In this document: piece by piece, positions 1 to 64,000 of the stretch | How positions within the stretch are numbered: position 1 is the stretch's first letter | How the letters are laid out: each line of letters begins with the position of its first letter | Source: Bacteroidaceae bacterium | GTDB lineage: Bacteria > Bacteroidota > Bacteroidia > Bacteroidales > Bacteroidaceae | Length of the DNA: 64,000 nt | NCBI GenBank assembly: GCA_017408685.1 | Contig: JAFQUE010000018.1 | Coordinates: 36,909 to 100,908 of the forward strand | Reading direction: 5' to 3' | The notes under the pieces: generated by a model | Told to the model about the DNA's origin: nothing | What the model saw: only the letters and a program-made list of their open reading frames with translations | Database searches by the model: none | Made by a program: the position numbers and the translations under genes

Positions 1-67
1 CATTGACAGCCATAACGCTAACTGCACATGACAAGGCGAAAATAAGAAAACTGATTGTTTTTTTCAT
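1..67 (-). CDS. Secreted protein, 5' end only (runs off window)
   Basis: The reverse strand opens with ATG at 67 and reads MKKTISFLIFALSCAVSVMA, then VN, before the window ends. This is a typical Sec signal peptide: two or more lysines, a hydrophobic core and a small-residue cleavage site. It begins 7 bases after the stop of the gene at 75-1304 on the same strand, so it is very likely the next gene of that operon. The mature protein lies outside the window and its function cannot be told. Confidence 0.65.
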   Translation of the reverse strand, partial: MKKTISFLIFALSCAVSVMAVN

Positions 68-74
68 ATTACAA

Positions 75-1304
75 TTATTTGTTTTTCATTTCTCGTATTA
101 ACATACCTTTTGCAAAGTCTTTACCACTTACCTTACGGAAAGTTGTATAGCACAAGGTTGAACCAGGTGCACCTTCCTCAATGGCCATATAACGATTATC
201 CCAAATAAGATTCTTTATAGGTTCTATTATTCCTACTCGGTTGAGCTTTTGCGTTCCATCTTCTTTTTCAACAATCTCAAGAACCTCGAATTGTGTGTCT
301 GGAGTTATCCCTTCCTTCATGCCAATAGATGCAGTCAGCGGTTCTGTTGTCAATAATGGAGTCTTTATACGGAACTCTTCATAATTCCTCTGCAAATCAA
401 CAATATTCTCATCTATAGCACGCTGACATGCCTTACGTACCATTATAACAGGTTCGTCCTCGTTAATTCCAAGAAACGAAGTCGTACCACCACTACTTTC
501 AACTTTGCCTACATATTTCAGTTTATAAGTTCCACGTGCATTGTCAAAGTTTGCCTTCTTAATATTATCAGGGAGTGAAGAGTACTGCTCTTGATAGAAT
601 AAGGCCGCCTGTTCATCTGTCCATTCCAGTTTATAAAGGAACGTATTTATTTTTACGCGGAAACCTTTAATTGTCTCTAACATATCTCCAAGGTTATCAG
701 TAATATCATCAAAACTCATACCTGTAGAAATAGCCGCTACAGTACCCAAAACCCTCAAAACAGAACTGGCAGTTTTTGCACCTTTGTTCTTATCGACGTA
801 TCTTATATCATTGACCAGGACAAAAGTATTGCCTATAAGTTCTTCGCCGGCATCCTGCAACAATGCATAACCTCTAGCAGAACGCATTGCAAGTTGCTTA
901 TCGAATTCCGAAGCATTGTAGAGTCCACGTTCTTTCACCAATTCCATATCACACTGTCCTGTATAATAATCACGATTGAACCACCGGGCCACAAGACGAC
1001 TCGCTACATTATTCTTCTCAAAGAATTCAGTGATATATGGATTCTCTTTTTTGCTTCCAGCGTTTCGCAACTTTTCATTAATATCCAGAACCTTAACGCT
1101 CAAATTATGATCATTGAACTTGTCCGGGACCGGAATTTGCATAAATGCCTCTTTAATTTCACTGGCAAATTGTTGTTCTGTATGATTTATCAATATTGAA
1201 TAAATTGAACTACGTTTATAGTCAAAATTCTCTACTAAAGATTGAGCAAACATCTGAGTAATTGATATCAACAAAAGCAATATCATTGTAATTTTTATTC
1301 TCAT
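75..1304 (-). CDS. Secreted protein of unknown function
   Basis: A 409-residue protein with an N-terminal signal peptide (hydrophobic residues about 7-20, cleavage likely after MFAQ), so probably periplasmic or surface. I do not recognise the family. The mature part is mixed alpha/beta with no obvious transmembrane segments; a short Gly/Ala-rich hydrophobic stretch near residues 185-200 is the only such patch. It follows the WG-repeat gene by 18 bases and precedes another secreted protein by 7, so the three genes form one reverse-strand operon of exported proteins. No catalytic motif was visible. Confidence 0.8.
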   Translation of the reverse strand: MRIKITMILLLLISITQMFAQSLVENFDYKRSSIYSILINHTEQQFASEIKEAFMQIPVPDKFNDHNLSVKVLDINEKLRNAGSKKENPYITEFFEKNNVASRLVARWFNRDYYTGQCDMELVKERGLYNASEFDKQLAMRSARGYALLQDAGEELIGNTFVLVNDIRYVDKNKGAKTASSVLRVLGTVAAISTGMSFDDITDNLGDMLETIKGFRVKINTFLYKLEWTDEQAALFYQEQYSSLPDNIKKANFDNARGTYKLKYVGKVESSGGTTSFLGINEDEPVIMVRKACQRAIDENIVDLQRNYEEFRIKTPLLTTEPLTASIGMKEGITPDTQFEVLEIVEKEDGTQKLNRVGIIEPIKNLIWDNRYMAIEEGAPGSTLCYTTFRKVSGKDFAKGMLIREMKNK

Positions 1305-1322
1305 ATTTCCCGATTTGTTTTA

Positions 1323-3064
1323 TTAATAATCCCAATCATCTTCACTGATTATTGAATTCAGTCCGTAGGAACGATTCGTTTTAGTTACCTCAAGAAGAAT
1401 CCTTTTTTTCTCACTGGCAGTAGGTATGCGACCATCGAATTTTGTCAGTTCACTTTTAATTGCTTCATAATAGATTTCAGAAACAGGCAAATCAAAGACA
1501 TAATTGTCATTCTCGTCAATAACATACCCGAAGTTCATCTTGCTTTCAGACTTGTTGAACTTTTTTATTGTCGTAATAGGTGTATTTGGACTAAAATATT
1601 GTGAATTATTTACTTGATTGTCTGCGACTTTAATAGATGGTGGAGTTACAAAAGAAAAGCCATCCTTAAAATTAGTTACATTCTTATACCCCACTACCGA
1701 CAATTGATTTGTAATCAAATTATAATGATAATACAACCCATCAATTCTTTTGACCCAGAAATGCTTTTGACCATACATTATAGGAAGTGTCACATCTTCA
1801 TATTCTATTGGGATAACGACTTCGTTATCTGTTGACAAAACACCCCATTTGCCGTTTTTCTTAACAGATACCAAATCAAATGAATTCTTTAAGACATCGT
1901 CGTATTCAAAAGGAATTATGACATCGCCATTGCGGTTGACACAACCAAATTTCCCTTCTTTCTTGACATTGAAAATTTCCTTGTCTGTCTTATTAAGCGG
2001 AAAATCTATTGATAAAAAACCAGATAAATGACTTATAATATTATTCTGCTCATCAAAACATCCCATGTTCCGGCAGTTGTCTTGGCTGCCCAAAGAGAAC
2101 AGTTTAATGAATGTTTTATAGAATTATATCCGCTACGAAGCACATTGCCTTTCTTATCTATAAAAGACCATGTTGCACCATTTACGGGTGCTATATCTCC
2201 ATTAAACTCACCATGAGTCCAAAATTCAATCTTCTCGTAAGGCGAATTAAACTCTGCAACATTAAAACTTTCTTTAGTCTTAATATTATAATATCCGCAA
2301 ATCGTTTTTTTCTTCTTTGAAATATAATACCTCATCATATCACCTCTTGGTTCCATAATTGTATTATAAATATTGGGAGCGAGAAGTATCTGTCCATTGG
2401 CGTCAATGAGTCCAGCCTTAAAAATACTCAGCGGATATTTGCTAAAACCCATATAAGAACAATCGGTAATCAAAGTGTCCTTTGTATAATGATACGAATA
2501 CGCAAGTCTCTTGCCTTCATATAACGCCCCCCCTTCTGCATCGAAAGAGAACTCATACAATCCTTTGTAAAGAGGGTTAATCAATATTTTTCCATGAGCA
2601 TCAATAATACCATATTTTGCATTAGCCATGTATGTACCATCTTCGCTTTTGGTAGCTTTACCGCCAAGTGCTATCAAAGCCTTTCCATAGGTATTCAGTT
2701 TTGAGATATGAGAATACTTTACTGGCAATACAATCTCACCCTTGCTATTACAAAGCCCCATTTTCTTTCCACTTTTGATGAGATACATGTCTTTAGCCCA
2801 CAATGAAATCTGTGAGTATTTTACAGGAAGAATCAAGTTGCCATTAATATCAAGCAGTCCAAATTTATCGGACTTTGAAACTATGGCAACACCATCATTG
2901 AATGGAAGAGCATTGTCATAAAGACATTTAACAATTTCCTTTCCTTGACTGTTAACAAAACCGATTTTACCTTTATTGTTAACAAAAACCTTTAAATTTT
3001 GAGCTTGCGTTATCGAAACCATCTGGAGAAAGAACAAGCACAAAAGAACTCTTTTGATTTTCAT
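1323..3064 (-). pseudogene. WG-repeat secreted protein split by a -1 frameshift
   Basis: Two overlapping reading frames, 3064 to 2033 (343 aa, with signal peptide ending ITQAQ) and about 2093 to 1323, together make one WG-repeat protein of about 580 residues. Both halves carry the repeat pattern, for example KFGLLDINGNLILPVKY in the first half and KWGVLSTDNEVVIPIEYE in the second. The first frame ends TAGTWDVLMSRIIL. Adding one G to the GGG run at 2062-2064 (reverse strand TGGGATG to TGGGGATG) restores TAGTWGCFDEQNNIIS, an intact repeat motif. WG repeats form beta structures in exported bacterial proteins and have no single known function. Whether this is a real mutation, a phase-variable site or a base-calling error cannot be decided here. 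Confidence 0.8.
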
Positions 3065-3121
3065 AGCATATTATTGCCTATAGCTCCAGATTCGGCGGTA
3101 AAAACTAACCTAAAACGGCAT

Positions 3122-3400
3122 AAAAAAAAGACGTGGAACTGCTCTAGTCGCTTGTCCCACCCTTAGAGGCTTCTCGCATTGCCCGGTTTAGCAGAACAAG
3201 CAACGCGATAGACCACGCCCATATGCATATATCATCCTTTAATAAAAGGACGATAAGATACACACAACGGGAACATCTACGTTGCCTCATCCTTGACTAA
3301 ACCTGAATTTTGCGAGAATTCCTAAAGGTCAAAGACAAGACGTAAGACGTCTTAAAAATATGTCGGAACCTTTCAAACAAAAAACATTAGTGAAAGGTTC
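3122..3400 (-). ncRNA. Structured noncoding RNA candidate, long rod-like fold
   Basis: No gene fits this stretch but the reverse strand has a full transcription unit. A -7 box TAAATTTG (3412-3405) places the start near 3400, exactly where a 10-bp hairpin begins (3391-3400 with 3366-3375). It is followed by a rod of nested helices, all perfect or nearly so: 3347-3351/3130-3134, 3334-3339/3151-3156, 3321-3328/3161-3169 (imperfect), 3311-3316/3173-3178, 3297-3303/3185-3191, 3280-3285/3200-3205 and an 11-bp apical stem 3245-3255/3230-3240 with a 4-base loop. The closing helix runs straight into eight U (3129-3122), as in an intrinsic terminator. Size and rod shape recall 6S-type RNA or another Bacteroidales structured RNA; that identity is only a guess. 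It could also act as leader of the WG gene 58 bases downstream. Confidence 0.6.
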
Positions 3401-3404
3401 GTTG

Positions 3405-3412
3405 CAAATTTA
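3405..3412 (-). promoter_or_regulatory. -7 promoter box of the structured RNA
   Basis: The reverse strand reads TAAATTTG, an exact match to the Bacteroidetes TAnnTTTG box. The expected start, about four bases downstream, coincides with the first base of the 5' hairpin of the RNA. No clear -33 element was seen. Confidence 0.5.
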
Positions 3413-3523
3413 ATACTTTTTTTCTTTTAAAACTATATGTGCAAAAAAGAATTAAAAAAAATGTAAATAAAAAGGCGACCCGGTAATGGGTCACTATCCT
3501 CAAGTATCATTCAAACCACGGTG

Positions 3524-4153
3524 TCAGAGTTTATATGCCATTGTGACACCGAAGGCCATGTGGTAGAGACGCATTTTATCATGGAATTTCGCAAAGCCAC
3601 GGCTAAACTCGAGTCCAAGAGCAAAATCGCCTATATCTACTCCTAACCCCAACAGGATTCCGGCGTCGAAACGGTCATATGTGTCAAAGACGCTTTTATA
3701 GACATCGTCAGCCACTTCGATATTTGTTCCGAAAAGTCCTGCAGAGAAATAAGGACCAACTTTGGCTGTGATATCAAAGGTCTCAAAAAAGTCAAGAGCA
3801 TGCACCACGCTTGTCAAATCATATTTGTATGCGGCACATAGAGGGAACTGGACATAAGCCATACTTATCCTGCTGTCATAACCGACGTTCCTGTGGCTCC
3901 TGTCAATGAATTCAAGACCGGGAATGAAATAAAAGTCATCGTATACGTTCCATTCATACAGGACACCGAGTTTGTAAGAGAATGAACTGCTGAAACCGTC
4001 GGAATGTTTTCCTGTTACAAACGAGCCGCCAAGCCCCAATGTAGCAACAATTTTATTCTTCTCGGACATTCCATTCCATGGCAGGTTTCCTACTTGGGCA
4101 TTCATACCCAATGCCATTACTGACAATAAAATAGATGTAAAGAGTTTCTTCAT
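3524..4153 (-). CDS. Outer-membrane beta-barrel protein
   Basis: A 209-residue protein with signal peptide MKKLFTSILLSVMALGMNAQ. The mature part alternates short amphipathic strands with Gly and aromatic residues (for example YVQFPLCAAYKY and ILLGLGVDIGDFALGLEFSRG) and ends in an aromatic-rich strand finishing MAYKL. This is the usual look of the small porin/OmpA-barrel-like families of Bacteroidetes (8 to 10 strands). Substrate or partner is unknown. It stands alone, with a -7 box TAACTTCG at 4209-4216 on the same strand. Confidence 0.75.
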   Translation of the reverse strand: MKKLFTSILLSVMALGMNAQVGNLPWNGMSEKNKIVATLGLGGSFVTGKHSDGFSSSFSYKLGVLYEWNVYDDFYFIPGLEFIDRSHRNVGYDSRISMAYVQFPLCAAYKYDLTSVVHALDFFETFDITAKVGPYFSAGLFGTNIEVADDVYKSVFDTYDRFDAGILLGLGVDIGDFALGLEFSRGFAKFHDKMRLYHMAFGVTMAYKL

Positions 4154-4208
4154 AGCATATTTTTAAATTAAATTATCATTTTATGGACCTGGGAGGCGTT
4201 ACCGAGTG

Positions 4209-4216
4209 CGAAGTTA
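4209..4216 (-). promoter_or_regulatory. -7 box for the outer-membrane barrel gene
   Basis: Reverse strand TAACTTCG, the TTCG form of the Bacteroidetes -7 box, about 55 bases upstream of the ATG at 4153. The rest of the 245-base gap up to 4398 shows no gene or clear structure. Confidence 0.35.
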
Positions 4217-4398
4217 AGAAAAATGGAGAGAATACACGCAACAACGAGCAAGAAACATAAGTTTGAATATTTCTCACGACTAACACAGCCCTACCAAGGA
4301 AATTCTATAGTATGCATGATATGAACGAATATTTTAAAAAGAGAGAGATGTACGGAATATATTGGTTTAGGAACTGGGACAAAGAATGAAAAACAAAT

Positions 4399-5745
4399 TT
4401 ACTTACACCTTGCCGGCATAACCAATGTCTTTACCCCCTTTATTTTTTCCCCTGCTACTTTTTTCAGTACCTCGCGCATGCGGTTCATTTTCACGGCAAC
4501 GTATGAATAATCGGGGAACACCAGGATTGTGCCTACTTCGTCGGACTTCAAGCCTCCTTTTTTAATAAAGAACCCTGCGAGGTCGCCACGGCTGAGTTTG
4601 TCGCGTTTGCCTTTGCCCACATAAAGTGCTGTCCACTCCGGTGCGGGCGGCAATGTATTACGTTTGGGGAGCACATATTCTTCAAGTTCCGATGGTACAA
4701 AATCGGGCAGTTCCTTGTTCTCGAATGTCATCATATACACCGAGCCTTGGGCCTCCCAACGCGCCGTGCGCCCGTTGCGGTGCGTGAAAGTGTCGGCCGA
4801 AAGGGCACGCTGGTAGTGGACAACATGCTTAACGTCCTTTATGTCGAGTCCACGCGCAGCAAGGTCGGTACTCACAAGGATATTCGAGCAACCGCTTGTG
4901 AAGCGGTACAGTGCAAGTTCGCGTGCCTTCTGCTCCATTGCTCCATTGTAGGCGACACAGTGAAGTGAAGCCTTTGTCAGGTAGCGGTATACCTCATCGA
5001 CCGTCTCGCGAAAATTGCAGAAGACGATTGCCGGTTCTCCACCAAATGAACAAAGCAATGAAAATAGTTTCTCAAGACGTTTGTCGGGAGTGGTTGTTAT
5101 TGTATAGAACGATGTACGCACGACTGGTTGCCCACCACCCTGCCTATAATCGAGTCTCCGGATATCGGAAGCACCGGCAAACTGCGGTATCTCATCGGTA
5201 TCGGTAGCCGAGATGAGAAAACGTGATTTAACAGAAGGGAGTTTCTCAATGAGTTTTGACATCTCGTCCATGAAACCCATTTCAAGGCACTTGTCAAATT
5301 CATCTATGATGAGGTGTGTGCATTTGTCTACAGAAAAGGAAGAACGGTTCAAATGGTCGAGCAAACGGCCGGGAGTACCCACAATGAGTGATGTGGACGC
5401 ACCGCCGAGCGAAGCAATCTCCTGTTCCAACGGGCGACCGCCGTAGAGTGCAGTCATTTGGAAAGGGGTTGCCATGGCACGCCACACCTCGAACACCTGA
5501 CGGGCAAGTTCGCGCGACGGAAGCACTATTATGGTTTGCACACCACTGACGGAAACATCAAGGCGTCTGAGCAAAGGCAACAGGAATGCAAGCGTTTTGC
5601 CTGTTCCTGTGGGCGAGAGCAATACCATGCTGTCATTTTCACGGCAATGCTCCAAGGCTGCCGACTGCATTGGGTTAAGTTCTGTTATATTGAGCCTGCC
5701 AAGCGCAAGACGCTGCATTTCATTCAGCTTCATATCTATCTGCAT
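4399..5745 (-). CDS. DEAD-box ATP-dependent RNA helicase, DbpA-like
   Basis: A 448-residue cytoplasmic helicase that would unwind RNA duplexes, probably in ribosome assembly. Motifs in order: motif I SPTGTGKT (about 44-51), PSRELARQ (Ia), motif II DEFD (instead of DEAD), SAT (III), TDLAARGLD (V) and HRNGRTAR (VI). The last 70 residues (after GKGKRDKLSRGDL) look like the DbpA-type RNA-binding domain, which in E. coli DbpA binds 23S rRNA. The ATG at 5745 overlaps the end of the sulfatase gene by 10 bases; an in-frame ATG at 5733 would remove the overlap. Co-transcription with the sulfatase is likely but a functional link is not evident. Confidence 0.9.
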   Translation of the reverse strand: MQIDMKLNEMQRLALGRLNITELNPMQSAALEHCRENDSMVLLSPTGTGKTLAFLLPLLRRLDVSVSGVQTIIVLPSRELARQVFEVWRAMATPFQMTALYGGRPLEQEIASLGGASTSLIVGTPGRLLDHLNRSSFSVDKCTHLIIDEFDKCLEMGFMDEMSKLIEKLPSVKSRFLISATDTDEIPQFAGASDIRRLDYRQGGGQPVVRTSFYTITTTPDKRLEKLFSLLCSFGGEPAIVFCNFRETVDEVYRYLTKASLHCVAYNGAMEQKARELALYRFTSGCSNILVSTDLAARGLDIKDVKHVVHYQRALSADTFTHRNGRTARWEAQGSVYMMTFENKELPDFVPSELEEYVLPKRNTLPPAPEWTALYVGKGKRDKLSRGDLAGFFIKKGGLKSDEVGTILVFPDYSYVAVKMNRMREVLKKVAGEKIKGVKTLVMPARCK

Positions 5746-7307
5746 TCAATGTAATAACCTCTTGTATTCCGTATTCTTTCCAGTTCCCCCTTCAATCCAT
5801 TGACAAGCGTTGGATATTCAGCGGCAACATTGTTGTTTTCATCAGATTCGCCGCCTGCCATCTTATATAATTGAGGTTCTGTAGAATAACCGGTCTCAAT
5901 CTTCGGCCCCCACGGAACCATTGCCGGACCACCTTTGGGTTCAATATACTTCCACCCGAACATAATGAGAGAAAGTGTGTGGTTGGCAGCCATTTCCACC
6001 GCAAATGGACGCCCGCCGTCATCGGCGCCAAGCCATGTATTCTTTTCTATCGGTGCACCGTCGGGCGAAAGGCGTTTTCCGCCACTGACACCGGCTATGC
6101 CGGCCATGACATCAAGAAAGTCTATCTGCGACACAAGCCCGTCTTTCACACCCGGTGTCTTAATCCTTGCGGGCCAATGTACTATGAATGGTACACGTGT
6201 ACCACCCTCGAATGTGCTGTACTTGCCGCCACGCAACTGCCCTGTGGGAGAATGGTCGCCTACAAGTTCTTCAGCACCGTCGGCATAGCCGTCATCAAGT
6301 ACAGGACCGTTGTCACTGGTGAGTATAATCAATGTATTCTCGAGCACACCCTGTTCTTCGAGCGCACGCACTATTTCACCCACGCTCCAGTCGAACTGCT
6401 TAATGGCATCGCCACGCAACCCCATGGTGCTTGTTCCACGGAACCTTTCATGCGGAAAACGGGGAACATGTACATCATTGGTAGCAAAGTACATAAAGAA
6501 CGGCCGTTCACCATTTGCCTTAATAAAGTCTACAGCCTTGTACGTTATGCTGTCGGCAATATTCTCATCTTTCCACAGCGCTGTTCCACCACCCTTCATA
6601 TAACCAATGCGCCCGATTCCGTTAACAATGGACATGTCATGCCCGTGCGAATGTTTGAGATTATATAACAGTTCAGGGTTATCGCGCCCGGTGGGTTCGC
6701 CTTCAAAATTCTGCCGATAACTGACATTAATCGGTGCAGAAGGGTCATAGTTGGCGACTTTTCCATTCTCGATGAACACACACGGTACCCTGTCGGCTGT
6801 TGCTGCCATAATGTAAGAATAATCGAAACCGATGTCTGCCAAGGCCGGCGAGATTTCACCGTTCCAATCCTGCTTGCCGGTCTCGGCACCAAGCCCCAAA
6901 TGCCATTTTCCGAAGGCGGCAGTCGTGTAACCGGCCTCTTTGAAGACGTCGGCAACCGTATACTGTTCAGGGGTTATTATCATTGCAGCATTGCCGGCAG
7001 CCACGTCGGTACCCTGTTTGCGCCATGGATACTCTCCGGTGAGCAGAGAGTACCGCGAAGGGGTGCTGGTAGAAGCAACAGAATGGGCATTCGTAAAACG
7101 CAAACCATTTGCTGCCAGTTTATTGGCATTGGGAGTTTTAACACCCTTGGCACCATAACATTCAAGGTCTCCGAAACCCAAATCGTCGGCATAAATGAGA
7201 ACAACGTTCGGGCGAGTGTCTTCGACTATCTTTCCCACGCCCTGCGCTGTTGAAAACAGCGGAGAAACAAGCGAAAGGGAACATACCGCGAATTCAATAT
7301 TTCTCAT
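5736..7307 (-). CDS. Exported sulfatase, serine-type (family S1)
   Basis: A 523-residue arylsulfatase-fold enzyme that would remove sulfate esters from a glycan or other substrate in the periplasm. It has a weak signal peptide ending FSTAQ, the metal-binding pair D41-D42 (IYADDLG), the modification signature S81-T-P-S-R85, GKWHLG (about 134-139) and LTSDNGP near 335. The Ser at the first signature position means that formylglycine must be made by an anaerobic sulfatase-maturing enzyme, which is not in this window. Substrate is unknown. A -7 box TATTTTTG (7334-7327) gives a leader of only about 15 bases. It overlaps the helicase gene downstream. Confidence 0.9.
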   Translation of the reverse strand: MRNIEFAVCSLSLVSPLFSTAQGVGKIVEDTRPNVVLIYADDLGFGDLECYGAKGVKTPNANKLAANGLRFTNAHSVASTSTPSRYSLLTGEYPWRKQGTDVAAGNAAMIITPEQYTVADVFKEAGYTTAAFGKWHLGLGAETGKQDWNGEISPALADIGFDYSYIMAATADRVPCVFIENGKVANYDPSAPINVSYRQNFEGEPTGRDNPELLYNLKHSHGHDMSIVNGIGRIGYMKGGGTALWKDENIADSITYKAVDFIKANGERPFFMYFATNDVHVPRFPHERFRGTSTMGLRGDAIKQFDWSVGEIVRALEEQGVLENTLIILTSDNGPVLDDGYADGAEELVGDHSPTGQLRGGKYSTFEGGTRVPFIVHWPARIKTPGVKDGLVSQIDFLDVMAGIAGVSGGKRLSPDGAPIEKNTWLGADDGGRPFAVEMAANHTLSLIMFGWKYIEPKGGPAMVPWGPKIETGYSTEPQLYKMAGGESDENNNVAAEYPTLVNGLKGELERIRNTRGYYIECR

Positions 7308-7326
7308 AAAAACTCATTCTTGGCAC

Positions 7327-7334
7327 CAAAAATA
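7327..7334 (-). promoter_or_regulatory. -7 box for sulfatase-helicase operon
   Basis: Reverse strand TATTTTTG, an exact TAnnTTTG match, 20 bases upstream of the sulfatase ATG. The predicted leader is about 15 bases. Confidence 0.4.
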
Positions 7335-7498
7335 ATCTTTTTAACCAACTCACGCAAACAAGCATGGGTATTTTTTCATTCTCTGCCATTTTGGCACGGC
7401 TTGTCACAAAACAATCCTTTTTTACTGTTTTTGTCTGCCAAAAACCGCATTGGCAAACTATTTGTTATAAGTAGAAACAGAAAAAAACACTTTGAGAC

Positions 7499-8086
7499 AT
7501 GAGCGAAAAAGATAAAGAAATTATGGACGAAGCCGCAAACATGAATGCAGGCACCAATGATGAGAATGTACAGGAGAGCACAGAGCAGGGAAACACCGAA
7601 CCTGAACAGGAACTCTCAAGCGAGGAAAGGTTGCAGAATGAACTTGATGAAGCGAACGCGAAGATTGCAGCTTTGGAGGACAGGAACCTTCGCCAGATGG
7701 CCGAGTTTGACAACTATCGCAAACGTACCATGAAGGAAAAAGTCGAGCTCATAAAGAACGGTGGAGAACGCACCATAGAGTCGATACTGCCCGTCCTCGA
7801 CGATTTTGAACGCGCCATAAGCAACATGGCTAAAGACGAGAAATGCGCCGAAATGCTGACAGGAGTGGAACTCATATACAACAAGTTTGTAGGAATTCTC
7901 AAACAGAATGGCCTGCAGAAAATTGAGACAGAAGGCATGGAGTTCAATACTGATTACCATGAGGCCATAGCAATGATTCCCGCGCCGGAAGAGAGTCTCA
8001 AAGGCAAGGTGCTTGACTGTGTACAGCCGGGATATATGTTGAATGAAAAAGTAATACGCCACGCAAAGGTTGCCGTGGGCGAATAA
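7499..8086 (+). CDS. grpE: GrpE, nucleotide exchange factor for DnaK
   Basis: A 195-residue cytoplasmic protein that releases ADP from DnaK. The N-terminal half is acidic and coiled (residues about 10-90, [20 protein letters not shown]), followed by the conserved [11 protein letters not shown] segment, the four-helix part with [11 protein letters not shown], and a C-terminal beta-wing containing [13 protein letters not shown] and the terminal [11 protein letters not shown]. Length is normal. dnaJ starts 11 bases downstream, so the two co-chaperones are co-transcribed; dnaK is not in the window. No confident promoter was recognised in the 191-base gap upstream. Confidence 0.95.
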
Positions 8087-8097
8087 CATACAAGAAT

Positions 8098-9258
8098 ATG
8101 GCAAAACGAGACTACTATGAAGTGCTTGGCGTGGACAAGAACGCGTCGGCCGATGAAATAAAGAAAGCCTATCGCAAGATAGCAATCAAATACCACCCTG
8201 ACAAGAACCCGGGTGACAAGGACGCCGAGGAGAAGTTCAAGGAGGCTGCCGAAGCGTACAGCGTACTCAAGGACCCTGAAAAGAAAGCGCAGTATGACCA
8301 GTTCGGGCACGCAGGAGTGAACGGCGGTGCCGGCGGTTTCGGCGGAGGAGGAATGGACATGGACGACATATTCTCAATGTTCGGAGACATATTCGGCGGC
8401 AGGGGATTTGGAGGCTTCGGAGGCTTTGGCGGTTTCGGTGGAGGCGGAGGCGGAGGCCGACAGCAGCAACGTTTCCGCGGTTCCGACCTCAGAGTGAAGG
8501 TAAAGTTGAACCTGAACGAGATTTCCGAAGGCGTAACAAAGAAGTTCAAACTAAAAAAGAACGTTGTGTGCCCCCATTGTAACGGCAGCGGCGCCGAAGG
8601 CAACTCTACCGAGACATGTCCCGAGTGCAACGGAACAGGACGCACAATGCGCACCGTGCGCACACCGTTCGGAATAATGAACAGTGAAACAACATGCCAA
8701 AGATGTAATGGCGAGGGCAAGATTATAAAGAACAAGTGCCCCCACTGCAATGGCGAGGGAGTAATACCCGGCGAGGAGGTTGTTGAAGCAAACATCCCCG
8801 CAGGTGTTCAGGAGGGCATGGCACTCACCATGCGAGGCAAAGGAAATGCAGGAAAGCACAACGGCATACCGGGCGATTTGCAGATTATAATTGAAGAGGA
8901 GGACCACCCTACACTCATACGTCAGGAGAACGACCTGATATTCAACCTGTTGCTAGACATACCGACTGCTACACTTGGCGGCACCGTAGAGGTACCCACC
9001 ATAGACGGCAAGGCAAAGGTAACAATTGAACCGGGAACACAGCCCGGCAAGGTAATGCGCCTGCGAGGAAAGGGACTTCCCGTGCTCAACGGTTACGGAC
9101 GCGGTGACATAATCATAAACATCAGCATTTACATTCCCGAGACATTGTCGAAGGACGAGAAGAAGAGTATTGAGAAGTTCAGGGATTCCGAAAACTTCAG
9201 ACCCAGTGTGGGAATAAAGGAAAAGATATTCCGCCGCTTCAAGAACTTCTTCGACTAA
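8098..9258 (+). CDS. dnaJ: DnaJ chaperone (Hsp40)
   Basis: A 386-residue co-chaperone that delivers substrates to DnaK and stimulates its ATPase. Domains in order: J domain (1-70) with the HPD motif in [13 protein letters not shown], a long Gly/Phe-rich linker (about 75-125, with runs of FGG), four CxxCxGxG zinc-binding repeats ([32 protein letters not shown]) at about 159-224, and the C-terminal substrate-binding domains. All key residues are present. It lies in an operon with grpE, and folC follows 17 bases later. Confidence 0.97.
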
Positions 9259-9274
9259 CACACAAAAAGACAAT

Positions 9275-10558
9275 ATGATGACATACGAAGAGACTGTCAC
9301 ATATCTTTACAATTGCGCACCGCCCTTCCAGCAAGTTGGCGGTGCTGCTTACAAAGAGGGGCTTTCAACCACCATAGCACTCGACAACCATTTGGGCAAC
9401 CCGCACTGCAGGTTCCGCACAATACATGTAGCGGGCACCAACGGTAAAGGTTCCACCTCGCACACCATTGCTGCAATACTGCAGGAGAGCGGTTACAAGG
9501 TAGGACTTTACACATCGCCTCACCTCATTGATTTCCGCGAAAGAATGAGAGTGAACGGCATTGTTGCGCCCAAGGAATATGTAGTGGAGTTTGTAGAGAG
9601 ACACAGGGAGTTCTTCGAACCGCTGAACCCATCGTTCTTTGAACTGACGACTGCAATGGCATTCAATTACTTTGCCGAACAGGAAGTTGACATTGCAGTA
9701 GTGGAAGTGGGCCTTGGAGGGCGCTTGGACTGTACAAACATAATAACTCCGAAACTCTGTATTATAACAAACATAAGTCCTGACCACACGCAATTCTTAG
9801 GCAACACCTTGGAGGAGATTGCGACAGAGAAGGCCGGCATAATAAAATGCGGGATACCGGTGGTAATCGGGGAAACAACAGAGGCAACTGAAAAGGTGTT
9901 CCGCACAAAGGCAAATGAAGTCGGGGCTCCAATAATTTTTACCGAAGACGAAGAACCGCTTATCAGCGCCACACCCAAGGGAAGCGGGTTTGAGTATAGC
10001 ACAAAGAACCACGGCATAATCAACGGAGAATTAGGCGGTTATTGCCAAGAAAAGAACGCCGCAACCATTCTTACGGCAATTGAAAGACTAAAGCAAGATG
10101 GCTACAACATAACCGAGGATTCAATACGAAAAGGTTTTACAAGCGTAACAAAACTGACCGGCCTGATGGGGCGTTGGCAAACCATTGGAGAGAGACCGCG
10201 GACCGTATGCGACGCAGGACACAACATCGGCGGCATTGAGTACATTGTAAAGCAATTGAAGGCACAGGAGTGCGATACGTTGCGCATTGTATTCGGAATG
10301 GTAAGTGACAAGGACATCACCTCCGTTTTGAAGATGTTGCCAAAGGAGGCAACATATTACTTTACCCAGGCAAGCATTAAACGCGCAATGCCGGCTGCAA
10401 AATTGCAAGAGAAAGCGGCAGCCTTTGGACTACAGGGCAGGCACTACCCTAACGTAAAGAGTGCATTATCGGCGGCAAAAACCGACAGTGCAGCAAATGA
10501 TTTCATATTCGTGGGAGGAAGTTGTTTCGTTGTGGCAGACCTGTTGGCAAACCCGTAA
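9275..10558 (+). CDS. folC: FolC, folylpolyglutamate/dihydrofolate synthase
   Basis: A 427-residue Mur-ligase-fold enzyme that adds glutamate to folates and, in many bacteria, also makes dihydrofolate from dihydropteroate. The ATP-binding loop is GTNGKGSTSHTI (about 53-64); the family motif GLGGRLDCTNII follows near 149-160, with the C-terminal domain containing CDAGHNIGGIEY. Length is normal for the bifunctional enzyme. It is the last gene of the grpE-dnaJ-folC run, with a rho-independent terminator at 10588-10623. Confidence 0.93.
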   Translation: MMTYEETVTYLYNCAPPFQQVGGAAYKEGLSTTIALDNHLGNPHCRFRTIHVAGTNGKGSTSHTIAAILQESGYKVGLYTSPHLIDFRERMRVNGIVAPKEYVVEFVERHREFFEPLNPSFFELTTAMAFNYFAEQEVDIAVVEVGLGGRLDCTNIITPKLCIITNISPDHTQFLGNTLEEIATEKAGIIKCGIPVVIGETTEATEKVFRTKANEVGAPIIFTEDEEPLISATPKGSGFEYSTKNHGIINGELGGYCQEKNAATILTAIERLKQDGYNITEDSIRKGFTSVTKLTGLMGRWQTIGERPRTVCDAGHNIGGIEYIVKQLKAQECDTLRIVFGMVSDKDITSVLKMLPKEATYYFTQASIKRAMPAAKLQEKAAAFGLQGRHYPNVKSALSAAKTDSAANDFIFVGGSCFVVADLLANP

Positions 10559-10587
10559 CAACATCCATAATACCTCCATTCCAACAC

Positions 10588-10623
10588 AAAAGCGCAAAGC
10601 GGCATACGCCATTTTGCGCTTTT
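10588..10623 (+). terminator. Terminator after folC
   Basis: Arms AAAAGCGCAAA (10588-10598) and TTTTGCGCTTTT (10612-10623) with a short inner GGC/GCC pairing, the right arm carrying U runs. It separates folC from the galactose operon. In the bases that follow, TTCCTTTG near 10642 is a possible imperfect -7 box for galM. Confidence 0.7.
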
Positions 10624-10706
10624 GCTAATTTTTATTTACGATTTCCTTTGCGGGAAATCTTTTTTTTATTTTATTTGCGGAAGAATAGTTACTAACTACC
10701 AGAAAT

Positions 10707-11792
10707 ATGAATTGTACAGAAAACAACCTTTCAGAATTGAAGGCCGCCGACTTCAAGAAGAGTATCGGCGGCAAGGAAACAGCGCTATTTATCCTGAAGA
10801 ACAAGGCAGGTAGCGAAGTTGCAATCACAAACTATGGAGGCGCAATCTGCAGCATTATGGTCCCGGACAAGAACGGCAACTATGCGAACGTAATTCAGGG
10901 ACACGACAGCATTGACAACCTCTTGAACAGCCCGGAACCATTCTTGAGCACACTCGTAGGACGTTACGGCAACCGTATATGCAAGGGCAAGTTCACCATT
11001 GACGGCAAAGAGTACAGCCTTGCCATAAACAACGGTCCCAACCACCTTCACGGCGGCCCCACAGGTTTCCATGCAAGAGTATGGGACGCAGAGCAGACCG
11101 ACTGCCGTACATTGAAACTCCACTATCTCTCGGCCGACATGGAAGAGGGTTTCCCCGGCAACCTTGACGTGACAGTCATCTACACATTCACCGACGAGAA
11201 CGAACTCAAAATCGATTATACAGCAACTACCGACAAGAAGACAATCGTAAACCTCACAAGCCACGGTTTCTTCTCTCTTTCGGGTATTGCAAACCCCACA
11301 GCGACAATAGACAATCTCATTTGCGAAATCAATGCGGACTTCTACGTACCCATTGACGACACATCAGTGCCTTACGGTTGCATTGCACCGGTAAAGGGCA
11401 CTGCTTTTGATTTTACCACACCTACAGAGGTTGGTGCACGCATTGACGCCGACGAAGAGCAGATAAAGCACGGCGCAGGTTATGACCACTGCTATGTGCT
11501 CAACAAAAGGGAAGTTGGCGAACTCAGTTTCGCAGCAAAGGTAACAGAGCCTGTCAGCGGCCGCACAATGGAGGTATACACAACCGAACCGGGCGTTCAG
11601 GTATACACATCGAACTGGCACAGCGGTTTTGCCGGCGCGCACGGAGCCACATTCCCCAAGCGCAGCGCAATCTGTTTCGAGGCACAGCATTTCCCCGACT
11701 CGCCTAACCGTGCACACTTCCCCAGCGTAGTATTGTGCCCCGGTGAAACTTACAGACAGGTTACCGTATATAAATTCGGAGTTGAGAAATAA
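10707..11792 (+). CDS. galM: Aldose 1-epimerase (mutarotase), GalM
   Basis: A 361-residue enzyme that interconverts alpha and beta anomers of galactose or glucose, giving galactokinase its alpha-galactose. Visible family motifs: GRYGNRI (about 91-97), NHLHGG with the first active His, NLTSHGFFSLSG with the second His, and the Glu-containing CFEAQHFPDSPN near the C-terminus. There is no signal peptide, so the enzyme is cytoplasmic, unlike some Bacteroides mutarotases. It is followed by the sugar transporter (40-base gap) and galK, a classic galactose-use operon. Confidence 0.93.
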   Translation: MNCTENNLSELKAADFKKSIGGKETALFILKNKAGSEVAITNYGGAICSIMVPDKNGNYANVIQGHDSIDNLLNSPEPFLSTLVGRYGNRICKGKFTIDGKEYSLAINNGPNHLHGGPTGFHARVWDAEQTDCRTLKLHYLSADMEEGFPGNLDVTVIYTFTDENELKIDYTATTDKKTIVNLTSHGFFSLSGIANPTATIDNLICEINADFYVPIDDTSVPYGCIAPVKGTAFDFTTPTEVGARIDADEEQIKHGAGYDHCYVLNKREVGELSFAAKVTEPVSGRTMEVYTTEPGVQVYTSNWHSGFAGAHGATFPKRSAICFEAQHFPDSPNRAHFPSVVLCPGETYRQVTVYKFGVEK

Positions 11793-11831
11793 AACCAAAA
11801 CAATTCATAACAAACTAAAATTTAAACAATC

Positions 11832-13097
11832 ATGAGTAATCAAAAGAAACAATGGGGAGCCATCATAGTAATGATTGCGCTCTTCGCAATGATTGCCTTT
11901 GTGACAAACTTGTGTACACCTATGGCAACCATCATCAAGAACCAGGGACCAATCTCTAACGTGCTTGCACAGATTGGTAACTATGGTAACTTCATCGCAT
12001 ATCTTGTAATGGGTATTCCTGCAGGTATGCTCATTGCAAAGTACGGTTACAAAAAGACAGCCCTCATAGGCCTTGCAGTGGGTGCAACAGGTATCATCAT
12101 CCAGTGGGTCAGCGGTCTTCTCGATGTTGAGCAGAACCTGGGTTTGGTGTTTGCAGTTTACCTTGTAGGTGCTTTCATCGCAGGTCTTTGCATGTGTATC
12201 CTCAACTGCGTTGTAAACCCAATGCTTAACCTCCTGGGCGGTGGCGGCAACAGCGGCAACCAGCTTATACAGATTGGTGGCGTGTTCAACTCTTCTGCTG
12301 CTGTAGCATGCTACATCCTCATGGGTGCGCTCATTTCCGACGCTACCAAGGCAAAGATTGCCGACGCTACACCGGCCCTCATGATTGCTCTTGCAATCTT
12401 TGTGGTTGCATTCATCGTAATCCTCTTCACAAAGATTGAGGAACCCGAGCAGGCACCTGTTCAGATAAGCCTCGTAAAGGGCGCCATGAAACACCGTCAC
12501 TTCGCACTCGGTGCTTTGGCAATATTCCTTTACATGGGTATTGAGGTTGGTGTTCCCAACGCTGTACAGCAGATGTTGACATCAGCACCCTACTCAATCC
12601 CCGCCGGTACTGTAGGTATGATTGTTGCCGTTTACTGGTTCATGATGCTCATAGGCCGTTTCGTAGGTGCAAGTATCGGCAGCAAGGTTTCAAGCCGCGC
12701 AATGGTTACAACAGTTTCTGTAGCGACATTGGTACTTGTATTGTTCGGTATGTATGCTCCTGCAATCGACGTTCCGTTCCCGGGTGTTGACTGGGGTAAC
12801 CTCGAACTCATATGGCAGGACATCCCAATGGGTATCTTCTCATTCCTCCTTGTAGGTCTCTGCACATCTGTAATGTGGGGTGCGATCTTCAACATGGCAG
12901 TTGAAGGCCTTGGCAAATACACTGCAGTTGCTTCAGGTATCTTCATGACAATGGTATTCGGTTGTGCCGTAATGATGGGTATCCAGGGTTACGTGGCAGA
13001 CTTGACAGACTACATGACAAGTTTCTGGGTAATCGTATTCTGTGCAGCATACCTGCTGTTCTATGCTCTTGTAGGTTCAAAACCGGCAAAGAAGTAA
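11832..13097 (+). CDS. Glucose/galactose MFS transporter (FucP/GluP type)
   Basis: A 421-residue inner-membrane protein with about 12 hydrophobic segments, the first starting at residue 9 (WGAIIVMIALFAMIAFV). The start NLCTPMATIIK, the charged loop AKYGYKKTAL and the second-half pattern WFMMLIGRFVGASIGSK are typical of the sugar:proton symporters related to FucP and Brucella GluP. Its place between galM and galK argues for galactose and/or glucose uptake. Codon use is strongly biased (many GGT and GTA codons), in line with high expression. Confidence 0.92.
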   Translation: MSNQKKQWGAIIVMIALFAMIAFVTNLCTPMATIIKNQGPISNVLAQIGNYGNFIAYLVMGIPAGMLIAKYGYKKTALIGLAVGATGIIIQWVSGLLDVEQNLGLVFAVYLVGAFIAGLCMCILNCVVNPMLNLLGGGGNSGNQLIQIGGVFNSSAAVACYILMGALISDATKAKIADATPALMIALAIFVVAFIVILFTKIEEPEQAPVQISLVKGAMKHRHFALGALAIFLYMGIEVGVPNAVQQMLTSAPYSIPAGTVGMIVAVYWFMMLIGRFVGASIGSKVSSRAMVTTVSVATLVLVLFGMYAPAIDVPFPGVDWGNLELIWQDIPMGIFSFLLVGLCTSVMWGAIFNMAVEGLGKYTAVASGIFMTMVFGCAVMMGIQGYVADLTDYMTSFWVIVFCAAYLLFYALVGSKPAKK

Positions 13098-13147
13098 TCT
13101 TTTAGACCTTATATAATATTTGTTCAACTACTAAATATTTTACAACT

Positions 13148-14302
13148 ATGGATATAGAATTTGTAAGAAGCCGTTTTATCAAGCACTTCGATGGTACAAC
13201 AGGAAGCATATACGCTTCTCCGGGCCGTATCAACCTCATTGGCGAGCACACTGACTACAACAATGGTTTTGTATTCCCCGGCGCTGTAGACAAGGGTATC
13301 ATGGCCGAAATCAAACCTAACGGTACAGACAAGGTTTGCGCTTACTCTATTGACGAGAAGGACTATGTTGAGTTCGGTTTGAAGGAGGAGGATGCTCCAC
13401 GCGCTTCTTGGGCAAAATATATCTTCGGCGTATGCCGCGAGATGATTAAGCGTGGCGTTGACGTTAAGGGTTTCAACACTGCTTTTGCAGGTGATGTTCC
13501 TCTTGGCGCAGGCATGTCTTCATCGGCAGCACTTGAGAGCACATTCGCATACGCTCTCAACGACCTGTTCGGTGACAACAAGATTGACAAGTTCGAACTT
13601 GCAAAGGTGGGTCAGGCTACAGAGCACAACTATGTTGGTGTCAACTGCGGTATCATGGACCAGTTCGCAAGCGTATTCGGCAAGGCTGGCAGCCTTATCC
13701 GTCTCGACTGCCGCTCTTTGGAGTACCAGTACTTCCCATTCAAACCACAGGGTTACAAACTCGTTCTCTTGAACACATGCGTTAAGCACGAGTTGGTAGG
13801 TTCACCCTACAACGAGCGCCGTTTGAGTTGCGAGCGCGTTGCCGAGGTAATCAAGGCAAAGCACCCCGAGGTTGAGTCATTGCGCGACGCAAACTTTGAT
13901 ATGCTCGAGGAGGTTAAGGCAGAGTTGAAACCGGAAGATTACAACCGTGCAAAGTATGTTATCGGTGAGGTTGTACGCGTACTCGATGTATGCGACGCTC
14001 TTGAGGCCGGCGACTACGAGACTGTAGGTAAGAAGATGTATGAGACACACTTCGGCTTGAGCAAGGATTATGAGGTAAGTTGCGAGGAACTTGACTTCCT
14101 TGTAGACGTTGCCATCGACTGCGGTGTTACCGGTTCACGTATGATGGGTGGCGGTTTCGGCGGTTGCACAATCAACCTTGTAAAGGAGGAATTGTACGAA
14201 ATCTTCATTGCAGAGGCCGAGAAGCGTTACAACGAGAAGTACGGCAAGGCACCAAAGGTGTACAACGTAGTTATCGGCGACGGTTCACGCAAAATCTGCT
14301 AA
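13148..14302 (+). CDS. galK: Galactokinase
   Basis: A 384-residue GHMP-family kinase that phosphorylates galactose at C1, the first committed step of the Leloir pathway. Motif 1 GRINLIGEHTDYNNG (about 27-41) binds galactose, motif 2 VPLGAGMSSSAALE (about 117-130) binds ATP, and motif 3 MMGGGFGGCTINLV (about 332-345) is intact. CGIMDQFASVFG carries the catalytic Asp. Last gene of the galM-transporter-galK operon; galT and galE are absent, so UDP-galactose must be made by enzymes encoded elsewhere. A strong terminator follows at 14325. Confidence 0.97.
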   Translation: MDIEFVRSRFIKHFDGTTGSIYASPGRINLIGEHTDYNNGFVFPGAVDKGIMAEIKPNGTDKVCAYSIDEKDYVEFGLKEEDAPRASWAKYIFGVCREMIKRGVDVKGFNTAFAGDVPLGAGMSSSAALESTFAYALNDLFGDNKIDKFELAKVGQATEHNYVGVNCGIMDQFASVFGKAGSLIRLDCRSLEYQYFPFKPQGYKLVLLNTCVKHELVGSPYNERRLSCERVAEVIKAKHPEVESLRDANFDMLEEVKAELKPEDYNRAKYVIGEVVRVLDVCDALEAGDYETVGKKMYETHFGLSKDYEVSCEELDFLVDVAIDCGVTGSRMMGGGFGGCTINLVKEELYEIFIAEAEKRYNEKYGKAPKVYNVVIGDGSRKIC

Positions 14303-14324
14303 CCCAACCATAACCATTCATATT

Positions 14325-14358
14325 GAGGCGATACCGCGGTATCGCCTCAATTGTTTTT
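14325..14358 (+). terminator. Terminator of the galactose operon
   Basis: Perfect 24-base dyad GAGGCGATACCG/CGGTATCGCCTC (14325-14348) followed by a U-rich tail ending in five T. Confidence 0.85.
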
Positions 14359-14476
14359 ATCATAGGACAACTCAACTGCAGGAATATTTGATATAGAACA
14401 ATCATAGATAGCGGAATTGTTTTCAGCATTTACCTTTTTTAACATTATTATTTGCTTTTTAATAAAAAATAAGTAA

Positions 14477-14484
14477 TATTTTTG
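14477..14484 (+). promoter_or_regulatory. -7 box for lipoprotein gene
   Basis: TATTTTTG, an exact TAnnTTTG match, with TTTG about 22 bases upstream as a possible -33 element. It sits 25 bases before the ATG at 14509. Confidence 0.5.
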
Positions 14485-14508
14485 TAAAAACCTTAAATAA
14501 CAAATACT

Positions 14509-14982
14509 ATGAAAAACTTATTCAAACTATTCGCAGTGGCAGTAGTAGTTCTGTCATTCGCAAGTTGTGCAACTTATCAGAAGCAGGCTCCAATTATGGG
14601 TATCAACAGCAACACAGTTAATACTTATGTCAAGGCTGACCTCGATTACAAGAATGCAAAGAAAGTTGAGGGCAAGATTGAGAGCAAGAAACTCTTCGGT
14701 TTCATCAACCTCAATTTCAACGGCGACAAGACTCTTAAGAGCACAAACCGTTATCGCAACCTTACAAAGACAGAGGCACAGGCTTTGTATCGTGCAAAGG
14801 AGTTGAATAACGTTGACATCATCCTTGAGCCAGAGTTCGAAAGAGAGACTCACAGTTGGTTCTTCGGTGCATACAAGAAAGAAGTTGTAATTGTCAAGGG
14901 TTGGGGTATCAACATCAAAGGTATTAAAGAAGATACAATGATGAACCCACACATGCCGGTAGGTGGTGGCCTTTTCAACTAA
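14509..14982 (+). CDS. Small lipoprotein of unknown function
   Basis: A 157-residue protein with a lipoprotein signal: basic start MKNLFKLF, hydrophobic core and lipobox SFASC with the lipidated Cys at residue 20, giving a membrane-anchored periplasmic or surface protein. The mature part has regular strands (VNTYVKADLDYKNAKKVEGK) and a helix rich in Ala, Lys and Glu (LTKTEAQALYRAKELNNVDI), and ends PVGGGLFN. I do not recognise the family. It has its own promoter; a 13-bp inverted repeat lies between it and the next gene. Confidence 0.8.
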   Translation: MKNLFKLFAVAVVVLSFASCATYQKQAPIMGINSNTVNTYVKADLDYKNAKKVEGKIESKKLFGFINLNFNGDKTLKSTNRYRNLTKTEAQALYRAKELNNVDIILEPEFERETHSWFFGAYKKEVVIVKGWGINIKGIKEDTMMNPHMPVGGGLFN

Positions 14983-15016
14983 TAGGAATTAGAGAGAGTA
15001 TCTCATAAATAAATGT

Positions 15017-15063
15017 AATCTTACTCAAGGCTACGGAAACAATTCGTATTCTTGAGTAAGATT
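15017..15063 (+). terminator. Inverted repeat, possible terminator or attenuator
   Basis: Perfect 13-bp arms AATCTTACTCAAG (15017-15029) and CTTGAGTAAGATT (15051-15063) with a 21-base loop, between the lipoprotein stop and the next ATG at 15079. The bases after it are AT-rich but hold no long U run, so it may be a weak terminator or a leader hairpin that ends 15 bases before the start codon. Confidence 0.5.
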
Positions 15064-15078
15064 ATTAATAAGATTGAC

Positions 15079-15720
15079 ATGACAAGATTAATCAAGACAA
15101 CAGTACTGTGTGCCATCATGGCACTCGTTTCCCAGTTTGCACAGGCACAGTCGCCGCTGGATGGCATTTTCAAGGCTTCAGAACGTGCTCAAAAAGCAGA
15201 AGAAGCAAGGGGCAAATACAAAGTAGAAGCAAACAAGAGCATAACCATGACAAAAGTCTTTGACGGACTTAACATGGACGCGAAGAAAGGTTTGGAGGTA
15301 GCCAGCCAGTATATTGAGGAAGCATACCAATTGTGTCGTTTCTCAATTGATGTCGTTAACGATGAGAAGAACTTCGTGATAGCCAAGGGTACATTTGAAA
15401 ACTTTGAGACATATTCATTCATACCTCACGAGTACATCTTCAATGCTCCAATAACAATACGTTTTGACGCAAAGGAAGGGCGCCTGCGCATGATGGCAAT
15501 ACTTACCACATATGAAGGCACACGCATGATGCACAATGACTATAGTCCATTCAGCGAAAACATATCAGAACTCCCGCCTGTAAACGAGAACAGCACAGAG
15601 AAGAAAAAGATGTATACTAAAGTATTCGTAACACTCTTCAATAAAGTTCAGGAACTGTTCGATGAGGCAGAAGCATTCATACAAAGTCATAACGGAATAG
15701 AGGTTGACGAAGATTGGTAA
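15079..15720 (+). CDS. Secreted protein of unknown function
   Basis: A 213-residue protein starting MTRLIKTTVLCAIMALVSQ with signal peptide cleavage likely after FAQAQ. I chose ATG 15079; the frame extends to a TTG at 15052, which lies in the hairpin arm and would spoil the signal peptide. The mature part has a stretch (about 50-155) of alternating strands with KNFVIAKGTFENFE and INAPITIRFDAKEGRLRMM-like segments that resembles the small DUF4468-type domain of Bacteroidetes secreted proteins; this is a weak, by-eye similarity. A C-terminal helix is acidic (ELFDEAEAFIQSHNG). Confidence 0.75.
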   Translation: MTRLIKTTVLCAIMALVSQFAQAQSPLDGIFKASERAQKAEEARGKYKVEANKSITMTKVFDGLNMDAKKGLEVASQYIEEAYQLCRFSIDVVNDEKNFVIAKGTFENFETYSFIPHEYIFNAPITIRFDAKEGRLRMMAILTTYEGTRMMHNDYSPFSENISELPPVNENSTEKKKMYTKVFVTLFNKVQELFDEAEAFIQSHNGIEVDEDW

Positions 15721-15788
15721 ACAGAATATGGACGCCACAAAAATGTAACGTTCAGTTTTATTAATTACACTCATTAAATTAAAACAAC

Positions 15789-16580
15789 ATGAAAAAGATT
15801 ATTTTATCAGCAATTACATTCTGCCTCTTTGCTTTTGGTACAGCAAATGCACAATCAGAGCAAACAGAGGCATATTTTGGTGCAGAGCAAGGCAGTTTTG
15901 CAATTACTGTTGGTGCAGACCCTGTAATCAACTTTGTTGGAAACATGTTCAACGGTACTGAGGACAACAGTCTTTCAGGACTTGGTGGCAGACTTGAAGG
16001 AAAGTATTACTTGAGCAACGCGTTCTCGGTAAAGGCCGGAGTTCGTTTCAATAACTCCAAGACAAAAAGATTTACCTATAATCCGGATGATAAGGACAAC
16101 AAAGAGGTCATCAATGAAAGGACACAAGGCAGCAGAGAATTTGACATCAATTTAGGTCTTCAGTACAACTTCCGCGCAGGCAAGCGTATGCAACCGTTTA
16201 TTGGCGCAGATATCTTTTATGGTAGAATAAATTCCAACTTTGATATTGACGAAGACTTCAACGCCACATGGGAAGAAATGGGATATGAAGTCAATCAATT
16301 TGACGAATATACTAAAACATCAACACCGACAAATGCTTTTGGTTTCTTTGCGAACATAGGTATTGAATACTTCATAGGCAAGAAAGTCTCAATAAGCGCA
16401 GCATTTGACCTTGGCGTATATGTTTACAACAAAAAACAGATTTCAGAGTTTAAGACAGAAAGCGACGAGTACACCGGTGAGGAAATTGACGCTAAAAACT
16501 ATAGTATGAAGACAAGCAAGACTACACGCTTCGGTACAGGTTTGATGAACGGCAATATCGCATTCAATTTCTACTTCTAA
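15789..16580 (+). CDS. Outer-membrane beta-barrel protein
   Basis: A 263-residue protein with signal peptide MKKIILSAITFCLFAFGTANAQ. The mature region shows repeated amphipathic strands with turns rich in Asn, Asp and Gly (GRLEGKYYLSNAFSVKAGVRF, REFDINLGLQYNFRAGKRM, GFFANIGIEYFIGKKVSIS) and a final strand ending AFNFYF, the aromatic C-terminus recognised by the Bam machinery. Ligand unknown. It ends at a long bidirectional terminator shared with tex. Confidence 0.8.
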   Translation: MKKIILSAITFCLFAFGTANAQSEQTEAYFGAEQGSFAITVGADPVINFVGNMFNGTEDNSLSGLGGRLEGKYYLSNAFSVKAGVRFNNSKTKRFTYNPDDKDNKEVINERTQGSREFDINLGLQYNFRAGKRMQPFIGADIFYGRINSNFDIDEDFNATWEEMGYEVNQFDEYTKTSTPTNAFGFFANIGIEYFIGKKVSISAAFDLGVYVYNKKQISEFKTESDEYTGEEIDAKNYSMKTSKTTRFGTGLMNGNIAFNFYF

Positions 16581-16594
16581 TCACAGACAACAGC

Positions 16595-16638
16595 GTAAAC
16601 AAAACAGTAGCCATGACCATGGCTACTGTTTTGTTTAC
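16595..16638. terminator. Bidirectional terminator, perfect dyad
   Basis: Arms of 21 bases (16595-16615 and 16618-16638) match perfectly; the core AGTAGCCATG/CATGGCTACT is flanked by A-rich and T-rich sides, so it can stop the barrel gene from the left and tex from the right. Confidence 0.85.
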
Positions 16639-16664
16639 ACAATTACTTAAAAATCTGCAATATT

Positions 16665-18776
16665 CTATACGGACCTCATTGAAAGCGAAATTCTCCTTCT
16701 TTTCAAGTCTACCTCAACAACCTTCACCATTACCTGTTGCCCAAGTCTGACGACATCGTTTGGAGATGACACATACTTGTCGGCAAGTTGGGAAATATGG
16801 ACCAAGCCATCCTGATGGACACCGATATTCACAAATGCGCCGAAGGCTGTGATGTTGGATACAAGACCTGGGAGAACCATGCCAATGTGCAGGTCTTCAA
16901 TCCCATGGACATTCGGGTCAAAGGAGAATGCCCTTGCCTGCTCACGGGGGTCAAGACCGCGTTTGTTGAGTGAATCCATAATATCGGTAAGAGTGGGCAT
17001 TCCCACTTTGTCGGTAACATAATTGGCAAGGGTAACTTTCTTGCGAAGTTCGGCGTTAGAGATGAACTCTTCAAGAGAAACAGCGGAATCCTTGGCCATT
17101 TTCACAACAATATTATAGGATTCGGGGTGCACCGCCGTGTTGTCGAGCGGTTCATCACCACCAACGACACGCAAAAAGCCTGCAGCCTGTTCAAAGGCCT
17201 TGCTACCAAGACGTGGCACTTTAAGAAGTTCCTTACGGGTCCGGAAATCGCCATTGGCGGCGCGAAATTTAACAATATTCTCGGCCAGAGAAGGACCAAG
17301 ACCCGATATGTGGGTCAGTATCTGCTTGGTGGCAGTATTAAGGTTCACACCAACCCTGTTCACACAACTCTCCACAACGACATCGAGCCGTTCCTTCAGT
17401 TTACCCTGGTCAACGCTATGCTGGTACTGTCCCACCCCTATCGAGCGCGGCTCAATCTTCACGAGTTCCGACAAAGGGTCAATGAGACGACGACCTATTG
17501 AGACAGCCCCGCGCACAGTAACATCCTCATCGGGGAACTCCTCGCGGGCAACGGCCGAAGCGGAATAGACCGAAGCACCGTCTTCGTTTACAGAGAAGAT
17601 GTCGGCAGCAAGACCAAGATTGCGCACAAAATCTTCGGTCTCTCGCCCTGCCGTACCGTTACCTATGGCAAAAGCCTCAATGGCATAATCTTTGACCAAA
17701 GAAGTTATTATATGTGCAGCGCCTTCGCGGTCGTTCTGCGGGGGGTGAGGATAGATTACTGTGTGACGTACAAGATTTCCTTGTGAATCGAGAACTACCA
17801 CCTTGCAGCCGGTGCGGAAACCGGGGTCAATGGCAAGTACCCTCTTCTGCCCTAACGGCGATGACATGAGAAGTTGACGCAGGTTCTCGGCAAAAACAGC
17901 GATTGCTTCATCATCGGCCTTCTCTTTAGCGGCATTACGTGTCTCATTCTCTATTGAAGGCGCAAGAAGACGTTTGTAACCGTCGGCAATGGCAAGTTCC
18001 ATATATTCACGCGCGGGAGAGAAACGCTTGACAAGGCGGCGGTTGAGCTGCGATATTGCCTCCTCGGCGTCAACAGTGACCGAGACACGCAAATACCCCT
18101 CGTCCTCGCCGCGCATTATGGCAAGCAGGCGGTGCGATGATATACGGGAAATACTCTCCTGCCATTCATAATAGTCGGAATATTTTATTCCATCACCCTC
18201 CTTGCCTTTGATTACCTTTGATACAAGCAACCCATGGCGTGAAAAGAGACGCCTTACGACATTGCGGGCACCTTCGTCCTCGGAAACACGCTCGGCAATG
18301 ATGTCGCATGCACCTGCTACGGCGTCATCGGCAGTGGGAACATCGGCACAAACAAAACCACGGGCCCTACCCTTGACGTCGTTGCACTGCTGTTGCATGA
18401 TTAGGTCGGCTAACGGTTCAAGACCACGTTCGCGTGCTATGGTAGCACGTGTGCGGCGCTTGGGCCTGTATGGCAGATATATATCCTCAAGTTCAAGCGA
18501 ATCGTAACAGTCGTCAATGCGTTTCTTGAGTTCAGGAGTAAGTTTTCCTTGCTGCTCTATGGTAACTATTATGGTTTCCTTGCGTTGCACGAGAGCCTTC
18601 ATTTTCTCATACACATCCTTTATGTTGCCTATTGCGACCTCATCCATTGAACCGGTGACCTCCTTACGGTAACGTGCAATGAACGGCACCGTAGCACCGC
18701 CCTCGAGCAAATCCACAGTGTTTCTTACCTTGTCGGCCTGAAGGCCCAACTGCTTTGATATAATATTTATGAGCAT
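16665..18776 (-). CDS. tex: Tex-family S1 RNA-binding transcription accessory protein
   Basis: A 703-residue cytoplasmic protein, somewhat short against the usual 720-780. Order of regions: N-terminal helical Tex domain with FIARYRKEVTG (about 33-43), the YqgF/RNase H-like fold starting LAIDPGFRTGCKVVVLD (about 321), helix-hairpin-helix repeats (VGVNLNTATKQILTHISGLG, about 490-510), and a C-terminal S1 domain (about 625-700: GLVSNITAFGAFVNIGVHQDG). Tex binds nucleic acid and is linked to transcription processes and stress survival. Single gene with a -7 box TATCTTCG at 18805-18812. Confidence 0.95.
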   Translation of the reverse strand: MLINIISKQLGLQADKVRNTVDLLEGGATVPFIARYRKEVTGSMDEVAIGNIKDVYEKMKALVQRKETIIVTIEQQGKLTPELKKRIDDCYDSLELEDIYLPYRPKRRTRATIARERGLEPLADLIMQQQCNDVKGRARGFVCADVPTADDAVAGACDIIAERVSEDEGARNVVRRLFSRHGLLVSKVIKGKEGDGIKYSDYYEWQESISRISSHRLLAIMRGEDEGYLRVSVTVDAEEAISQLNRRLVKRFSPAREYMELAIADGYKRLLAPSIENETRNAAKEKADDEAIAVFAENLRQLLMSSPLGQKRVLAIDPGFRTGCKVVVLDSQGNLVRHTVIYPHPPQNDREGAAHIITSLVKDYAIEAFAIGNGTAGRETEDFVRNLGLAADIFSVNEDGASVYSASAVAREEFPDEDVTVRGAVSIGRRLIDPLSELVKIEPRSIGVGQYQHSVDQGKLKERLDVVVESCVNRVGVNLNTATKQILTHISGLGPSLAENIVKFRAANGDFRTRKELLKVPRLGSKAFEQAAGFLRVVGGDEPLDNTAVHPESYNIVVKMAKDSAVSLEEFISNAELRKKVTLANYVTDKVGMPTLTDIMDSLNKRGLDPREQARAFSFDPNVHGIEDLHIGMVLPGLVSNITAFGAFVNIGVHQDGLVHISQLADKYVSSPNDVVRLGQQVMVKVVEVDLKRRRISLSMRSV

Positions 18777-18804
18777 AAACGTTGTTTAATTTGTTTTTGA
18801 CATA

Positions 18805-18812
18805 CGAAGATA
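18805..18812 (-). promoter_or_regulatory. -7 box for tex
   Basis: Reverse strand TATCTTCG, about 29 bases upstream of the tex ATG at 18776. Confidence 0.45.
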
Positions 18813-18971
18813 ATACAAAGGAGCACATAAATTGGATAACTATTTGCAAAAAGAGAATAAATTATTTACAATTCCAACAGCGAGTGCAAAAAGACGCAAG
18901 GTTGTGCAAATATTTATGAACAAGCGGCAAAATCGTCATTCAATTATATTCCACATTCAAACAAAAAGTAT

Positions 18972-18979
18972 TACTTTTG
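18972..18979 (+). promoter_or_regulatory. -7 box for transketolase gene
   Basis: TACTTTTG, an exact TAnnTTTG match, giving a leader of about 80 bases before the ATG at 19066. No hairpin or riboswitch was recognised in that leader. Confidence 0.45.
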
Positions 18980-19065
18980 TAACAATTTGAGGGAAGGTAC
19001 ACCCATAACGGGACACTTTCCGGACCATATTAGCAAATAATACCATATAACTATACCTTAAAGAT

Positions 19066-21078
19066 ATGAACAGCAAGCAATTGATGAACAGGGCAGCGGA
19101 CAACATCCGTATTCTTACTGCCGCAATGGTCGAGAAGGCAAAATCGGGGCACCCTGGCGGCGCCATGGGCGGTGCCGACTTTATCAACGTACTCTATTCC
19201 GAGTTTCTGGTACATGACCCCGACAACCCATTGTGGGAAGGTCGTGACCGTTTCTTCCTCGACCCCGGTCACATGTCTCCTATGCTCTACTCTGTGCTTG
19301 CACTTTCGGACAAGTACACCATGGACGAACTAAAGCAGTTGCGTCAATGGGGAAGTGCTACACCCGGACACCCCGAGGTCAATTTCGCACGCGGAATAGA
19401 GAACACATCGGGACCTTTGGGACAGGGTCATACATATGCCGTGGGCGCTGCCATTGCAGCCAAGTTCCTGGAGGCACGTTTGGGCAAGGAAGCGCTCGGA
19501 CACACCATATACGCGTTCATATCTGACGGTGGTGTCCAGGAAGAGATTTCGCAGGGTGCAGGCCGCCTGGCAGGTTACCTCAAGTTGAACAATCTTGTTA
19601 TGTTCTACGACGCCAACCAGATTCAACTCTCTACACGCTGCGACGAGGTAATGTTCGAGGACACAGCAAAGAAGTACGAGGCATGGGGTTGGAAGGTAAT
19701 CACCATTGACGGCAATGACTGCGACGCCATACGTGCGGCCCTCACAGAGGCAAAAGCCGAAACAGAGCGCCCGACCCTCATCATAGGCAACACCGTGATG
19801 GGCAAGGGAGCACGCCGTGCCGACGGCAGCAGTTACGAGTTCGATTGCGGTACACACGGTGCACCGCTCGGCGGCGACGCATACATCAATACAATAAAGA
19901 ACCTTGGCGGTGATGTAGAGAACCCGTTCGTGTTCTTCCCCGAGGTCAAGGAGATGTACGACAACCGCCTGGCAGAACTCCGCAGGATTGTAGCAGAGCG
20001 CAAGCAGGCAAAGGCAGCATGGGCTGCAGCAAACCCGGATAAGGCACAGAAACTCGAGGATTGGTTCAGCGGCAAACAACCTGAGATAGACTGGGCCGGC
20101 ATAGAGCAGAAAGCCGACGCTCCTACACGCAATGCTTCGGCAACAGTGCTCGGTATACTTGCCGAGAACTACGGCAACATGATATGTTCATCGGCCGACC
20201 TCAGCAACAGCGACAAGACCGACGGTTTCCTCAAGAAGACACATGCATTCACTCCGGGCGACTTCAGCGGTGCATTCCTGCACGCCGGCGTATCGGAACT
20301 CACAATGGCTTGTGTATGCATTGGTATGGCACTGCATGGCGGTGTAATTGCTGCGTGCGGAACATTCTTCGTATTCAGCGACTATATGAAGCCCGCAATA
20401 CGCATGGCTGCACTAATGGAACTACCTGTAAAGTTCGTGTGGTCACACGACGCTTTCCGCGTGGGAGAGGACGGCCCCACACATGAGCCTGTAGAACAGG
20501 AGGCACAAGTGCGTCTCATGGAAAAGGTTAAGAACCACAGCGGCAAGAACTCAATGCTTGTACTCCGCCCCGCCGATGTAAACGAGGCAACACAGGCTTG
20601 GAAACTGGCCATGGAAAACAACAGCACCCCGACAGGTCTTATCTTCTCACGCCAGAATGTGAACAACCTTCCCGAGGGCACACCTTACGGGGAAACAAGC
20701 AAAGGCGCATATGTAATCGCAGGCAGCGACGAAGATTACGATGTGATTCTGCTTGCTTCGGGTTCCGAGGTATCGACACTCGTCGACGGAGCAAGACTGC
20801 TCAAGGCCGACGGCATTAAGACACGAATTGTTTCAGTTCCTTCTGAAGGCCTGTTCCGCACACAACCAAAGGAGTACCAACAGAGTGTTATCCCGGCAGG
20901 AGCAAAGGTATTCGGCCTCACAGCCGGTTTGCCTGTAAACCTTGAGGGTCTTGTGGGTGCAAACGGCAAGGTCTGGGGCCTGCAGTCATTCGGTTTCTCG
21001 GCACCATACAAAGTGCTTGACGAGAAGTTGGGCTTCACTGCCGAGAATGTTTACAACCAGGTAAAATCAATGCTATAA
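19066..21078 (+). CDS. tkt: Transketolase
   Basis: A 670-residue thiamine-diphosphate enzyme of the pentose phosphate pathway, moving two-carbon units between sugar phosphates. Seen motifs: GHPGGAMGGADFINVLY near the start with the conserved His, FISDGGVQEEISQGAGR followed by MFYDANQIQL (the diphosphate/Mg site, about 150-185), and the second-domain segment HDAFRVGEDGPTHEPVEQ (about 465-482) with the catalytic Glu region. Length is normal. rpiB follows 11 bases later, so two enzymes of the same pathway are co-transcribed. Confidence 0.96.
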   Translation: MNSKQLMNRAADNIRILTAAMVEKAKSGHPGGAMGGADFINVLYSEFLVHDPDNPLWEGRDRFFLDPGHMSPMLYSVLALSDKYTMDELKQLRQWGSATPGHPEVNFARGIENTSGPLGQGHTYAVGAAIAAKFLEARLGKEALGHTIYAFISDGGVQEEISQGAGRLAGYLKLNNLVMFYDANQIQLSTRCDEVMFEDTAKKYEAWGWKVITIDGNDCDAIRAALTEAKAETERPTLIIGNTVMGKGARRADGSSYEFDCGTHGAPLGGDAYINTIKNLGGDVENPFVFFPEVKEMYDNRLAELRRIVAERKQAKAAWAAANPDKAQKLEDWFSGKQPEIDWAGIEQKADAPTRNASATVLGILAENYGNMICSSADLSNSDKTDGFLKKTHAFTPGDFSGAFLHAGVSELTMACVCIGMALHGGVIAACGTFFVFSDYMKPAIRMAALMELPVKFVWSHDAFRVGEDGPTHEPVEQEAQVRLMEKVKNHSGKNSMLVLRPADVNEATQAWKLAMENNSTPTGLIFSRQNVNNLPEGTPYGETSKGAYVIAGSDEDYDVILLASGSEVSTLVDGARLLKADGIKTRIVSVPSEGLFRTQPKEYQQSVIPAGAKVFGLTAGLPVNLEGLVGANGKVWGLQSFGFSAPYKVLDEKLGFTAENVYNQVKSML

Positions 21079-21089
21079 GTACACATACA

Positions 21090-21530
21090 ATGAACAGGAC
21101 AATTGGACTTGCCAGCGACCACGCCGGCTACCCGCTCAAAGAGGAAGTAAAGGAGTGGCTCAAGAATATGGGTTATGATTTTGTAGACTTCGGCACAAAC
21201 AGCACCGAAAGTTGCAACTACCCCGAATTCGCGCACGCACTTGCCGAGGCAATGGAAAGAGGCGAACTCGCAACAGGTATCGCAATCTGCGGTACAGGAA
21301 ACGGTATAAACATGACTCTCAACCACCACCACGCAATCCGCAGCGCACTATGCTGGATACCGGAGATTGCTGCACTTGCCCGCCAGCACAACGACGCCAA
21401 CGTAATGGTAATGCCGGGACGTTTCATAAGCAGTGAAAGCGCAAAGCAGTGCGTTGAGACGTTCCTCTCTACCCCATTTGAAGGCGGACGCCATCAGGCA
21501 CGCATTGACGCAATACCTGTAAAGAAGTAA
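21090..21530 (+). CDS. rpiB: Ribose-5-phosphate isomerase B
   Basis: A 146-residue RpiB/LacAB-fold enzyme interconverting ribose 5-phosphate and ribulose 5-phosphate. Family marks: the N-terminal SDHAGYPLKEEVKEWL (about 9-24), the active Cys in ICGTGNGINM (about 68-77) and NHHHAIRSALCW. Length is normal. It is the second gene of the tkt operon and supplies a transketolase substrate. A terminator follows at 21557. Confidence 0.95.
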   Translation: MNRTIGLASDHAGYPLKEEVKEWLKNMGYDFVDFGTNSTESCNYPEFAHALAEAMERGELATGIAICGTGNGINMTLNHHHAIRSALCWIPEIAALARQHNDANVMVMPGRFISSESAKQCVETFLSTPFEGGRHQARIDAIPVKK

Positions 21531-21556
21531 CATACCTTATTATAATTCTATTATTA

Positions 21557-21586
21557 GGGGATGACCGGAGAGGTCATTCCCTTTTT
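21557..21586 (+). terminator. Terminator after rpiB
   Basis: Stem GGGGATGACC/GGTCATTCCC (one G-U pair, 5-base loop) followed by TTTTT. Confidence 0.8.
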
Positions 21587-21706
21587 GTTTGAAAGACAAC
21601 AGAGCCGCCTGCAAAAAATTGAGAGAGAGAGGGATAAGTGCCTTGCTCACATGGTCGATGTCAAGATTCAGATTTACAAGAATTTTCGTGAATTGATACC
21701 CACCTT

Positions 21707-21748
21707 TATAAAACAACAGCCACCATGCATGGTGGCTGTTGTTTTATA
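21707..21748. terminator. Bidirectional terminator, perfect 42-base dyad
   Basis: A perfect palindrome with core ACAGCCACCATGCATGGTGG and A/T-rich outer flanks (TATAAAACA / TGTTTTATA), lying between rpiB and the reverse-strand gene ending at 21763. It backs up the terminator at 21557. Confidence 0.8.
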
Positions 21749-21762
21749 GAATGTAACTGATA

Positions 21763-22578
21763 TTACTCTGCCTTTGCACGGCGTATACCGCGACGCTTTG
21801 GCGCCGGAGTCTCTGCAGGTTTTTCCTGCTGTACACCGGCCAACTCCGGGTCAATCATAATGCGGCCGCAGTTCTCGCAAACGATAATCTTCTTTCTCAT
21901 GCGGATATCCATCTGGCGCTGGGGCGGAATCTTGCTGAAGCAACCTGCACAAGCGTCACGCTCGACATATACGATACCCAAACCATTGCGTGAGTTCTTG
22001 CGGATACGCTTGAACGATGTCAAAAGACGCGGTTCTATGTTGAGCTCAAGGTCATGTGCCTGTTCGCGGAGTTTCTCTTCCTCGGCTTTTGTCTCGGCAA
22101 CGATATCCTCGAGTTCTGCCTTCTTCATGTCAAGATCCTTGCGACGCTCGTCAAGCATTGTTGTCGTGCGCTCAAGTTCCTCGTTCTTCTGCAGTTCCTG
22201 CTTCTTTGCATCGTTGATTTTCTTCTCATCGTGCTCAATAACAAGACGGTTGTACTCGATTTCCTTGTTCAAGAGATCGAACTCACGATTGTTGCGCACA
22301 TTCTCCTGGTCAGCAGTATACTTCTCAATGTTTCTCTTGGCCTGCTCCATCTCCTCACGGAACGCAACTGTATTCTCATGAATTTTCTTGATGTCGCTGT
22401 TTATATTCTCGATACGTGTACCAAGACCTACAATCTCATCCTCGAGGTCCTTTACCTCAAGAGGAAGTTCGCCACGCAGAATCTTGATTTTGTCAATCTG
22501 TGTAAGGATAGTCTGCAACTCATAGAGGGTTTTCAACTTCTCCTCCACTGTGTACTCAGAAGGATCTTTCTTTGCCAT
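21763..22578 (-). CDS. Coiled-coil protein with C4 zinc ribbon
   Basis: A 271-residue cytoplasmic protein. Residues about 5-195 are one long charged helix-rich coiled coil; then comes the zinc ribbon CAGC (about 210) and CENC (about 234), matching the C4-type zinc-ribbon family (PF02591) widespread in bacteria and related to a Helicobacter flagellar-associated protein; the role in Bacteroidetes is not settled. The C-terminal tail is Pro/Lys/Arg-rich. It follows the Nif3-like gene by 30 bases, a gene pair often kept together in Bacteroidetes. Confidence 0.88.
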   Translation of the reverse strand: MAKKDPSEYTVEEKLKTLYELQTILTQIDKIKILRGELPLEVKDLEDEIVGLGTRIENINSDIKKIHENTVAFREEMEQAKRNIEKYTADQENVRNNREFDLLNKEIEYNRLVIEHDEKKINDAKKQELQKNEELERTTTMLDERRKDLDMKKAELEDIVAETKAEEEKLREQAHDLELNIEPRLLTSFKRIRKNSRNGLGIVYVERDACAGCFSKIPPQRQMDIRMRKKIIVCENCGRIMIDPELAGVQQEKPAETPAPKRRGIRRAKAE

Positions 22579-22608
22579 TGTATTTATATTTTAAAGTTAA
22601 TGATTCAA

Positions 22609-23706
22609 TTATAGATAGCGGACGGGGTTGGTATCGACCGACGTCTTAATCACTTTCAGCCCGGGGAACTTGCCCGAGATAATCCCGTCGAATATGTCCA
22701 TTGTATACTGCTCGCTCTCATAGTGACCTATTACTGCGACCGTCATCTTGCCGGCATAGTTGAAAAGGTCGTGGTAACGTGCCTCGCCTGTTATGTAGAC
22801 ATCGGCACCGGCGGCCATTGCAGCACCTGCAAATGAACCGCCTGCACCGCCGCAAAGCGCAACACGCTTGACACAACGTCCCGACAACGGTGTATGGCGC
22901 ACACAACCCACAGCAAATTTTTCCTTTACACTATTGAGAAAATCAAATTCGCTGCACTCCTGTGGCAGTTCGCCTATCACACCGGCCCCAACGCTATCCC
23001 AAGAGTTCTTCAACGGATATATATCGTAGGCAGGTTCCTCATAAGGGTGTGCAGCAAGCAGTGCCTTTACTGCACGTCCTTTTATGTATGAAGGCATTAC
23101 AGTCTCAATTCTCACTTCGTTCTCATGGTGAAGTTCGCCCACATTGCCACAGAAAGGATTGCAACCTTCACGCGCCTTGAAGGTTCCTACACCCTTGGCA
23201 TTATAACTACATGAACCATAATTCCCTATCTCGCCGCAACCGGCAGCAAAAAGTGCTTCGCGCACAGCGTCGGCATGAGAAAGCGGAACATATACGGCAA
23301 GTTTCAGCAGACAATCATCCTTGGGAACAAGAATGCGTACATTCTGCAGACCGAGGATTTCAGCAATGCGGAAATTCACCCCGCCCGGAGCATTGTCCAG
23401 ATTGGTGTGTGCCGAATATATTGCAATCCCGTTTGCAAGTGCCTTGAGAATGGAACGTTCTACATAGTTACTGCCGGTAATACGTTTGAGAGGCTTGAAA
23501 ATTACAGGATGGTGTGACACAATGAGATTGCACCCCAATGTGATAGCCTCGTCAACGACAGCCTCGGTCACATCAAGACACAATAAAACCCCTGCAACTT
23601 CCGCTTCTGTCAACCCAATCTGCAATCCGGCATTGTCAAAATCGTCTTGCAGCGGCAGAGGCGCGAACATTTCAAGGGCATTCGCTATATCTTTTATCTT
23701 TACCAA
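22609..23706 (-). CDS. Nif3-like dinuclear metal-centre protein
   Basis: A 365-residue Nif3/YbgI/YqfO-family protein, often annotated as GTP cyclohydrolase I type 2; true substrate uncertain. Metal-binding motifs: HHPVIFKPLKRI (about 66-77), SAHTNLDNAPGGVNFRIAE (about 98-116) and a C-terminal GHYESEQYT. The long middle insertion (about 130-230) is the YqfO-type PII-like domain. The start appears to be TTG at 23706, giving VKIKDI after the initiator; no ATG lies upstream in frame, and a -7 box TATCTTCG at 23732-23739 fixes the 5' end about 20 bases away. Confidence 0.88.
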   Translation of the reverse strand: MVKIKDIANALEMFAPLPLQDDFDNAGLQIGLTEAEVAGVLLCLDVTEAVVDEAITLGCNLIVSHHPVIFKPLKRITGSNYVERSILKALANGIAIYSAHTNLDNAPGGVNFRIAEILGLQNVRILVPKDDCLLKLAVYVPLSHADAVREALFAAGCGEIGNYGSCSYNAKGVGTFKAREGCNPFCGNVGELHHENEVRIETVMPSYIKGRAVKALLAAHPYEEPAYDIYPLKNSWDSVGAGVIGELPQECSEFDFLNSVKEKFAVGCVRHTPLSGRCVKRVALCGGAGGSFAGAAMAAGADVYITGEARYHDLFNYAGKMTVAVIGHYESEQYTMDIFDGIISGKFPGLKVIKTSVDTNPVRYL

Positions 23707-23731
23707 AATGATATAAGGATATTTCCGTTTG

Positions 23732-23739
23732 CGAAGATA
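23732..23739 (-). promoter_or_regulatory. -7 box for the Nif3-like gene
   Basis: Reverse strand TATCTTCG, 26 bases upstream of the TTG start codon at 23706; its position supports that unusual start. Confidence 0.45.
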
Positions 23740-23776
23740 CTAATATTTTTCCATTCAGCAAAGCGATGGGCACCTG

Positions 23777-24565
23777 TTATGGAACTTTTTTGATTTCTAT
23801 TCTATTATCCTTACCGTTGTAGCATACCCCATCATCATCAATGAAAGAATTCAAGGCACCGCTGCAGGAGAGTTCCGCTACACTGCCGGCAACGAACCGG
23901 GTTTCGTGCATGAGCCACAATTTATCGACAAGGTTCAAGGCTATATCAAGGTCATGTGTGGAAACAATAACGGCTTTCCCTTCTGTAACGGCCAGGCGCT
24001 TCAGCATTTGCATTAACTTCACCTTGCTCGGGTAATCGAGGTAGGCGGCAGGTTCGTCAAGCATTATGAGCGGAGTCTGCTGTGCAAGCGCCTTGGCGAC
24101 CAAGCATTTCTGCCGTTCGCCGTCGCTGAGCGTGAATATATCACGCTCGGCAAAACGCTGAACATCCATTTTCTCCATTGCCTGCTCCACAACCAACCTG
24201 TCTGCATTTGTGAGCATACCTAAGAAATTGGTATAAGGGGTACGCCCCAAAGAGACCAGTTCCCTCACACTCATATTGGCAACAGGTATTGTACCGGTGA
24301 GCACCACAGACATTTTTTTTGCCAACTGCGGCATTGATAGCGATGAGATATCCTCACCGCAATATCTTATGCAACCACCAAGCGGTCTGTTATACGCCGC
24401 AAGGGTACGCAGAAGTGTCGATTTGCCGGCACCGTTCCTGCCTACAAGTGCAACAAGTTCACCTTTGCCCAGTATGGCATTAATGTCGCTTGCAACAATT
24501 GTTGATTGTCCTTTCGACTCATACCCTATCGTAAGGTTCCTTATGTCGAGAGTGACGCCATCCAT
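23777..24565 (-). CDS. ABC transporter ATPase, FecE/siderophore type
   Basis: A 262-residue ATPase with Walker A GRNGAGKSTLL (about 42-52), signature LSDGERQ, Walker B LIMLDEPAA and switch His in STHDLD. Best fit is the iron-siderophore/haem/B12 importer class (FecE, HmuV, BtuD). The ATG at 24565 overlaps the TGA of the peptidase gene as ATGA, so the two are translationally coupled; the frame also has an upstream GTG at 24583. The matching permease and binding protein are not here, so it either serves a permease encoded elsewhere or has been separated from its system. Confidence 0.85.
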   Translation of the reverse strand: MDGVTLDIRNLTIGYESKGQSTIVASDINAILGKGELVALVGRNGAGKSTLLRTLAAYNRPLGGCIRYCGEDISSLSMPQLAKKMSVVLTGTIPVANMSVRELVSLGRTPYTNFLGMLTNADRLVVEQAMEKMDVQRFAERDIFTLSDGERQKCLVAKALAQQTPLIMLDEPAAYLDYPSKVKLMQMLKRLAVTEGKAVIVSTHDLDIALNLVDKLWLMHETRFVAGSVAELSCSGALNSFIDDDGVCYNGKDNRIEIKKVP

Positions 24566-25863
24566 CACTTGTACTCCATCCACTCGTTGAGTTGCTCAAG
24601 GATTCTGTTCTTCATATCCTCGGGCATGTTGAGTATGCGTGCAGTATGACTGCCACCGGGCTGTATAAAGACCTTAATATTTTCCTTGTTGCGGTCGCGG
24701 AGCCAGGTGATACCGCTTGCTGTCCAAGGGTCAACCTCACCATAGACAAGAATCATCTTCGGGTCATTCTCGGTATAAAAGTCAGTAACGAAACGGTAGT
24801 TGCTGTCATCGAACTCGACATCGGCGAATTCTTCAGGCAGAAGCACTCTTTTGAGGTAACCCTCAATCTCTTCCTCGTTCACATACTTGCGGAAAGGTTC
24901 GATATTGTAACCGTAGTAACCGAAATCCTTTACGGCCTGTACAAAGAAGGACTCAATTTTGTTCTCTGCCGCAAAATAGTCCGGACCACACATCTTGATG
25001 AAATATTCGACTATGGTCTTGTCGTCAGAGTCAAGTGCCGGAATTGTGCTTGTAGGAGTACCCCACTGCCACATTGAGAACTGGTACTCAAGAACAAGAA
25101 GGTCATATATTGTTGATGTTGGCACGCGGAATGTAAGGTTCTTGCTGAGGCAATATTCGTCGAACATGGGCAACAGACGCTCCTTGCGCTCGAAGAGTTC
25201 GCGCTGGAAGTTGCGGATGGCGTCGCGGTTGGCCTTTGTTGATACCTGCTCAAGGAAAGACTCGTGACGGCCATCCTCGACAGCGCAACTCAACGGACCG
25301 ACATAAGGAACTGAGACGTCAAGGTCCTCGGGATAGTATGCACGAAGGAATATTGACGTTGAACCACCCTTGCTGATACCTGTAGAAGCCCACTTCTTAT
25401 TGTAGAAAGGCTTGAAAGTTGTGATAATCCTGTGGTAGTCCTCCATTGAGTTCTCTATAGTCAGGTAATCCCAGTTGCATGGTTCGGGAGTCGACTCAAG
25501 GAAATAACGATGTTCTACAAAGATGATGTTCGCGTCCATAATCTTTGTCAACTCCTCCATATATCGTGGACTGCTGAATGCATAGTCTGCGCCATAGCCC
25601 TCCGTAACGATTACCACAGGACGGTCATAACCGCGATGTCCCAACATCACACGTTGTTCGAATGTGCCTGCAGCCGGATTGTCTGTATCAAGCAGCTGGG
25701 TAAACTTCATGAGATAGTACCGGCGGGTGGTGTCGGCCTTCTCAAGTTTCTCGAAACTCTTCACGAACTCAATGCTCTTGAGCATTTTCTCTATCTCGTT
25801 CTGCTGCGCTGCAGCCGTGAATGCCACAAGCAGGAACGTGAGCAAAAAGGAATACTTTTTCAT
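24565..25863 (-). CDS. Exported serine peptidase, S37/PS-10-like
   Basis: A 432-residue alpha/beta-hydrolase-fold peptidase with signal peptide MKKYSFLLTFLLVAFTAAAQ. The nucleophile motif is GISKGGST, preceded by FVEHRYFLES; the late GEVDPWT and the PGGSHTARI segment hold the expected Asp and His. The overall pattern fits the PS-10/S37 peptidases, with S28 prolyl peptidases as relatives. It may trim peptides in the periplasm. ATG 25863 is chosen over a TTG at 25872. Downstream it overlaps the ABC ATPase gene by ATGA. Confidence 0.82.
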   Translation of the reverse strand: MKKYSFLLTFLLVAFTAAAQQNEIEKMLKSIEFVKSFEKLEKADTTRRYYLMKFTQLLDTDNPAAGTFEQRVMLGHRGYDRPVVIVTEGYGADYAFSSPRYMEELTKIMDANIIFVEHRYFLESTPEPCNWDYLTIENSMEDYHRIITTFKPFYNKKWASTGISKGGSTSIFLRAYYPEDLDVSVPYVGPLSCAVEDGRHESFLEQVSTKANRDAIRNFQRELFERKERLLPMFDEYCLSKNLTFRVPTSTIYDLLVLEYQFSMWQWGTPTSTIPALDSDDKTIVEYFIKMCGPDYFAAENKIESFFVQAVKDFGYYGYNIEPFRKYVNEEEIEGYLKRVLLPEEFADVEFDDSNYRFVTDFYTENDPKMILVYGEVDPWTASGITWLRDRNKENIKVFIQPGGSHTARILNMPEDMKNRILEQLNEWMEYK

Positions 25864-26095
25864 ATACTTCAAAAATTATCTGTCAAACTATTTGAACGGC
25901 AAAGGAAATCCCCGCACATTATTCCACAAAATTAAGCAAAGTTAAGCAGAATGCAAAATTTAGGAATCGGTTTAAGTACTCAAAACTGACATATCCTATT
26001 GAAGTTACGTCTATTATCGCTTTTTGCGTTCAAAAAGCATTTGCATTGCCGACAATTTATGTCATTTCAGCAACCTTGTGAAGAAATACCGTTGC

Positions 26096-26103
26096 TACAT
26101 TTG
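26096..26103 (+). promoter_or_regulatory. Promoter of the 26.1 kb operon
   Basis: TACATTTG matches the -7 box, with TTG at 26076-26078 (17-base spacer) as -33 element. The start is expected near 26107, only some 9 bases before the ATG at 26116, so the leader is very short. This excludes the upstream in-frame ATG at 25999. Confidence 0.6.
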
Positions 26104-26115
26104 CAGCAAAAAAAG

Positions 26116-26397
26116 ATGAAAAAGAAAAAGATTGTTTTCAGTTCTTCGGGAGGCAAACCGGCAATGCTGTTCCTGAGGCACATCACCGAGTGTTTCGGCA
26201 CCGACGAGATTTGTCACATTGCAAAAATGATTGCAATGGCATGCCGTGAGACAAATTTTCATGTAAGCGCCATGCTTTGCGAAGAGGGAATTGAATTGAA
26301 AGGTACACCGCCGGCCTGTGTGGAGTATGATGGCGGGACAATTGCCATTACGGCAGCAAACACAAGAGTAGAAAACACAACATTGATAATCGATTAA
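26116..26397 (+). CDS. Small protein of unknown function
   Basis: A 93-residue protein starting MKKKKIVFSSSGGKPAMLF. No signal peptide, no transmembrane segment; two short strands, a central helix (about 25-45, CHIAKMIAMACRETNF) with several Cys, and a strand-rich end (GGTIAITAANTRVENTTLI). Family not recognised. The start is set by the promoter box ending 13 bases upstream. It is the first gene of a three-gene operon with another small protein and a glycosyltransferase. Confidence 0.65.
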   Translation: MKKKKIVFSSSGGKPAMLFLRHITECFGTDEICHIAKMIAMACRETNFHVSAMLCEEGIELKGTPPACVEYDGGTIAITAANTRVENTTLIID

Positions 26398-26412
26398 GAA
26401 ACAAAAAGAGTT

Positions 26413-26658
26413 ATGGCAGGAATAAACAAGATAAGAATAGGTAAAAATGAGTATTACATTACACCGGAAATAGGCAGCGGACTCCAGTTTGGGACAGACA
26501 TTGAAAACAGCCACATGATATACATCAACATTGGAGAGGCAAAGAGCAACAACCCTTCATTGCCCCCGACGGGACTGAATATTGACCACTTGGGATTCCA
26601 AATCGACTGCGAGAAATTCAAGGCATTTCTCATCGCATTAGGTTTCAAGACTGAATAA
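26413..26658 (+). CDS. Small protein of unknown function
   Basis: An 81-residue protein (MAGINKIRIGKNEYYITPEI...) with strands in the first half and a C-terminal helix (EKFKAFLIALGFK). No signal or membrane segment; family not recognised. It sits 15 bases after the preceding small gene and 4 bases before the glycosyltransferase gene, so all three are surely co-transcribed. Whether the small proteins work with the transferase is unknown. Confidence 0.7.
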   Translation: MAGINKIRIGKNEYYITPEIGSGLQFGTDIENSHMIYINIGEAKSNNPSLPPTGLNIDHLGFQIDCEKFKAFLIALGFKTE

Positions 26659-26662
26659 AAAG

Positions 26663-27517
26663 ATGGTAAGCATTGTCATAACAGCCTACAATGTGGAAGA
26701 ATGGATTCGGGAGTGCGTGGAATCGGCTCTTGGACAGACATTCAAAGAGACAGAAGTTATTGTTGTCGAGGATTGCTCAACCGACTCTACACGGGATATC
26801 CTTTCAGATATCAATGACCGGCGCTTGAGAACACTGTACAACGACACCAATATTGGCGCAGGAGCTTCACGCAAGCGAGGTATAGAGGCCGCTCATGGTG
26901 AATACATATTACTGCTCGACGGTGACGACTGCTTGGAAAAGAATTTTATAGAAGAGTTGTACAACGAGGCGGTAAGGAACGACGCCGACATTGTCAGCGG
27001 CGGCATAACAATAGTACATGCCGACGGACTACACGAAACATCATCCTATGGGAACTGTATTGCAGAGGGTGAGGATAAAATCCTCAAATTTTGGGGCGAG
27101 AAGGTGGTATTCATGAACAATAAACTTATAAGGCGCTCACTACACCGCAAGGTACCCTATTGTACACGTCGTTTCATAGAGGACACACCTGTAATAATCC
27201 CCATGCTCTACCATGCAAACAAAGTTGTATACACAAGGAACTGCGGATACCATTACCGCATGAACGACGGAAGCCTCACGCACAGGGCGACACCCTTCAA
27301 AAAAGCGCTGTTCCGCGCCTTGTGTGCCGAGGATATAATCTCGTTCTTTGAGAAGGAAGATATGGGATTCCTGAAGCGAATGCCTTTTGCAACGGCATAT
27401 TCGCAATGCATTAGAGCAATAAAGGAATGCCACCCCACACCCCTTATGGTTGAACCCTACAAGGAGGAGTGGATTGAGTTCACAGTAAAACTCATGGGAA
27501 GGTTAGGAGAGAAATGA
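26663..27517 (+). CDS. Family 2 glycosyltransferase
   Basis: A 284-residue GT-A fold transferase using a nucleotide sugar to extend a glycan, likely at the inner face of the membrane. The N-terminal VSIVITAYNVEEWIRECVESALGQ and the metal-binding DGDD in YILLLDGDDCLEKNF (about 92-106) are typical; the acceptor half is diverged. No membrane segment. Acceptor and donor are unknown and there is no polysaccharide cluster around it. The stop codon lies in the left arm of the terminator at 27516. Confidence 0.9.
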   Translation: MVSIVITAYNVEEWIRECVESALGQTFKETEVIVVEDCSTDSTRDILSDINDRRLRTLYNDTNIGAGASRKRGIEAAHGEYILLLDGDDCLEKNFIEELYNEAVRNDADIVSGGITIVHADGLHETSSYGNCIAEGEDKILKFWGEKVVFMNNKLIRRSLHRKVPYCTRRFIEDTPVIIPMLYHANKVVYTRNCGYHYRMNDGSLTHRATPFKKALFRALCAEDIISFFEKEDMGFLKRMPFATAYSQCIRAIKECHPTPLMVEPYKEEWIEFTVKLMGRLGEK

Positions 27518-27557
27518 ACAACAAAAAAGGAACCCGCGGGTTCCTTTTTTGTTGTTC
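27516..27557. terminator. Bidirectional terminator, perfect 42-base dyad
   Basis: Core GGAACCCGCGGGTTCC flanked by AAAAAA on the left and TTTTTT on the right, then ACAAC/GTTGT arms. It serves both the glycosyltransferase gene, whose stop overlaps it, and nagB on the other strand. Confidence 0.9.
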
Positions 27558-27568
27558 AAGATTGATTA

Positions 27569-28372
27569 TCAATAGGCAGGAGCCAAGTTATTGCGCTCGA
27601 TATCCTTGAAGTAGTTCACAGTACCCACCTTGAGTTCTGCTGTTGCAGCGTCATCGCAAACGATTATACCGCTCTGGTGCATTTGGAGTACGCTGATTGT
27701 CCACATCTGTGTCACACTGCCTTCAACTGCATGATAGAGAGCCTGAGCCTTGTTGTGACCATTCACAAGGATAAGAACCTCCTTGGCATCCATAACAGTA
27801 CCTACACCAACAGTAACGGCTGTCTTTGGAACCTTGTTTATGTCATTGTCAAAGAAACGTGAGTTCGCAATGATTGTATCTGTTGTAAGAGTCTTGATAC
27901 GTGTACGTGAAGCAAGTGAAGAACCCGGTTCGTTGAACGCGATGTGACCATCGGGGCCGATACCGCCAAGGAAGAGATCGATACCGCCGTAAGACTTGAT
28001 TTTCTCCTCGTAACGTGCGCACTCGGCAATGAGGTCCTCGGCATTACCGTTGAGGATGTTTACATTCTCCTTCTTCACGTCTACATGGCTGAAGACGTTG
28101 TTCCACATGAAAGAGTGATAACTCTCGGGGTGCTCCTCGGGAAGACCTACATACTCATCCATGTTGAATGTAACCACGTTCTGGAAACTGACAATACCCT
28201 TGTTGTAAAGGTTAATCAACTCCTTATAAGTACCCAGAGGAGTTCCACCTGTAGGCAATCCAAGCACGAAAGGTCTTTCGGCTGTAGGTTTGAAATCGTT
28301 GATTTTCTTTGCTACATAAGAAGCAGCCCAGCATGACAACTGCTGATAGTTTGGTTGAATGATTAAACGCAT
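27569..28372 (-). CDS. nagB: Glucosamine-6-phosphate deaminase
   Basis: A 267-residue enzyme turning glucosamine 6-phosphate into fructose 6-phosphate and ammonia, so feeding amino sugars into glycolysis. Seen motifs: [16 protein letters not shown] (phosphate binding, about 38-53), FNMDEYVGL with the catalytic Asp, and [24 protein letters not shown] with the catalytic Asp/His/Glu set. Length equals the E. coli enzyme. It lies 12 bases after the GH43-like lipoprotein gene; a GH20 hexosaminidase about 9 kb away could supply the N-acetylglucosamine. Confidence 0.96.
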
Positions 28373-28384
28373 AATAGTTGATAT

Positions 28385-29419
28385 TTAAAAGTTATAGTAT
28401 CCTATTTTTTCAAGTTTTTCAAACTGGCGGTCCATTTTCATGAACCGCGGGACCTTGATGTTCTTGCCATTTATTAAAGTATCCTTATGGAATGCCATCA
28501 CCAACGTTCCGTCATAGTCGGTAAAGAGCGAAGCACCACCTGCATTGCCCTTCACGAGCGGTTGCGGTTCGGCCACCCATGGTCCATTGAGCCAATGCCC
28601 GAGTTCATTTGTCGTATATGCCACCGCCACAACACTCTCCTCGCCGTCATACGCTGTAAAAAGCAGACCGGCAGCACCGGTATCGGTAACAAAGAGATAT
28701 GGAGCCTCTATCGGCCTGCCGTCTTTTGCAACATCAAGGGCATTGTCGGCGCCGCTGAACATGACATAAGACTCACCCATTCTCTTTTCCATATCCTTGG
28801 TAAAGCGTATTATCCTCAACACACCACCGGGTTCATTGGAGTCGCTGTATATCATATACCCGGCATCCATCTCATCGGTACAGAAAGTAGGATGACCGGC
28901 AACCTCAAGGCTATCGAGCAGCATACCCTCACCGGCTACGGGGATATACGGACCGGTTATCTCATCGGCCGTAAAAACAGCGCACGAGATATGCCCCGAT
29001 GTCTTGTCCTGTAATGACGCCATATAACAATACCTGCCATTATGGGCATGAATCTCCGGTGCCAAGATTTCAGAATCCTTGCCATACCAAGAATCATCGG
29101 ACACACGCAACACGTTATACGGACCGGTCCATGTCCTGAGGTCACTGCTTGTCCACATGTAACCACCGTCACCTATCATATAATAGATATTTGACTTGCG
29201 CTCATACCGGACAAACGGATTCGCAAGTTCCATGGTATCGACAGCAACCACACGTGCAGGCAAACTGTCAGGAGTCGCAAATTTCCATTCTACTTCACAA
29301 GCACCGTCGGTACCTCCACCACCCTGCCCGGCACACGAAACCATGGCAAGCAGCAACAACAGATATGGAAAAATTCTTTTTTTCAACCCTAAAACATATT
29401 TATTCGTAAAGATAAGCAT
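28385..29419 (-). CDS. GH43-like lipoprotein (five-bladed propeller)
   Basis: A 344-residue protein with a lipoprotein signal (KKRIFPYLLLLLAMVSC, Cys29), so probably held at the cell surface or periplasmic face. Propeller repeats and LAPEIHAHNGRYC and IEAPYLFVTDTGAAGL match family 43 glycoside hydrolases (arabinan/xylan-type), the last supplying the catalytic acid Glu. The N-terminal position that usually reads DP (general base Asp) is ANPFV here, with Asn67. It may be inactive, a binder, or use another residue. ATG 29419 is preferred to a TTG at 29434. Upstream partner of nagB in a two-gene operon. Confidence 0.78.
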   Translation of the reverse strand: MLIFTNKYVLGLKKRIFPYLLLLLAMVSCAGQGGGGTDGACEVEWKFATPDSLPARVVAVDTMELANPFVRYERKSNIYYMIGDGGYMWTSSDLRTWTGPYNVLRVSDDSWYGKDSEILAPEIHAHNGRYCYMASLQDKTSGHISCAVFTADEITGPYIPVAGEGMLLDSLEVAGHPTFCTDEMDAGYMIYSDSNEPGGVLRIIRFTKDMEKRMGESYVMFSGADNALDVAKDGRPIEAPYLFVTDTGAAGLLFTAYDGEESVVAVAYTTNELGHWLNGPWVAEPQPLVKGNAGGASLFTDYDGTLVMAFHKDTLINGKNIKVPRFMKMDRQFEKLEKIGYYNF

Positions 29420-29668
29420 TTTTAAATTAACCAAGCAAGTAAAAAAGCAAAGAAAAGCATTTTATTTTCACAAAAAGAACGCGAAGATAAAAAAGCAGTT
29501 CAAAAGACAGTTTGAATATCAAAAGAAATATCACTTATAAAAAGCGTATATTACATTTTGCTGTATCCGATATTCAAACAATTTCTAAAATTATATTTTT
29601 TTGACAGTAACAGCAGTGTAACACCGTGCGTTCATTTGTTTAACAGACAAACCAAAGTTTTTATCGGT

Positions 29669-30280
29669 ATGAAAAAGGGAAAAATTTATCTTGTTCTGTT
29701 TGTTCTGTTGTTTACGGGAATCTCACAACTCGCTGCTCAAGAGAAGAGAATGACCCGCAAGGAGAAAGAAGCCGCATGGCGCGCCGAACGTATGAAGAAA
29801 CGTGCGCTTGAAGAGCGTGAGGTAGCCCACAACGATTCCGTCGCATTCATGCAAGCCGTCAATGCCTTGAAGAACGGTTCATGGGCTCTTGAAGCCTCGA
29901 ACGTGACATTCGACAATGGAGTCACCCGGTTTGTCACCGAGAGTACCAACTTCGTTTCGGTAAACGAGGGTCAAGGCGTTGTACAGACAGCATTTGACAA
30001 CAGCAACATAAGTTCGCCTAACGGGTTGGGAGGTATAACACTCGAAGGTCAAATCAGCGGTGCAGAGATGAGAACAGACAACGAAGGCAACATATACCTG
30101 AACTATGCAATCCAAAGCAACGAAATATCGGCAACCGTAAGCGTTGTCATAACTGCCAATACCAACCAGGCCACAGCAACCGTGAACCCCAATTTCAGCA
30201 GTCGCCAGATGACGATGAGCGGATACATCTATCCTTACAACTCGGCAGGTATAATCGAAGGCAGTTCGGGCTACTACTGA
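29669..30280 (+). CDS. DUF4251 secreted protein, with in-frame stop before a further tail
   Basis: A 203-residue protein starting MKKGKIYLVLFVLLFTG with signal cleavage after QLAAQ. Then comes a charged helix (MTRKEKEAAWRAERMKKRALEE) and the DUF4251 domain (FMQAVNALKNGSWALEAS through ISATVSVVITANTNQATATV), a family common in Bacteroidetes secreted proteins, function unknown. The stop is TGA at 30278-30280, but the same frame stays open for 71 more codons of clearly biased composition, and the terminator lies beyond those. I chose ATG 29669, as the earlier in-frame ATG at 29558 would bury the signal peptide. Confidence 0.82.
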   Translation: MKKGKIYLVLFVLLFTGISQLAAQEKRMTRKEKEAAWRAERMKKRALEEREVAHNDSVAFMQAVNALKNGSWALEASNVTFDNGVTRFVTESTNFVSVNEGQGVVQTAFDNSNISSPNGLGGITLEGQISGAEMRTDNEGNIYLNYAIQSNEISATVSVVITANTNQATATVNPNFSSRQMTMSGYIYPYNSAGIIEGSSGYY

Positions 30281-30496
30281 CTGAACAGCAATGTTTCGCC
30301 ATCGTGGCGCTGGTACTACTCCACTACGTACCGTCCCGGTTTCCCGCCGCCTCCAATGTGGAGACCGCGGCCACCCAGACCGCCAATGCCGGCACGCCCG
30401 CCGGGATTCGGACCGCCAGGCATGGGAAACGGCAACCGTCCGCCGGGATTCGGAGGCGGAGGAGGCAACACACGGCCACCCGGGTTCACAAGATAG
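30281..30496 (+). pseudogene. In-frame Pro/Gly/Arg-rich tail after the TGA of the DUF4251 gene
   Basis: Directly after TGA 30278-30280 the same frame reads LNSNVSPSWRWYYSTTYRPG and continues with a tail rich in Pro, Gly and Arg to TAG at 30494-30496 (71 codons). It holds three RPPGF units. No ATG or ribosome site begins it on its own, and the transcription terminator (30506) comes 10 bases after this second stop. It therefore looks like the original C-terminus of the DUF4251 protein, lost by a nonsense change or reached by TGA readthrough. TGA is an ordinary stop elsewhere in the window, so general recoding is unlikely. Confidence 0.6.
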
Positions 30497-30505
30497 GAAA
30501 CAATA

Positions 30506-30531
30506 AAGGTCACGTGCGCGCACGTGACCTT
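30506..30531. terminator. Bidirectional terminator, perfect dyad
   Basis: AAGGTCACGTGCG/CGCACGTGACCTT, no loop mismatch. On the reverse strand it is followed by TATTGTTT, on the forward strand by ATAGTG, so termination is probably better for yebC. Confidence 0.65.
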
Positions 30532-30553
30532 ATAGTGTATATGAAGTACTTAT

Positions 30554-31279
30554 TTACTCTTCGGCAGGTTTCATGTTCGTGTAGACATTCTGCACATCGT
30601 CATCCTCCTCAAGACGTTCTACAATCTTGTCGATAGTAGCACGTTGCTCCTCGGTAACATCTTTAAGATCGTTAGGAATGCGTGTGAACTCACTGCCTGT
30701 AATCTCAAATCCCTTCTCCTCGAGTGTCTTCTGTATGGCACCGAAAGACTTGGGGTCGCCGTAGATTGTGATTTCATTCTCCTCTTCATCATATTCATCC
30801 TCTACACCGTAATCAATGAGGTCAAGAATCAATTCGTCCATATCAAGTCCTTCCTGTTTGGTGAATGTGAACACACTCTTGTGTGTGAACATGAAATCAA
30901 GACTGCCCTGTGTACCCAGTGTACCACCGAATTTGTTGAAGACTGCGCGTACATTGGCAACGGTACGTGTAGTGTTGTCGGTTGCGGCGTCAACAAAAAC
31001 AGCAATACCGAAAGGACCGTATCCCTCGTATGTAACCTCCTTGTAATCTTTCTGGTCCTTACCCATCGCGTTCTTGATAGCGCGCTCGATATTATCCTTC
31101 GGCATGTTCTCGCGCTTCGCGTTGGCAATAATCGCTCTCAAGTGTGAGTTTGTATCGGGGTCAGGACCACCTGCCTTCACGGCAATTGCAATCTGTTTTC
31201 CCACACGGGTAAATGTACGTGCCATGTTACCCCATCTTTTCAGTTTCGCAGCTTTACGGTATTCAAAAGCTCTACCCAT
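30554..31279 (-). CDS. YebC/PmpR-family protein
   Basis: A 241-residue cytoplasmic protein of the YebC family. The N-terminal MGRAFEYRKAAKLKRWGNMA, the RENMPKDNIERAIKNAMGK segment and EVTYEGYGPFGIAVFVDAATDN are all diagnostic. YebC proteins were first described as transcriptional regulators (PmpR) and more recently as helping ribosomes through proline-rich stretches. The gene follows pheT after 38 bases and is likely transcribed with it. Confidence 0.93.
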   Translation of the reverse strand: MGRAFEYRKAAKLKRWGNMARTFTRVGKQIAIAVKAGGPDPDTNSHLRAIIANAKRENMPKDNIERAIKNAMGKDQKDYKEVTYEGYGPFGIAVFVDAATDNTTRTVANVRAVFNKFGGTLGTQGSLDFMFTHKSVFTFTKQEGLDMDELILDLIDYGVEDEYDEEENEITIYGDPKSFGAIQKTLEEKGFEITGSEFTRIPNDLKDVTEEQRATIDKIVERLEEDDDVQNVYTNMKPAEE

Positions 31280-31317
31280 AGTATAAATTTATTTAGTTAT
31301 TATTACCTTAATTAATA

Positions 31318-33783
31318 TTATCTCTGTATCGCGCCCAAACGCTTCTGGAAGTTCTCCATGAGGCGTGCCATTGTCTTGTCTATAACCTTGTCATTAAGTG
31401 TCTGATTGTCATCCTGAAGAATGAAACTTACAGCGTAACTCTTCTTGCCCTCTTCAAGGTTCTTGCCCTCGTACACATCGAACAAGGTAACAGCCTTCAA
31501 CAGTTTCTTCTCTGTTTCACGGGCAACCTGCTCAATCTGTGCAAATGTCACATTATTGTCAATGAGCAATGCAAGGTCACGTTTCACTGCCGGATACTTG
31601 CTTATTTCGCCATAGCCTATTTTGGCGTTCTTCACAGCCTTCATCAGTTCTGTCCAGTTGATATCGGCATAAAGCACCTCGGCGTCAATGTCAAAACGCT
31701 TGGTAACCTTCTTGCGCAAAATACCGAGTTGTGCAATAACTTTCTTGTTGCTCTGCGCCTGAACCTGTATTGCAGCAGAGAATATATCATCGCTGAATGT
31801 TGTTACCAAGCGCATACCGGGTTTAAAGCCCAAGCGGTCGAATATATGTTCAACAACAGCCTTGAGGTCATAGACCGACAAAGGACGCCCGGCCTCAATC
31901 CATGACGAAGCGACATTATTCCCGGTCATCCACAAGGCAAGATGATTGCTCTCGCTGTAAGGACTGAGGATTTTTTCCTCCACACGTTTTTCCGCTTCAA
32001 AGCGGTAGCAGTTGCCGAACTCAAAGAAACTCAGGTCAGTAAACTTGCGGCTCACATTGCGCTGTATGCTTTCAAGACCGCCGAACAGCATTGTCTGACG
32101 CATAACGTTGAGGTCGTTGCTGAGCGGGTTCATAAGGCGCACAAGATTCTCGCTCTTGAAACTCTCGAGACCATCATAATATCCGGCAGCAATGAGCGAG
32201 TTGTTGAGGATTTCATTGAAACCGCAACCCACCAACTGTTCTGCAACAAGGTTCTGCAGTTTGTGAGACTTGTCCTCGGCACCCTTTGTTATTATTGACG
32301 AATGCAATGTATTGTCAAAATTCACATTGTTGTAGCCATAGATACGCATGATATCCTCGACAACATCACAAGGACGCTGCACATCCACGCGATAAGGAGG
32401 GACAAGAAGAGAAAGTCCCTTCTCGCTCTCGCCGGCAATCTTCATCTCAAGTGAGGTAACGATGTTCTTTACAGTCTCGGGGGCGAGTTCAACACCAATG
32501 AGACCATTCACATAACTATACTCGAGTTCGACCTTGAAATCTTCAACCGGTTCAGGATATATATCCTTTATTTCCATTGATATTGTACCGCCGGCAAGTT
32601 CCTTGATGAGCATTGCGGCCTGCTTGAGCGCGTAGATTACGCAGTTGGGGTCCGTTCCGCGTTCATAGCGGAAAGAGGCATCGGTCTGCAAACCATGACG
32701 GCGCGCAGTCTTGCGCACCCATGTGGGGTGGAAATAAGCGCTCTCAAGGAACACATTCTTTGTCTCCTCGGTAGTTCCTGACTCAAGACCGCCGAACACA
32801 CCCGCAATGCACATGGGTTCCTCGGCGTTGCATATCATGAGGTCACGTTCCGACAGTTTACGCTCTACACCATCGAGAGTAACAAAAGGAGTACCCTCGG
32901 GGAAAGTGCGCACTACAACCTTGCCGCCTTTGATTTTGTCGGCGTCGAAGCAGTGCATTGGCTGACCGTATGCATGGAGTATGAAATTTGTGATGTCGAC
33001 GATATTGTTGATTGGGCGTATGCCTATAATCTGCAGTTTGTTCTTTAGCCATTCAGGGCTCTCCTTTACGGTTACACCCTTTACGGTAACACCGGCATAG
33101 CGCATGCAGGCCTCGGTGTTCTGCACCTCAATATCAATTTCAAGAGAATTGTCATCGACCTTAAAGCCGTCGCATGAAGGACGCTGCAGAGCGCTGCCGC
33201 CCTTGTTCTGCATGGCATAAGCATAAAGGTCGCGTGCAACGCCGTAGTGCGAACATGCGTCGGCACGGTTTGGAGTTATGTCCACACCAATAAGATAGTC
33301 ACTCTTTATGTTATAGTACTCCTTTGCAGGTGTTCCGGGAACAGCGTCGGCCGGCAGAACAATAATGCCGTCATGGCTGTTGCCGACACCTATTTCGTCC
33401 TCGGCACAAATCATACCGAATGATTCTGCGCCACGGATTTTTCCTTTCTTTATTGTAAAGCACTCATCACCGCTGTAGAGTTTGGTACCGATGGTTGCAA
33501 CAACAACCTTCTGACCCGCAGCCACATTAGGCGCGCCACACACTATCTGCACGGGATTGCCGTCACCAAGATTCACTGTTGTTATATGCAAGTGGTCACT
33601 GTCGGGATGGTCTACACAAGTGAGAACCTCACCTATCACCAAACCTTCGAGACCACCTTTGATTGTCTGCACCTCCTCAACTCCGTCCGTTTCAAGACCA
33701 ATGGATGTAAGGGCCGCAGAAACTTCCTCGGGTGTCATGTCGAAACCGACATACTCTTTAAGCCAATTATAAGATATGTTCAT
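31318..33783 (-). CDS. pheT: Phenylalanyl-tRNA synthetase beta subunit
   Basis: An 821-residue subunit of the (alpha-beta)2 synthetase. The N-terminal tRNA-binding domain (about 40-150, VIGEVLTCVDHPDSDHLHITTV), the B3/B4 editing region (about 210-390, with HCFDADKIKGGKVVVR), the B5 domain and the C-terminal anticodon-binding fold (YPAVKRDLALLID to the end) are all in order. Length is typical of Bacteroidetes. pheS is not next to it. A -7 box at 33912-33919 gives a leader of about 120 bases with a hairpin and a tiny ORF. Confidence 0.96.
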   Translation of the reverse strand: MNISYNWLKEYVGFDMTPEEVSAALTSIGLETDGVEEVQTIKGGLEGLVIGEVLTCVDHPDSDHLHITTVNLGDGNPVQIVCGAPNVAAGQKVVVATIGTKLYSGDECFTIKKGKIRGAESFGMICAEDEIGVGNSHDGIIVLPADAVPGTPAKEYYNIKSDYLIGVDITPNRADACSHYGVARDLYAYAMQNKGGSALQRPSCDGFKVDDNSLEIDIEVQNTEACMRYAGVTVKGVTVKESPEWLKNKLQIIGIRPINNIVDITNFILHAYGQPMHCFDADKIKGGKVVVRTFPEGTPFVTLDGVERKLSERDLMICNAEEPMCIAGVFGGLESGTTEETKNVFLESAYFHPTWVRKTARRHGLQTDASFRYERGTDPNCVIYALKQAAMLIKELAGGTISMEIKDIYPEPVEDFKVELEYSYVNGLIGVELAPETVKNIVTSLEMKIAGESEKGLSLLVPPYRVDVQRPCDVVEDIMRIYGYNNVNFDNTLHSSIITKGAEDKSHKLQNLVAEQLVGCGFNEILNNSLIAAGYYDGLESFKSENLVRLMNPLSNDLNVMRQTMLFGGLESIQRNVSRKFTDLSFFEFGNCYRFEAEKRVEEKILSPYSESNHLALWMTGNNVASSWIEAGRPLSVYDLKAVVEHIFDRLGFKPGMRLVTTFSDDIFSAAIQVQAQSNKKVIAQLGILRKKVTKRFDIDAEVLYADINWTELMKAVKNAKIGYGEISKYPAVKRDLALLIDNNVTFAQIEQVARETEKKLLKAVTLFDVYEGKNLEEGKKSYAVSFILQDDNQTLNDKVIDKTMARLMENFQKRLGAIQR

Positions 33784-33911
33784 ATGTTATAGTTTTTATA
33801 TACTGCAAAGGCATGGAACATAGTGATGTACACACCTCATCACTTCAGGCACACCAACACTGTTCCTCAAAGGCATAAGCATACATTTACTGCCCGCTAT
33901 ATTCCAATTTG
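33784..33911 (-). promoter_or_regulatory. pheT leader with hairpin and a 13-codon ORF
   Basis: On the reverse strand the leader holds a small ORF, ATG 33886 to TGA 33845, reading MYAYAFEEQCWCA. Overlapping its 3' half is a two-part hairpin: GGAACA (33876-33871 side) with TGTTCC near 33814-33819, and GTGATG with CATCAC inside. Aromatic codons (Tyr, Tyr, Phe, Trp) ahead of a hairpin in front of a synthetase gene recall attenuation, but only one Phe codon is present and no ribosome site or U run is seen. Bases 33920-34145 show no gene or clear structure. Confidence 0.25.
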
Positions 33912-33919
33912 CAAAATTA
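33912..33919 (-). promoter_or_regulatory. -7 box for pheT
   Basis: Reverse strand TAATTTTG, an exact TAnnTTTG match; start expected near 33908. Confidence 0.45.
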
Positions 33920-34145
33920 CACTTTTTTATTTAAAAAATACGGTTCTCGGAGCAAAAAAGGTGAATTTCTGCATTTGAATCAACTCGTCGCGCGAAAAGA
34001 TGCAAAAGCGCATTCGTTACTCACTAAAGTTCATCAAAACCTATTCAGTGTTTTCATCAAGGAATAGTCGAGATGACAAATACGCCAAATTACAGTACTA
34101 ATTGTTATATCCGCGAATTGTTATACCGAACTCAAATTAATCTTT

Positions 34146-34946
34146 TTATTTCCTTTTCCGTGCCGTGATATGAAAACAGGCCTGTTTCACTTCATGCTTG
34201 ACAAAGCAGCGGCCATTTATCTTGAGGTCGCGGAGCACTTCGCCAAGCACAGCAATAAGGTCTACATCGCGGGCGTCCGGGGCATTCCTGTCAAGTTTTA
34301 CAAATCTCTTGTACGAAATGTCGAACGTAGTACCGTAGCAGTGCACCGAACGTTGCGAAGCATTCACATTCCTTTTTGAAAGACTCTTGACATCGGCGTC
34401 GGTCCTGAGTACCGAGGTTACTACAACACTATAAGGAGCAAGGTGCTTGTTGCGCAAGGAATCCTGAAAATTAACGCCAATCTCATAGAGCAGGTCGGCA
34501 GCCTCCTTCACAAGATAAGGTGTAGAATGCGTGAGGCGGTCAACCACATAGGGTTCAGGACCCACGAATCCCATATTGGAGCATACAAGATAGAGTTTAC
34601 GCGAGGCGTTAGGAATGCCGGCACGTGAAGCAAGCGGTTTTATACCAATCTGCTGCGCAGCCGCAAGATGTGTGTCGTTCATGTCATTGAACTCCTTGCG
34701 GCGGTTCCAGTACACTATTTTGTTTGGTTTGCCGTCGAGAGGTACGTGTTTGTCTACAATGGTGTCATCCTGTATTTCAAGAATATCCGGTTCAAGGACT
34801 TCTGCTTCCATTCCTGTATCAGACTGCTGCACCGGAATATCTCCATCACATCTGTTGTCGTTGCAACGACCAACGCAACGCACAAGTGCATACAATGAGA
34901 GTATCGAAATTATCGCAATAAAGACTTTATTCTGTAAGTGTTCCAT
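34146..34946 (-). CDS. Membrane-anchored M15-like (DUF5715-type) protein
   Basis: A 266-residue protein with an N-terminal hydrophobic segment (about 8-25) that can act as anchor or uncleaved signal, so the rest is periplasmic. The segment SVHCYGTTFDI matches the metal-binding pattern SxHxxGxxxD of M15/VanY D-Ala-D-Ala peptidases, and a late His in ACFHIT fits the third ligand. A role in peptidoglycan trimming is possible but not shown. The -7 box TATCTTCG (34962-34955) leaves a leader of about five bases, close to leaderless. Confidence 0.7.
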   Translation of the reverse strand: MEHLQNKVFIAIISILSLYALVRCVGRCNDNRCDGDIPVQQSDTGMEAEVLEPDILEIQDDTIVDKHVPLDGKPNKIVYWNRRKEFNDMNDTHLAAAQQIGIKPLASRAGIPNASRKLYLVCSNMGFVGPEPYVVDRLTHSTPYLVKEAADLLYEIGVNFQDSLRNKHLAPYSVVVTSVLRTDADVKSLSKRNVNASQRSVHCYGTTFDISYKRFVKLDRNAPDARDVDLIAVLGEVLRDLKINGRCFVKHEVKQACFHITARKRK

Positions 34947-34954
34947 AGTTGACG

Positions 34955-34962
34955 CGAAGATA
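34955..34962 (-). promoter_or_regulatory. -7 box nearly touching the start codon
   Basis: Reverse strand TATCTTCG whose last base is nine bases from the ATG at 34946; the expected leader is about five bases. Confidence 0.4.
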
Positions 34963-35015
34963 CAAAGAACTTGCGTAAAAATGGAAGCAGAACAATTAAA
35001 TTTCTGAAAAAAGTC

Positions 35016-37007
35016 CTATGCCCAAGGGTCATACCTGCCGTCTTCCTGCCCAAGGTCGCGCCTTACCAACCCACCTGTAAAATTGTAGATTTCCTCGAAT
35101 ACATTCTCAACATCTTCCTCTGTGTCAAAAGAATGGACATCGTATTTATTGTCCTCCATGGCTATGATTACAGCACCTCTAATCTCGCATGCGTTGCCAT
35201 AAAGCATTGTAGCCACGGTGTTATCGTCAAGGTCTTTAGCCATGCCCCAGCGGTCGACATACATGGTCACCTGCTTGTCCAGGCGGCATGCCTTTGTTAT
35301 CCGGGTGAGCGGATTTGAGAAGTGGACAGCGTCGAGCCCATCGGCACCTATGAGTTCAGCCATTTGAGCGGAAGACATTGCATTGACATCGGCTTCAACA
35401 AAATCCACAAAGCCTGAAGGCTGTATCACAAGCACTGTGGGTACGATTTCTGTCTTCTCCCCCTGCTGTCCGCCGGTTTCCTCATCGGAAACATCGACAT
35501 TGTCGGACTCATGCATAAGTTCCCATTTAGGACGCCATATATTCTCAATCTCATCGCCATAACCCATTGCTGCAAGTAGTTCGCTGTTTTCAATCACCTT
35601 GTCAACCATTGCTTCACTGCCATAGCGTGCCCCCATGAGCATGAGTTGTAATGTATTCTCTTTAGAGATACGCATATCTTCGGGAACAAAGTCATTGAAC
35701 TGCGGGTTTTCCATAATTTCAACAAGAAGTTCGCAACAGTATCTATCACGCAATACAACTCCTTTCTTTGCAATCTTTATTGCACGGGGCACATCAAGAG
35801 GGAATCCCATTATAGAATATGCCAAGTAACTCGCCAGGGCATAGGCGCATAATTCATCGCCATACAAAACGCCCCATTCAAGATTCTTATTCAGGCGTTC
35901 GTGTATCTCATTTTTCTTCTCGTCATCAAGTTCATCCCATGTGGCCTCATGTTCATAGCCCAAGATATAACACGGGGCAACTCTGCGGAATATACCTTCT
36001 TCCATCAACGCTTCATAATATTCCACATTACCAAGATTATAATATAAGAAAGCAAGAGAGTCGATTGGAGCATAGTACCCATTATGGATACACTCTTCGT
36101 AAGCGGCAATAGCGTCATCATATCTCTCCTCGGCCTCATAGTACCAACCAAGTTGTTCCCTCCACATGAGCAACGCACCGGGAGCCTTGGCCTCCATTTC
36201 GGCCTCAGCAATAGCCGCAGCCCTGTCGGCAGGCATGTTCCTTCCATAGAAGAGGTCACTGTTTCTCACAAGCCTTGCAAGTTCGCTACCCTTCTCTATT
36301 GCTGCAGCGTTGAGTTCCCGTGAAAGATTGCGGTCAAACACCAAGGTATCCTTTTCTGTATCGTATGCCTCGCCATAAAGATACATCCTTGACAACATAT
36401 ACAAAGCATCGGCAACGCCATTGTCGGCAGCATACTTGAAAAGTTCTGTTGCCGTCTTCAGTGATTCCTTGTCAAGGTGTGTACGGTAGAGCCATTGGGC
36501 ATAACCATACTTGCCATATGGGTCATCACTCTCGCGCAGAGTATCAACCATACTATCGGGCAAAGCCCTTACATCCAATTTGTTTATGAAACGCTTGAGA
36601 TAGTTCTTGTCATGAGTTATCTCAAAATCTTCCGGAATGTCCAAATCGGGAGTGTATTCATATTTAGGATTGTCATCGACCCACCACCCCGAATAACTTT
36701 GGAGCCACACGTCTACATACTCTTTATATGAACCGGACTCATGCGCCGGATGGACAAGCCTGCCAGCATTGTCATAATCGCCCTCCTGATACCACTCCCA
36801 GGGTTCTACAGGGTTCGGTTCAGTGGTCAGTTCACACAACGTACCAAAACCATGCCGTTTGCCATGAACAAACAAACCGGTGTACATGTACCGGGGGCCT
36901 TCAGATGTATGATACTCCATATTGCCGTAACCATGCGGCAAACCATTTTCATCTTCAGGACCACTATATACCTTCTTCTCAAACATTTTTTCTTCGGGCA
37001 ATTCCAT
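35016..37007 (-). CDS. MORN and Sel1/TPR repeat protein
   Basis: A 663-residue protein without signal peptide. Residues about 10-75 contain MORN-like repeats (LPHGYGNMEYH, VHGKRHGFGTL). From about 135 to 460 helical Sel1/TPR-type repeats follow, such as YGKYGYAQWLYRTHLDKESLK and AADNGVADALYMLSRMYLYG. The last 140 residues (from VPTVLVIQPSGFVDFV) recall DUF3846, a small domain also seen in phage proteins; this is by-eye only. It is likely a scaffold. ATG 37007 is chosen because the GTG at 37040 lies in the -7 box. Confidence 0.75.
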   Translation of the reverse strand: MELPEEKMFEKKVYSGPEDENGLPHGYGNMEYHTSEGPRYMYTGLFVHGKRHGFGTLCELTTEPNPVEPWEWYQEGDYDNAGRLVHPAHESGSYKEYVDVWLQSYSGWWVDDNPKYEYTPDLDIPEDFEITHDKNYLKRFINKLDVRALPDSMVDTLRESDDPYGKYGYAQWLYRTHLDKESLKTATELFKYAADNGVADALYMLSRMYLYGEAYDTEKDTLVFDRNLSRELNAAAIEKGSELARLVRNSDLFYGRNMPADRAAAIAEAEMEAKAPGALLMWREQLGWYYEAEERYDDAIAAYEECIHNGYYAPIDSLAFLYYNLGNVEYYEALMEEGIFRRVAPCYILGYEHEATWDELDDEKKNEIHERLNKNLEWGVLYGDELCAYALASYLAYSIMGFPLDVPRAIKIAKKGVVLRDRYCCELLVEIMENPQFNDFVPEDMRISKENTLQLMLMGARYGSEAMVDKVIENSELLAAMGYGDEIENIWRPKWELMHESDNVDVSDEETGGQQGEKTEIVPTVLVIQPSGFVDFVEADVNAMSSAQMAELIGADGLDAVHFSNPLTRITKACRLDKQVTMYVDRWGMAKDLDDNTVATMLYGNACEIRGAVIIAMEDNKYDVHSFDTEEDVENVFEEIYNFTGGLVRRDLGQEDGRYDPWA

Positions 37008-37039
37008 ACTCTTTCGTTTACTGGTTGATATTCTTCTCA

Positions 37040-37047
37040 CAAACGTA
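37040..37047 (-). promoter_or_regulatory. -7 box for the MORN/Sel1 gene
   Basis: Reverse strand TACGTTTG, an exact match, 33 bases before ATG 37007. Confidence 0.5.
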
Positions 37048-37161
37048 CATAATTAATAGTCCATTTACAAGCAGTAGTGGTATTTTTATTGTAAAAATAA
37101 TTCACATAAGTACAGATTCAACATTTACCCCTGCAAATATTCACATATTAAAAAATATTAT

Positions 37162-37169
37162 TACATTTG
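37162..37169 (+). promoter_or_regulatory. -7 box for the GH20 gene
   Basis: TACATTTG, an exact match. Transcription would begin near 37173, on top of the first in-frame ATG (37174), so translation must start at ATG 37207. Confidence 0.55.
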
Positions 37170-37206
37170 CCAAATGAAGAAAACACAAATCAATTTATTT
37201 ATAATT

Positions 37207-40200
37207 ATGAAAAAGATTTTACTTCTATTCTCGTGCCTTATGGCAGGGATTGCCTGGTGTCTTGCCCAAGGGTTCCCTACAATAAGCACAGACGATGAGG
37301 TCAAGTGGTATCTCATCCAGTTCATGAACGGTGGGAATGCCATTACTGCAGAAAATGCAGGAGCGCAGATAACCACCGCTACGGCAACAGGCAGCGACGC
37401 ACAGTTGTGGAAAGTCACAGGTGACGGCACAAATGGCTACACCTTGACAAACAAGAAGGGATATACCCTTTATGTGAGTTCAGCAGCAAAAAACCAGATG
37501 GTAAATGCCGCAACAAGCGCCCCAGGTGTGAGCAAGTTCTTTATAAACGCCACAACCAACAGCACATACAGTGGCGGTTACGAGATTCAGCCAAAGGGCA
37601 ACACAGCCATTTCTATGAACCTTTGGGGTGGCCCGAGCGAGAACCGCGGAGTCGGTCTTTGGGACAATGGCGACGAGAATAACCCTGTACAGTTTGTAGA
37701 GTACAGTGTATTCGAGAACCTCGGCAGCATATCAATCATCCCTTACCCTGCCGAAATGACTGTAAGCGAAGGCAAGTTTGCCATTGCATCACTCAGCGCT
37801 ATCACATACCCGAGCGAGGAGACAGAGAAGTATGTCCGCGATTTTGCAGCAATGCTTGCAAAGACATCAGGCACCACACTTGCCGTAAAGGAGAGCGGTG
37901 CCGAGGCTGCAGCAGGCGAGATATGGCTTGCTGTTGACGCTTCACTGCCGACCGAAGGCTACACGCTCACGGTAAACGGGAACGGCATTGAGATAAAAGC
38001 CGCCACCAAAGCAGGATTCTTCTATGCCATGCAGACTTTGAAGCAACTGCTTCCACGAGACCTCTTCGGCGAAGAACTGAACAGCGAGGCAAAATGGGAG
38101 ATTCCTTTCGTTACAATTGCCGACCAGCCACAGTTCGGCCATCGCGGTTTCATGATGGACGTTGCACGTCACTTCTTCGACAAGGACGAGGTGAAGAAGG
38201 TGCTCGACATCATGGCTCTTTACAAGATGAACCGCCTACACTGGCACCTCACCGACGACCAGGGCTGGCGTATTGAAATTCCCGAATACCCATTGCTCAC
38301 TGAGATTGGCGCTGTGCGTTCAGGTTCTTTCACAAGCCCGGGCGACGGCAGCAAGTTCTTCGATGACACAGAGTATGGCCGCGGGATGTATTTCACGCAG
38401 GATGATTTGCGCGAGATTGTGGCATACGCAGCCGAGCGCAATATCGACATCATGCCCGAGATTGACCTCCCCGGCCACATGGTTGCAGCCGTGACATCAT
38501 ACCCCGAATTGAGTTGTGACCCCACAAAGGAATATTCGGTACGCCTCGACGGTGGTATATCCAAGGATGTCCTTAATATTGGAAAGGACGAGACAATCGA
38601 TTTCCTTAAATGCGTACTCGACAATGTGGCGGAAATTTTCCCGTTCCCATACATACACATCGGCGGCGATGAGTGCCCCACAGACCAGTGGCAGACAAAC
38701 GAGGACTGTCTGCGCCGCGTACAGGAAGAGGGCCTTGCCGGTGTGCACGAACTCCAATCATGGTTGGTTGAGGAACTTGGCACATACCTGAAGGAGAAAC
38801 ACGGAAAGGATATTGTAGTATGGGACGAGTTGCTCGCACACTGGACAAGCGACAATAAGGTAAAACCTGTAATCATGGCGTGGAACAGCCTTGGAAAAAC
38901 AGCCGATGCTGCCAACAAAGGATTCAAGAGCATTGCAACCCCATATTCACACGTGTACATTGACTTCATGCAGGTTGGCCCCGACAAGACTGTCATTGAC
39001 GAACCTTACTACGGCGGTTGGAGCGATACAAACACCAACACTCTTGAGGAGGCATACTCGCTTAACCCGGCAGGTTCACTCAGCGGACGTGAGGAGTACT
39101 GCATGGGGGTACAGTGTAACCTTTGGGCCGAGACACTCAACGACAACATAGAACTCGAGTACCAGTTGTTGCCACGCATGATTGCCGTAGCCGAAACAGG
39201 CTGGCTGCCAAGCAGCAAGAAGAACTGGAGCGGATTCTACCGCCGCCTGCAGAGCCACGACGAGATTCTGGACCTGCTTGGCTACACATACGCAAAGCAT
39301 TACATTGAGCCCAAGGAGTACACCGCGGCAGAAACAGCAATAATGGAGGCCGAAGAGATACTCGCTGCAAGCATTCCCGGCGGCGTGGGCTACCCGGCAG
39401 CAGAACTTTACGACGCACTGCAGAATGCTCTTTCAGCAGTTGAAGGCGACGATGTCACTGCACTCAATGCAGCCATCGCTGCATACAAGAGCGCAGCAAT
39501 TGTAATGCCGGAACCGGGCAAGACCTACCAGATTGTTTCGGCCTCGACATATTACAAGCGCCAATATGCAGGTTCTACTTTATACACAAAGGAGAACGGC
39601 ATACGTTTCCACTACACTCCGCAGGTTGAGCCCGAGGAGTTATGGCAGTTCGAGGCTGTTGACGGCGGTTACATAATGAAGAACCTCTACAGCGGCAAAC
39701 AGATTACAATGGACAGCTACAATAGCATTGTAAAAGTGAGCGATGCAGGAACACCGGTCAGGATTGACAAGGCAACCATAGCCTCACGCGATGTAACATT
39801 CGTTCCCGGTGCAGTGACAATATCTGCTGTCAACGGCTACAATGCTGCAATGACAGGCAAAGTAAAGCGTTTGAGCGCAGAACCGTCGGGCGATGTATAT
39901 GCAAAGGACGAGGCAGCACTCTGCTACAACGGAACATGGAAGTTCATTGAAGTGACAGACTTCACTGCCCAGCTTGCAGGCCTTGTAAAGAAATGCGAAC
40001 TTATAGCCCTGAATGCTAAGCCTGGCAAGGTTGGAGAACCTACAGAAGAAGCCCTTGAGTACCTTCTGAACAACGTTACGACTCCTGCCGGAGCGGCTGT
40101 TGCAGAAGGTGGTGTTACCGAGCAGCAATACAATGCATACGTTGCACTCTACCACCAGTTTATGATTATGCCGCGCGCCACTATGGCCGATGTCATTGAT

Positions 40201-40731
40201 ACAGGCGTATACTACTACATACGCAATGCATACTTTACCGATAAGTATGCCGCATACAACAACAGCCGTGTAGAGCCAATGGCTAAAAGCGCCACAGACA
40301 GTTTCTTGTGGAGTTTTGTAAAGAACAGCGACGGTACCGTATACATCTATAACAAAGCAGCAAACAATGCCACATATATTGCCAACGATGCCATTGAGCA
40401 GACCATAAAGGTGGGCAAGGAGTATGCATGGACTCTAAAGGAGACAACCACTGACACCGGTAGCAAAGGCATTGCCATTGTAGCAGGTGACGGTGAACAT
40501 GGATGGTACACTAACCCCGACGCTTGGGGTTATGTGCTCACAAAGCCTTATACATGGGGCGCAAGCGTATGGACGCTGGAGAAGTCGGATGTCCAGGTTG
40601 AGACAGGTATCACAGAGGTGAAAGGTGAAAACGGAAAGGTGAAAGGTATTTACGATTTACAAGGTAGGCGAGTAGAAGCACCAACTAAAGGGTTGTACAT
40701 TATTGATGCTAAAAAGAGATTGATAAAATAA
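37207..40731 (+). CDS. GH20 beta-N-acetylhexosaminidase, multidomain, secreted
   Basis: A 1174-residue exported enzyme removing terminal N-acetylglucosamine or N-acetylgalactosamine from glycans. Order: signal peptide (to CLAQ), a ricin/lectin-like domain (about 25-165), GH20b domain (about 175-310), catalytic barrel (about 315-660) with HIGGDECP holding the catalytic pair D488-E489, then a helical linker and two further lectin-like modules (about 760-890 and 980-1120). The end, GIYDLQGRRVEAPTKGLYII, is a common Bacteroidales C-terminal element linked to surface display or sorting. Nearby nagB could use the product. The next gene is convergent. Confidence 0.92.
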   Translation: MKKILLLFSCLMAGIAWCLAQGFPTISTDDEVKWYLIQFMNGGNAITAENAGAQITTATATGSDAQLWKVTGDGTNGYTLTNKKGYTLYVSSAAKNQMVNAATSAPGVSKFFINATTNSTYSGGYEIQPKGNTAISMNLWGGPSENRGVGLWDNGDENNPVQFVEYSVFENLGSISIIPYPAEMTVSEGKFAIASLSAITYPSEETEKYVRDFAAMLAKTSGTTLAVKESGAEAAAGEIWLAVDASLPTEGYTLTVNGNGIEIKAATKAGFFYAMQTLKQLLPRDLFGEELNSEAKWEIPFVTIADQPQFGHRGFMMDVARHFFDKDEVKKVLDIMALYKMNRLHWHLTDDQGWRIEIPEYPLLTEIGAVRSGSFTSPGDGSKFFDDTEYGRGMYFTQDDLREIVAYAAERNIDIMPEIDLPGHMVAAVTSYPELSCDPTKEYSVRLDGGISKDVLNIGKDETIDFLKCVLDNVAEIFPFPYIHIGGDECPTDQWQTNEDCLRRVQEEGLAGVHELQSWLVEELGTYLKEKHGKDIVVWDELLAHWTSDNKVKPVIMAWNSLGKTADAANKGFKSIATPYSHVYIDFMQVGPDKTVIDEPYYGGWSDTNTNTLEEAYSLNPAGSLSGREEYCMGVQCNLWAETLNDNIELEYQLLPRMIAVAETGWLPSSKKNWSGFYRRLQSHDEILDLLGYTYAKHYIEPKEYTAAETAIMEAEEILAASIPGGVGYPAAELYDALQNALSAVEGDDVTALNAAIAAYKSAAIVMPEPGKTYQIVSASTYYKRQYAGSTLYTKENGIRFHYTPQVEPEELWQFEAVDGGYIMKNLYSGKQITMDSYNSIVKVSDAGTPVRIDKATIASRDVTFVPGAVTISAVNGYNAAMTGKVKRLSAEPSGDVYAKDEAALCYNGTWKFIEVTDFTAQLAGLVKKCELIALNAKPGKVGEPTEEALEYLLNNVTTPAGAAVAEGGVTEQQYNAYVALYHQFMIMPRATMADVIDTGVYYYIRNAYFTDKYAAYNNSRVEPMAKSATDSFLWSFVKNSDGTVYIYNKAANNATYIANDAIEQTIKVGKEYAWTLKETTTDTGSKGIAIVAGDGEHGWYTNPDAWGYVLTKPYTWGASVWTLEKSDVQVETGITEVKGENGKVKGIYDLQGRRVEAPTKGLYIIDAKKRLIK

Positions 40732-40743
40732 GTATATCGAGTA

Positions 40744-40795
40744 TTCATCAATACAGAAAAGGCGGATGACCATCCGCCTTTTCTGTATTGATGAA
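40744..40795. terminator. Bidirectional terminator, 25-bp perfect arms
   Basis: Arms 40744-40768 and 40771-40795 match perfectly; GC core GGCGGATG/CATCCGCC is followed by TTTTC and mirrored by GAAAA. It lies between GH20 and tnaA. Bases 40796-40980 hold nothing further that I recognise. Confidence 0.85.
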
Positions 40796-40980
40796 ACTTG
40801 TTGCAAACTAATCCGACTCACCTGCAAAGTCTGGGGGCAATACCTTATTCCCAAAAATCAAAATAGGTTTGTATGATTTATAACAGGTTTAGGGTAAGTT
40901 GTGTTGAAGAACACAAAAACACTCATTCCTGTTCATATACTATCTTAAGAAGTATCCCCCTAATTTTTACTGGTGAACCA

Positions 40981-42360
40981 CTAATCTTCTATTCTCTCAA
41001 GTTTCACTGTAAAGTGACGCATGAGTTCTGTTTCCCAGACAATACGTACTCCGTGGCGTATGGTATCGCGGCGGTCATATACATTCTTGAGGGCTGCAGC
41101 AATTACATCCATATGGTTATTTGTGTATACACGGCGGGCAATGCACAGGCGCAAAAGGTCGAGGCCGCCGAAGCGGTTCTCGCGGGTTACGGGGTCCCTG
41201 TCGGCAAGGATGTAACCAATTTCGCAACCGCGCACGCCGGCTTCAAGGTAAAGTTCAATGGCAAGTGTCTGAGCAGGGAATTCCTCTTTGGGAACATTAG
41301 ACAGCACCATATCTGCGTCAACAAAGAGCGCATGACCGCCTACAGGGCGCTGGTAAGGAATGCCATATTCGTCTAATTTTGCAGCCAAATACTGCACCTG
41401 ACGGATTCGGGTCTCAATGTTATCAAGTTCTGTATTCTCGTCAAGGCCCACAGCCAAAGCAGCCATGTCACGACCGTTCATGCCACCGTATGTGAGGTAA
41501 CCCTCAAAAGGAATACAGTACTTCTTTGCGCCCTCGTACCAATCCTCATGACGGGTGGCAATGAAACCGCCCATGTTCACAATACCGTCTTTCTTGGCAC
41601 TCATTGTCATGCCGTCGGCAAGCGAATATATCTCCTTTACAATCTCCTTGATGGTCTTGTGGGCATAGCCCTCTTCGCGGGTCTTGATGAAATATGCATT
41701 CTCCACAAAGCGTGCCGAGTCGTAGATGACGCGCTTGCCGTATTTGTCGGCAATGGCACGTACTTCGCGCAGGTTCTGCATTGAAACAGGCTGCCCGCCA
41801 GCTGTGTTGTTGGTAATTGTGATTATGATGAACGGTACCTTGTCGGCATGTTCGGCAAGAGCCTTCTCAAGTTTCTTAGGGTCTACGTTACCCTTGAAAG
41901 GAACCTCGAGTTGGGTGTCTTTTGCCTCGTCTACGGTGCAGTCCAAAGCAAAAGCCTTGCGGCTCTCGATGTGACCTTTGGTAGTGTCGAAATGAGAGTT
42001 TCCGGGAACAATGTCGCCGTTCTTCACAAGATGGCTGAAGAGCACATTCTCGGCCGCTCTACCCTGGTGTGTGGGGATTACATACTCAAAGCCCGTGAGG
42101 CGTGTGATAGTGTCCTTCAACTGGAAGAAAGATGATGAACCGGCATAACTCTCGTCGCCCATCATAAGCGCAGCCCACTGGCGGTCGCTCATTGCGCCCG
42201 TACCCGAGTCGGTAAGGCAGTCGATGTAAACTTGCTCCGATTTCAACTGGAAGAGGTTATAATTGGCCTCTTTAATCCACTGTTCTCTCTCTTCGCGTGT
42301 ACTCTTACGAATGGGTTCAACCATCTTGATTCTCCAGGATTCTGCAAAAGGTATTTCCAT
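40981..42360 (-). CDS. tnaA: Tryptophanase
   Basis: A 459-residue PLP enzyme splitting tryptophan into indole, pyruvate and ammonia. PTHQGRAAEN and the Schiff-base Lys segment MTMSAKKDGIVNMGG are clear. To separate it from tyrosine phenol-lyase: HFDTTKGH carries the Asp (tryptophanase Asp137 type; Thr in the lyase), and RHFTVKLE carries the His (tryptophanase His463 type; Phe in the lyase). So indole production is expected. No tnaC-like leader or tryptophan transporter is adjacent, unlike E. coli. A canonical promoter and a 19-base palindrome lie upstream. Confidence 0.94.
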   Translation of the reverse strand: MEIPFAESWRIKMVEPIRKSTREEREQWIKEANYNLFQLKSEQVYIDCLTDSGTGAMSDRQWAALMMGDESYAGSSSFFQLKDTITRLTGFEYVIPTHQGRAAENVLFSHLVKNGDIVPGNSHFDTTKGHIESRKAFALDCTVDEAKDTQLEVPFKGNVDPKKLEKALAEHADKVPFIIITITNNTAGGQPVSMQNLREVRAIADKYGKRVIYDSARFVENAYFIKTREEGYAHKTIKEIVKEIYSLADGMTMSAKKDGIVNMGGFIATRHEDWYEGAKKYCIPFEGYLTYGGMNGRDMAALAVGLDENTELDNIETRIRQVQYLAAKLDEYGIPYQRPVGGHALFVDADMVLSNVPKEEFPAQTLAIELYLEAGVRGCEIGYILADRDPVTRENRFGGLDLLRLCIARRVYTNNHMDVIAAALKNVYDRRDTIRHGVRIVWETELMRHFTVKLERIED

Positions 42361-42389
42361 AGTATTAGTTAGTTAAAAATGATTGTGCA

Positions 42390-42408
42390 ATAAATCTTCA
42401 AGATTTAT
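42390..42408 (-). promoter_or_regulatory. 19-base palindrome at the tnaA transcription start
   Basis: ATAAATCTTCAAGATTTAT, perfect about its central base, beginning three bases downstream of the -7 box and covering the predicted start (near 42407). Candidate operator, or a 5' hairpin of the tnaA mRNA. Confidence 0.45.
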
Positions 42409-42410
42409 CT

Positions 42411-42418
42411 CAAAGATA
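42411..42418 (-). promoter_or_regulatory. tnaA promoter
   Basis: Reverse strand TATCTTTG (exact -7 box) with TTTG 19 bases upstream (-33 element), the canonical Bacteroidetes layout. Leader of about 46 bases. Confidence 0.65.
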
Positions 42419-42524
42419 AACACAAACGTGATAAATTCAAAATAAAGTTCGGTTTTTCAAATAAAGCACAATCAAACAGCAGAGAAAATTGTACTTCTTA
42501 GGTTACCTGGCAGGTGAGCCAATT

Positions 42525-43103
42525 TCAGCACTCAACCTTATTACCCTTACCCGGCAGGTTTACCTGCTCGAACTTGTAGCCGAGGCGTTTGAGTTCAATG
42601 GCCGCACCAATACGGTATACAACCTTAACCACGCGCGCATAGGCATGGAATGCCATGGGTGACTGGGGTTCTATGTTCTCGCGGCGGATGAGCGTGAGCG
42701 CGGTCTCGCCCAAACGACGCATCATCTGCTCAATATTCTTTGCCTCCTGTGACTCAAGATGAAAACCAAGGACCTTCTGAACAATATATTCGTCCATATC
42801 ATCGAACCCCGCAGGACCATAAAGAGATTTATATTCATCATTGCAATGCTCAGTCCAGTCCTCGTCCCAAAGATGGGCCACAGCCATGCCCACATAACCG
42901 GCCCAGGCAATTGCAACAGTAGGATAATCGGCAATATTAGGCACTGCGTCGGCCATATATTCGGGGGCAATGGCATGCCAGCGCGAATCGATATCCTCTG
43001 TTGAAAGCAAAGTACCTTCAAGCATATTGTACTGCGTTGTGATTTTGAGCAATTCGTTCATCAAACGGCTCTCGAAATTCTCAAGATATACTTTGTTTAC
43101 CAT
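42525..43103 (-). CDS. Conserved protein of unknown function
   Basis: A 192-residue, mostly helical cytoplasmic protein; one moderately hydrophobic stretch (about 62-78, TVAIAWAGYVGMAVAHL) is probably buried rather than membrane. It has His, Trp, Asp and Glu clusters such as HLWDEDWTEHC but no motif that I can assign. It is the last gene of the ribE operon, 12 bases after the NifX-like gene, which is the only clue to its job. Confidence 0.75.
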   Translation of the reverse strand: MVNKVYLENFESRLMNELLKITTQYNMLEGTLLSTEDIDSRWHAIAPEYMADAVPNIADYPTVAIAWAGYVGMAVAHLWDEDWTEHCNDEYKSLYGPAGFDDMDEYIVQKVLGFHLESQEAKNIEQMMRRLGETALTLIRRENIEPQSPMAFHAYARVVKVVYRIGAAIELKRLGYKFEQVNLPGKGNKVEC

Positions 43104-43115
43104 AATTGTTGTTTC

Positions 43116-43469
43116 TTAATGATTACCGCACTCATGATGGTCGCACAATTCTCCATTATCCTTGACATTGCCTGCGAGGTATGCCGCTACAAGTTCCTCG
43201 ACATTGCCGCTGCAGCCACGGAGAACATCAATACCATTGCTCTGCAATACATTGAGCGCACCATTACCGATGTTTCCCGCAAGCATTACCTTAACGCCTA
43301 TGCGGCTGAGCACATGAACAATGCCCGACTTGCAACCGCAACCTTGGGGAGAGGGAAGAATCTCCCTCATTGTCACCTTACCTTCATTCACAGTAAATAT
43401 AGTATAGTGGTCGCAATGTCCGAAATGGCTGTCGACCACACCATCTTTTGTAGGTACTGCTATTTTCAT
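43116..43469 (-). CDS. NifX/NifB-like Fe-Mo cofactor-binding fold protein
   Basis: A 117-residue protein starting MKIAVPTKDGVVDSHFGHCDHY, the typical opening of the dinitrogenase iron-molybdenum cofactor family (PF02579). GCGCKSGIVHVLSRIGVKVM and ALNVLQSNGIDVLRGCSG continue the fold; extra Cys and a C-terminal CDHHECGNH could hold a metal cluster. No nitrogenase genes are present, so it more likely handles an Fe-S or other metal centre. ATG 43469 is chosen; the frame runs back to a TTG at 43478. Confidence 0.85.
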   Translation of the reverse strand: MKIAVPTKDGVVDSHFGHCDHYTIFTVNEGKVTMREILPSPQGCGCKSGIVHVLSRIGVKVMLAGNIGNGALNVLQSNGIDVLRGCSGNVEELVAAYLAGNVKDNGELCDHHECGNH

Positions 43470-43478
43470 ATCAATCAA

Positions 43479-43859
43479 TCAATCAATTATTTTCTTTTCA
43501 CGTAATTTGAGGAAGAGCATTTCGGCAATTTCCTCCTTCTGAAGTATCACAATCCTGTCAAGTATCCCAATTGACAGGAAATACCTGTCATTTGACGTTA
43601 CCACCTTGCCCAAAGAGAAGAGCAAGAAGTCATCTACAACCACGTTCTTTTCAAGCATTCCGGTCACAAGGCTGTCCGACTCTATTCTATCGATTATCTC
43701 CCCGGGAATGGATATACCCTCCACCGAACAGTTGCGCAAAGCGTTTGTAACATGAGCGCCAACTTCCTGAATGTGCCTTTCCGGCTCAGGTTTGGTATGA
43801 AGGCAAATCGAAACCAGCACCAGCAATGCCAATAGTGGATAGAGGAATATTTTTATCAT
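43479..43859 (-). CDS. Small membrane-anchored or secreted protein
   Basis: A 126-residue protein starting MIKIFLYPLLALLVLVSICL, a signal or anchor, with a mixed alpha/beta periplasmic part (SIGILDRIVILQKEEIAEMLFLKLREKK). It faintly resembles the DUF4359 type of short secreted proteins, but I cannot confirm this. The start is ATG 43859, two bases after the nitroreductase stop; the frame also has a TTG at 43865. Third gene of the ribE operon. Confidence 0.7.
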   Translation of the reverse strand: MIKIFLYPLLALLVLVSICLHTKPEPERHIQEVGAHVTNALRNCSVEGISIPGEIIDRIESDSLVTGMLEKNVVVDDFLLFSLGKVVTSNDRYFLSIGILDRIVILQKEEIAEMLFLKLREKKIID

Positions 43860-43861
43860 AA

Positions 43862-44401
43862 TCAATATTTTTCAAAAGATATGACCTTCTCTTTTGCTTT
43901 GCGTATCTTTTTGCGTTTTGGTTTTATGGTGTAACCTAAAGAAATGACAAGCATAAGACGCTTGCCTTGGGGAATTCCGGCCAGTTCCTTGATTTTCTTC
44001 TCGTCGAACCATCCGAGAATACAACTGCCGACACCCTCGTCTTCAGCAGCCAAAGTAATGTACGAGGCAGCAATGCCCAAATCCATAATAGGAAAATCCT
44101 TGTCCTTAATACCGCTACCAAACCTCGATGTTATATTCGTAGGTTCCAGGGTAATGAGCACCAATGCCGCTGAGTCCTTGACAAAACGGTTGAGCCCCAG
44201 ACTTGAAGTCGCCTTGGCTACTTCGCCCAAAAGTGAAGGCTCGGTTATTACTGTAAAATGCCAAGGCTGCCCGTTGCATGCCGAAGGTGCCAAACGCCCG
44301 GCCTCGAGTATGCGTTCAAGCACATCGCGCCCTATTGTACGCCCCGGCTGATAAGCACGGTCGCTCTGCCGTGACTGCGCCAATTCAAGAAAACTCTTCA
44401 T
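43862..44401 (-). CDS. Nitroreductase-family flavoprotein
   Basis: A 179-residue FMN-dependent oxidoreductase fold. The N-terminal QSDRAYQPGRTIGRDVLERI with LAPSACNGQPWHF, and the mid segment AAEDEGVGSCILGWFDEKKI, are typical. Substrate unknown; family members reduce nitro groups, quinones or flavins. The ATG overlaps the ribE stop by four bases (ATGA), so it is translationally coupled to riboflavin synthase, which provides its cofactor precursor. Confidence 0.9.
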   Translation of the reverse strand: MKSFLELAQSRQSDRAYQPGRTIGRDVLERILEAGRLAPSACNGQPWHFTVITEPSLLGEVAKATSSLGLNRFVKDSAALVLITLEPTNITSRFGSGIKDKDFPIMDLGIAASYITLAAEDEGVGSCILGWFDEKKIKELAGIPQGKRLMLVISLGYTIKPKRKKIRKAKEKVISFEKY

Positions 44402-44997
44402 CGTTTGGCTATCCTTGCTATGTATTTGCCAATAATATCGAACTCAATGTTCACTTTGGTACCTACCTCTATCGTATGGAAGTTAGTATGCTCGTAAGTA
44501 TAAGGTATTATTGAAACCGAGAAAGAATCATCCGTAGGTTCACATACCGTAAGGCTCACTCCATTCACCGTTACCGAACCCTTGTCCACTGTAAGATACC
44601 CCTTAACAGCCATCTCGTCGTCTTTCCTGTAACGGAACGTATAATACCAACTGCCGTCCATATCCTTTACCGACACACACTCGGCTGTTTCATCGACGTG
44701 TCCCTGTACAATATGACCGTCGAGACGCCCGTTCATCATCATGCTGCGTTCAACGTTCACCTTGTCGCCCACTTTAAGCAACCCGATATTGGAACGCTCA
44801 AGCGTCTCATGCATTGCTGTTACGGTATACTCATCGTCCTTTATATCCACAACAGTGAGGCAAACACCATTGTGAGACACACTCTGGTCAATTTTCAATT
44901 CCCCCACAAAAGAGCAAGAGAGAGTAAGGTGCAGATTGCTCTGCTCACGTACAAGTTTGCGCACCACCGCAAACTCTTCAACTATTCCTGAAAACAT
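44398..44997 (-). CDS. ribE: Riboflavin synthase, alpha chain
   Basis: A 199-residue enzyme that dismutates two 6,7-dimethyl-8-ribityllumazine molecules to riboflavin. It has the N-terminal MFSGIVEE and two lumazine-binding repeats, each with its signature: SHNGVCLTVVDI (about 45) and VNGVSLTVCEP (about 145). First gene of a five-gene operon with a canonical promoter at 45052. The 51-base leader is too short for an FMN riboswitch. Other names in use are ribC and ribB(alpha). Confidence 0.95.
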   Translation of the reverse strand: MFSGIVEEFAVVRKLVREQSNLHLTLSCSFVGELKIDQSVSHNGVCLTVVDIKDDEYTVTAMHETLERSNIGLLKVGDKVNVERSMMMNGRLDGHIVQGHVDETAECVSVKDMDGSWYYTFRYRKDDEMAVKGYLTVDKGSVTVNGVSLTVCEPTDDSFSVSIIPYTYEHTNFHTIEVGTKVNIEFDIIGKYIARIAKR

Positions 44998-45051
44998 AAA
45001 AATCCTGTTATTGTATATGTATATTATGCAGTCTAATTTCGCAGTTTAATG

Positions 45052-45059
45052 CAAAGATA
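45052..45059 (-). promoter_or_regulatory. Promoter of the ribE operon
   Basis: Reverse strand TATCTTTG (-7) with TTTG 20 bases upstream (-33). Predicted leader about 50 bases. Confidence 0.65.
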
Positions 45060-45104
45060 ATTACAAACAGTCATATTGGCAAATAAATTATTCGATACTC
45101 ATTT

Positions 45105-45962
45105 TTATAAACTGCGTGGGGTTTTACCTGTATGTTTCTTGATGAATTGAACAAAAGCCGATGGACTTGAGAAGTTGAGTTGATCGGAGATTTCTTGTAA
45201 TGTCATATTGGTTGTACGAAGAAGCAACTTCGCATCGATTAATATTGCTTCGTGTATCCAGTCCAGAATAGGTCGTCCTGTTACTCTCTTTATGGCTGTT
45301 GACAAATATTTAGGGGTGAGATTTAGTCTTTCTGCATAGTATTTTACACTACGGTTCTTTCTGTAGTTTGTAGCCAATAGACGAAAAAAGTTATCAGAGA
45401 GATTATTGGCTTTTATATCAGAGGTTACATCTTCTACCTCAAAGATTTTTTCATATTCCGCCAATATCTCCAAAACAAGAGCATAGAAAATCGAGCGGAT
45501 AATTTCTAGCCTGTATTTACCACATTCTTTTGATTCCTTATGTATGAAGCGATAATAACTTTGCAAATCATCAAACTTATCATCGGCAATCCTTATCACG
45601 GACATATAACGGGAATAACCGAAAATGCTGGTATCAATCGGCGATGGCATGTTAAGTATATAATCTACAGAAACGGCTATCGCACTACCCTCCCGCATAA
45701 GCATAGAGTCAGCATTGTCGATGATATGATTTGGCGGTAGGACAATTACACAATTTTTCGACAGTTTATACTCTTTGCCATCAATACATATAACTCCACC
45801 ATCAGACTTACACAGCATAATGACTATTCCGTTGCGAAGAAGTATCCGGTTTGATGTCTCAATCTTACGGGATGCATCATTTAAGTCAATAATGAAGTCA
45901 TCTCCACTACCGTCTATCATTTGTAAGATATCAATTTCTTGTATTTTTCTACTATCCACCAC
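45105..45962 (-). CDS. AraC-family transcriptional regulator
   Basis: A 285-residue regulator. The C-terminal 100 residues hold the double helix-turn-helix (LNLTPKYLSTAIKRVTGRP and LQEISDQLNFSSPSAFVQFIKKHTGKTP), the first 130 a cupin-like sensing domain. The start is GTG at 45962; the next ATG, residue 15, would cut into the conserved start. It is divergent from the GT28-like gene (143-base gap), so it probably controls that gene and its own. Low GC compared with the flanking genes suggests transfer. Confidence 0.9.
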   Translation of the reverse strand: MVDSRKIQEIDILQMIDGSGDDFIIDLNDASRKIETSNRILLRNGIVIMLCKSDGGVICIDGKEYKLSKNCVIVLPPNHIIDNADSMLMREGSAIAVSVDYILNMPSPIDTSIFGYSRYMSVIRIADDKFDDLQSYYRFIHKESKECGKYRLEIIRSIFYALVLEILAEYEKIFEVEDVTSDIKANNLSDNFFRLLATNYRKNRSVKYYAERLNLTPKYLSTAIKRVTGRPILDWIHEAILIDAKLLLRTTNMTLQEISDQLNFSSPSAFVQFIKKHTGKTPRSL

Positions 45963-46026
45963 TGCAAAACGAAGTTTGATAAATTTATTTGCCTACAAAT
46001 GTAATGAATCACTTTTGGCATTACTA

Positions 46027-46034
46027 TACTTTTG
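46027..46034 (+). promoter_or_regulatory. -7 box for the GT28-like gene, with small repeats
   Basis: TACTTTTG, an exact match, 72 bases before the ATG at 46106. Around it, ATCACTTTTG (46009-46018) and ACTTTTGTGAT overlap a repeated CTTTTG, and short TAATG/CATTA dyads are seen. These could be AraC-type sites, but this is not established. Confidence 0.35.
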
Positions 46035-46105
46035 TGATAATTAACAAATAATAGAAGGCATTTTCCCAATCAATAACATTTAAATGGAATAAAGCAATAT
46101 AGCCT

Positions 46106-47230
46106 ATGAAAACTTTGATTCTATCATGCAATACCGGAGAAGGTCATAATTCAAGCGCCAAGGCTATTAAGACATACATGGATAAATTGGGTTTAGAAAG
46201 TGAAATAAAAGATACTCTTGCTATTGCAAGCCCGGCGGTATCTAAACGGGTATCAAAGGCATATGACTATTCAATAAAGGGGAGTTTGTTCTGCAACCTT
46301 TATAATTTAGGTGATTTTATCAGTAGGCATGTCACACAAATAAAATCACCTATATATTATGCAAACAGGCTCTGTGCCGATAAGTTATATCAATACATCG
46401 ACTTACACAATTTTGACGCAATTATAGCCGTACACCTCTTTGCGGCCGAGGCGTTGACAGCTGTTAAAAGAGTACATGGACTTACTGCTCCCACACTGTT
46501 TGTAATGACAGACTATACCTGTATTCCATTCATCAGTGAGACCGAGTTGGATATGTATGCCATCCCTCATGAAGGCTTGACAGATGAATTTGAAAGCAGA
46601 GGGATACCAAGAGAAAAGATTACAGCAACAGGTATACCTGTAAACACGGGTGATTTATCACTATCCAAAGAACGGGCCCGAAATATCATAAACAGGACTT
46701 TCGGATGGCCAGAGAATAGAAACAATTGGTTTATGATTATGGGCGGTTCTATGGGATTTGGCAACATGGCACAACTCATCGCCGAACTTTGCAAAAAGAC
46801 CATGCACTCCGACAGAATCATCTGTATTTGCGGGCGAAACAAAGAGCAACAAGTATCAATCAGTGAGCAGTTTACAGATGTCTCACAAGTAAAGATTGTG
46901 GGTTACACCGACAAGATATCCCTTCTTATGGACTGCTGCGATGTTCTTTTCTCTAAACCCGGAGGCATTACAAGTACCGAGGCCATAATTAAAAATATAC
47001 CCCTGATTCACACCGCACCAATTCCCGGTTTAGAGGACAAGAACGCCCTATTTTTCCATTCACACAACATGTCGTACTACACAAAAGACATTCATGAGCA
47101 GGTTGATACCGCAATAACACTGTGCAACAATCATGAACTGCGAGAAAAAATGCTCAAGGCACAGAGAATGAATGCAAACCATGACACATGCGATATAATT
47201 GTAAATCTTATAACTGAAATGACTCAATGA
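46106..47230 (+). CDS. GT28-like glycolipid glycosyltransferase (UgtP/MGDG synthase type)
   Basis: A 374-residue GT-B fold enzyme. The N-terminal SCNTGEGHNSSAKAIKTYM matches the acceptor-binding start of processive diacylglycerol glucosyltransferases (UgtP) and MGDG synthases; the C-terminal VGYTDKISLLMDCCDVLFSKPGGITSTEAI holds the nucleotide-sugar site (PGGxTxxE). It would add a hexose to diacylglycerol or another lipid at the inner membrane. It overlaps the next gene by ATGA. AT-rich codon use and the family's main home in Firmicutes and plants hint at transfer. Confidence 0.88.
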   Translation: MKTLILSCNTGEGHNSSAKAIKTYMDKLGLESEIKDTLAIASPAVSKRVSKAYDYSIKGSLFCNLYNLGDFISRHVTQIKSPIYYANRLCADKLYQYIDLHNFDAIIAVHLFAAEALTAVKRVHGLTAPTLFVMTDYTCIPFISETELDMYAIPHEGLTDEFESRGIPREKITATGIPVNTGDLSLSKERARNIINRTFGWPENRNNWFMIMGGSMGFGNMAQLIAELCKKTMHSDRIICICGRNKEQQVSISEQFTDVSQVKIVGYTDKISLLMDCCDVLFSKPGGITSTEAIIKNIPLIHTAPIPGLEDKNALFFHSHNMSYYTKDIHEQVDTAITLCNNHELREKMLKAQRMNANHDTCDIIVNLITEMTQ

Positions 47231-47913
47231 ATGATTATAAACAAACACGGTTTTCAAAAATCATCCTAATTCTTTGTGCCGTAATATTCATCCACGGTAC
47301 TTTGACAATTCCTTTTATAGATGACAGCGCATTAATAAGCACCCGTGCATTTCAGTTGTTCGAAACACTACTGATGATGCTTATTATATTCATCCCCATG
47401 ATTTCAAACAAAGTGATTCAAATCAAAATATCGCCAACTATGGAGATTACATTCGTGACCTTCTGTTTTGCAAGTCTTATCCTGGGCGATGTCGCTAATT
47501 TTTATAGTCGTTTTGTATGGTGGGATACGATTTTGCATGCCATATCGGGAGTATTGATGGGAGTTGTAGGATACGCCATAATCAACACATTTAACGAAAT
47601 AGAAGAAAACAAACTGAGATATCCACCACTGTTTGTCGTTGCATGGATTATCTGTTTCTCTCTTGCTGCAGGCACACTGTGGGAGATATTGGAATTTGTC
47701 ACCGATGGCCTGTTTGGACTTAACTCTCAAGAGTTTTTGGCAAGCAGTGGAACATTTGACACAGTACATCCCCGCATTGGCCGGGATGCCTTATGGGATA
47801 CTATGGTCGATTTAATGCTGGACTTTTCAGGAGCAATCGTTATTGCAATATTGGGGTACTTTGACATCTGCAGGCAAAAAAAGGATAATATAAAAGAGAA
47901 AAGCGAAATTTAA
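47227..47913 (+). CDS. YjdF/DUF2238-like membrane protein
   Basis: A 228-residue inner-membrane protein with about six hydrophobic segments. WWDTILHAISGVLMG, TLWEILEFVTDGLFG and RDALWDTMVDLMLDFSGA keep the His, Glu and Asp residues typical of the YjdF family; these polar residues sit at membrane edges and may bind a metal or act on a lipid, but the function is unknown. Its start overlaps the stop of the GT28-like gene, so the two proteins are made together and may act on the same lipid. Confidence 0.85.
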   Translation: MNDYKQTRFSKIILILCAVIFIHGTLTIPFIDDSALISTRAFQLFETLLMMLIIFIPMISNKVIQIKISPTMEITFVTFCFASLILGDVANFYSRFVWWDTILHAISGVLMGVVGYAIINTFNEIEENKLRYPPLFVVAWIICFSLAAGTLWEILEFVTDGLFGLNSQEFLASSGTFDTVHPRIGRDALWDTMVDLMLDFSGAIVIAILGYFDICRQKKDNIKEKSEI

Positions 47914-48318
47914 TAAATTAAATTGCTGATATATGTAATATTTTCCTATTAACAACCTTTGCGAATTTTGCAAACTATTTACCCGAAACAGATAATGAAC
48001 ATATTGGATTTACTCTTGCTTGCAACAGGAAATGCAATGGACGCTTGCGTAGATTCTTTTATACAGAATGAACAAATATGACAAAATGTTTGTTGTAAAG
48101 AGAGTTGGTATTGCACAACTTTGTGGGAAGAACGAGGCGATTGACAAGGTGATGTTGACTTCCCGCAAAGTCTTTCTGTGCCCCTATGCATGAACGGGTT
48201 ATCACAAATACTAAAAATGCTTAAAAATGGCAGATAAACAACGATTATAAAAAATGGTTGTAGTATCTTCGCAAATAAAAGCAGGAAACCCGTCCAAGGG
48301 ACTAACATAGGGATTAAA
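47914..48318 (+). other. 405-base region with only short reading frames
   Basis: Besides the possible remnant at 47995-48081, an open 41-codon frame runs from ATG 48068 to TGA 48193 (starts MNKYDKMFVVKRVG). It has no clear ribosome site or family. TATCTTCG at 48256-48263 could be the -7 box for the gene at 48319. No tRNA, repeat or terminator was seen. Confidence 0.3.
47995..48081 (+). pseudogene. Possible remnant of an MntP-like membrane protein
   Basis: A 28-codon frame reading MNILDLLLLATGNAMDACVD and then eight more residues before TGA. This resembles the N-terminus of MntP-family manganese exporters, which start with a hydrophobic helix followed by AMDAxxxS. The rest of such a gene is absent. 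Either chance or a 5' scrap of a deleted gene. Confidence 0.2.
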
Positions 48319-48573
48319 ATGACAGACAGGAAACATACCAGACATGCTGGTGACATTTTTGCCGCCGAAATCATTGAAGGTGCAGTGGCTGCGTTGGCAT
48401 ATACTGACAAGGAGATTCTTGAGACTCTGCCGCCATGCGAGGCAAATGAGTTCATTGAACTGCGCAACAAGGTAATGACAGGAATCAATGCTGAAAAGAA
48501 AGAATACTCCATCGGTTACCAAGAGGACGGGGATATATCACTTGCCGCTGAAAATGACGCGGAATACAAATAA
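48319..48573 (+). CDS. Small protein of unknown function
   Basis: An 84-residue acidic protein (MTDRKHTRHAGDIFAAEIIE...), helical in the first 60 residues, with a hydrophilic C-terminus. No signal, membrane segment or known motif. Isolated between the YjdF-like gene and trpS. Protein-like codon use and the possible -7 box at 48256 support a real gene, without proof. A 7-bp hairpin (AGGAGGA 48637-48643 / TCCTCCT 48655-48661) lies downstream. Confidence 0.5.
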   Translation: MTDRKHTRHAGDIFAAEIIEGAVAALAYTDKEILETLPPCEANEFIELRNKVMTGINAEKKEYSIGYQEDGDISLAAENDAEYK

Positions 48574-48724
48574 AAACATAAATGTGAGTTCTATATAAGA
48601 ATTTCAATTCACGTCAAAATCAGTTCCTTGAAAATTAGGAGGATAGCATTAATTTCCTCCTCGAAGATTTCCCACGCTCGCTGTGAAAATATTATAAACT
48701 TGATATTATTTCGGCCGTTTTTAC

Positions 48725-48732
48725 TATCTTTG
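48725..48732 (+). promoter_or_regulatory. -7 box for trpS
   Basis: TATCTTTG, exact match, giving a leader of about 24 bases and ruling out the upstream in-frame ATG at 48628. Confidence 0.6.
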
Positions 48733-48759
48733 CCGTATAAACAGAAACAGACAAACGAA

Positions 48760-49851
48760 ATGAGCAAGATTATACTTACCGGCGACCGCCCGACCGGACG
48801 CCTTCATTTGGGACACTATGTAGGTTCTTTGCGCCGTCGCGTGGAGTTGCAGAACTCAGGCGTATATGACAAGATTTTCATCATGATTGCCGACGCACAG
48901 GCTCTTACCGACAATGCCGATAACCCTGAAAAGGTGCGCCAGAACATCATAGAGGTTGCGCTTGACTACCTTTCGGTTGGTATTGACCCGTCGCAGTGTA
49001 CAATTTTCATCCAGTCACAGGTTCCCGAACTTTGTGAACTTGCGTTCTATTACATGAACCTGGTCACCGTATCGCGCCTGCAGCGTAACCCCACCGTAAA
49101 GACCGAAATACAAATGCGCAATTTCGAGACCAGCATTCCGGTTGGTTTCTTCACCTACCCCATAAGTCAGGCTTCGGACATAACGGCCTTCCGTGCCACA
49201 ACCGTCCCCGCAGGTGAGGACCAACAGCCCATGATTGAGCAGGCACGTGAAATTGCACGCCGTTTCAACGGAATATACGGCGAAACACTTGTAGAGCCCG
49301 AAATCCTCTTGCCCACCAACGCGGCCTGCCTGCGCTTGCCCGGAACCGACGGCAAGGCAAAGATGAGCAAGTCGCTCGGCAACTGCATATATCTTTCCGA
49401 CACAGCCGAGGAACTCAAGCAGCACGTTATGTCAATGTACACCGACCCCGACCATATACGCGTTCAGGACCCCGGCAAGGTAGAGGGCAACACCGTATTC
49501 ACATATCTTGACGCATTCTGCCGCCCCGAGCACTTTGAGAAGTACCTCCCCGACTACCCTAACCTCGACGAACTCAAGGCACACTACATGCGTGGCGGGC
49601 TTGGAGACGTAAAGGTAAAGAGATTCCTCATTGCAATCCTTGAAGAGGAACTCGCTCCCATACGTGCACGCCGCAAGGAGTGGGAGCAGAAAATACACGA
49701 AGTATATGCGCTCCTGCAGCAGGGCTGCGAGACAGCGCGTGCCGTTGCGGCCGACACGCTGAACGATGTGCGCCGTGCAATGAAAATAAACTACTTCGAG
49801 GACAAGGAACTCATTGAAGAGCAGGCAAGGAAATTTGCAGCAGGCAATTAA
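48760..49851 (+). CDS. trpS: Tryptophanyl-tRNA synthetase
   Basis: A 363-residue class I synthetase charging tRNA-Trp. The HIGH-type motif is [14 protein letters not shown] (about 10-23) and the KMSKS loop is [11 protein letters not shown] (about 195-205). [14 protein letters not shown] and [20 protein letters not shown] shape the Trp pocket. Length slightly exceeds the usual 330-340. ATG 48760 is chosen from the promoter position and the conserved start [13 protein letters not shown]. It ends at a terminator shared with dnaB. Confidence 0.95.
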
Positions 49852-49872
49852 TAGACAATGCACATATACAAG

Positions 49873-49911
49873 ACAATTAGAGCAGCAACTCCAAGTTGCT
49901 GCTCTAATTGT
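49873..49911. terminator. Bidirectional terminator
   Basis: Perfect 18-bp arms ACAATTAGAGCAGCAACT and AGTTGCTGCTCTAATTGT with a three-base loop, between the convergent ends of trpS and dnaB. Confidence 0.8.
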
Positions 49912-49934
49912 ATATATTACCATACTTTGCCCAA

Positions 49935-51509
49935 TCAGAAAGGCATAGGTTCATTGGGGCCCGACGCAAGTTCCGGAGGCATTGCGTCGGCCTGCATGTA
50001 TGCAGGAATATCGGGAATATACTCCGGTTCCGACGGAATTGAGGCATTCATCTTGGACCCGCGCATAACAGGCATATCACCGGGAGGCGGCGCTAACGAC
50101 TCGTCGTCAAGGTTCATGAAACGGGCATACTCCTTGCGGAAGAGGAGCGGTACATTGTCGAGTCCGCCGTTACGGTGCTTGGCTATGATTATCTCGGCCT
50201 TGCCTCGCCAATCGAAGTCACCGTCCTTGTAAATGTGGAAATACTCGGGGCGGTTAACGAACATTACAATGTCGGCGTCCTGCTCAATGGCTCCCGACTC
50301 GCGAAGGTCACTCAATTGCGGACGTTTACCCTCGAGACCTTCACGTCCCTCGACATTACGGTTCAACTGGCTAAGCGCCATTATAGGAATATTCAACTCC
50401 TTGGCCAGTCCCTTGAGCGCACGCGAAATAGTACTGATTTCTTCCTGACGGTTACCCTTGCCGCTGTTTGCAGTCATCAATTGCAGATAATCGATGAAAA
50501 TCATCTTAACACCATGTTCGCGCACCATTCGGCGGGCCTTGGAACGGAGTTCAAAGACCGAAAGTTGCGGAGTGTCGTCGATATAAAGAGGTGCATTCTC
50601 CAACTGCACAATCTTGCTGTCGAGTTGCCCCCACTCGTAACGTTCGAGCTGGCCGCTACGGATTTTGTCACCCGGAATCTGGCACACGTTACAGATGAGA
50701 CGTTGGACAAGTTGCACGTTACCCATCTCAAGCGAGAACATACCGACAGGAATACCCTGGTCAACGGCCATGTTGCGTATGAGCGAGAGAGCGAAGGCTG
50801 TTTTACCCATCGCCGGACGTGCTGCTAGAATAATAAGGTCGGTTGGTTGCCAACCCGACAGCACTTTGTCCAGGCGATGATAACCCGTACTGAGGCCGCT
50901 GATACCGCTTGTATTCTTTGAGGCTGTCTGTATCTGCTTGTAGGCCTCGCTGATAACCGGGTTAATTTGGGTAAAATCCTTCTTCATGTTGTGGCTCGAA
51001 ATCTCAAACAGTTCCGATTCGGCCTGTTGCATGAGAACCTCAATATCCTGCGTCTCGTCAAATGCCTGCACCTGTGTCTTGCTTGTGAACTTGATGAGGT
51101 CACGCGCAAGTTTCTTCTGCGCAATGATGTTTGCATGATACTCGATATTGACCGATGAAACCACACGACTTGTAAGTTGTGCTATGTACACCGGGCCGCC
51201 CACCTCCTCGAGCGTACCCTTGCTGCGCAGGAATTCCGTTACGGTGAGGATATCGATGGGACGGTCACTCAAGTCCATCTGCTGTATTGCGTCAAAGAGC
51301 AACTGGTTGCGTTTGTCGTAGAACGACTCCGGTTTCAAAGTGCCGCCCAGACGACCCATGGCGTCGCTGTCAATCATGAGCGCACCCAGCACAGCCTCCT
51401 CGAACTCAAGAGCCTGGGGCTGCACGTGTCCGTACTCGCTTAATTTAGGTGTTGTGTCGGCAGTCTGACGACGAGGCGCCCTTCTCTTCGGTGTATTTGT
51501 ATCTTCCAT
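49935..51509 (-). CDS. dnaB: Replicative DNA helicase DnaB
   Basis: A 524-residue ring helicase that unwinds DNA at the replication fork. The N-terminal helical domain (about 30-135, EEAVLGALMID) binds primase; the RecA-like core holds Walker A ARPAMGKTAF (about 230-239), Walker B with MIFIDYLQLM and the AIEQDADIVMFVNR segment. The tail is Pro-rich. No intein is present. The start is ATG 51509 (MEDTNTPKRRAPRRQT), about 18 bases after the predicted transcription start. Confidence 0.96.
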   Translation of the reverse strand: MEDTNTPKRRAPRRQTADTTPKLSEYGHVQPQALEFEEAVLGALMIDSDAMGRLGGTLKPESFYDKRNQLLFDAIQQMDLSDRPIDILTVTEFLRSKGTLEEVGGPVYIAQLTSRVVSSVNIEYHANIIAQKKLARDLIKFTSKTQVQAFDETQDIEVLMQQAESELFEISSHNMKKDFTQINPVISEAYKQIQTASKNTSGISGLSTGYHRLDKVLSGWQPTDLIILAARPAMGKTAFALSLIRNMAVDQGIPVGMFSLEMGNVQLVQRLICNVCQIPGDKIRSGQLERYEWGQLDSKIVQLENAPLYIDDTPQLSVFELRSKARRMVREHGVKMIFIDYLQLMTANSGKGNRQEEISTISRALKGLAKELNIPIMALSQLNRNVEGREGLEGKRPQLSDLRESGAIEQDADIVMFVNRPEYFHIYKDGDFDWRGKAEIIIAKHRNGGLDNVPLLFRKEYARFMNLDDESLAPPPGDMPVMRGSKMNASIPSEPEYIPDIPAYMQADAMPPELASGPNEPMPF

Positions 51510-51531
51510 AATTAATTGAATTTTCCGGTTA

Positions 51532-51539
51532 CGAAGATA
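51532..51539 (-). promoter_or_regulatory. -7 box for dnaB
   Basis: Reverse strand TATCTTCG, 23 bases from ATG 51509. It rules out the upstream in-frame start at 51599. Confidence 0.5.
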
Positions 51540-51628
51540 CACACATTGCCAAAAATGCGGCGACACGTCCCCTTTCTCTTTATCAACAAAAAAAGGCAAG
51601 TTATCAACGGTGTATGAAATGATTGTAT

Positions 51629-51636
51629 TATTTTTG
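51629..51636 (+). promoter_or_regulatory. -7 box for ispE
   Basis: TATTTTTG, exact match, with an expected leader of about 16 bases to ATG 51656. Confidence 0.5.
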
Positions 51637-51655
51637 CAGAAAATGCATATATATT

Positions 51656-52486
51656 ATGGTAACATTCCCCAATGCAAAAATAAATCTTGGACTTGACGTG
51701 GTAGAGAGACGCCCCGACGGTTATCACAACCTCGAGACCGTGTTCTACCCCATTCCGCTTGAAGATATACTTGAGATAACGACAACTGACGTCTCAGGCG
51801 CTCCCGACTGTGCATTCACAATGCACAACGCGTCTTTTGAGGGTAGCAACGATGACAACCTTGTTGTAAAGGCATACAGGATTCTTGCAGCCGACCACAA
51901 GTTACCGAAGGTTGAAATGACACTATACAAAAACATACCCACCGGTGCCGGATTGGGTGGAGGTAGTGCCGACGCGGCATTCGCCCTTAAAATGCTCAAC
52001 AGCATTGCCGGGCTTGGGCTGAGCGACGACAAACTTGAAGAGTATGCAGCAAGGATTGGTGCCGACTGCGCTTTCTTTATAAGGAACACACCCGCGTATG
52101 CGACAGGCATAGGCAACATACTCGCGCCTGCAACTTGCAACCTTGGCGGTTACACGATTGCACTTGTAAAACCCGACATACACATTTCCACCAAGGACGC
52201 ATACTCGCTTGTGCGCCCTGCTGCGCCTGAAACGCCACTCACCGGAATTGCCGTCATGCCTGTCGAGGAGTGGAAAGGACGCATGAAGAATGACTTTGAA
52301 AAGAGCGTCTTTGCAACCCACCCGTCCATGGAAAAAATAAAGGAAAAACTCTACGCAATGGGAGCCGTCTATGCTTCGATGTCGGGCAGCGGCTCGGCCT
52401 TCTTCGGTATTTTCAATAAAGAACTGTCGCTTGACAAACTGCAGGAGCACTTCCCCGGAATGTTCTGCTGGAGCAGAAAAATGTAA
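51656..52486 (+). CDS. ispE: 4-diphosphocytidyl-2-C-methyl-D-erythritol kinase
   Basis: A 276-residue GHMP kinase of the non-mevalonate isoprenoid pathway. The start MVTFPNAKINLGLDVVERRP has the conserved Lys and Asn, PTGAGLGGGSADAAFAL (about 96-112) is the ATP loop, and SGSGSAFFGIF the third motif. ATG 51656 is used because the promoter box ends only 20 bases upstream. It is divergent from dnaB and stands alone. Confidence 0.95.
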   Translation: MVTFPNAKINLGLDVVERRPDGYHNLETVFYPIPLEDILEITTTDVSGAPDCAFTMHNASFEGSNDDNLVVKAYRILAADHKLPKVEMTLYKNIPTGAGLGGGSADAAFALKMLNSIAGLGLSDDKLEEYAARIGADCAFFIRNTPAYATGIGNILAPATCNLGGYTIALVKPDIHISTKDAYSLVRPAAPETPLTGIAVMPVEEWKGRMKNDFEKSVFATHPSMEKIKEKLYAMGAVYASMSGSGSAFFGIFNKELSLDKLQEHFPGMFCWSRKM

Positions 52487-52538
52487 CTCACCCGATACCT
52501 TATTTTATATTGCCGACAAGGAATTCTCATTCAGTTAT

Positions 52539-52745
52539 ATGCCATACTATGGAGGAGGCATTAAGGCCATGATTGGAGAATTCGGAGTTGGTATTGAATA
52601 CATGCAAGGCAAAGGAAAGTTCAACAACCTGGCAGCCAAAACACTGAAAAACATGCTGAAAGAGAGACAGGATATAGTCATACCGGCAGAAAAATACATA
52701 ATGGAGACCTACATTTTCAGAGCATACCTGTCAATTATGCTGTGA
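52539..52745 (+). CDS. Short reading frame, likely 3' remnant of a gene
   Basis: From ATG 52539 the frame gives 68 residues (MPYYGGGIKAMIGEFGVGIE...YLSIML), and it stays open and protein-like upstream to the end of ispE (LFYIADKEFSFSYMPYYGG). There is no ribosome site before the ATG. Protein-like composition without a start suggests the 3' end of a gene whose 5' part was lost next to ispE. Family not recognised. Confidence 0.35.
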   Translation: MPYYGGGIKAMIGEFGVGIEYMQGKGKFNNLAAKTLKNMLKERQDIVIPAEKYIMETYIFRAYLSIML

Positions 52746-53134
52746 CTCCATGATAAAGGGCGGTTGCCCCATGATTCACATCAGAGGGCAACCTAACACA
52801 AACACAAAATAAAACACGACAAAACTACTATGCTATTTTCACCCGCCGTTTCACAACGTGCCGGACATTGCTGCCCCGCTGCGGGTGACTTGCACTTATT
52901 AAACATGAAGACAGCACAGTTTGTTCTGCGTGCATATGTTAAAAAACTTAAAGTGGGTGACCCAAAAGGGAAAGGGGTCACCCACTTTGTAGGGAGGTTG
53001 GATAAAAAGAGCTATTTTTAGGCTTGCGAAGCCCGAAAAAACGCAGTTTACTAAGTGTAAATGAGTATTTTTCGGGCAAGCGTAACAACAAAAGAGCCTT
53101 TTTAGTCAGCCTCTATGAGTTTTTTCATCAAGAA
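52746..53134 (+). repeat. Intergenic region with hairpins and repeats
   Basis: No convincing gene. A 14-bp inverted repeat AAAGTGGGTGACCC (52950-52963) / GGGTCACCCACTTT (52975-52988) sits in a 38-codon frame starting at ATG 52905 (MKTAQFVLRAYVKKLKVGDP...). Further on, GCCCGAAAAA (53031-53040) pairs with TTTTTCGGGC (53068-53077), and AAAAGAGC occurs twice (53005, 53090). The nested symmetry suggests a small mobile repeat or an RNA, or a compound terminator. Confidence 0.35.
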
Positions 53135-53509
53135 CTATCCCAGTTTAGCCATAAAGCGCTCGATGTCTACGATAAAACGCACATGAGTTCCTTTGCCTAT
53201 TGTACCGATTGCGTCGCGGGCCTCCACGTCGAACAGCAATTTGCGTCCCTCGATAGCCGTCAGCGTGGCTGTTGCTTCAATCACGGCACCGAGAGCCGAG
53301 GGTTTAATATGTGTTGTATTTATCTCGACTCCTACTGTTGTAGAACCTTCGGGCAGGAACGGTGCAACGGCATTCATGGCTGCATTTTCCATAAGTGCAA
53401 CCATTGAAGGTGTAGCAAAGACATCAAGACCTCCCGACCCCACCGCCGATGCGCAGTTCGCAGGTGCAACAGTGACCTTGCTTGTATGTGTCAATCCTTC
53501 TTTAAGCAT
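53135..53509 (-). CDS. Hotdog thioesterase, fluoroacetyl-CoA thioesterase (FlK)-like
   Basis: A 124-residue single-domain hotdog protein. The FlK catalytic residues have counterparts: T33 and E41 in FATPSMVALMENAAM and H67 in INTTHIKPS. Such proteins hydrolyse small acyl-CoA esters; the real substrate is unknown and fluoroacetate is unlikely. It stands alone, divergent from the MscS gene. A possible imperfect -7 box TACTTTAG lies at 53546-53553. Confidence 0.85.
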   Translation of the reverse strand: MLKEGLTHTSKVTVAPANCASAVGSGGLDVFATPSMVALMENAAMNAVAPFLPEGSTTVGVEINTTHIKPSALGAVIEATATLTAIEGRKLLFDVEARDAIGTIGKGTHVRFIVDIERFMAKLG

Positions 53510-53613
53510 AATCCTATAATATTTAGAAGTTTCTTACATGTCGCTAAAGTAATCAAATTCCTCATTACATAAAAGAAAACAACCGTTCATCTTTGTTATA
53601 AAAGAAAAAAAAG

Positions 53614-54942
53614 ATGAAACAGGAAGTTACACATTTTCTCTCGAAGAAGATAGAATGGCTGCTGTCGGAGATAGGAATAGAGGAAAGCGTTGCAGGCAAG
53701 ATTGACACCTTCATTCTGTTCCTGCTGCTACTGCTCGCGGCATACATCATTGCCGAAATAATCTACCGCATAACACTCTTCATTTCAAGACGCATACTCC
53801 GTCGCAAGCGTTACCTGTTCCTGGAGAAGCTCATAGACAAGGGCAGGTTACGCAAGGTTGCATACATTTTGCCGCCTGTAATGCTCAACAGCATGTTACC
53901 GTTCATGATAGAGCGAGAAGGAGTACTTTCGACATACATAGAACGCGCCGCATGGATTTATTTCATTGTTGTCATCGTCATTGCCGTGAACGCACTGTTG
54001 AGCACAATAGGCGAATCGGTATTCACTAACCGCAAGTACCATGACAGGCCAATAAAGGGGTTCATACAGATAAGCAAGGTAATCGTATACCTTGTGGCAA
54101 CGATAATCGTTATTTCTGTCCTCACCGGAAAGTCTCCCGTTTATCTCATTGGTGGATTAGGTGCTTTTGCGGCAGTGCTCATGCTCATCAGCAAGGACAG
54201 CATAATGGGTTTTGTAGGCGGGTTCCTGCTATTGGAGAACGACATGGTGCGTTTGGGCGACTGGATTGAAGTACCCGGTACAAGCATAAACGGCAACGTG
54301 ATAGACATATCGCTAACCATAGTCAAGGTGCGCAACTGGGACAACACCATTGCCACCGTACCGCCCTACTCGCTCATAAACGAAAGTTTCCTCAACTGGC
54401 GCGGCATGAACGACAGTGGCGGCCGTCGCATATCGCGTGGGTACAGCATAAAACTCGACAGCATAAAACCATGCAACGAAAACATGCTCGGCCGTGTAAG
54501 GAGACTGAACAAGGAATTTGCGGCATATATCGACAGGAAGATTGAACAGAAACTCAAAGGAGTAATAAATAACACAGCCAACCCCGATGGGCTTGCAAAC
54601 GGCACCGTGGATACAAACGCCGGTCTCTTCCGCGCCTATGCAGACATTTACCTCAGGAATCACCCGCTCATAAGGAAAGACATGCTCATTATGGTGCGCA
54701 CGCTGGAGCCCAAGGAGAGCGGACTTCCCATACAGTTCTACTGCTTCACCGCCGACACCGACTGGAGCAATTACGAGAGTATACAGGCCGAAATAATGGA
54801 GCACTTCGCCTCGGTAATGCCACTCTTCGAACTCTACCCATTCCAGAGTGCCGGTGCCCGCGACACTGTCATAAGCGGACTTCTCGAGGGGCAATACCCG
54901 CTTGAACGCATAGAAGGACTACCATACAAGACACTGAAGTAA
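53614..54942 (+). CDS. MscS-family mechanosensitive channel, YbdG-like
   Basis: A 442-residue inner-membrane channel. About five hydrophobic segments lie in residues 20-190, with the pore-lining Gly/Ala helix in IGGLGAFAAVLMLISKDSIMGFVGG (about 175-200). Then the beta domain DMVRLGDWIEVPGTSINGNVIDISLTIVKVRNWDNT follows. The insert and long C-terminal part fit the YbdG (MscM) subgroup rather than short MscS. It would release solutes on hypo-osmotic shock. CATCTTTG at 53588-53595 is a near-match -7 box. Confidence 0.9.
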   Translation: MKQEVTHFLSKKIEWLLSEIGIEESVAGKIDTFILFLLLLLAAYIIAEIIYRITLFISRRILRRKRYLFLEKLIDKGRLRKVAYILPPVMLNSMLPFMIEREGVLSTYIERAAWIYFIVVIVIAVNALLSTIGESVFTNRKYHDRPIKGFIQISKVIVYLVATIIVISVLTGKSPVYLIGGLGAFAAVLMLISKDSIMGFVGGFLLLENDMVRLGDWIEVPGTSINGNVIDISLTIVKVRNWDNTIATVPPYSLINESFLNWRGMNDSGGRRISRGYSIKLDSIKPCNENMLGRVRRLNKEFAAYIDRKIEQKLKGVINNTANPDGLANGTVDTNAGLFRAYADIYLRNHPLIRKDMLIMVRTLEPKESGLPIQFYCFTADTDWSNYESIQAEIMEHFASVMPLFELYPFQSAGARDTVISGLLEGQYPLERIEGLPYKTLK

Positions 54943-54970
54943 CCGTTCTATACACATTTAACATACATTT

Positions 54971-55017
54971 GTGCAAATTTAGATTGCTTAATTGTTCTTT
55001 TTATACTAAATTTGCAC
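54971..55017 (+). promoter_or_regulatory. Inverted repeat around the promoter of the SDR operon
   Basis: GTGCAAATTTAG (54971-54982) and CTAAATTTGCAC (55006-55017) are perfect 12-bp arms 23 bases apart. The right arm contains the -7 box TAAATTTG (55007-55014), with TTG 20 bases upstream as -33 element inside the spacer. Because it ends where transcription should begin, it cannot be an mRNA hairpin; it is a candidate operator, or a pair of back-to-back promoters, as the left arm gives TAAATTTG on the reverse strand. Confidence 0.6.
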
Positions 55018-55063
55018 CCGTAAAAGTACAAAAAGATAAAATATACATTAATCCACAGCAATT

Positions 55064-55879
55064 ATGACCAAAATCAAAGATAATTGTGTACTTATCACAG
55101 GCGGCGCTTCAGGTATTGGCCGCATAATGGGAAGAATGGCGCTCGAGAAGGGTGCCCGAATGCTAATCATCTGGGATATAAACGAAAGCGGTATAGCGGC
55201 AACGGTAAAGGAATATGAGAAACTGGGCAAAGTAATCGGTTACAAAGTCGACGTATCGGATACAGCACAGGTAAAAGAGATGGCAAGCAACACGATAAGC
55301 GAGTGCGGAAACGTGGACATTGTAATAAATTGCGCCGGCATTGTAACAAGCAATGCCACTTTCGACAAGATGGCAACAAACGAAATAGAGCGCACCATGA
55401 ACATAAATTCCATTGCGCCGATGATAATTGCACAGCAGTTCCTTCCTCACATGATAAAGCGCGACCACGGGCACATATGCAACATCGCGTCGGCAGCCGG
55501 AATGATATCGAACCCCAAGATGTCTGTATACGCTGCAAGCAAGTGGGCTGTAATAGGTTGGAGCGACAGTGTGCGCATAGAACTCAAGCAGATGAAGAGT
55601 AAAGTACGGTTCACCACCATTGCTCCATACTTCATAAACACGGGTATGTTCGACGGCGTGAAGTCGCGTATATTCCCCATACTTAAACCCGAGCCTACTG
55701 CACAGAAGATACTTGGCAGCATAGAGAAGAACAGAAACTTCAAAGGCATTCCTTTCGGCTACCATTTCATACGTTTCTGCCAAGCATTGTTGCCTACCTC
55801 GATTTTTGATTATATCTTTGGGGAGGTCGTAGGCATTTTCCATGCAATGGACAATTTCACCGGTCGACAGAAAAAGTGA
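55064..55879 (+). CDS. Short-chain dehydrogenase/reductase (SDR)
   Basis: A 271-residue classical SDR. The nucleotide-binding GGASGIGR (about 10-17), NCAG (about 89) and the catalytic YAASK with Y156 and K160 and Ser near 142 are present. DINESG at the end of strand 2 (Asp) points to NAD preference. The C-terminal part, with FIRFCQALLPTSIFDYIFGEV, recalls membrane-linked retinol/hydroxysteroid dehydrogenases of the 17-beta-HSD11 type. First gene of a five-gene operon with an aldehyde dehydrogenase next. Confidence 0.9.
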   Translation: MTKIKDNCVLITGGASGIGRIMGRMALEKGARMLIIWDINESGIAATVKEYEKLGKVIGYKVDVSDTAQVKEMASNTISECGNVDIVINCAGIVTSNATFDKMATNEIERTMNINSIAPMIIAQQFLPHMIKRDHGHICNIASAAGMISNPKMSVYAASKWAVIGWSDSVRIELKQMKSKVRFTTIAPYFINTGMFDGVKSRIFPILKPEPTAQKILGSIEKNRNFKGIPFGYHFIRFCQALLPTSIFDYIFGEVVGIFHAMDNFTGRQKK

Positions 55880-55885
55880 ACAGCA

Positions 55886-57268
55886 ATGAGCATAGAAAAC
55901 ACATCAGCAGCCGAAATAAAGAGCATTGTGGAGGCACAGCGCCGCTATTTCGCAAGCAATGAGACACTCGGGCGCAAGTTCCGCAAGCAACAGCTAAAGA
56001 GACTGCAGAACGCGCTGCATGAGTGGGAAGAGTCACTCTGTGAAGCGCTTTGGAAGGACCTCCACAAATCGGCCGAAGAGGCCATAATGACCGAGCTCAG
56101 CATTGTGAGCGGCGAGATAAGGAGCCACCTCTCTCACCTGCGTCGCTGGATGAAAAGCCGCCGTGTGTGTACCCCGCTCAAGATGACACCATCGCGCAGC
56201 CGGGTAGTTAGCGAACCGCTCGGCAACGCGCTCATAATATCACCTTGGAATTATCCCGTTCAGTTGCTGCTGAACCCTCTTGTGGGCGCAATATCGGCAG
56301 GCTGCACAGCCATACTCAAACCATCGCCATACGTTCCCAATGTATCGCGGGTAATCGAGGAGATGATAACCTCCACATTCGACAGGCAGTACATTGCCGT
56401 TGTGCAAGGCAACCGCGATGTCAACAGCGCGCTGCTCAATGAACGTTTCGACATCATATTCTTCACAGGCAGTCCTGTGCTCGGACGTAAAGTAATGACT
56501 GCAGCAGCAAGGAACCTCACACCCGTTGTACTTGAATTGGGCGGCAAAAGTCCCTGCATAGTAGACAAGGAGGCCGACATTGAGATTGCCGCACGCCGCA
56601 TTGCCTGGGGTAAGACCCTGAATGCCGGACAAACCTGCATAGCCCCAGACTACCTGCTCATACACCGCGACCGCGAGAATGAGTTCGTCGAGGCTTTCCG
56701 CAAGGCACTCATGCACCTGCATGGCAGGGACATAAAAGCAAGCAAGCACTATGTGCGCATGGTGAGTGACAAGGCTTTTGAACGTGTGAGCGGTTACATA
56801 AAGGACGGCAACATTGCCCTCGGCGGCTGGACCGACGCCAAAGAACGCTACATTGAACCCACACTGCTCAAGGACGTGGACCCCGCCTCGCCTGTAATGC
56901 AGGAAGAGATTTTCGGTCCTGTGCTGCCGATGATACCCTTTGAGGAGCGAAGCGAAGCGCTTGAATTTGTACGCAAACGCGAGAAACCACTTGCACTCTA
57001 CTACTTCGGCAAGGTGAAGGACGGCAAGGAGTTCATACGCCTCACATCGGCAGGCGGGTCATGCATAAACGATACTATAATGCACATTGCCAATGAGAAC
57101 ATGCCATTCGGCGGAGTGGGCAACTCGGGCATGGGACACTATCACGGGAAATTGAGTTTCGAAGCATTCTCGCACAGGCGTGCAGTGGTCACGACACCCG
57201 TTTGGCTTGACCTTCCTTTCCGCTACATGCCATACAGGATGTTTGCTCTTGTAAAGAGACTGCTTTAA
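55886..57268 (+). CDS. Aldehyde dehydrogenase (class 3/fatty-aldehyde type)
   Basis: A 460-residue NAD(P)-dependent enzyme oxidising aldehydes to acids. The general base E217 is in LELGGKSPCIV and the nucleophile C251 in NAGQTCIAPDY. Length and the missing N-terminal extension match class 3/fatty aldehyde dehydrogenases, and the C-terminus (PFRYMPYRMFALVKRLL) is amphipathic, possibly membrane-attached. Six bases after the SDR: together they could turn a long-chain alcohol to aldehyde to acid. Confidence 0.93.
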   Translation: MSIENTSAAEIKSIVEAQRRYFASNETLGRKFRKQQLKRLQNALHEWEESLCEALWKDLHKSAEEAIMTELSIVSGEIRSHLSHLRRWMKSRRVCTPLKMTPSRSRVVSEPLGNALIISPWNYPVQLLLNPLVGAISAGCTAILKPSPYVPNVSRVIEEMITSTFDRQYIAVVQGNRDVNSALLNERFDIIFFTGSPVLGRKVMTAAARNLTPVVLELGGKSPCIVDKEADIEIAARRIAWGKTLNAGQTCIAPDYLLIHRDRENEFVEAFRKALMHLHGRDIKASKHYVRMVSDKAFERVSGYIKDGNIALGGWTDAKERYIEPTLLKDVDPASPVMQEEIFGPVLPMIPFEERSEALEFVRKREKPLALYYFGKVKDGKEFIRLTSAGGSCINDTIMHIANENMPFGGVGNSGMGHYHGKLSFEAFSHRRAVVTTPVWLDLPFRYMPYRMFALVKRLL

Positions 57269-57307
57269 TGACAGGATGAACTTGAAAAACACAAACAGAA
57301 TATTATT

Positions 57308-58270
57308 ATGAAAGAACACTTGTTAAGCCTTGACACGCTCAACATAAATCTGGGCTCGGGCGAAATGGTTATCGTCAACTTCATTCTTGCATTCGTCATG
57401 TTCGGCGTTGCACTGAGTATAAGGATGTCGACATTCAAGAATGTATTCAGGAAGCCCAAGTCGGTTATCTTGGGATTGGCATTGCAATGGCTGGCACTTC
57501 CGGCACTCACCTGCCTGCTCACCATTGTACTCAACCCGTTCATCACACCTATGGTGGCACTGGGTATGATACTCGTTGCTTCATGCCCGGGAGGAAACAT
57601 ATCCAATTTCCTTTCATCTCTCTCAAAGGGCAATATTGAACTTTCGGTATCGATGACAGCCATATCAACCATTTTCGCGTCGATAATAACACCGCTCAAC
57701 TTCTGGTTCTGGGGTACACACTACTGCCGTTTCGCAGCGCTGAAAAATGACATACCCACACTGGAGATTCCGTTTGCCGAGATACTCTCCCAAATTGTAC
57801 TCATACTTGGTGTACCCATTGTGCTGGGTCTTGTCTTCTCGCACAAGTTCCCCAACGTATCGAAGAAAATCATCAAGCCCACCCAGGTGCTATCAATCCT
57901 TTTCTTTATAGGAATGGTAGTCGTTTCATTGACCCAGGTACTTACAGGCCTTGAGCAACGTTGGGAAGTATATGCAGCGATACTGTGTGCATTGGTAATT
58001 GTATTAATACATAATGCTACAGCATTGTGTACAGGTTTCTTCGGCGGCAAACTTGCAAAAGCACCGGTAAAGGACTGCCGCACACTTGCCATCGAGATAG
58101 GTATACAGAATTCCGGGCTTGCACTGGCCCTGCTGTTCAACCCGGCCATATTCTCTCCCGCAATTTGGGGAAACAATGGAGGTATGGTAATAGTTGCAGC
58201 CCTCTGGGGAATATGGCACATAGTTTCAGGACTGGTAATATCATATTTCTTCCGTCGCAAAAAAGCATAA
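57308..58270 (+). CDS. BASS-family (bile acid:sodium symporter-like) transporter
   Basis: A 320-residue inner-membrane protein with about 9-10 hydrophobic segments. SCPGGNISNFLSSLSKGNIELSVSM and LAIEIGIQNSGLALAL are hallmark motifs of the family, where they form the crossed sodium-binding helices. Bacterial members move diverse organic anions, and bile acid transport must not be assumed. Its position in an operon with alcohol and aldehyde oxidation and acylation suggests an amphipathic organic acid as cargo. Confidence 0.92.
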   Translation: MKEHLLSLDTLNINLGSGEMVIVNFILAFVMFGVALSIRMSTFKNVFRKPKSVILGLALQWLALPALTCLLTIVLNPFITPMVALGMILVASCPGGNISNFLSSLSKGNIELSVSMTAISTIFASIITPLNFWFWGTHYCRFAALKNDIPTLEIPFAEILSQIVLILGVPIVLGLVFSHKFPNVSKKIIKPTQVLSILFFIGMVVVSLTQVLTGLEQRWEVYAAILCALVIVLIHNATALCTGFFGGKLAKAPVKDCRTLAIEIGIQNSGLALALLFNPAIFSPAIWGNNGGMVIVAALWGIWHIVSGLVISYFFRRKKA

Positions 58271-58302
58271 ATAATTTGTAGCATTCCAAACATTTCCGAC
58301 TC

Positions 58303-59610
58303 ATGGGCAAAAGAAGAAAACTGCAAGAGAACGATTGGCTTTACAACCTATTGAACAAATATGTTAGTTTTACCCTCAAAAGGTCGTACCGCTGTGTAAA
58401 ATATGTGGGCATTGAGCGCATACCAAAGGATTGCGCAGTGATATTGGCACCCAACCACACCGGAACACTCATGGACGCCTTGGTGATACTTGCCATGAAC
58501 AGCGACCCCAAAGTGTTCATTGCACGTGCCGACATATTCAGAAATCCCAAATTGGCGAAACTCTTCAGATTCCTCAAGATGATGCCCATCATGCGCATGC
58601 GCGACGGTATTGAGGAGGTTAAGAAAAACAACAAGACAATAGAGATTGCGGCCGATGTGCTCAAGGACAAGGTGCCATTGTGTATATTCCCCGAAGGCAC
58701 ACACCAGGCGAAGTACTCCATGCTACCGCTTTCCAAGGGTATTTTCCGCATTGCACTTCAGGCAAAGGAGCTTCTTGGCGACACACCGCTGTATATTGTT
58801 CCCATGGGAATAAGATACGGCAATTTCTACCGTTTCCGTTCATCGGTACGCGTGCAGGCGGGTAACCCCATCAACGTTGGGGAGTTCATAGAGAAGAACA
58901 GCGAAAAGACTCCCCAGGAACAGATAAACCTCATGAAGAAACTGCTCGAGGAGCGCATGAAAGAGACCATTCTCTACATTCCCAACGACGATGAGTACAA
59001 AGCCAAGAACGAGATATGCGCCGCAGTTTCAAAATTACAGTTGAAGGAACATGAGCGCGACATAACCGAACCGTTGGTGGCTGTCAACCGTGAGGCTGCA
59101 AAGCGCATTGAAACACTGAAAGAAGAAAAACCCGAGGTTGCCGGCCGGCTCCTTACCCTGGGCAAGGAAGCAGAGAGAATGCGCAGGCTAAACCATATAA
59201 GCCTGAGGTCGATTGCCAAATGGCCATCGGCTACCGGCGTAATATTCCGTCTGTTGCTCCTGCTCGCCACACTCCCCTACACGCTGGCAGCAATGCTGCT
59301 GACATTGCCCATAACTGCAACCGGTGCAATTCTCACCAAAAAGTTCAAGGACCGTGCATTCCACAACTCGGTACGCTTTGTACTACAACTTGTACTTTGG
59401 CCGTTACTCCTTATAATATATGCAGTAATACTCTTTGCCAATATGCCGCTGATGTGGGCTGTATGCATGTTGCTGCTTATTATGCCGGCACCGGCTGTTG
59501 CACAAGACACTTTCAGGGCTATGCGCATGACGGTTTCCGACCTTAGGTTGCTGTGCAACAGGTCACTCATGGCAAAATATGACAAGATACGAGAACTATT
59601 CTTCAAATAA
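58303..59610 (+). CDS. PlsC-type glycerolipid acyltransferase
   Basis: A 435-residue protein with an acyltransferase domain in the first half: the catalytic HX4D motif is NHTGTLMD (about 50), followed by FPEGTHQ (about 130). It would acylate a lysophospholipid or similar acceptor at the inner membrane. The second half is longer than in plain PlsC and ends with three to four hydrophobic segments (about 310-400), an arrangement known from bacterial long acyltransferases. Fourth gene of the SDR operon. Confidence 0.9.
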   Translation: MGKRRKLQENDWLYNLLNKYVSFTLKRSYRCVKYVGIERIPKDCAVILAPNHTGTLMDALVILAMNSDPKVFIARADIFRNPKLAKLFRFLKMMPIMRMRDGIEEVKKNNKTIEIAADVLKDKVPLCIFPEGTHQAKYSMLPLSKGIFRIALQAKELLGDTPLYIVPMGIRYGNFYRFRSSVRVQAGNPINVGEFIEKNSEKTPQEQINLMKKLLEERMKETILYIPNDDEYKAKNEICAAVSKLQLKEHERDITEPLVAVNREAAKRIETLKEEKPEVAGRLLTLGKEAERMRRLNHISLRSIAKWPSATGVIFRLLLLLATLPYTLAAMLLTLPITATGAILTKKFKDRAFHNSVRFVLQLVLWPLLLIIYAVILFANMPLMWAVCMLLLIMPAPAVAQDTFRAMRMTVSDLRLLCNRSLMAKYDKIRELFFK

Positions 59611-59618
59611 CGGATATC

Positions 59619-61043
59619 ATGAAAAGACACATTTTCACGCTAATATGCGCATTGCTGTCAACTGTTGTTCTTCAGGCACGGAACAACGGCAATGCTGCTG
59701 ACCAAGAGAACAACAAGAAAGAGATTATAAAGAAAGGTTTCAACTTCGGTCCATTGCCGGTTGTGGCATTCGACGCCGACAAGGGATTCCAACTTGGTGC
59801 CCTGCTCAACATATACGACTTCGGCGACGGCAGTCGGTACCCCAACACACGACAGAAAATATATCTCGAGGCCTCATTCTTCACCAAAGGTTCACAGTTG
59901 TTCGTAATCTCATACGACAACAGATTCCTAATCCCGGGTGTACGCTGGTCGAGCACTGCGACCCTCACCAATGACAAGGCAATGGACTTCTACGGTTTCA
60001 ACGGCTACATGTCATACTATGACCATGAGAAAGTTGCGTTAGGCAAGGACAAGGAGAACAAGGAGAACTACATCTACTCGCCCAAATACCGTTTCAACCG
60101 CCTGAACTTCAACTTCAAGACCGACTTCACCGGAAATATCTGGAACAACAAGTTCTTTTGGGAAGCAGGCTATCACATGAACTACATAACAGCCGGCTAC
60201 AAGGAGAGACAGGCTCTGAACCTTGACAAGATAAACAAGAACAAGGAAGAGTACAAGATGTACCCCGAGACCGAACCCACCATATTCGACCTCTACCGCA
60301 AATGGGGTATCATCCCCGACGACGAGGCTTGGGGCGGGTTCAGCAGTGCTGTGCGCCTTGGACTCCTGTTCGACACACGCGACAAGGAAGGGGCACCATC
60401 CCGAGGCATATGGGCCGAGACACACGTAACACTCGCGCCCAGGTTTCTTGGCACCACACACCCCTACTACCGCTATTCGGCAACATTCCGCCATTATGTA
60501 CCCATTGTAAAGAATGACGTCCTTACCTTTGCCTACCGCCTGAACTACGAGGGCACATTCGGCAAAAGCGCACCTTATTACATGCTACCATTCATAACAG
60601 CCATGGGTTCCACATATGACCGCGACGGAATGGGAGGATACCGCACCGTCAGAGGCATAATGCGCAACCGCGTGCAGGGACTCGACATGGCAACATACAA
60701 CGTCGAACTCCGTTGGCGCTTTGTAAGTTTCAGCCTGTGGAAACAGAACATCGCATTCGGTCTGAATATCTTCAGCGACGGTACCATGGTAACACGCAAC
60801 TACGACATGTCGTTCCGTGGAGCCGAAGAAGAGCGTGACGGGTATGAGAAGTACATGGCACAGGGTCTATCAAAAGACCGCCCGCACATAACGGTCGGTG
60901 CCGGCCTGCGCTTCATCATGAACCAGAACTTTATTGTAGCGTTCGAGTACGGCCTGCCGGTAAGCAAGTTCAGCAAAGACCAGGCTATAAAGAAGCAGGA
61001 CGGCAACGGCGCATTCTACATCAATACGGGATACCTTTTCTAA
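59619..61043 (+). CDS. Outer-membrane protein, Omp85/BamA-like barrel without POTRA repeats
   Basis: A 474-residue protein with signal peptide ending VLQARN. It is rich in beta strands (FEASFFTKGSQLFVISYDNRFL-type segments) and ends INTGYLF with a C-terminal aromatic. PVVAFDADKGFQLGALLNIYDFGDG and RDKEGAPSRGIWAETHVTLAPRF fit the surface-antigen/D15-type barrel of short Omp85 proteins. POTRA domains appear to be absent. Last gene of the SDR operon; it could export or import a lipid-like product. A long terminator follows. Confidence 0.82.
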   Translation: MKRHIFTLICALLSTVVLQARNNGNAADQENNKKEIIKKGFNFGPLPVVAFDADKGFQLGALLNIYDFGDGSRYPNTRQKIYLEASFFTKGSQLFVISYDNRFLIPGVRWSSTATLTNDKAMDFYGFNGYMSYYDHEKVALGKDKENKENYIYSPKYRFNRLNFNFKTDFTGNIWNNKFFWEAGYHMNYITAGYKERQALNLDKINKNKEEYKMYPETEPTIFDLYRKWGIIPDDEAWGGFSSAVRLGLLFDTRDKEGAPSRGIWAETHVTLAPRFLGTTHPYYRYSATFRHYVPIVKNDVLTFAYRLNYEGTFGKSAPYYMLPFITAMGSTYDRDGMGGYRTVRGIMRNRVQGLDMATYNVELRWRFVSFSLWKQNIAFGLNIFSDGTMVTRNYDMSFRGAEEERDGYEKYMAQGLSKDRPHITVGAGLRFIMNQNFIVAFEYGLPVSKFSKDQAIKKQDGNGAFYINTGYLF

Positions 61044-61107
61044 AGAAGGATAAGAGAGTGTTGACGAAACCGACCTCTGCAGTTTACACTAATAGACATA
61101 CAGATAT

Positions 61108-61159
61108 GAACAAAACCAAACGAAGCAGGTCCGCGGACCTGCTTCGTTTGGTTTTGTTC
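61108..61159. terminator. Bidirectional terminator, perfect 52-base dyad
   Basis: 26-base arms (61108-61133 and 61134-61159) match without error; core GCAGGTCCGCGGACCTGC with T-rich tails on each strand. It closes the SDR operon and the convergent marC gene. Confidence 0.9.
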
Positions 61160-61171
61160 GTTAGTATCTTC

Positions 61172-61786
61172 TCAACCGGCTGTTGCCGAAATCTGATTAA
61201 TAAGGTACGAGAGGTTTGAGGTAAACAGTTTCACCGAAATTGCAAGCAAAATTATTCCGAAGAACTTGCGCGTGAAGTAGATACCCCCCTTGCCCAACAA
61301 CCTTTGAAGGAATGCTGTTGCACTGAGCATTATGAATACCACTACTGCGTTGAGCAACAAGGCGAAAAGGATGTTTATTGAAGCATATTCCGCTTTAAGG
61401 GACAACAAAGTCGTGAACGAACCTGCACCGGCCAGCAACGGGAACACAAGTGGCACAATGGTCGCGTCATTCGCCGCTATCGACGAATCCTTGAAAATCT
61501 CTATGTCGAGCACCATCTCCAGCGCCATGAGGAATATAACGATTGAACCGGCCACAGCAAACGAGTTGATATCGACACCGAAAAGGTTCAATATCCAGTC
61601 GCCTAGGAAAAAGAACAGGAACATAAGGCCGAATGCAAAGAAAACAGCCTTTGTGGGGTTTATTATCTTACCCTTGTCACGGATTGAAAGGACTATAGGC
61701 ATGATACCTATGGGGTCAATCACCGCAAAGAGCACAATGAATGCGCTGAGGAACTCCACCGTGTTGAAAGCCGAAAAAAATTCCAT
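61172..61786 (-). CDS. MarC-family integral membrane protein
   Basis: A 204-residue inner-membrane protein with six hydrophobic helices. LFAVIDPIGIMPIVLSI (about 17-33) and the ATIVPLVFPLLAGAGSFTTLLSL pair are the conserved MarC/SNARE-associated half-repeats. Function is unknown; the old link to multiple antibiotic resistance is not supported. A -7 box TATTTTTG lies at 61858-61865. Confidence 0.92.
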   Translation of the reverse strand: MEFFSAFNTVEFLSAFIVLFAVIDPIGIMPIVLSIRDKGKIINPTKAVFFAFGLMFLFFFLGDWILNLFGVDINSFAVAGSIVIFLMALEMVLDIEIFKDSSIAANDATIVPLVFPLLAGAGSFTTLLSLKAEYASINILFALLLNAVVVFIMLSATAFLQRLLGKGGIYFTRKFFGIILLAISVKLFTSNLSYLINQISATAG

Positions 61787-61857
61787 AAATATCTTATTTA
61801 TCTAAATATGTAACAATCATCACACCATTATATATATGCTACAACATATAATTGATG

Positions 61858-61865
61858 CAAAAATA
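61858..61865 (-). promoter_or_regulatory. -7 box for marC
   Basis: Reverse strand TATTTTTG, exact match, giving a leader of about 68 bases. Confidence 0.4.
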
Positions 61866-61931
61866 TAAATAATCGCAGAATATCAATGAAACCCACCAAT
61901 CTTTTTCAGGTTTGGCAGCAACTGTGAGCGC

Positions 61932-63230
61932 TTACCTCATGAGCATATGATTAAGTTCGCCATCCCAGACAAAACACCTCCAAATTTCGTTGGCCTCCAG
62001 TGCCTCGCGCAGTTCAACACTCTTCTCATCACCCTCGGCAATAAGCCACTCTACAAGTTTCATCACACATTTTCTAAGAGATTCTATACGATGTTTATCA
62101 TCGGGATTGTTGGACGTCTGAGAAAACGACACTTGAAAGACCTCTTCTTTAAGAAGTTCCCACAGGTTCCGGTAACCGAAACACAATTTCAGTCTTGATT
62201 TGCTCAAATCGGTTGTAAAACGCTGATTATAGGGGGACTCATCAATACGGAACTTCTCGCCGCACCACGTAAAAGAAATAGACTCTTTGCTTGTTTCAAG
62301 AATCTCAAGTGCCTCCGTTCCATCAAAATCCACAACAGTGCACGGCTTGATTTCATCACCTATAAAAAGATTATAGCTATACTCTACACCGTTGGCATCC
62401 ACTTTGCAGATGATGAATACCTGTGTCACCTTCTTGGGGTCCCGACGCGAGGTCTTTTCGGCACATTCTATTCCGTAGGCTGCAATTTTGGCTGCAAGCT
62501 TATTCCCGCCTTGGGCCAAACTGTCCATTATTCCTTTCAGTTCGGGCATGAGAGTGAAAACGTCATCGGTCTTGTTCTGCTCGAGCAATGCAGCAAGATT
62601 ATAGACTCCATCTTCTTTGTGTGGAGCAAAGCAACCCGAATCTATGCCTTGACGCATGATGGATACAAAGGTATCGGTATCGGTAATAGTCAACGAAGAC
62701 CAATTGTTGCACGATTTCAATAATGCGTATGAGGGATAGAGCCCCACATTACCTTTTTCTATGGCATGCCACAGCAACTGAAGAGCCATATCTCTCTCAT
62801 CCATCGCATACCGGCTTAATGAAGAGCACCGCCCCCTGACATCATCGTAAAAATACTCCACAGCATCAAGGACATTATCCAAATTGAGATAGTCATATCT
62901 CATAGACACCTCTTCACGACTCAAGTATGGGTTATCGATACCCAGGGTCTCGGTTTCGAGCATTTCTCCCTTAGGCAGTGAATACTCCCTTTTATGCCAG
63001 CGCAAGAGAAGATTATCTTCAGAATCCAAGCCAAGTATTTCGGTTTTGCCACAATCGTAATAATTCTCTGAAACAATTGGAAAACTTGCTTTTTCGGGGA
63101 TAATTATGAGCTGAGCTCTTTTAGAACCGCCCGCGACAGACATGTCCATGGTCCTATGAATGTAATTGAGCACCAAGGCTCTGCATGGCGCATGATATGA
63201 TTCGTCGGTATAAATACAGTAATCAGACAT
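61932..63230 (-). CDS. Protein of unknown function
   Basis: A 432-residue cytoplasmic protein starting MSDYCIYTDESYHAPCRALV, no signal or membrane segment. The middle (about 145-260) is helical and looks like degenerate Sel1/TPR-type repeats (MALQLLWHAIEKGNVGLYPSYALLKS); the last third is mixed. I do not recognise the family. ATG 63230 is preferred over GTG 63254, which is inside the promoter box. It is single and divergent from rpsA. Confidence 0.75.
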   Translation of the reverse strand: MSDYCIYTDESYHAPCRALVLNYIHRTMDMSVAGGSKRAQLIIIPEKASFPIVSENYYDCGKTEILGLDSEDNLLLRWHKREYSLPKGEMLETETLGIDNPYLSREEVSMRYDYLNLDNVLDAVEYFYDDVRGRCSSLSRYAMDERDMALQLLWHAIEKGNVGLYPSYALLKSCNNWSSLTITDTDTFVSIMRQGIDSGCFAPHKEDGVYNLAALLEQNKTDDVFTLMPELKGIMDSLAQGGNKLAAKIAAYGIECAEKTSRRDPKKVTQVFIICKVDANGVEYSYNLFIGDEIKPCTVVDFDGTEALEILETSKESISFTWCGEKFRIDESPYNQRFTTDLSKSRLKLCFGYRNLWELLKEEVFQVSFSQTSNNPDDKHRIESLRKCVMKLVEWLIAEGDEKSVELREALEANEIWRCFVWDGELNHMLMR

Positions 63231-63253
63231 AAAGACAAAGTATAGTTTCAGCA

Positions 63254-63261
63254 CAAATTTA
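63254..63261 (-). promoter_or_regulatory. -7 box for the unknown gene at 61932-63230
   Basis: Reverse strand TAAATTTG, exact match, about 24 bases before ATG 63230. Confidence 0.5.
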
Positions 63262-63353
63262 ATATTTATATGCGAAAGCGGTAATGTTGAGCAAAAAAAA
63301 TATTTTTTAGAAAAAAATCATTGTCACAACACCGTTATTTGGCAAAAAAGTTA

Positions 63354-63361
63354 TACCTTTG
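63354..63361 (+). promoter_or_regulatory. -7 box for rpsA
   Basis: TACCTTTG, exact match, 51 bases before the ATG at 63412. AT-rich leader (TTAACTTTAAAAAAATT) as usual for strongly expressed Bacteroidetes genes. Confidence 0.55.
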
Positions 63362-63411
63362 CGCCCGAATTCTATCAACATAATGTCTAACTCATTAACT
63401 TTAAAAAAATT

Positions 63412-64000
63412 ATGAGCGAAATTCTAACAGGTACACCCGATTTCAATTGGGATTCGTACGAAAAAGGCGAGAACATCTCAGGCCTTTCACACGAGCAACT
63501 TGAGCAGGCTTATGACAAGACCTTGAACAAGGTATCAAGCCGCGAAGTAGTAAACGGTACCGTAATCGGTATCAACAAGCGTGAAGTTATTGTAGACATC
63601 AACTACAAGCAGGACGCTATCATCCCCATCAGCGAGTTCCGCTACAACCCCGACCTCAAGGTTGGTGACCAGGTAGAGGTTTACATCGAGAACCTCGAGG
63701 ACAAGAAGGGCCAGTTGAGCCTTTCACACAAGAAAGCACGTGCAAGCCGTTCATGGGAACTTGTAAACAAGGCTATGGAAGAGCAGGCAGTTGTACGTGG
63801 TTACATCAAGTGCCGCACCAAGGGCGGTATGATTGTTGACGTATTCGGTATCGAGGCATTCTTGCCCGGTTCACAGATTGACGTTAAGCCTATCCGTGAC
63901 TACGATGCATACGTTGGCCAGACAGAAGACTTCAAGATTGTAAAGATCAACCAGGAGTACAAGAACGTTGTCGTTTCTCACAAGGCTCTCATCGAGGCTG
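63412..64000 (+). CDS. rpsA: 30S ribosomal protein S1, 5' part (runs off window)
   Basis: ATG 63412 opens a frame that stays open to the end of the window (196 codons). It starts MSEILTGTPDFNWDSYEKGE and contains two S1 RNA-binding domains: NGTVIGINKREVIVDINYKQ (about 48-67) and the second starting VVRGYIKCRTKGGMIVDVFG (about 125), followed by IEAFLPGSQIDV. Strong codon bias fits a ribosomal gene. S1 helps mRNA bind the 30S subunit. Confidence 0.95.
   Translation, partial: MSEILTGTPDFNWDSYEKGENISGLSHEQLEQAYDKTLNKVSSREVVNGTVIGINKREVIVDINYKQDAIIPISEFRYNPDLKVGDQVEVYIENLEDKKGQLSLSHKKARASRSWELVNKAMEEQAVVRGYIKCRTKGGMIVDVFGIEAFLPGSQIDVKPIRDYDAYVGQTEDFKIVKINQEYKNVVVSHKALIEA

Follow-up and report, generated by a model that had tools for sequence, protein, structure and literature searches.

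Minus-strand RNA before a WG-repeat gene

The window (the whole stretch of 64,000 nucleotides that was analysed) carries on its minus strand a leader RNA of about 340 nt, which runs from a TAnnTTTG box, the Bacteroides -7 promoter consensus, to just before the start codon of a gene for a WG-repeat protein. The features are given below, each with the kind of evidence used.

3475..3494 (-): terminator-like hairpin ahead of the leader (pattern scan)
3405..3412 (-): promoter -7 box, exact TAAATTTG (sequence)
3366..3400 (-): 5' hairpin of 10 bp, GAACCUUUCA/UGAAAGGUUC, near the predicted transcription start (folds)
3337..3353 (-): strand e (AAGACGU) and its local partner e'; e alternatively pairs with f (folds, permutation)
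3305..3321 (-): hairpin Lh, of which the loop CUCGCA at 3316-3311 kisses Rh (folds, permutation, covariation)
3168..3183 (-): hairpin Rh, with the loop UGCGAG at 3178-3173 (folds, permutation, covariation)
3129..3220 (-): right terminator-like hairpin, in which g (3220-3213) pairs with f (3136-3129) and c:d lies inside (fold, covariation)
3122..3129 (-): run of eight U residues, the first of which is the last base of f (sequence)
3134..3140 (-): 5' strand AGUUCCA of a helix that spans the U-run (fold, permutation)
3082..3088 (-): 3' strand UGGAGCU of the same helix, shortly before the start codon (fold, permutation)
2033..3064 (-): downstream gene for a WG-repeat protein of 343 aa (ORF; Pfam PF14903, E 4.7e-29)

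The hairpin at 3475..3494 probably belongs to the upstream gene (3524-4153, minus strand). A second ORF, after the first WG-repeat gene (window 1323-2093, minus strand), looks WG-repeat-like by eye.

The first-pass annotation of this DNA had proposed a structured RNA with its own promoter and terminator and had named no strand; the promoter box and the U-run fit the minus strand. The minus-strand fold reached -108.4 kcal/mol, compared with -69.4 ± 5.0 kcal/mol for shuffled sequences (z -7.85; none of the 200 shuffles was as good). An RNA from the plus strand was rejected since the fold of the same region is weaker there (z -5.1) and gene direction, U-run and promoter box all fit the minus strand. 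The proposal of a structured RNA with a promoter box and a terminator-like end is borne out by the z-score and by copy-specific pairing in more than 100 relatives. The exact -7 box is indeed present at 3412-3405 (-), the 5' hairpin at the predicted start was recovered as a 10-bp stem at 3400-3366 (-), and nested helices forming a rod were found in the minus-strand folds. The U-run had been placed right after a closing helix; the eight U residues are there, at 3129-3122, but the helix appears in the centroid and not in the minimum free energy fold, which uses short local hairpins near the U-run instead. Folded alone, the right hairpin at 3129..3220 (-) has an energy of -40.7 kcal/mol.

Copies of the element and known RNA families

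Short blocks of the element recur in its own genome and in congeners, as seen by DNA similarity, and reading of the recurring blocks by eye revealed three subtypes with one architecture. Two models were used, the 3'-arm model R1 and the full-length model R2, and the genome counts obtained with both take in the genome of the window as well as those that supplied copies for building the models; stricter filters were applied in searches of more than 40 genomes. R1 gave 10 matches in the own genome at E <= 1 and, at E <= 0.001, had matches in 42 of the 44 genomes of the genus and in 68 of the 295 genomes of the order. At E <= 1e-4, R2 matched 39 of 40 genus genomes, with up to 17 matches in one congener, and 67 of 291 sampled Bacteroidales genomes (46 of 183 genera). 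In the phylum samples, for which the share of genomes outside Bacteroidales is not given, 2 of 395 genomes were matched by R1 at E <= 1e-5 and 2 of 390 by R2 at E <= 1e-4, in both cases the genome of the window and a second Bacteroidales genome. A pattern scan of named genomes matched at least 119 stretches; among the matches listed (80 of 119), Bacteroides, Parabacteroides, Barnesiella, Prevotella, Mediterranea, Phocaeicola, Alistipes, Coprobacter, and Muribaculaceae are present. Copies occur, for example, in Bacteroides timonensis (L147), Mediterranea massiliensis (L175), Parabacteroides distasonis (L130), and Barnesiella An55 (L123).

One copy (L157) lies on a metagenome bin called Akkermansia, outside Bacteroidales, and this bin is perhaps mis-binned. 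Two apparently identical leaders, L058 and L059, are located on opposite strands of one contig (G000:C60, near 14800(-) and 127900(+)), each of them preceding the same 255-aa lipoprotein-like ORF; the pair is apparently an inverted duplication or an assembly effect. A phage origin of the element was rejected, as only three IMG/VR stretches match the pattern.

The rod shape and size had suggested a free-standing RNA resembling 6S RNA. This idea fails because the 6S RNA of Bacteroidales, Bacteroidales-1 (RF01693), has a single locus of its own elsewhere in the genome, on a different contig, with 121.6 bits at G000:C55:40026-40205 (L054:1501-1680) as the sole genome match at E <= 10. A genome search with RF00013 gave one match of 12.5 bits, on contig C53, and the covariance-model check against the Rfam 6S families yielded no at-threshold match in the window; a 6S identity was rejected on these grounds, and the element occupies the position of a leader instead. 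Like Bacteroidales-1, it is a long rod-like RNA of the same bacteria; unlike it, it is multi-copy, joined to mRNAs and without a match to the model. More generally, the window has no Rfam match at threshold, and the same is true of the element in the 20 relatives' loci L033-L052 (18 of which, without L041 and L045, were used in a further step) and in seven named loci. When the window element, seven loci of the family and 12 distant ones were scanned by E-value, every Rfam match on the element stayed below threshold, and these matches were rejected as plant or animal RNAs or as chance-level. The element is absent from Rfam 15.

A candidate RNA of 132 bp, HMP2_4205, is described in the accessible part of its source as palindromic, terminator-like, mostly from Bacteroidetes and near TPR genes; compared by description only, it might be a fragment of the leader element, and that part of the description mentions no switch and no leader of such size (PMC8040213). 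According to a map of B. thetaiotaomicron, the median 5' UTR is 32 nt long and 13.5 % of the mRNAs have one of more than 100 nt (PMC7366714). In a further paper, none of the looked-for terms occurs (PMC11109978). No description of the leader element was found in the literature searched, which did not extend to subscription texts and supplements, so an earlier partial listing is possible.

Rod, kissing loops and two competing folds

The strands of the element follow each other in the order e-a-X-b-h-Y-g-c-X'-d-f. Because of the similarity of e to g, of a to c, of h to f, and of b to d, the strands can swap partners. There is support for two mutually exclusive folds, one a rod whose hairpins kiss, the other a terminator-like hairpin that ends at the U-run. 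In the compact forms (8 of the 12 divergent matches fetched are only 167-180 nt long) this strand plan seems, on reading by eye, to show most clearly. The compact subtype of 167-180 nt comprises L246-L252 and L254, from distant Bacteroidales; in L246, h and g as read by eye form one hairpin with a four-base loop, and g also complements f before the U-run.

The search among relatives for compensatory changes, which the first-pass annotation had put forward as a check, revealed both copy-specific pairing and covariation. Between copies, PV and PC, the two stems of the rod, share hardly any sequence, and yet they pair within each copy. Energies of -11.8 kcal/mol for PV and -11.2 kcal/mol for PC were obtained with a copy's own strands, compared with -4.6 and -3.3 kcal/mol with swapped ones, and none of 1000 permutations did as well for either stem. 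These values are from 112 distinct copies out of 122 records, collected with a scan pattern that does not contain the two stems; the control PC5:PV3 was reached by 40 of the 1000 permutations and was not clean. Within types, z was -18.8 for PV and -18.3 for PC in the 56 copies found with R1 (out of 68 loci; L058, L061-L064, L069, L070, L072, L079, L088, L103, and L114 were left out).

The hairpins Lh and Rh sit between PV and PC. Their kissing loops are paired in 306 of 306 cells, with compensatory changes at three of the six pairs; the number of pairs changed on both sides was matched by 49 of 500 shuffles and that of pair types by 71 of 500. Different but still complementary kissing sequences were seen by eye in weaker copies of the own genome. 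The alignment comprised 51 of the 56 R1 copies (L060, L084, L091, L093, and L115 were left out), and 18 of its columns, some of them paired, are invariant.

In the right hairpin, formed by g:f and c:d directly before the U-run, 96.4 % of the cells are paired among the 51 relatives, and 11 of the 15 pairs change on both sides, which was equalled by none of 500 shuffles. The side of the rod that competes for g (h:g and the adjoining stem) is kept in 86.5 % of the cells and the left hairpin a:b in 75.8 %. For these two, the paired fraction, the changed cells and the covariation score beat all 500 shuffles; pairs changed on both sides were not above shuffles (326 of 500 for the h:g side, 193 of 500 for a:b), and pair types were in no or bare excess (242 and 39 of 500, respectively). 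Permutation within types, which like the shuffles leaves kinship in, gave z-scores of -5.6 for g:f and -5.9 for h:g, and of -7.0, -4.5, and -5.1 for a:b, a:d, and c:d, with 0 of 2000 permutations as good in each case; for e:e' the within-type z was -3.3. The closing helix e:f, with z -8.2 over all types, was not significant within types (z -1.4; 165 of 2000), and neither was a short b:c segment. For e:d, a negative control, significance was reached over all types (0 of 2000) and lost within types (222 of 2000). At the level of structure, g:f and h:g exclude each other as a terminator and an antiterminator helix would.

In the window, the best fold (-108.4 kcal/mol) compares with -99.8 kcal/mol when the terminator fold is forced. 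Among 60 of 100 copies sampled, the whole fold beat the separately folded halves by a median of 12.3 kcal/mol, and in 60 copies each half showed unusual stability on its own as well (median z -3.0 and -4.6). Since the whole fold is more stable by this margin, switching would need kinetics or a factor.

Position before genes and possible function

The next gene was codirectional in 103 of the 109 loci with enough flanking sequence, opposite in five and missing in one. For 98 ORFs, the median distance from the 3' anchor to the start codon is 102 nt; 14 of the 122 records, some of them at contig ends, lack an ORF of at least 40 aa starting 50-330 nt downstream. TAnnTTTG was present upstream in 105 of 116 related loci, compared with 13.8 expected from shuffles, and the U-run pattern was matched in 82 of the 116 loci, compared with 5.3 expected, an incomplete match that counts against an attenuator.

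The element had been taken to end at the U-run. This does not hold, as the helix between 3140-3134 and 3088-3082 spans the run and the equivalent helices of the family show copy-specific pairing, so that the conserved element extends past it. A loop downstream of the U-run is the pairing partner of the bases immediately ahead of the closing strand, with -9.56 kcal/mol for a copy's own strands and -7.05 kcal/mol for permuted ones (z -17.6; 0 of 5000), and at least seven contiguous pairs occur in 81 of the 139 copies compared with 25 %. The set of 139 was obtained from 190 entries, 45 being without a recognised closing strand or flank, and after removal of duplicates. As the helix reaches into the mRNA, the conserved unit includes the region before the start codon; by tying the element to the mRNA, it points to a cis-acting leader and not to a free sRNA. 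With its fixed direction and this pre-start helix, the element is a 5' leader of codirectional genes.

On balance, the leader is probably a cis-acting bistable transcription attenuator. Its target genes would be diverse, accessory and often for exported proteins; in the window the target would be the gene of a WG-repeat protein. From the structures we infer termination itself, which of the folds is ON, and the existence of a trigger. Transcription would start at the leader's own promoter, and the RNA would fold in one of two exclusive ways. In the putative ON fold, the rod would form, two short hairpins would kiss across a four-way junction and g would be held by h; the bases just before the U-run would then be free to pair with the loop near the start codon after read-through by the polymerase. 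In the putative OFF fold, the left half would form a hairpin of its own and g would pair with f, yielding a strong hairpin that, with the U-run, could act as an intrinsic terminator before the gene. Expression of the downstream gene may depend on a stabiliser of the kissing core, or on how fast the RNA folds.

The main rival, rather unlikely by comparison, is a leader that acts post-transcriptionally in cis: the U-run would be a linker, and the rod and the spanning helix would govern how translation starts or how the mRNA decays, with termination not being regulated. The spanning helix can form only when the RNA extends to either side of the U-run, and it stops a short distance ahead of the start codon; both points would fit such a role, as would the greater stability of the rod. 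The strong conservation of g:f beside the U-run and its competition with h:g, as expected of a terminator and antiterminator, speak for attenuation instead. Far less credible is a free-standing, terminated sRNA that acts in trans and has the downstream gene next to it incidentally: a promoter box, a terminator-like end and recurrence within one genome would suit it, but the codirectional genes at a narrow distance, the absence of shared sequence in PV and PC and a conserved helix into the pre-start region, needless for a free sRNA, do not. A mobile or palindromic DNA element of the MITE or REP kind, dispersed and near accessory genes by chance, would be multi-copy and partly palindromic, as here, where R1 also matches the opposite strand of some copies, but this is the least probable reading given the fixed orientation and distance to genes, the promoter box upstream of copies and stems that are divergent but compensated.

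The downstream proteins searched against Pfam (the window protein and those of 83 of the 98 ORFs) match 53 families, among which no pathway stands out. LRR_5 (9 of 84) and LRR_8 (8) are the commonest, and no single family is dominant among the 84 proteins. By a crude signal-peptide pattern, 55 of the 98 downstream proteins look exported, compared with 172 of 678 other ORFs of the same loci. A defence theme was rejected, as PADLOC families match singly or in pairs among the 84 proteins.

The cobalamin riboswitch is an example of a leader with a kissing loop. With riboswitches and terminator/antiterminator leaders, the element has in common its 5' leader position, a loop-loop contact and two exclusive folds, one of them terminator-like; it differs in having no at-threshold Rfam family and, downstream, no common pathway. 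A wider reading, tentative and on the doubtful side, is that the attenuator represents a large new riboswitch-like class of Bacteroidales, in which the kissing four-way-junction core might sense a cell-wide signal, such as a second messenger, stress or the state of the envelope, and switch a surface and accessory regulon, the hypervariable self-complementary stems keeping copies in the same genome from cross-pairing. If attenuation by the leader is real, gut Bacteroidales carry a widespread multi-copy leader RNA. Exported and accessory proteins, among them those with BspA-type LRR, WG, and Sel1 repeats, would then make up a hidden regulon in bacteria that are common in the gut of humans and ruminants, and the two-state RNA architecture would be unusual and directly testable.

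Some recurrent downstream genes were noted by eye. The leaders L137, L161, L201, and L226 precede small HTH-like proteins of similar sequence, which are possibly regulators. Four others, L038, L040, L236, and L241, are located before short Cys-rich proteins that start alike (MENKKNELQSRREFFKKAAKG and similar), and at L038 the ORF that follows resembles a radical-SAM enzyme.
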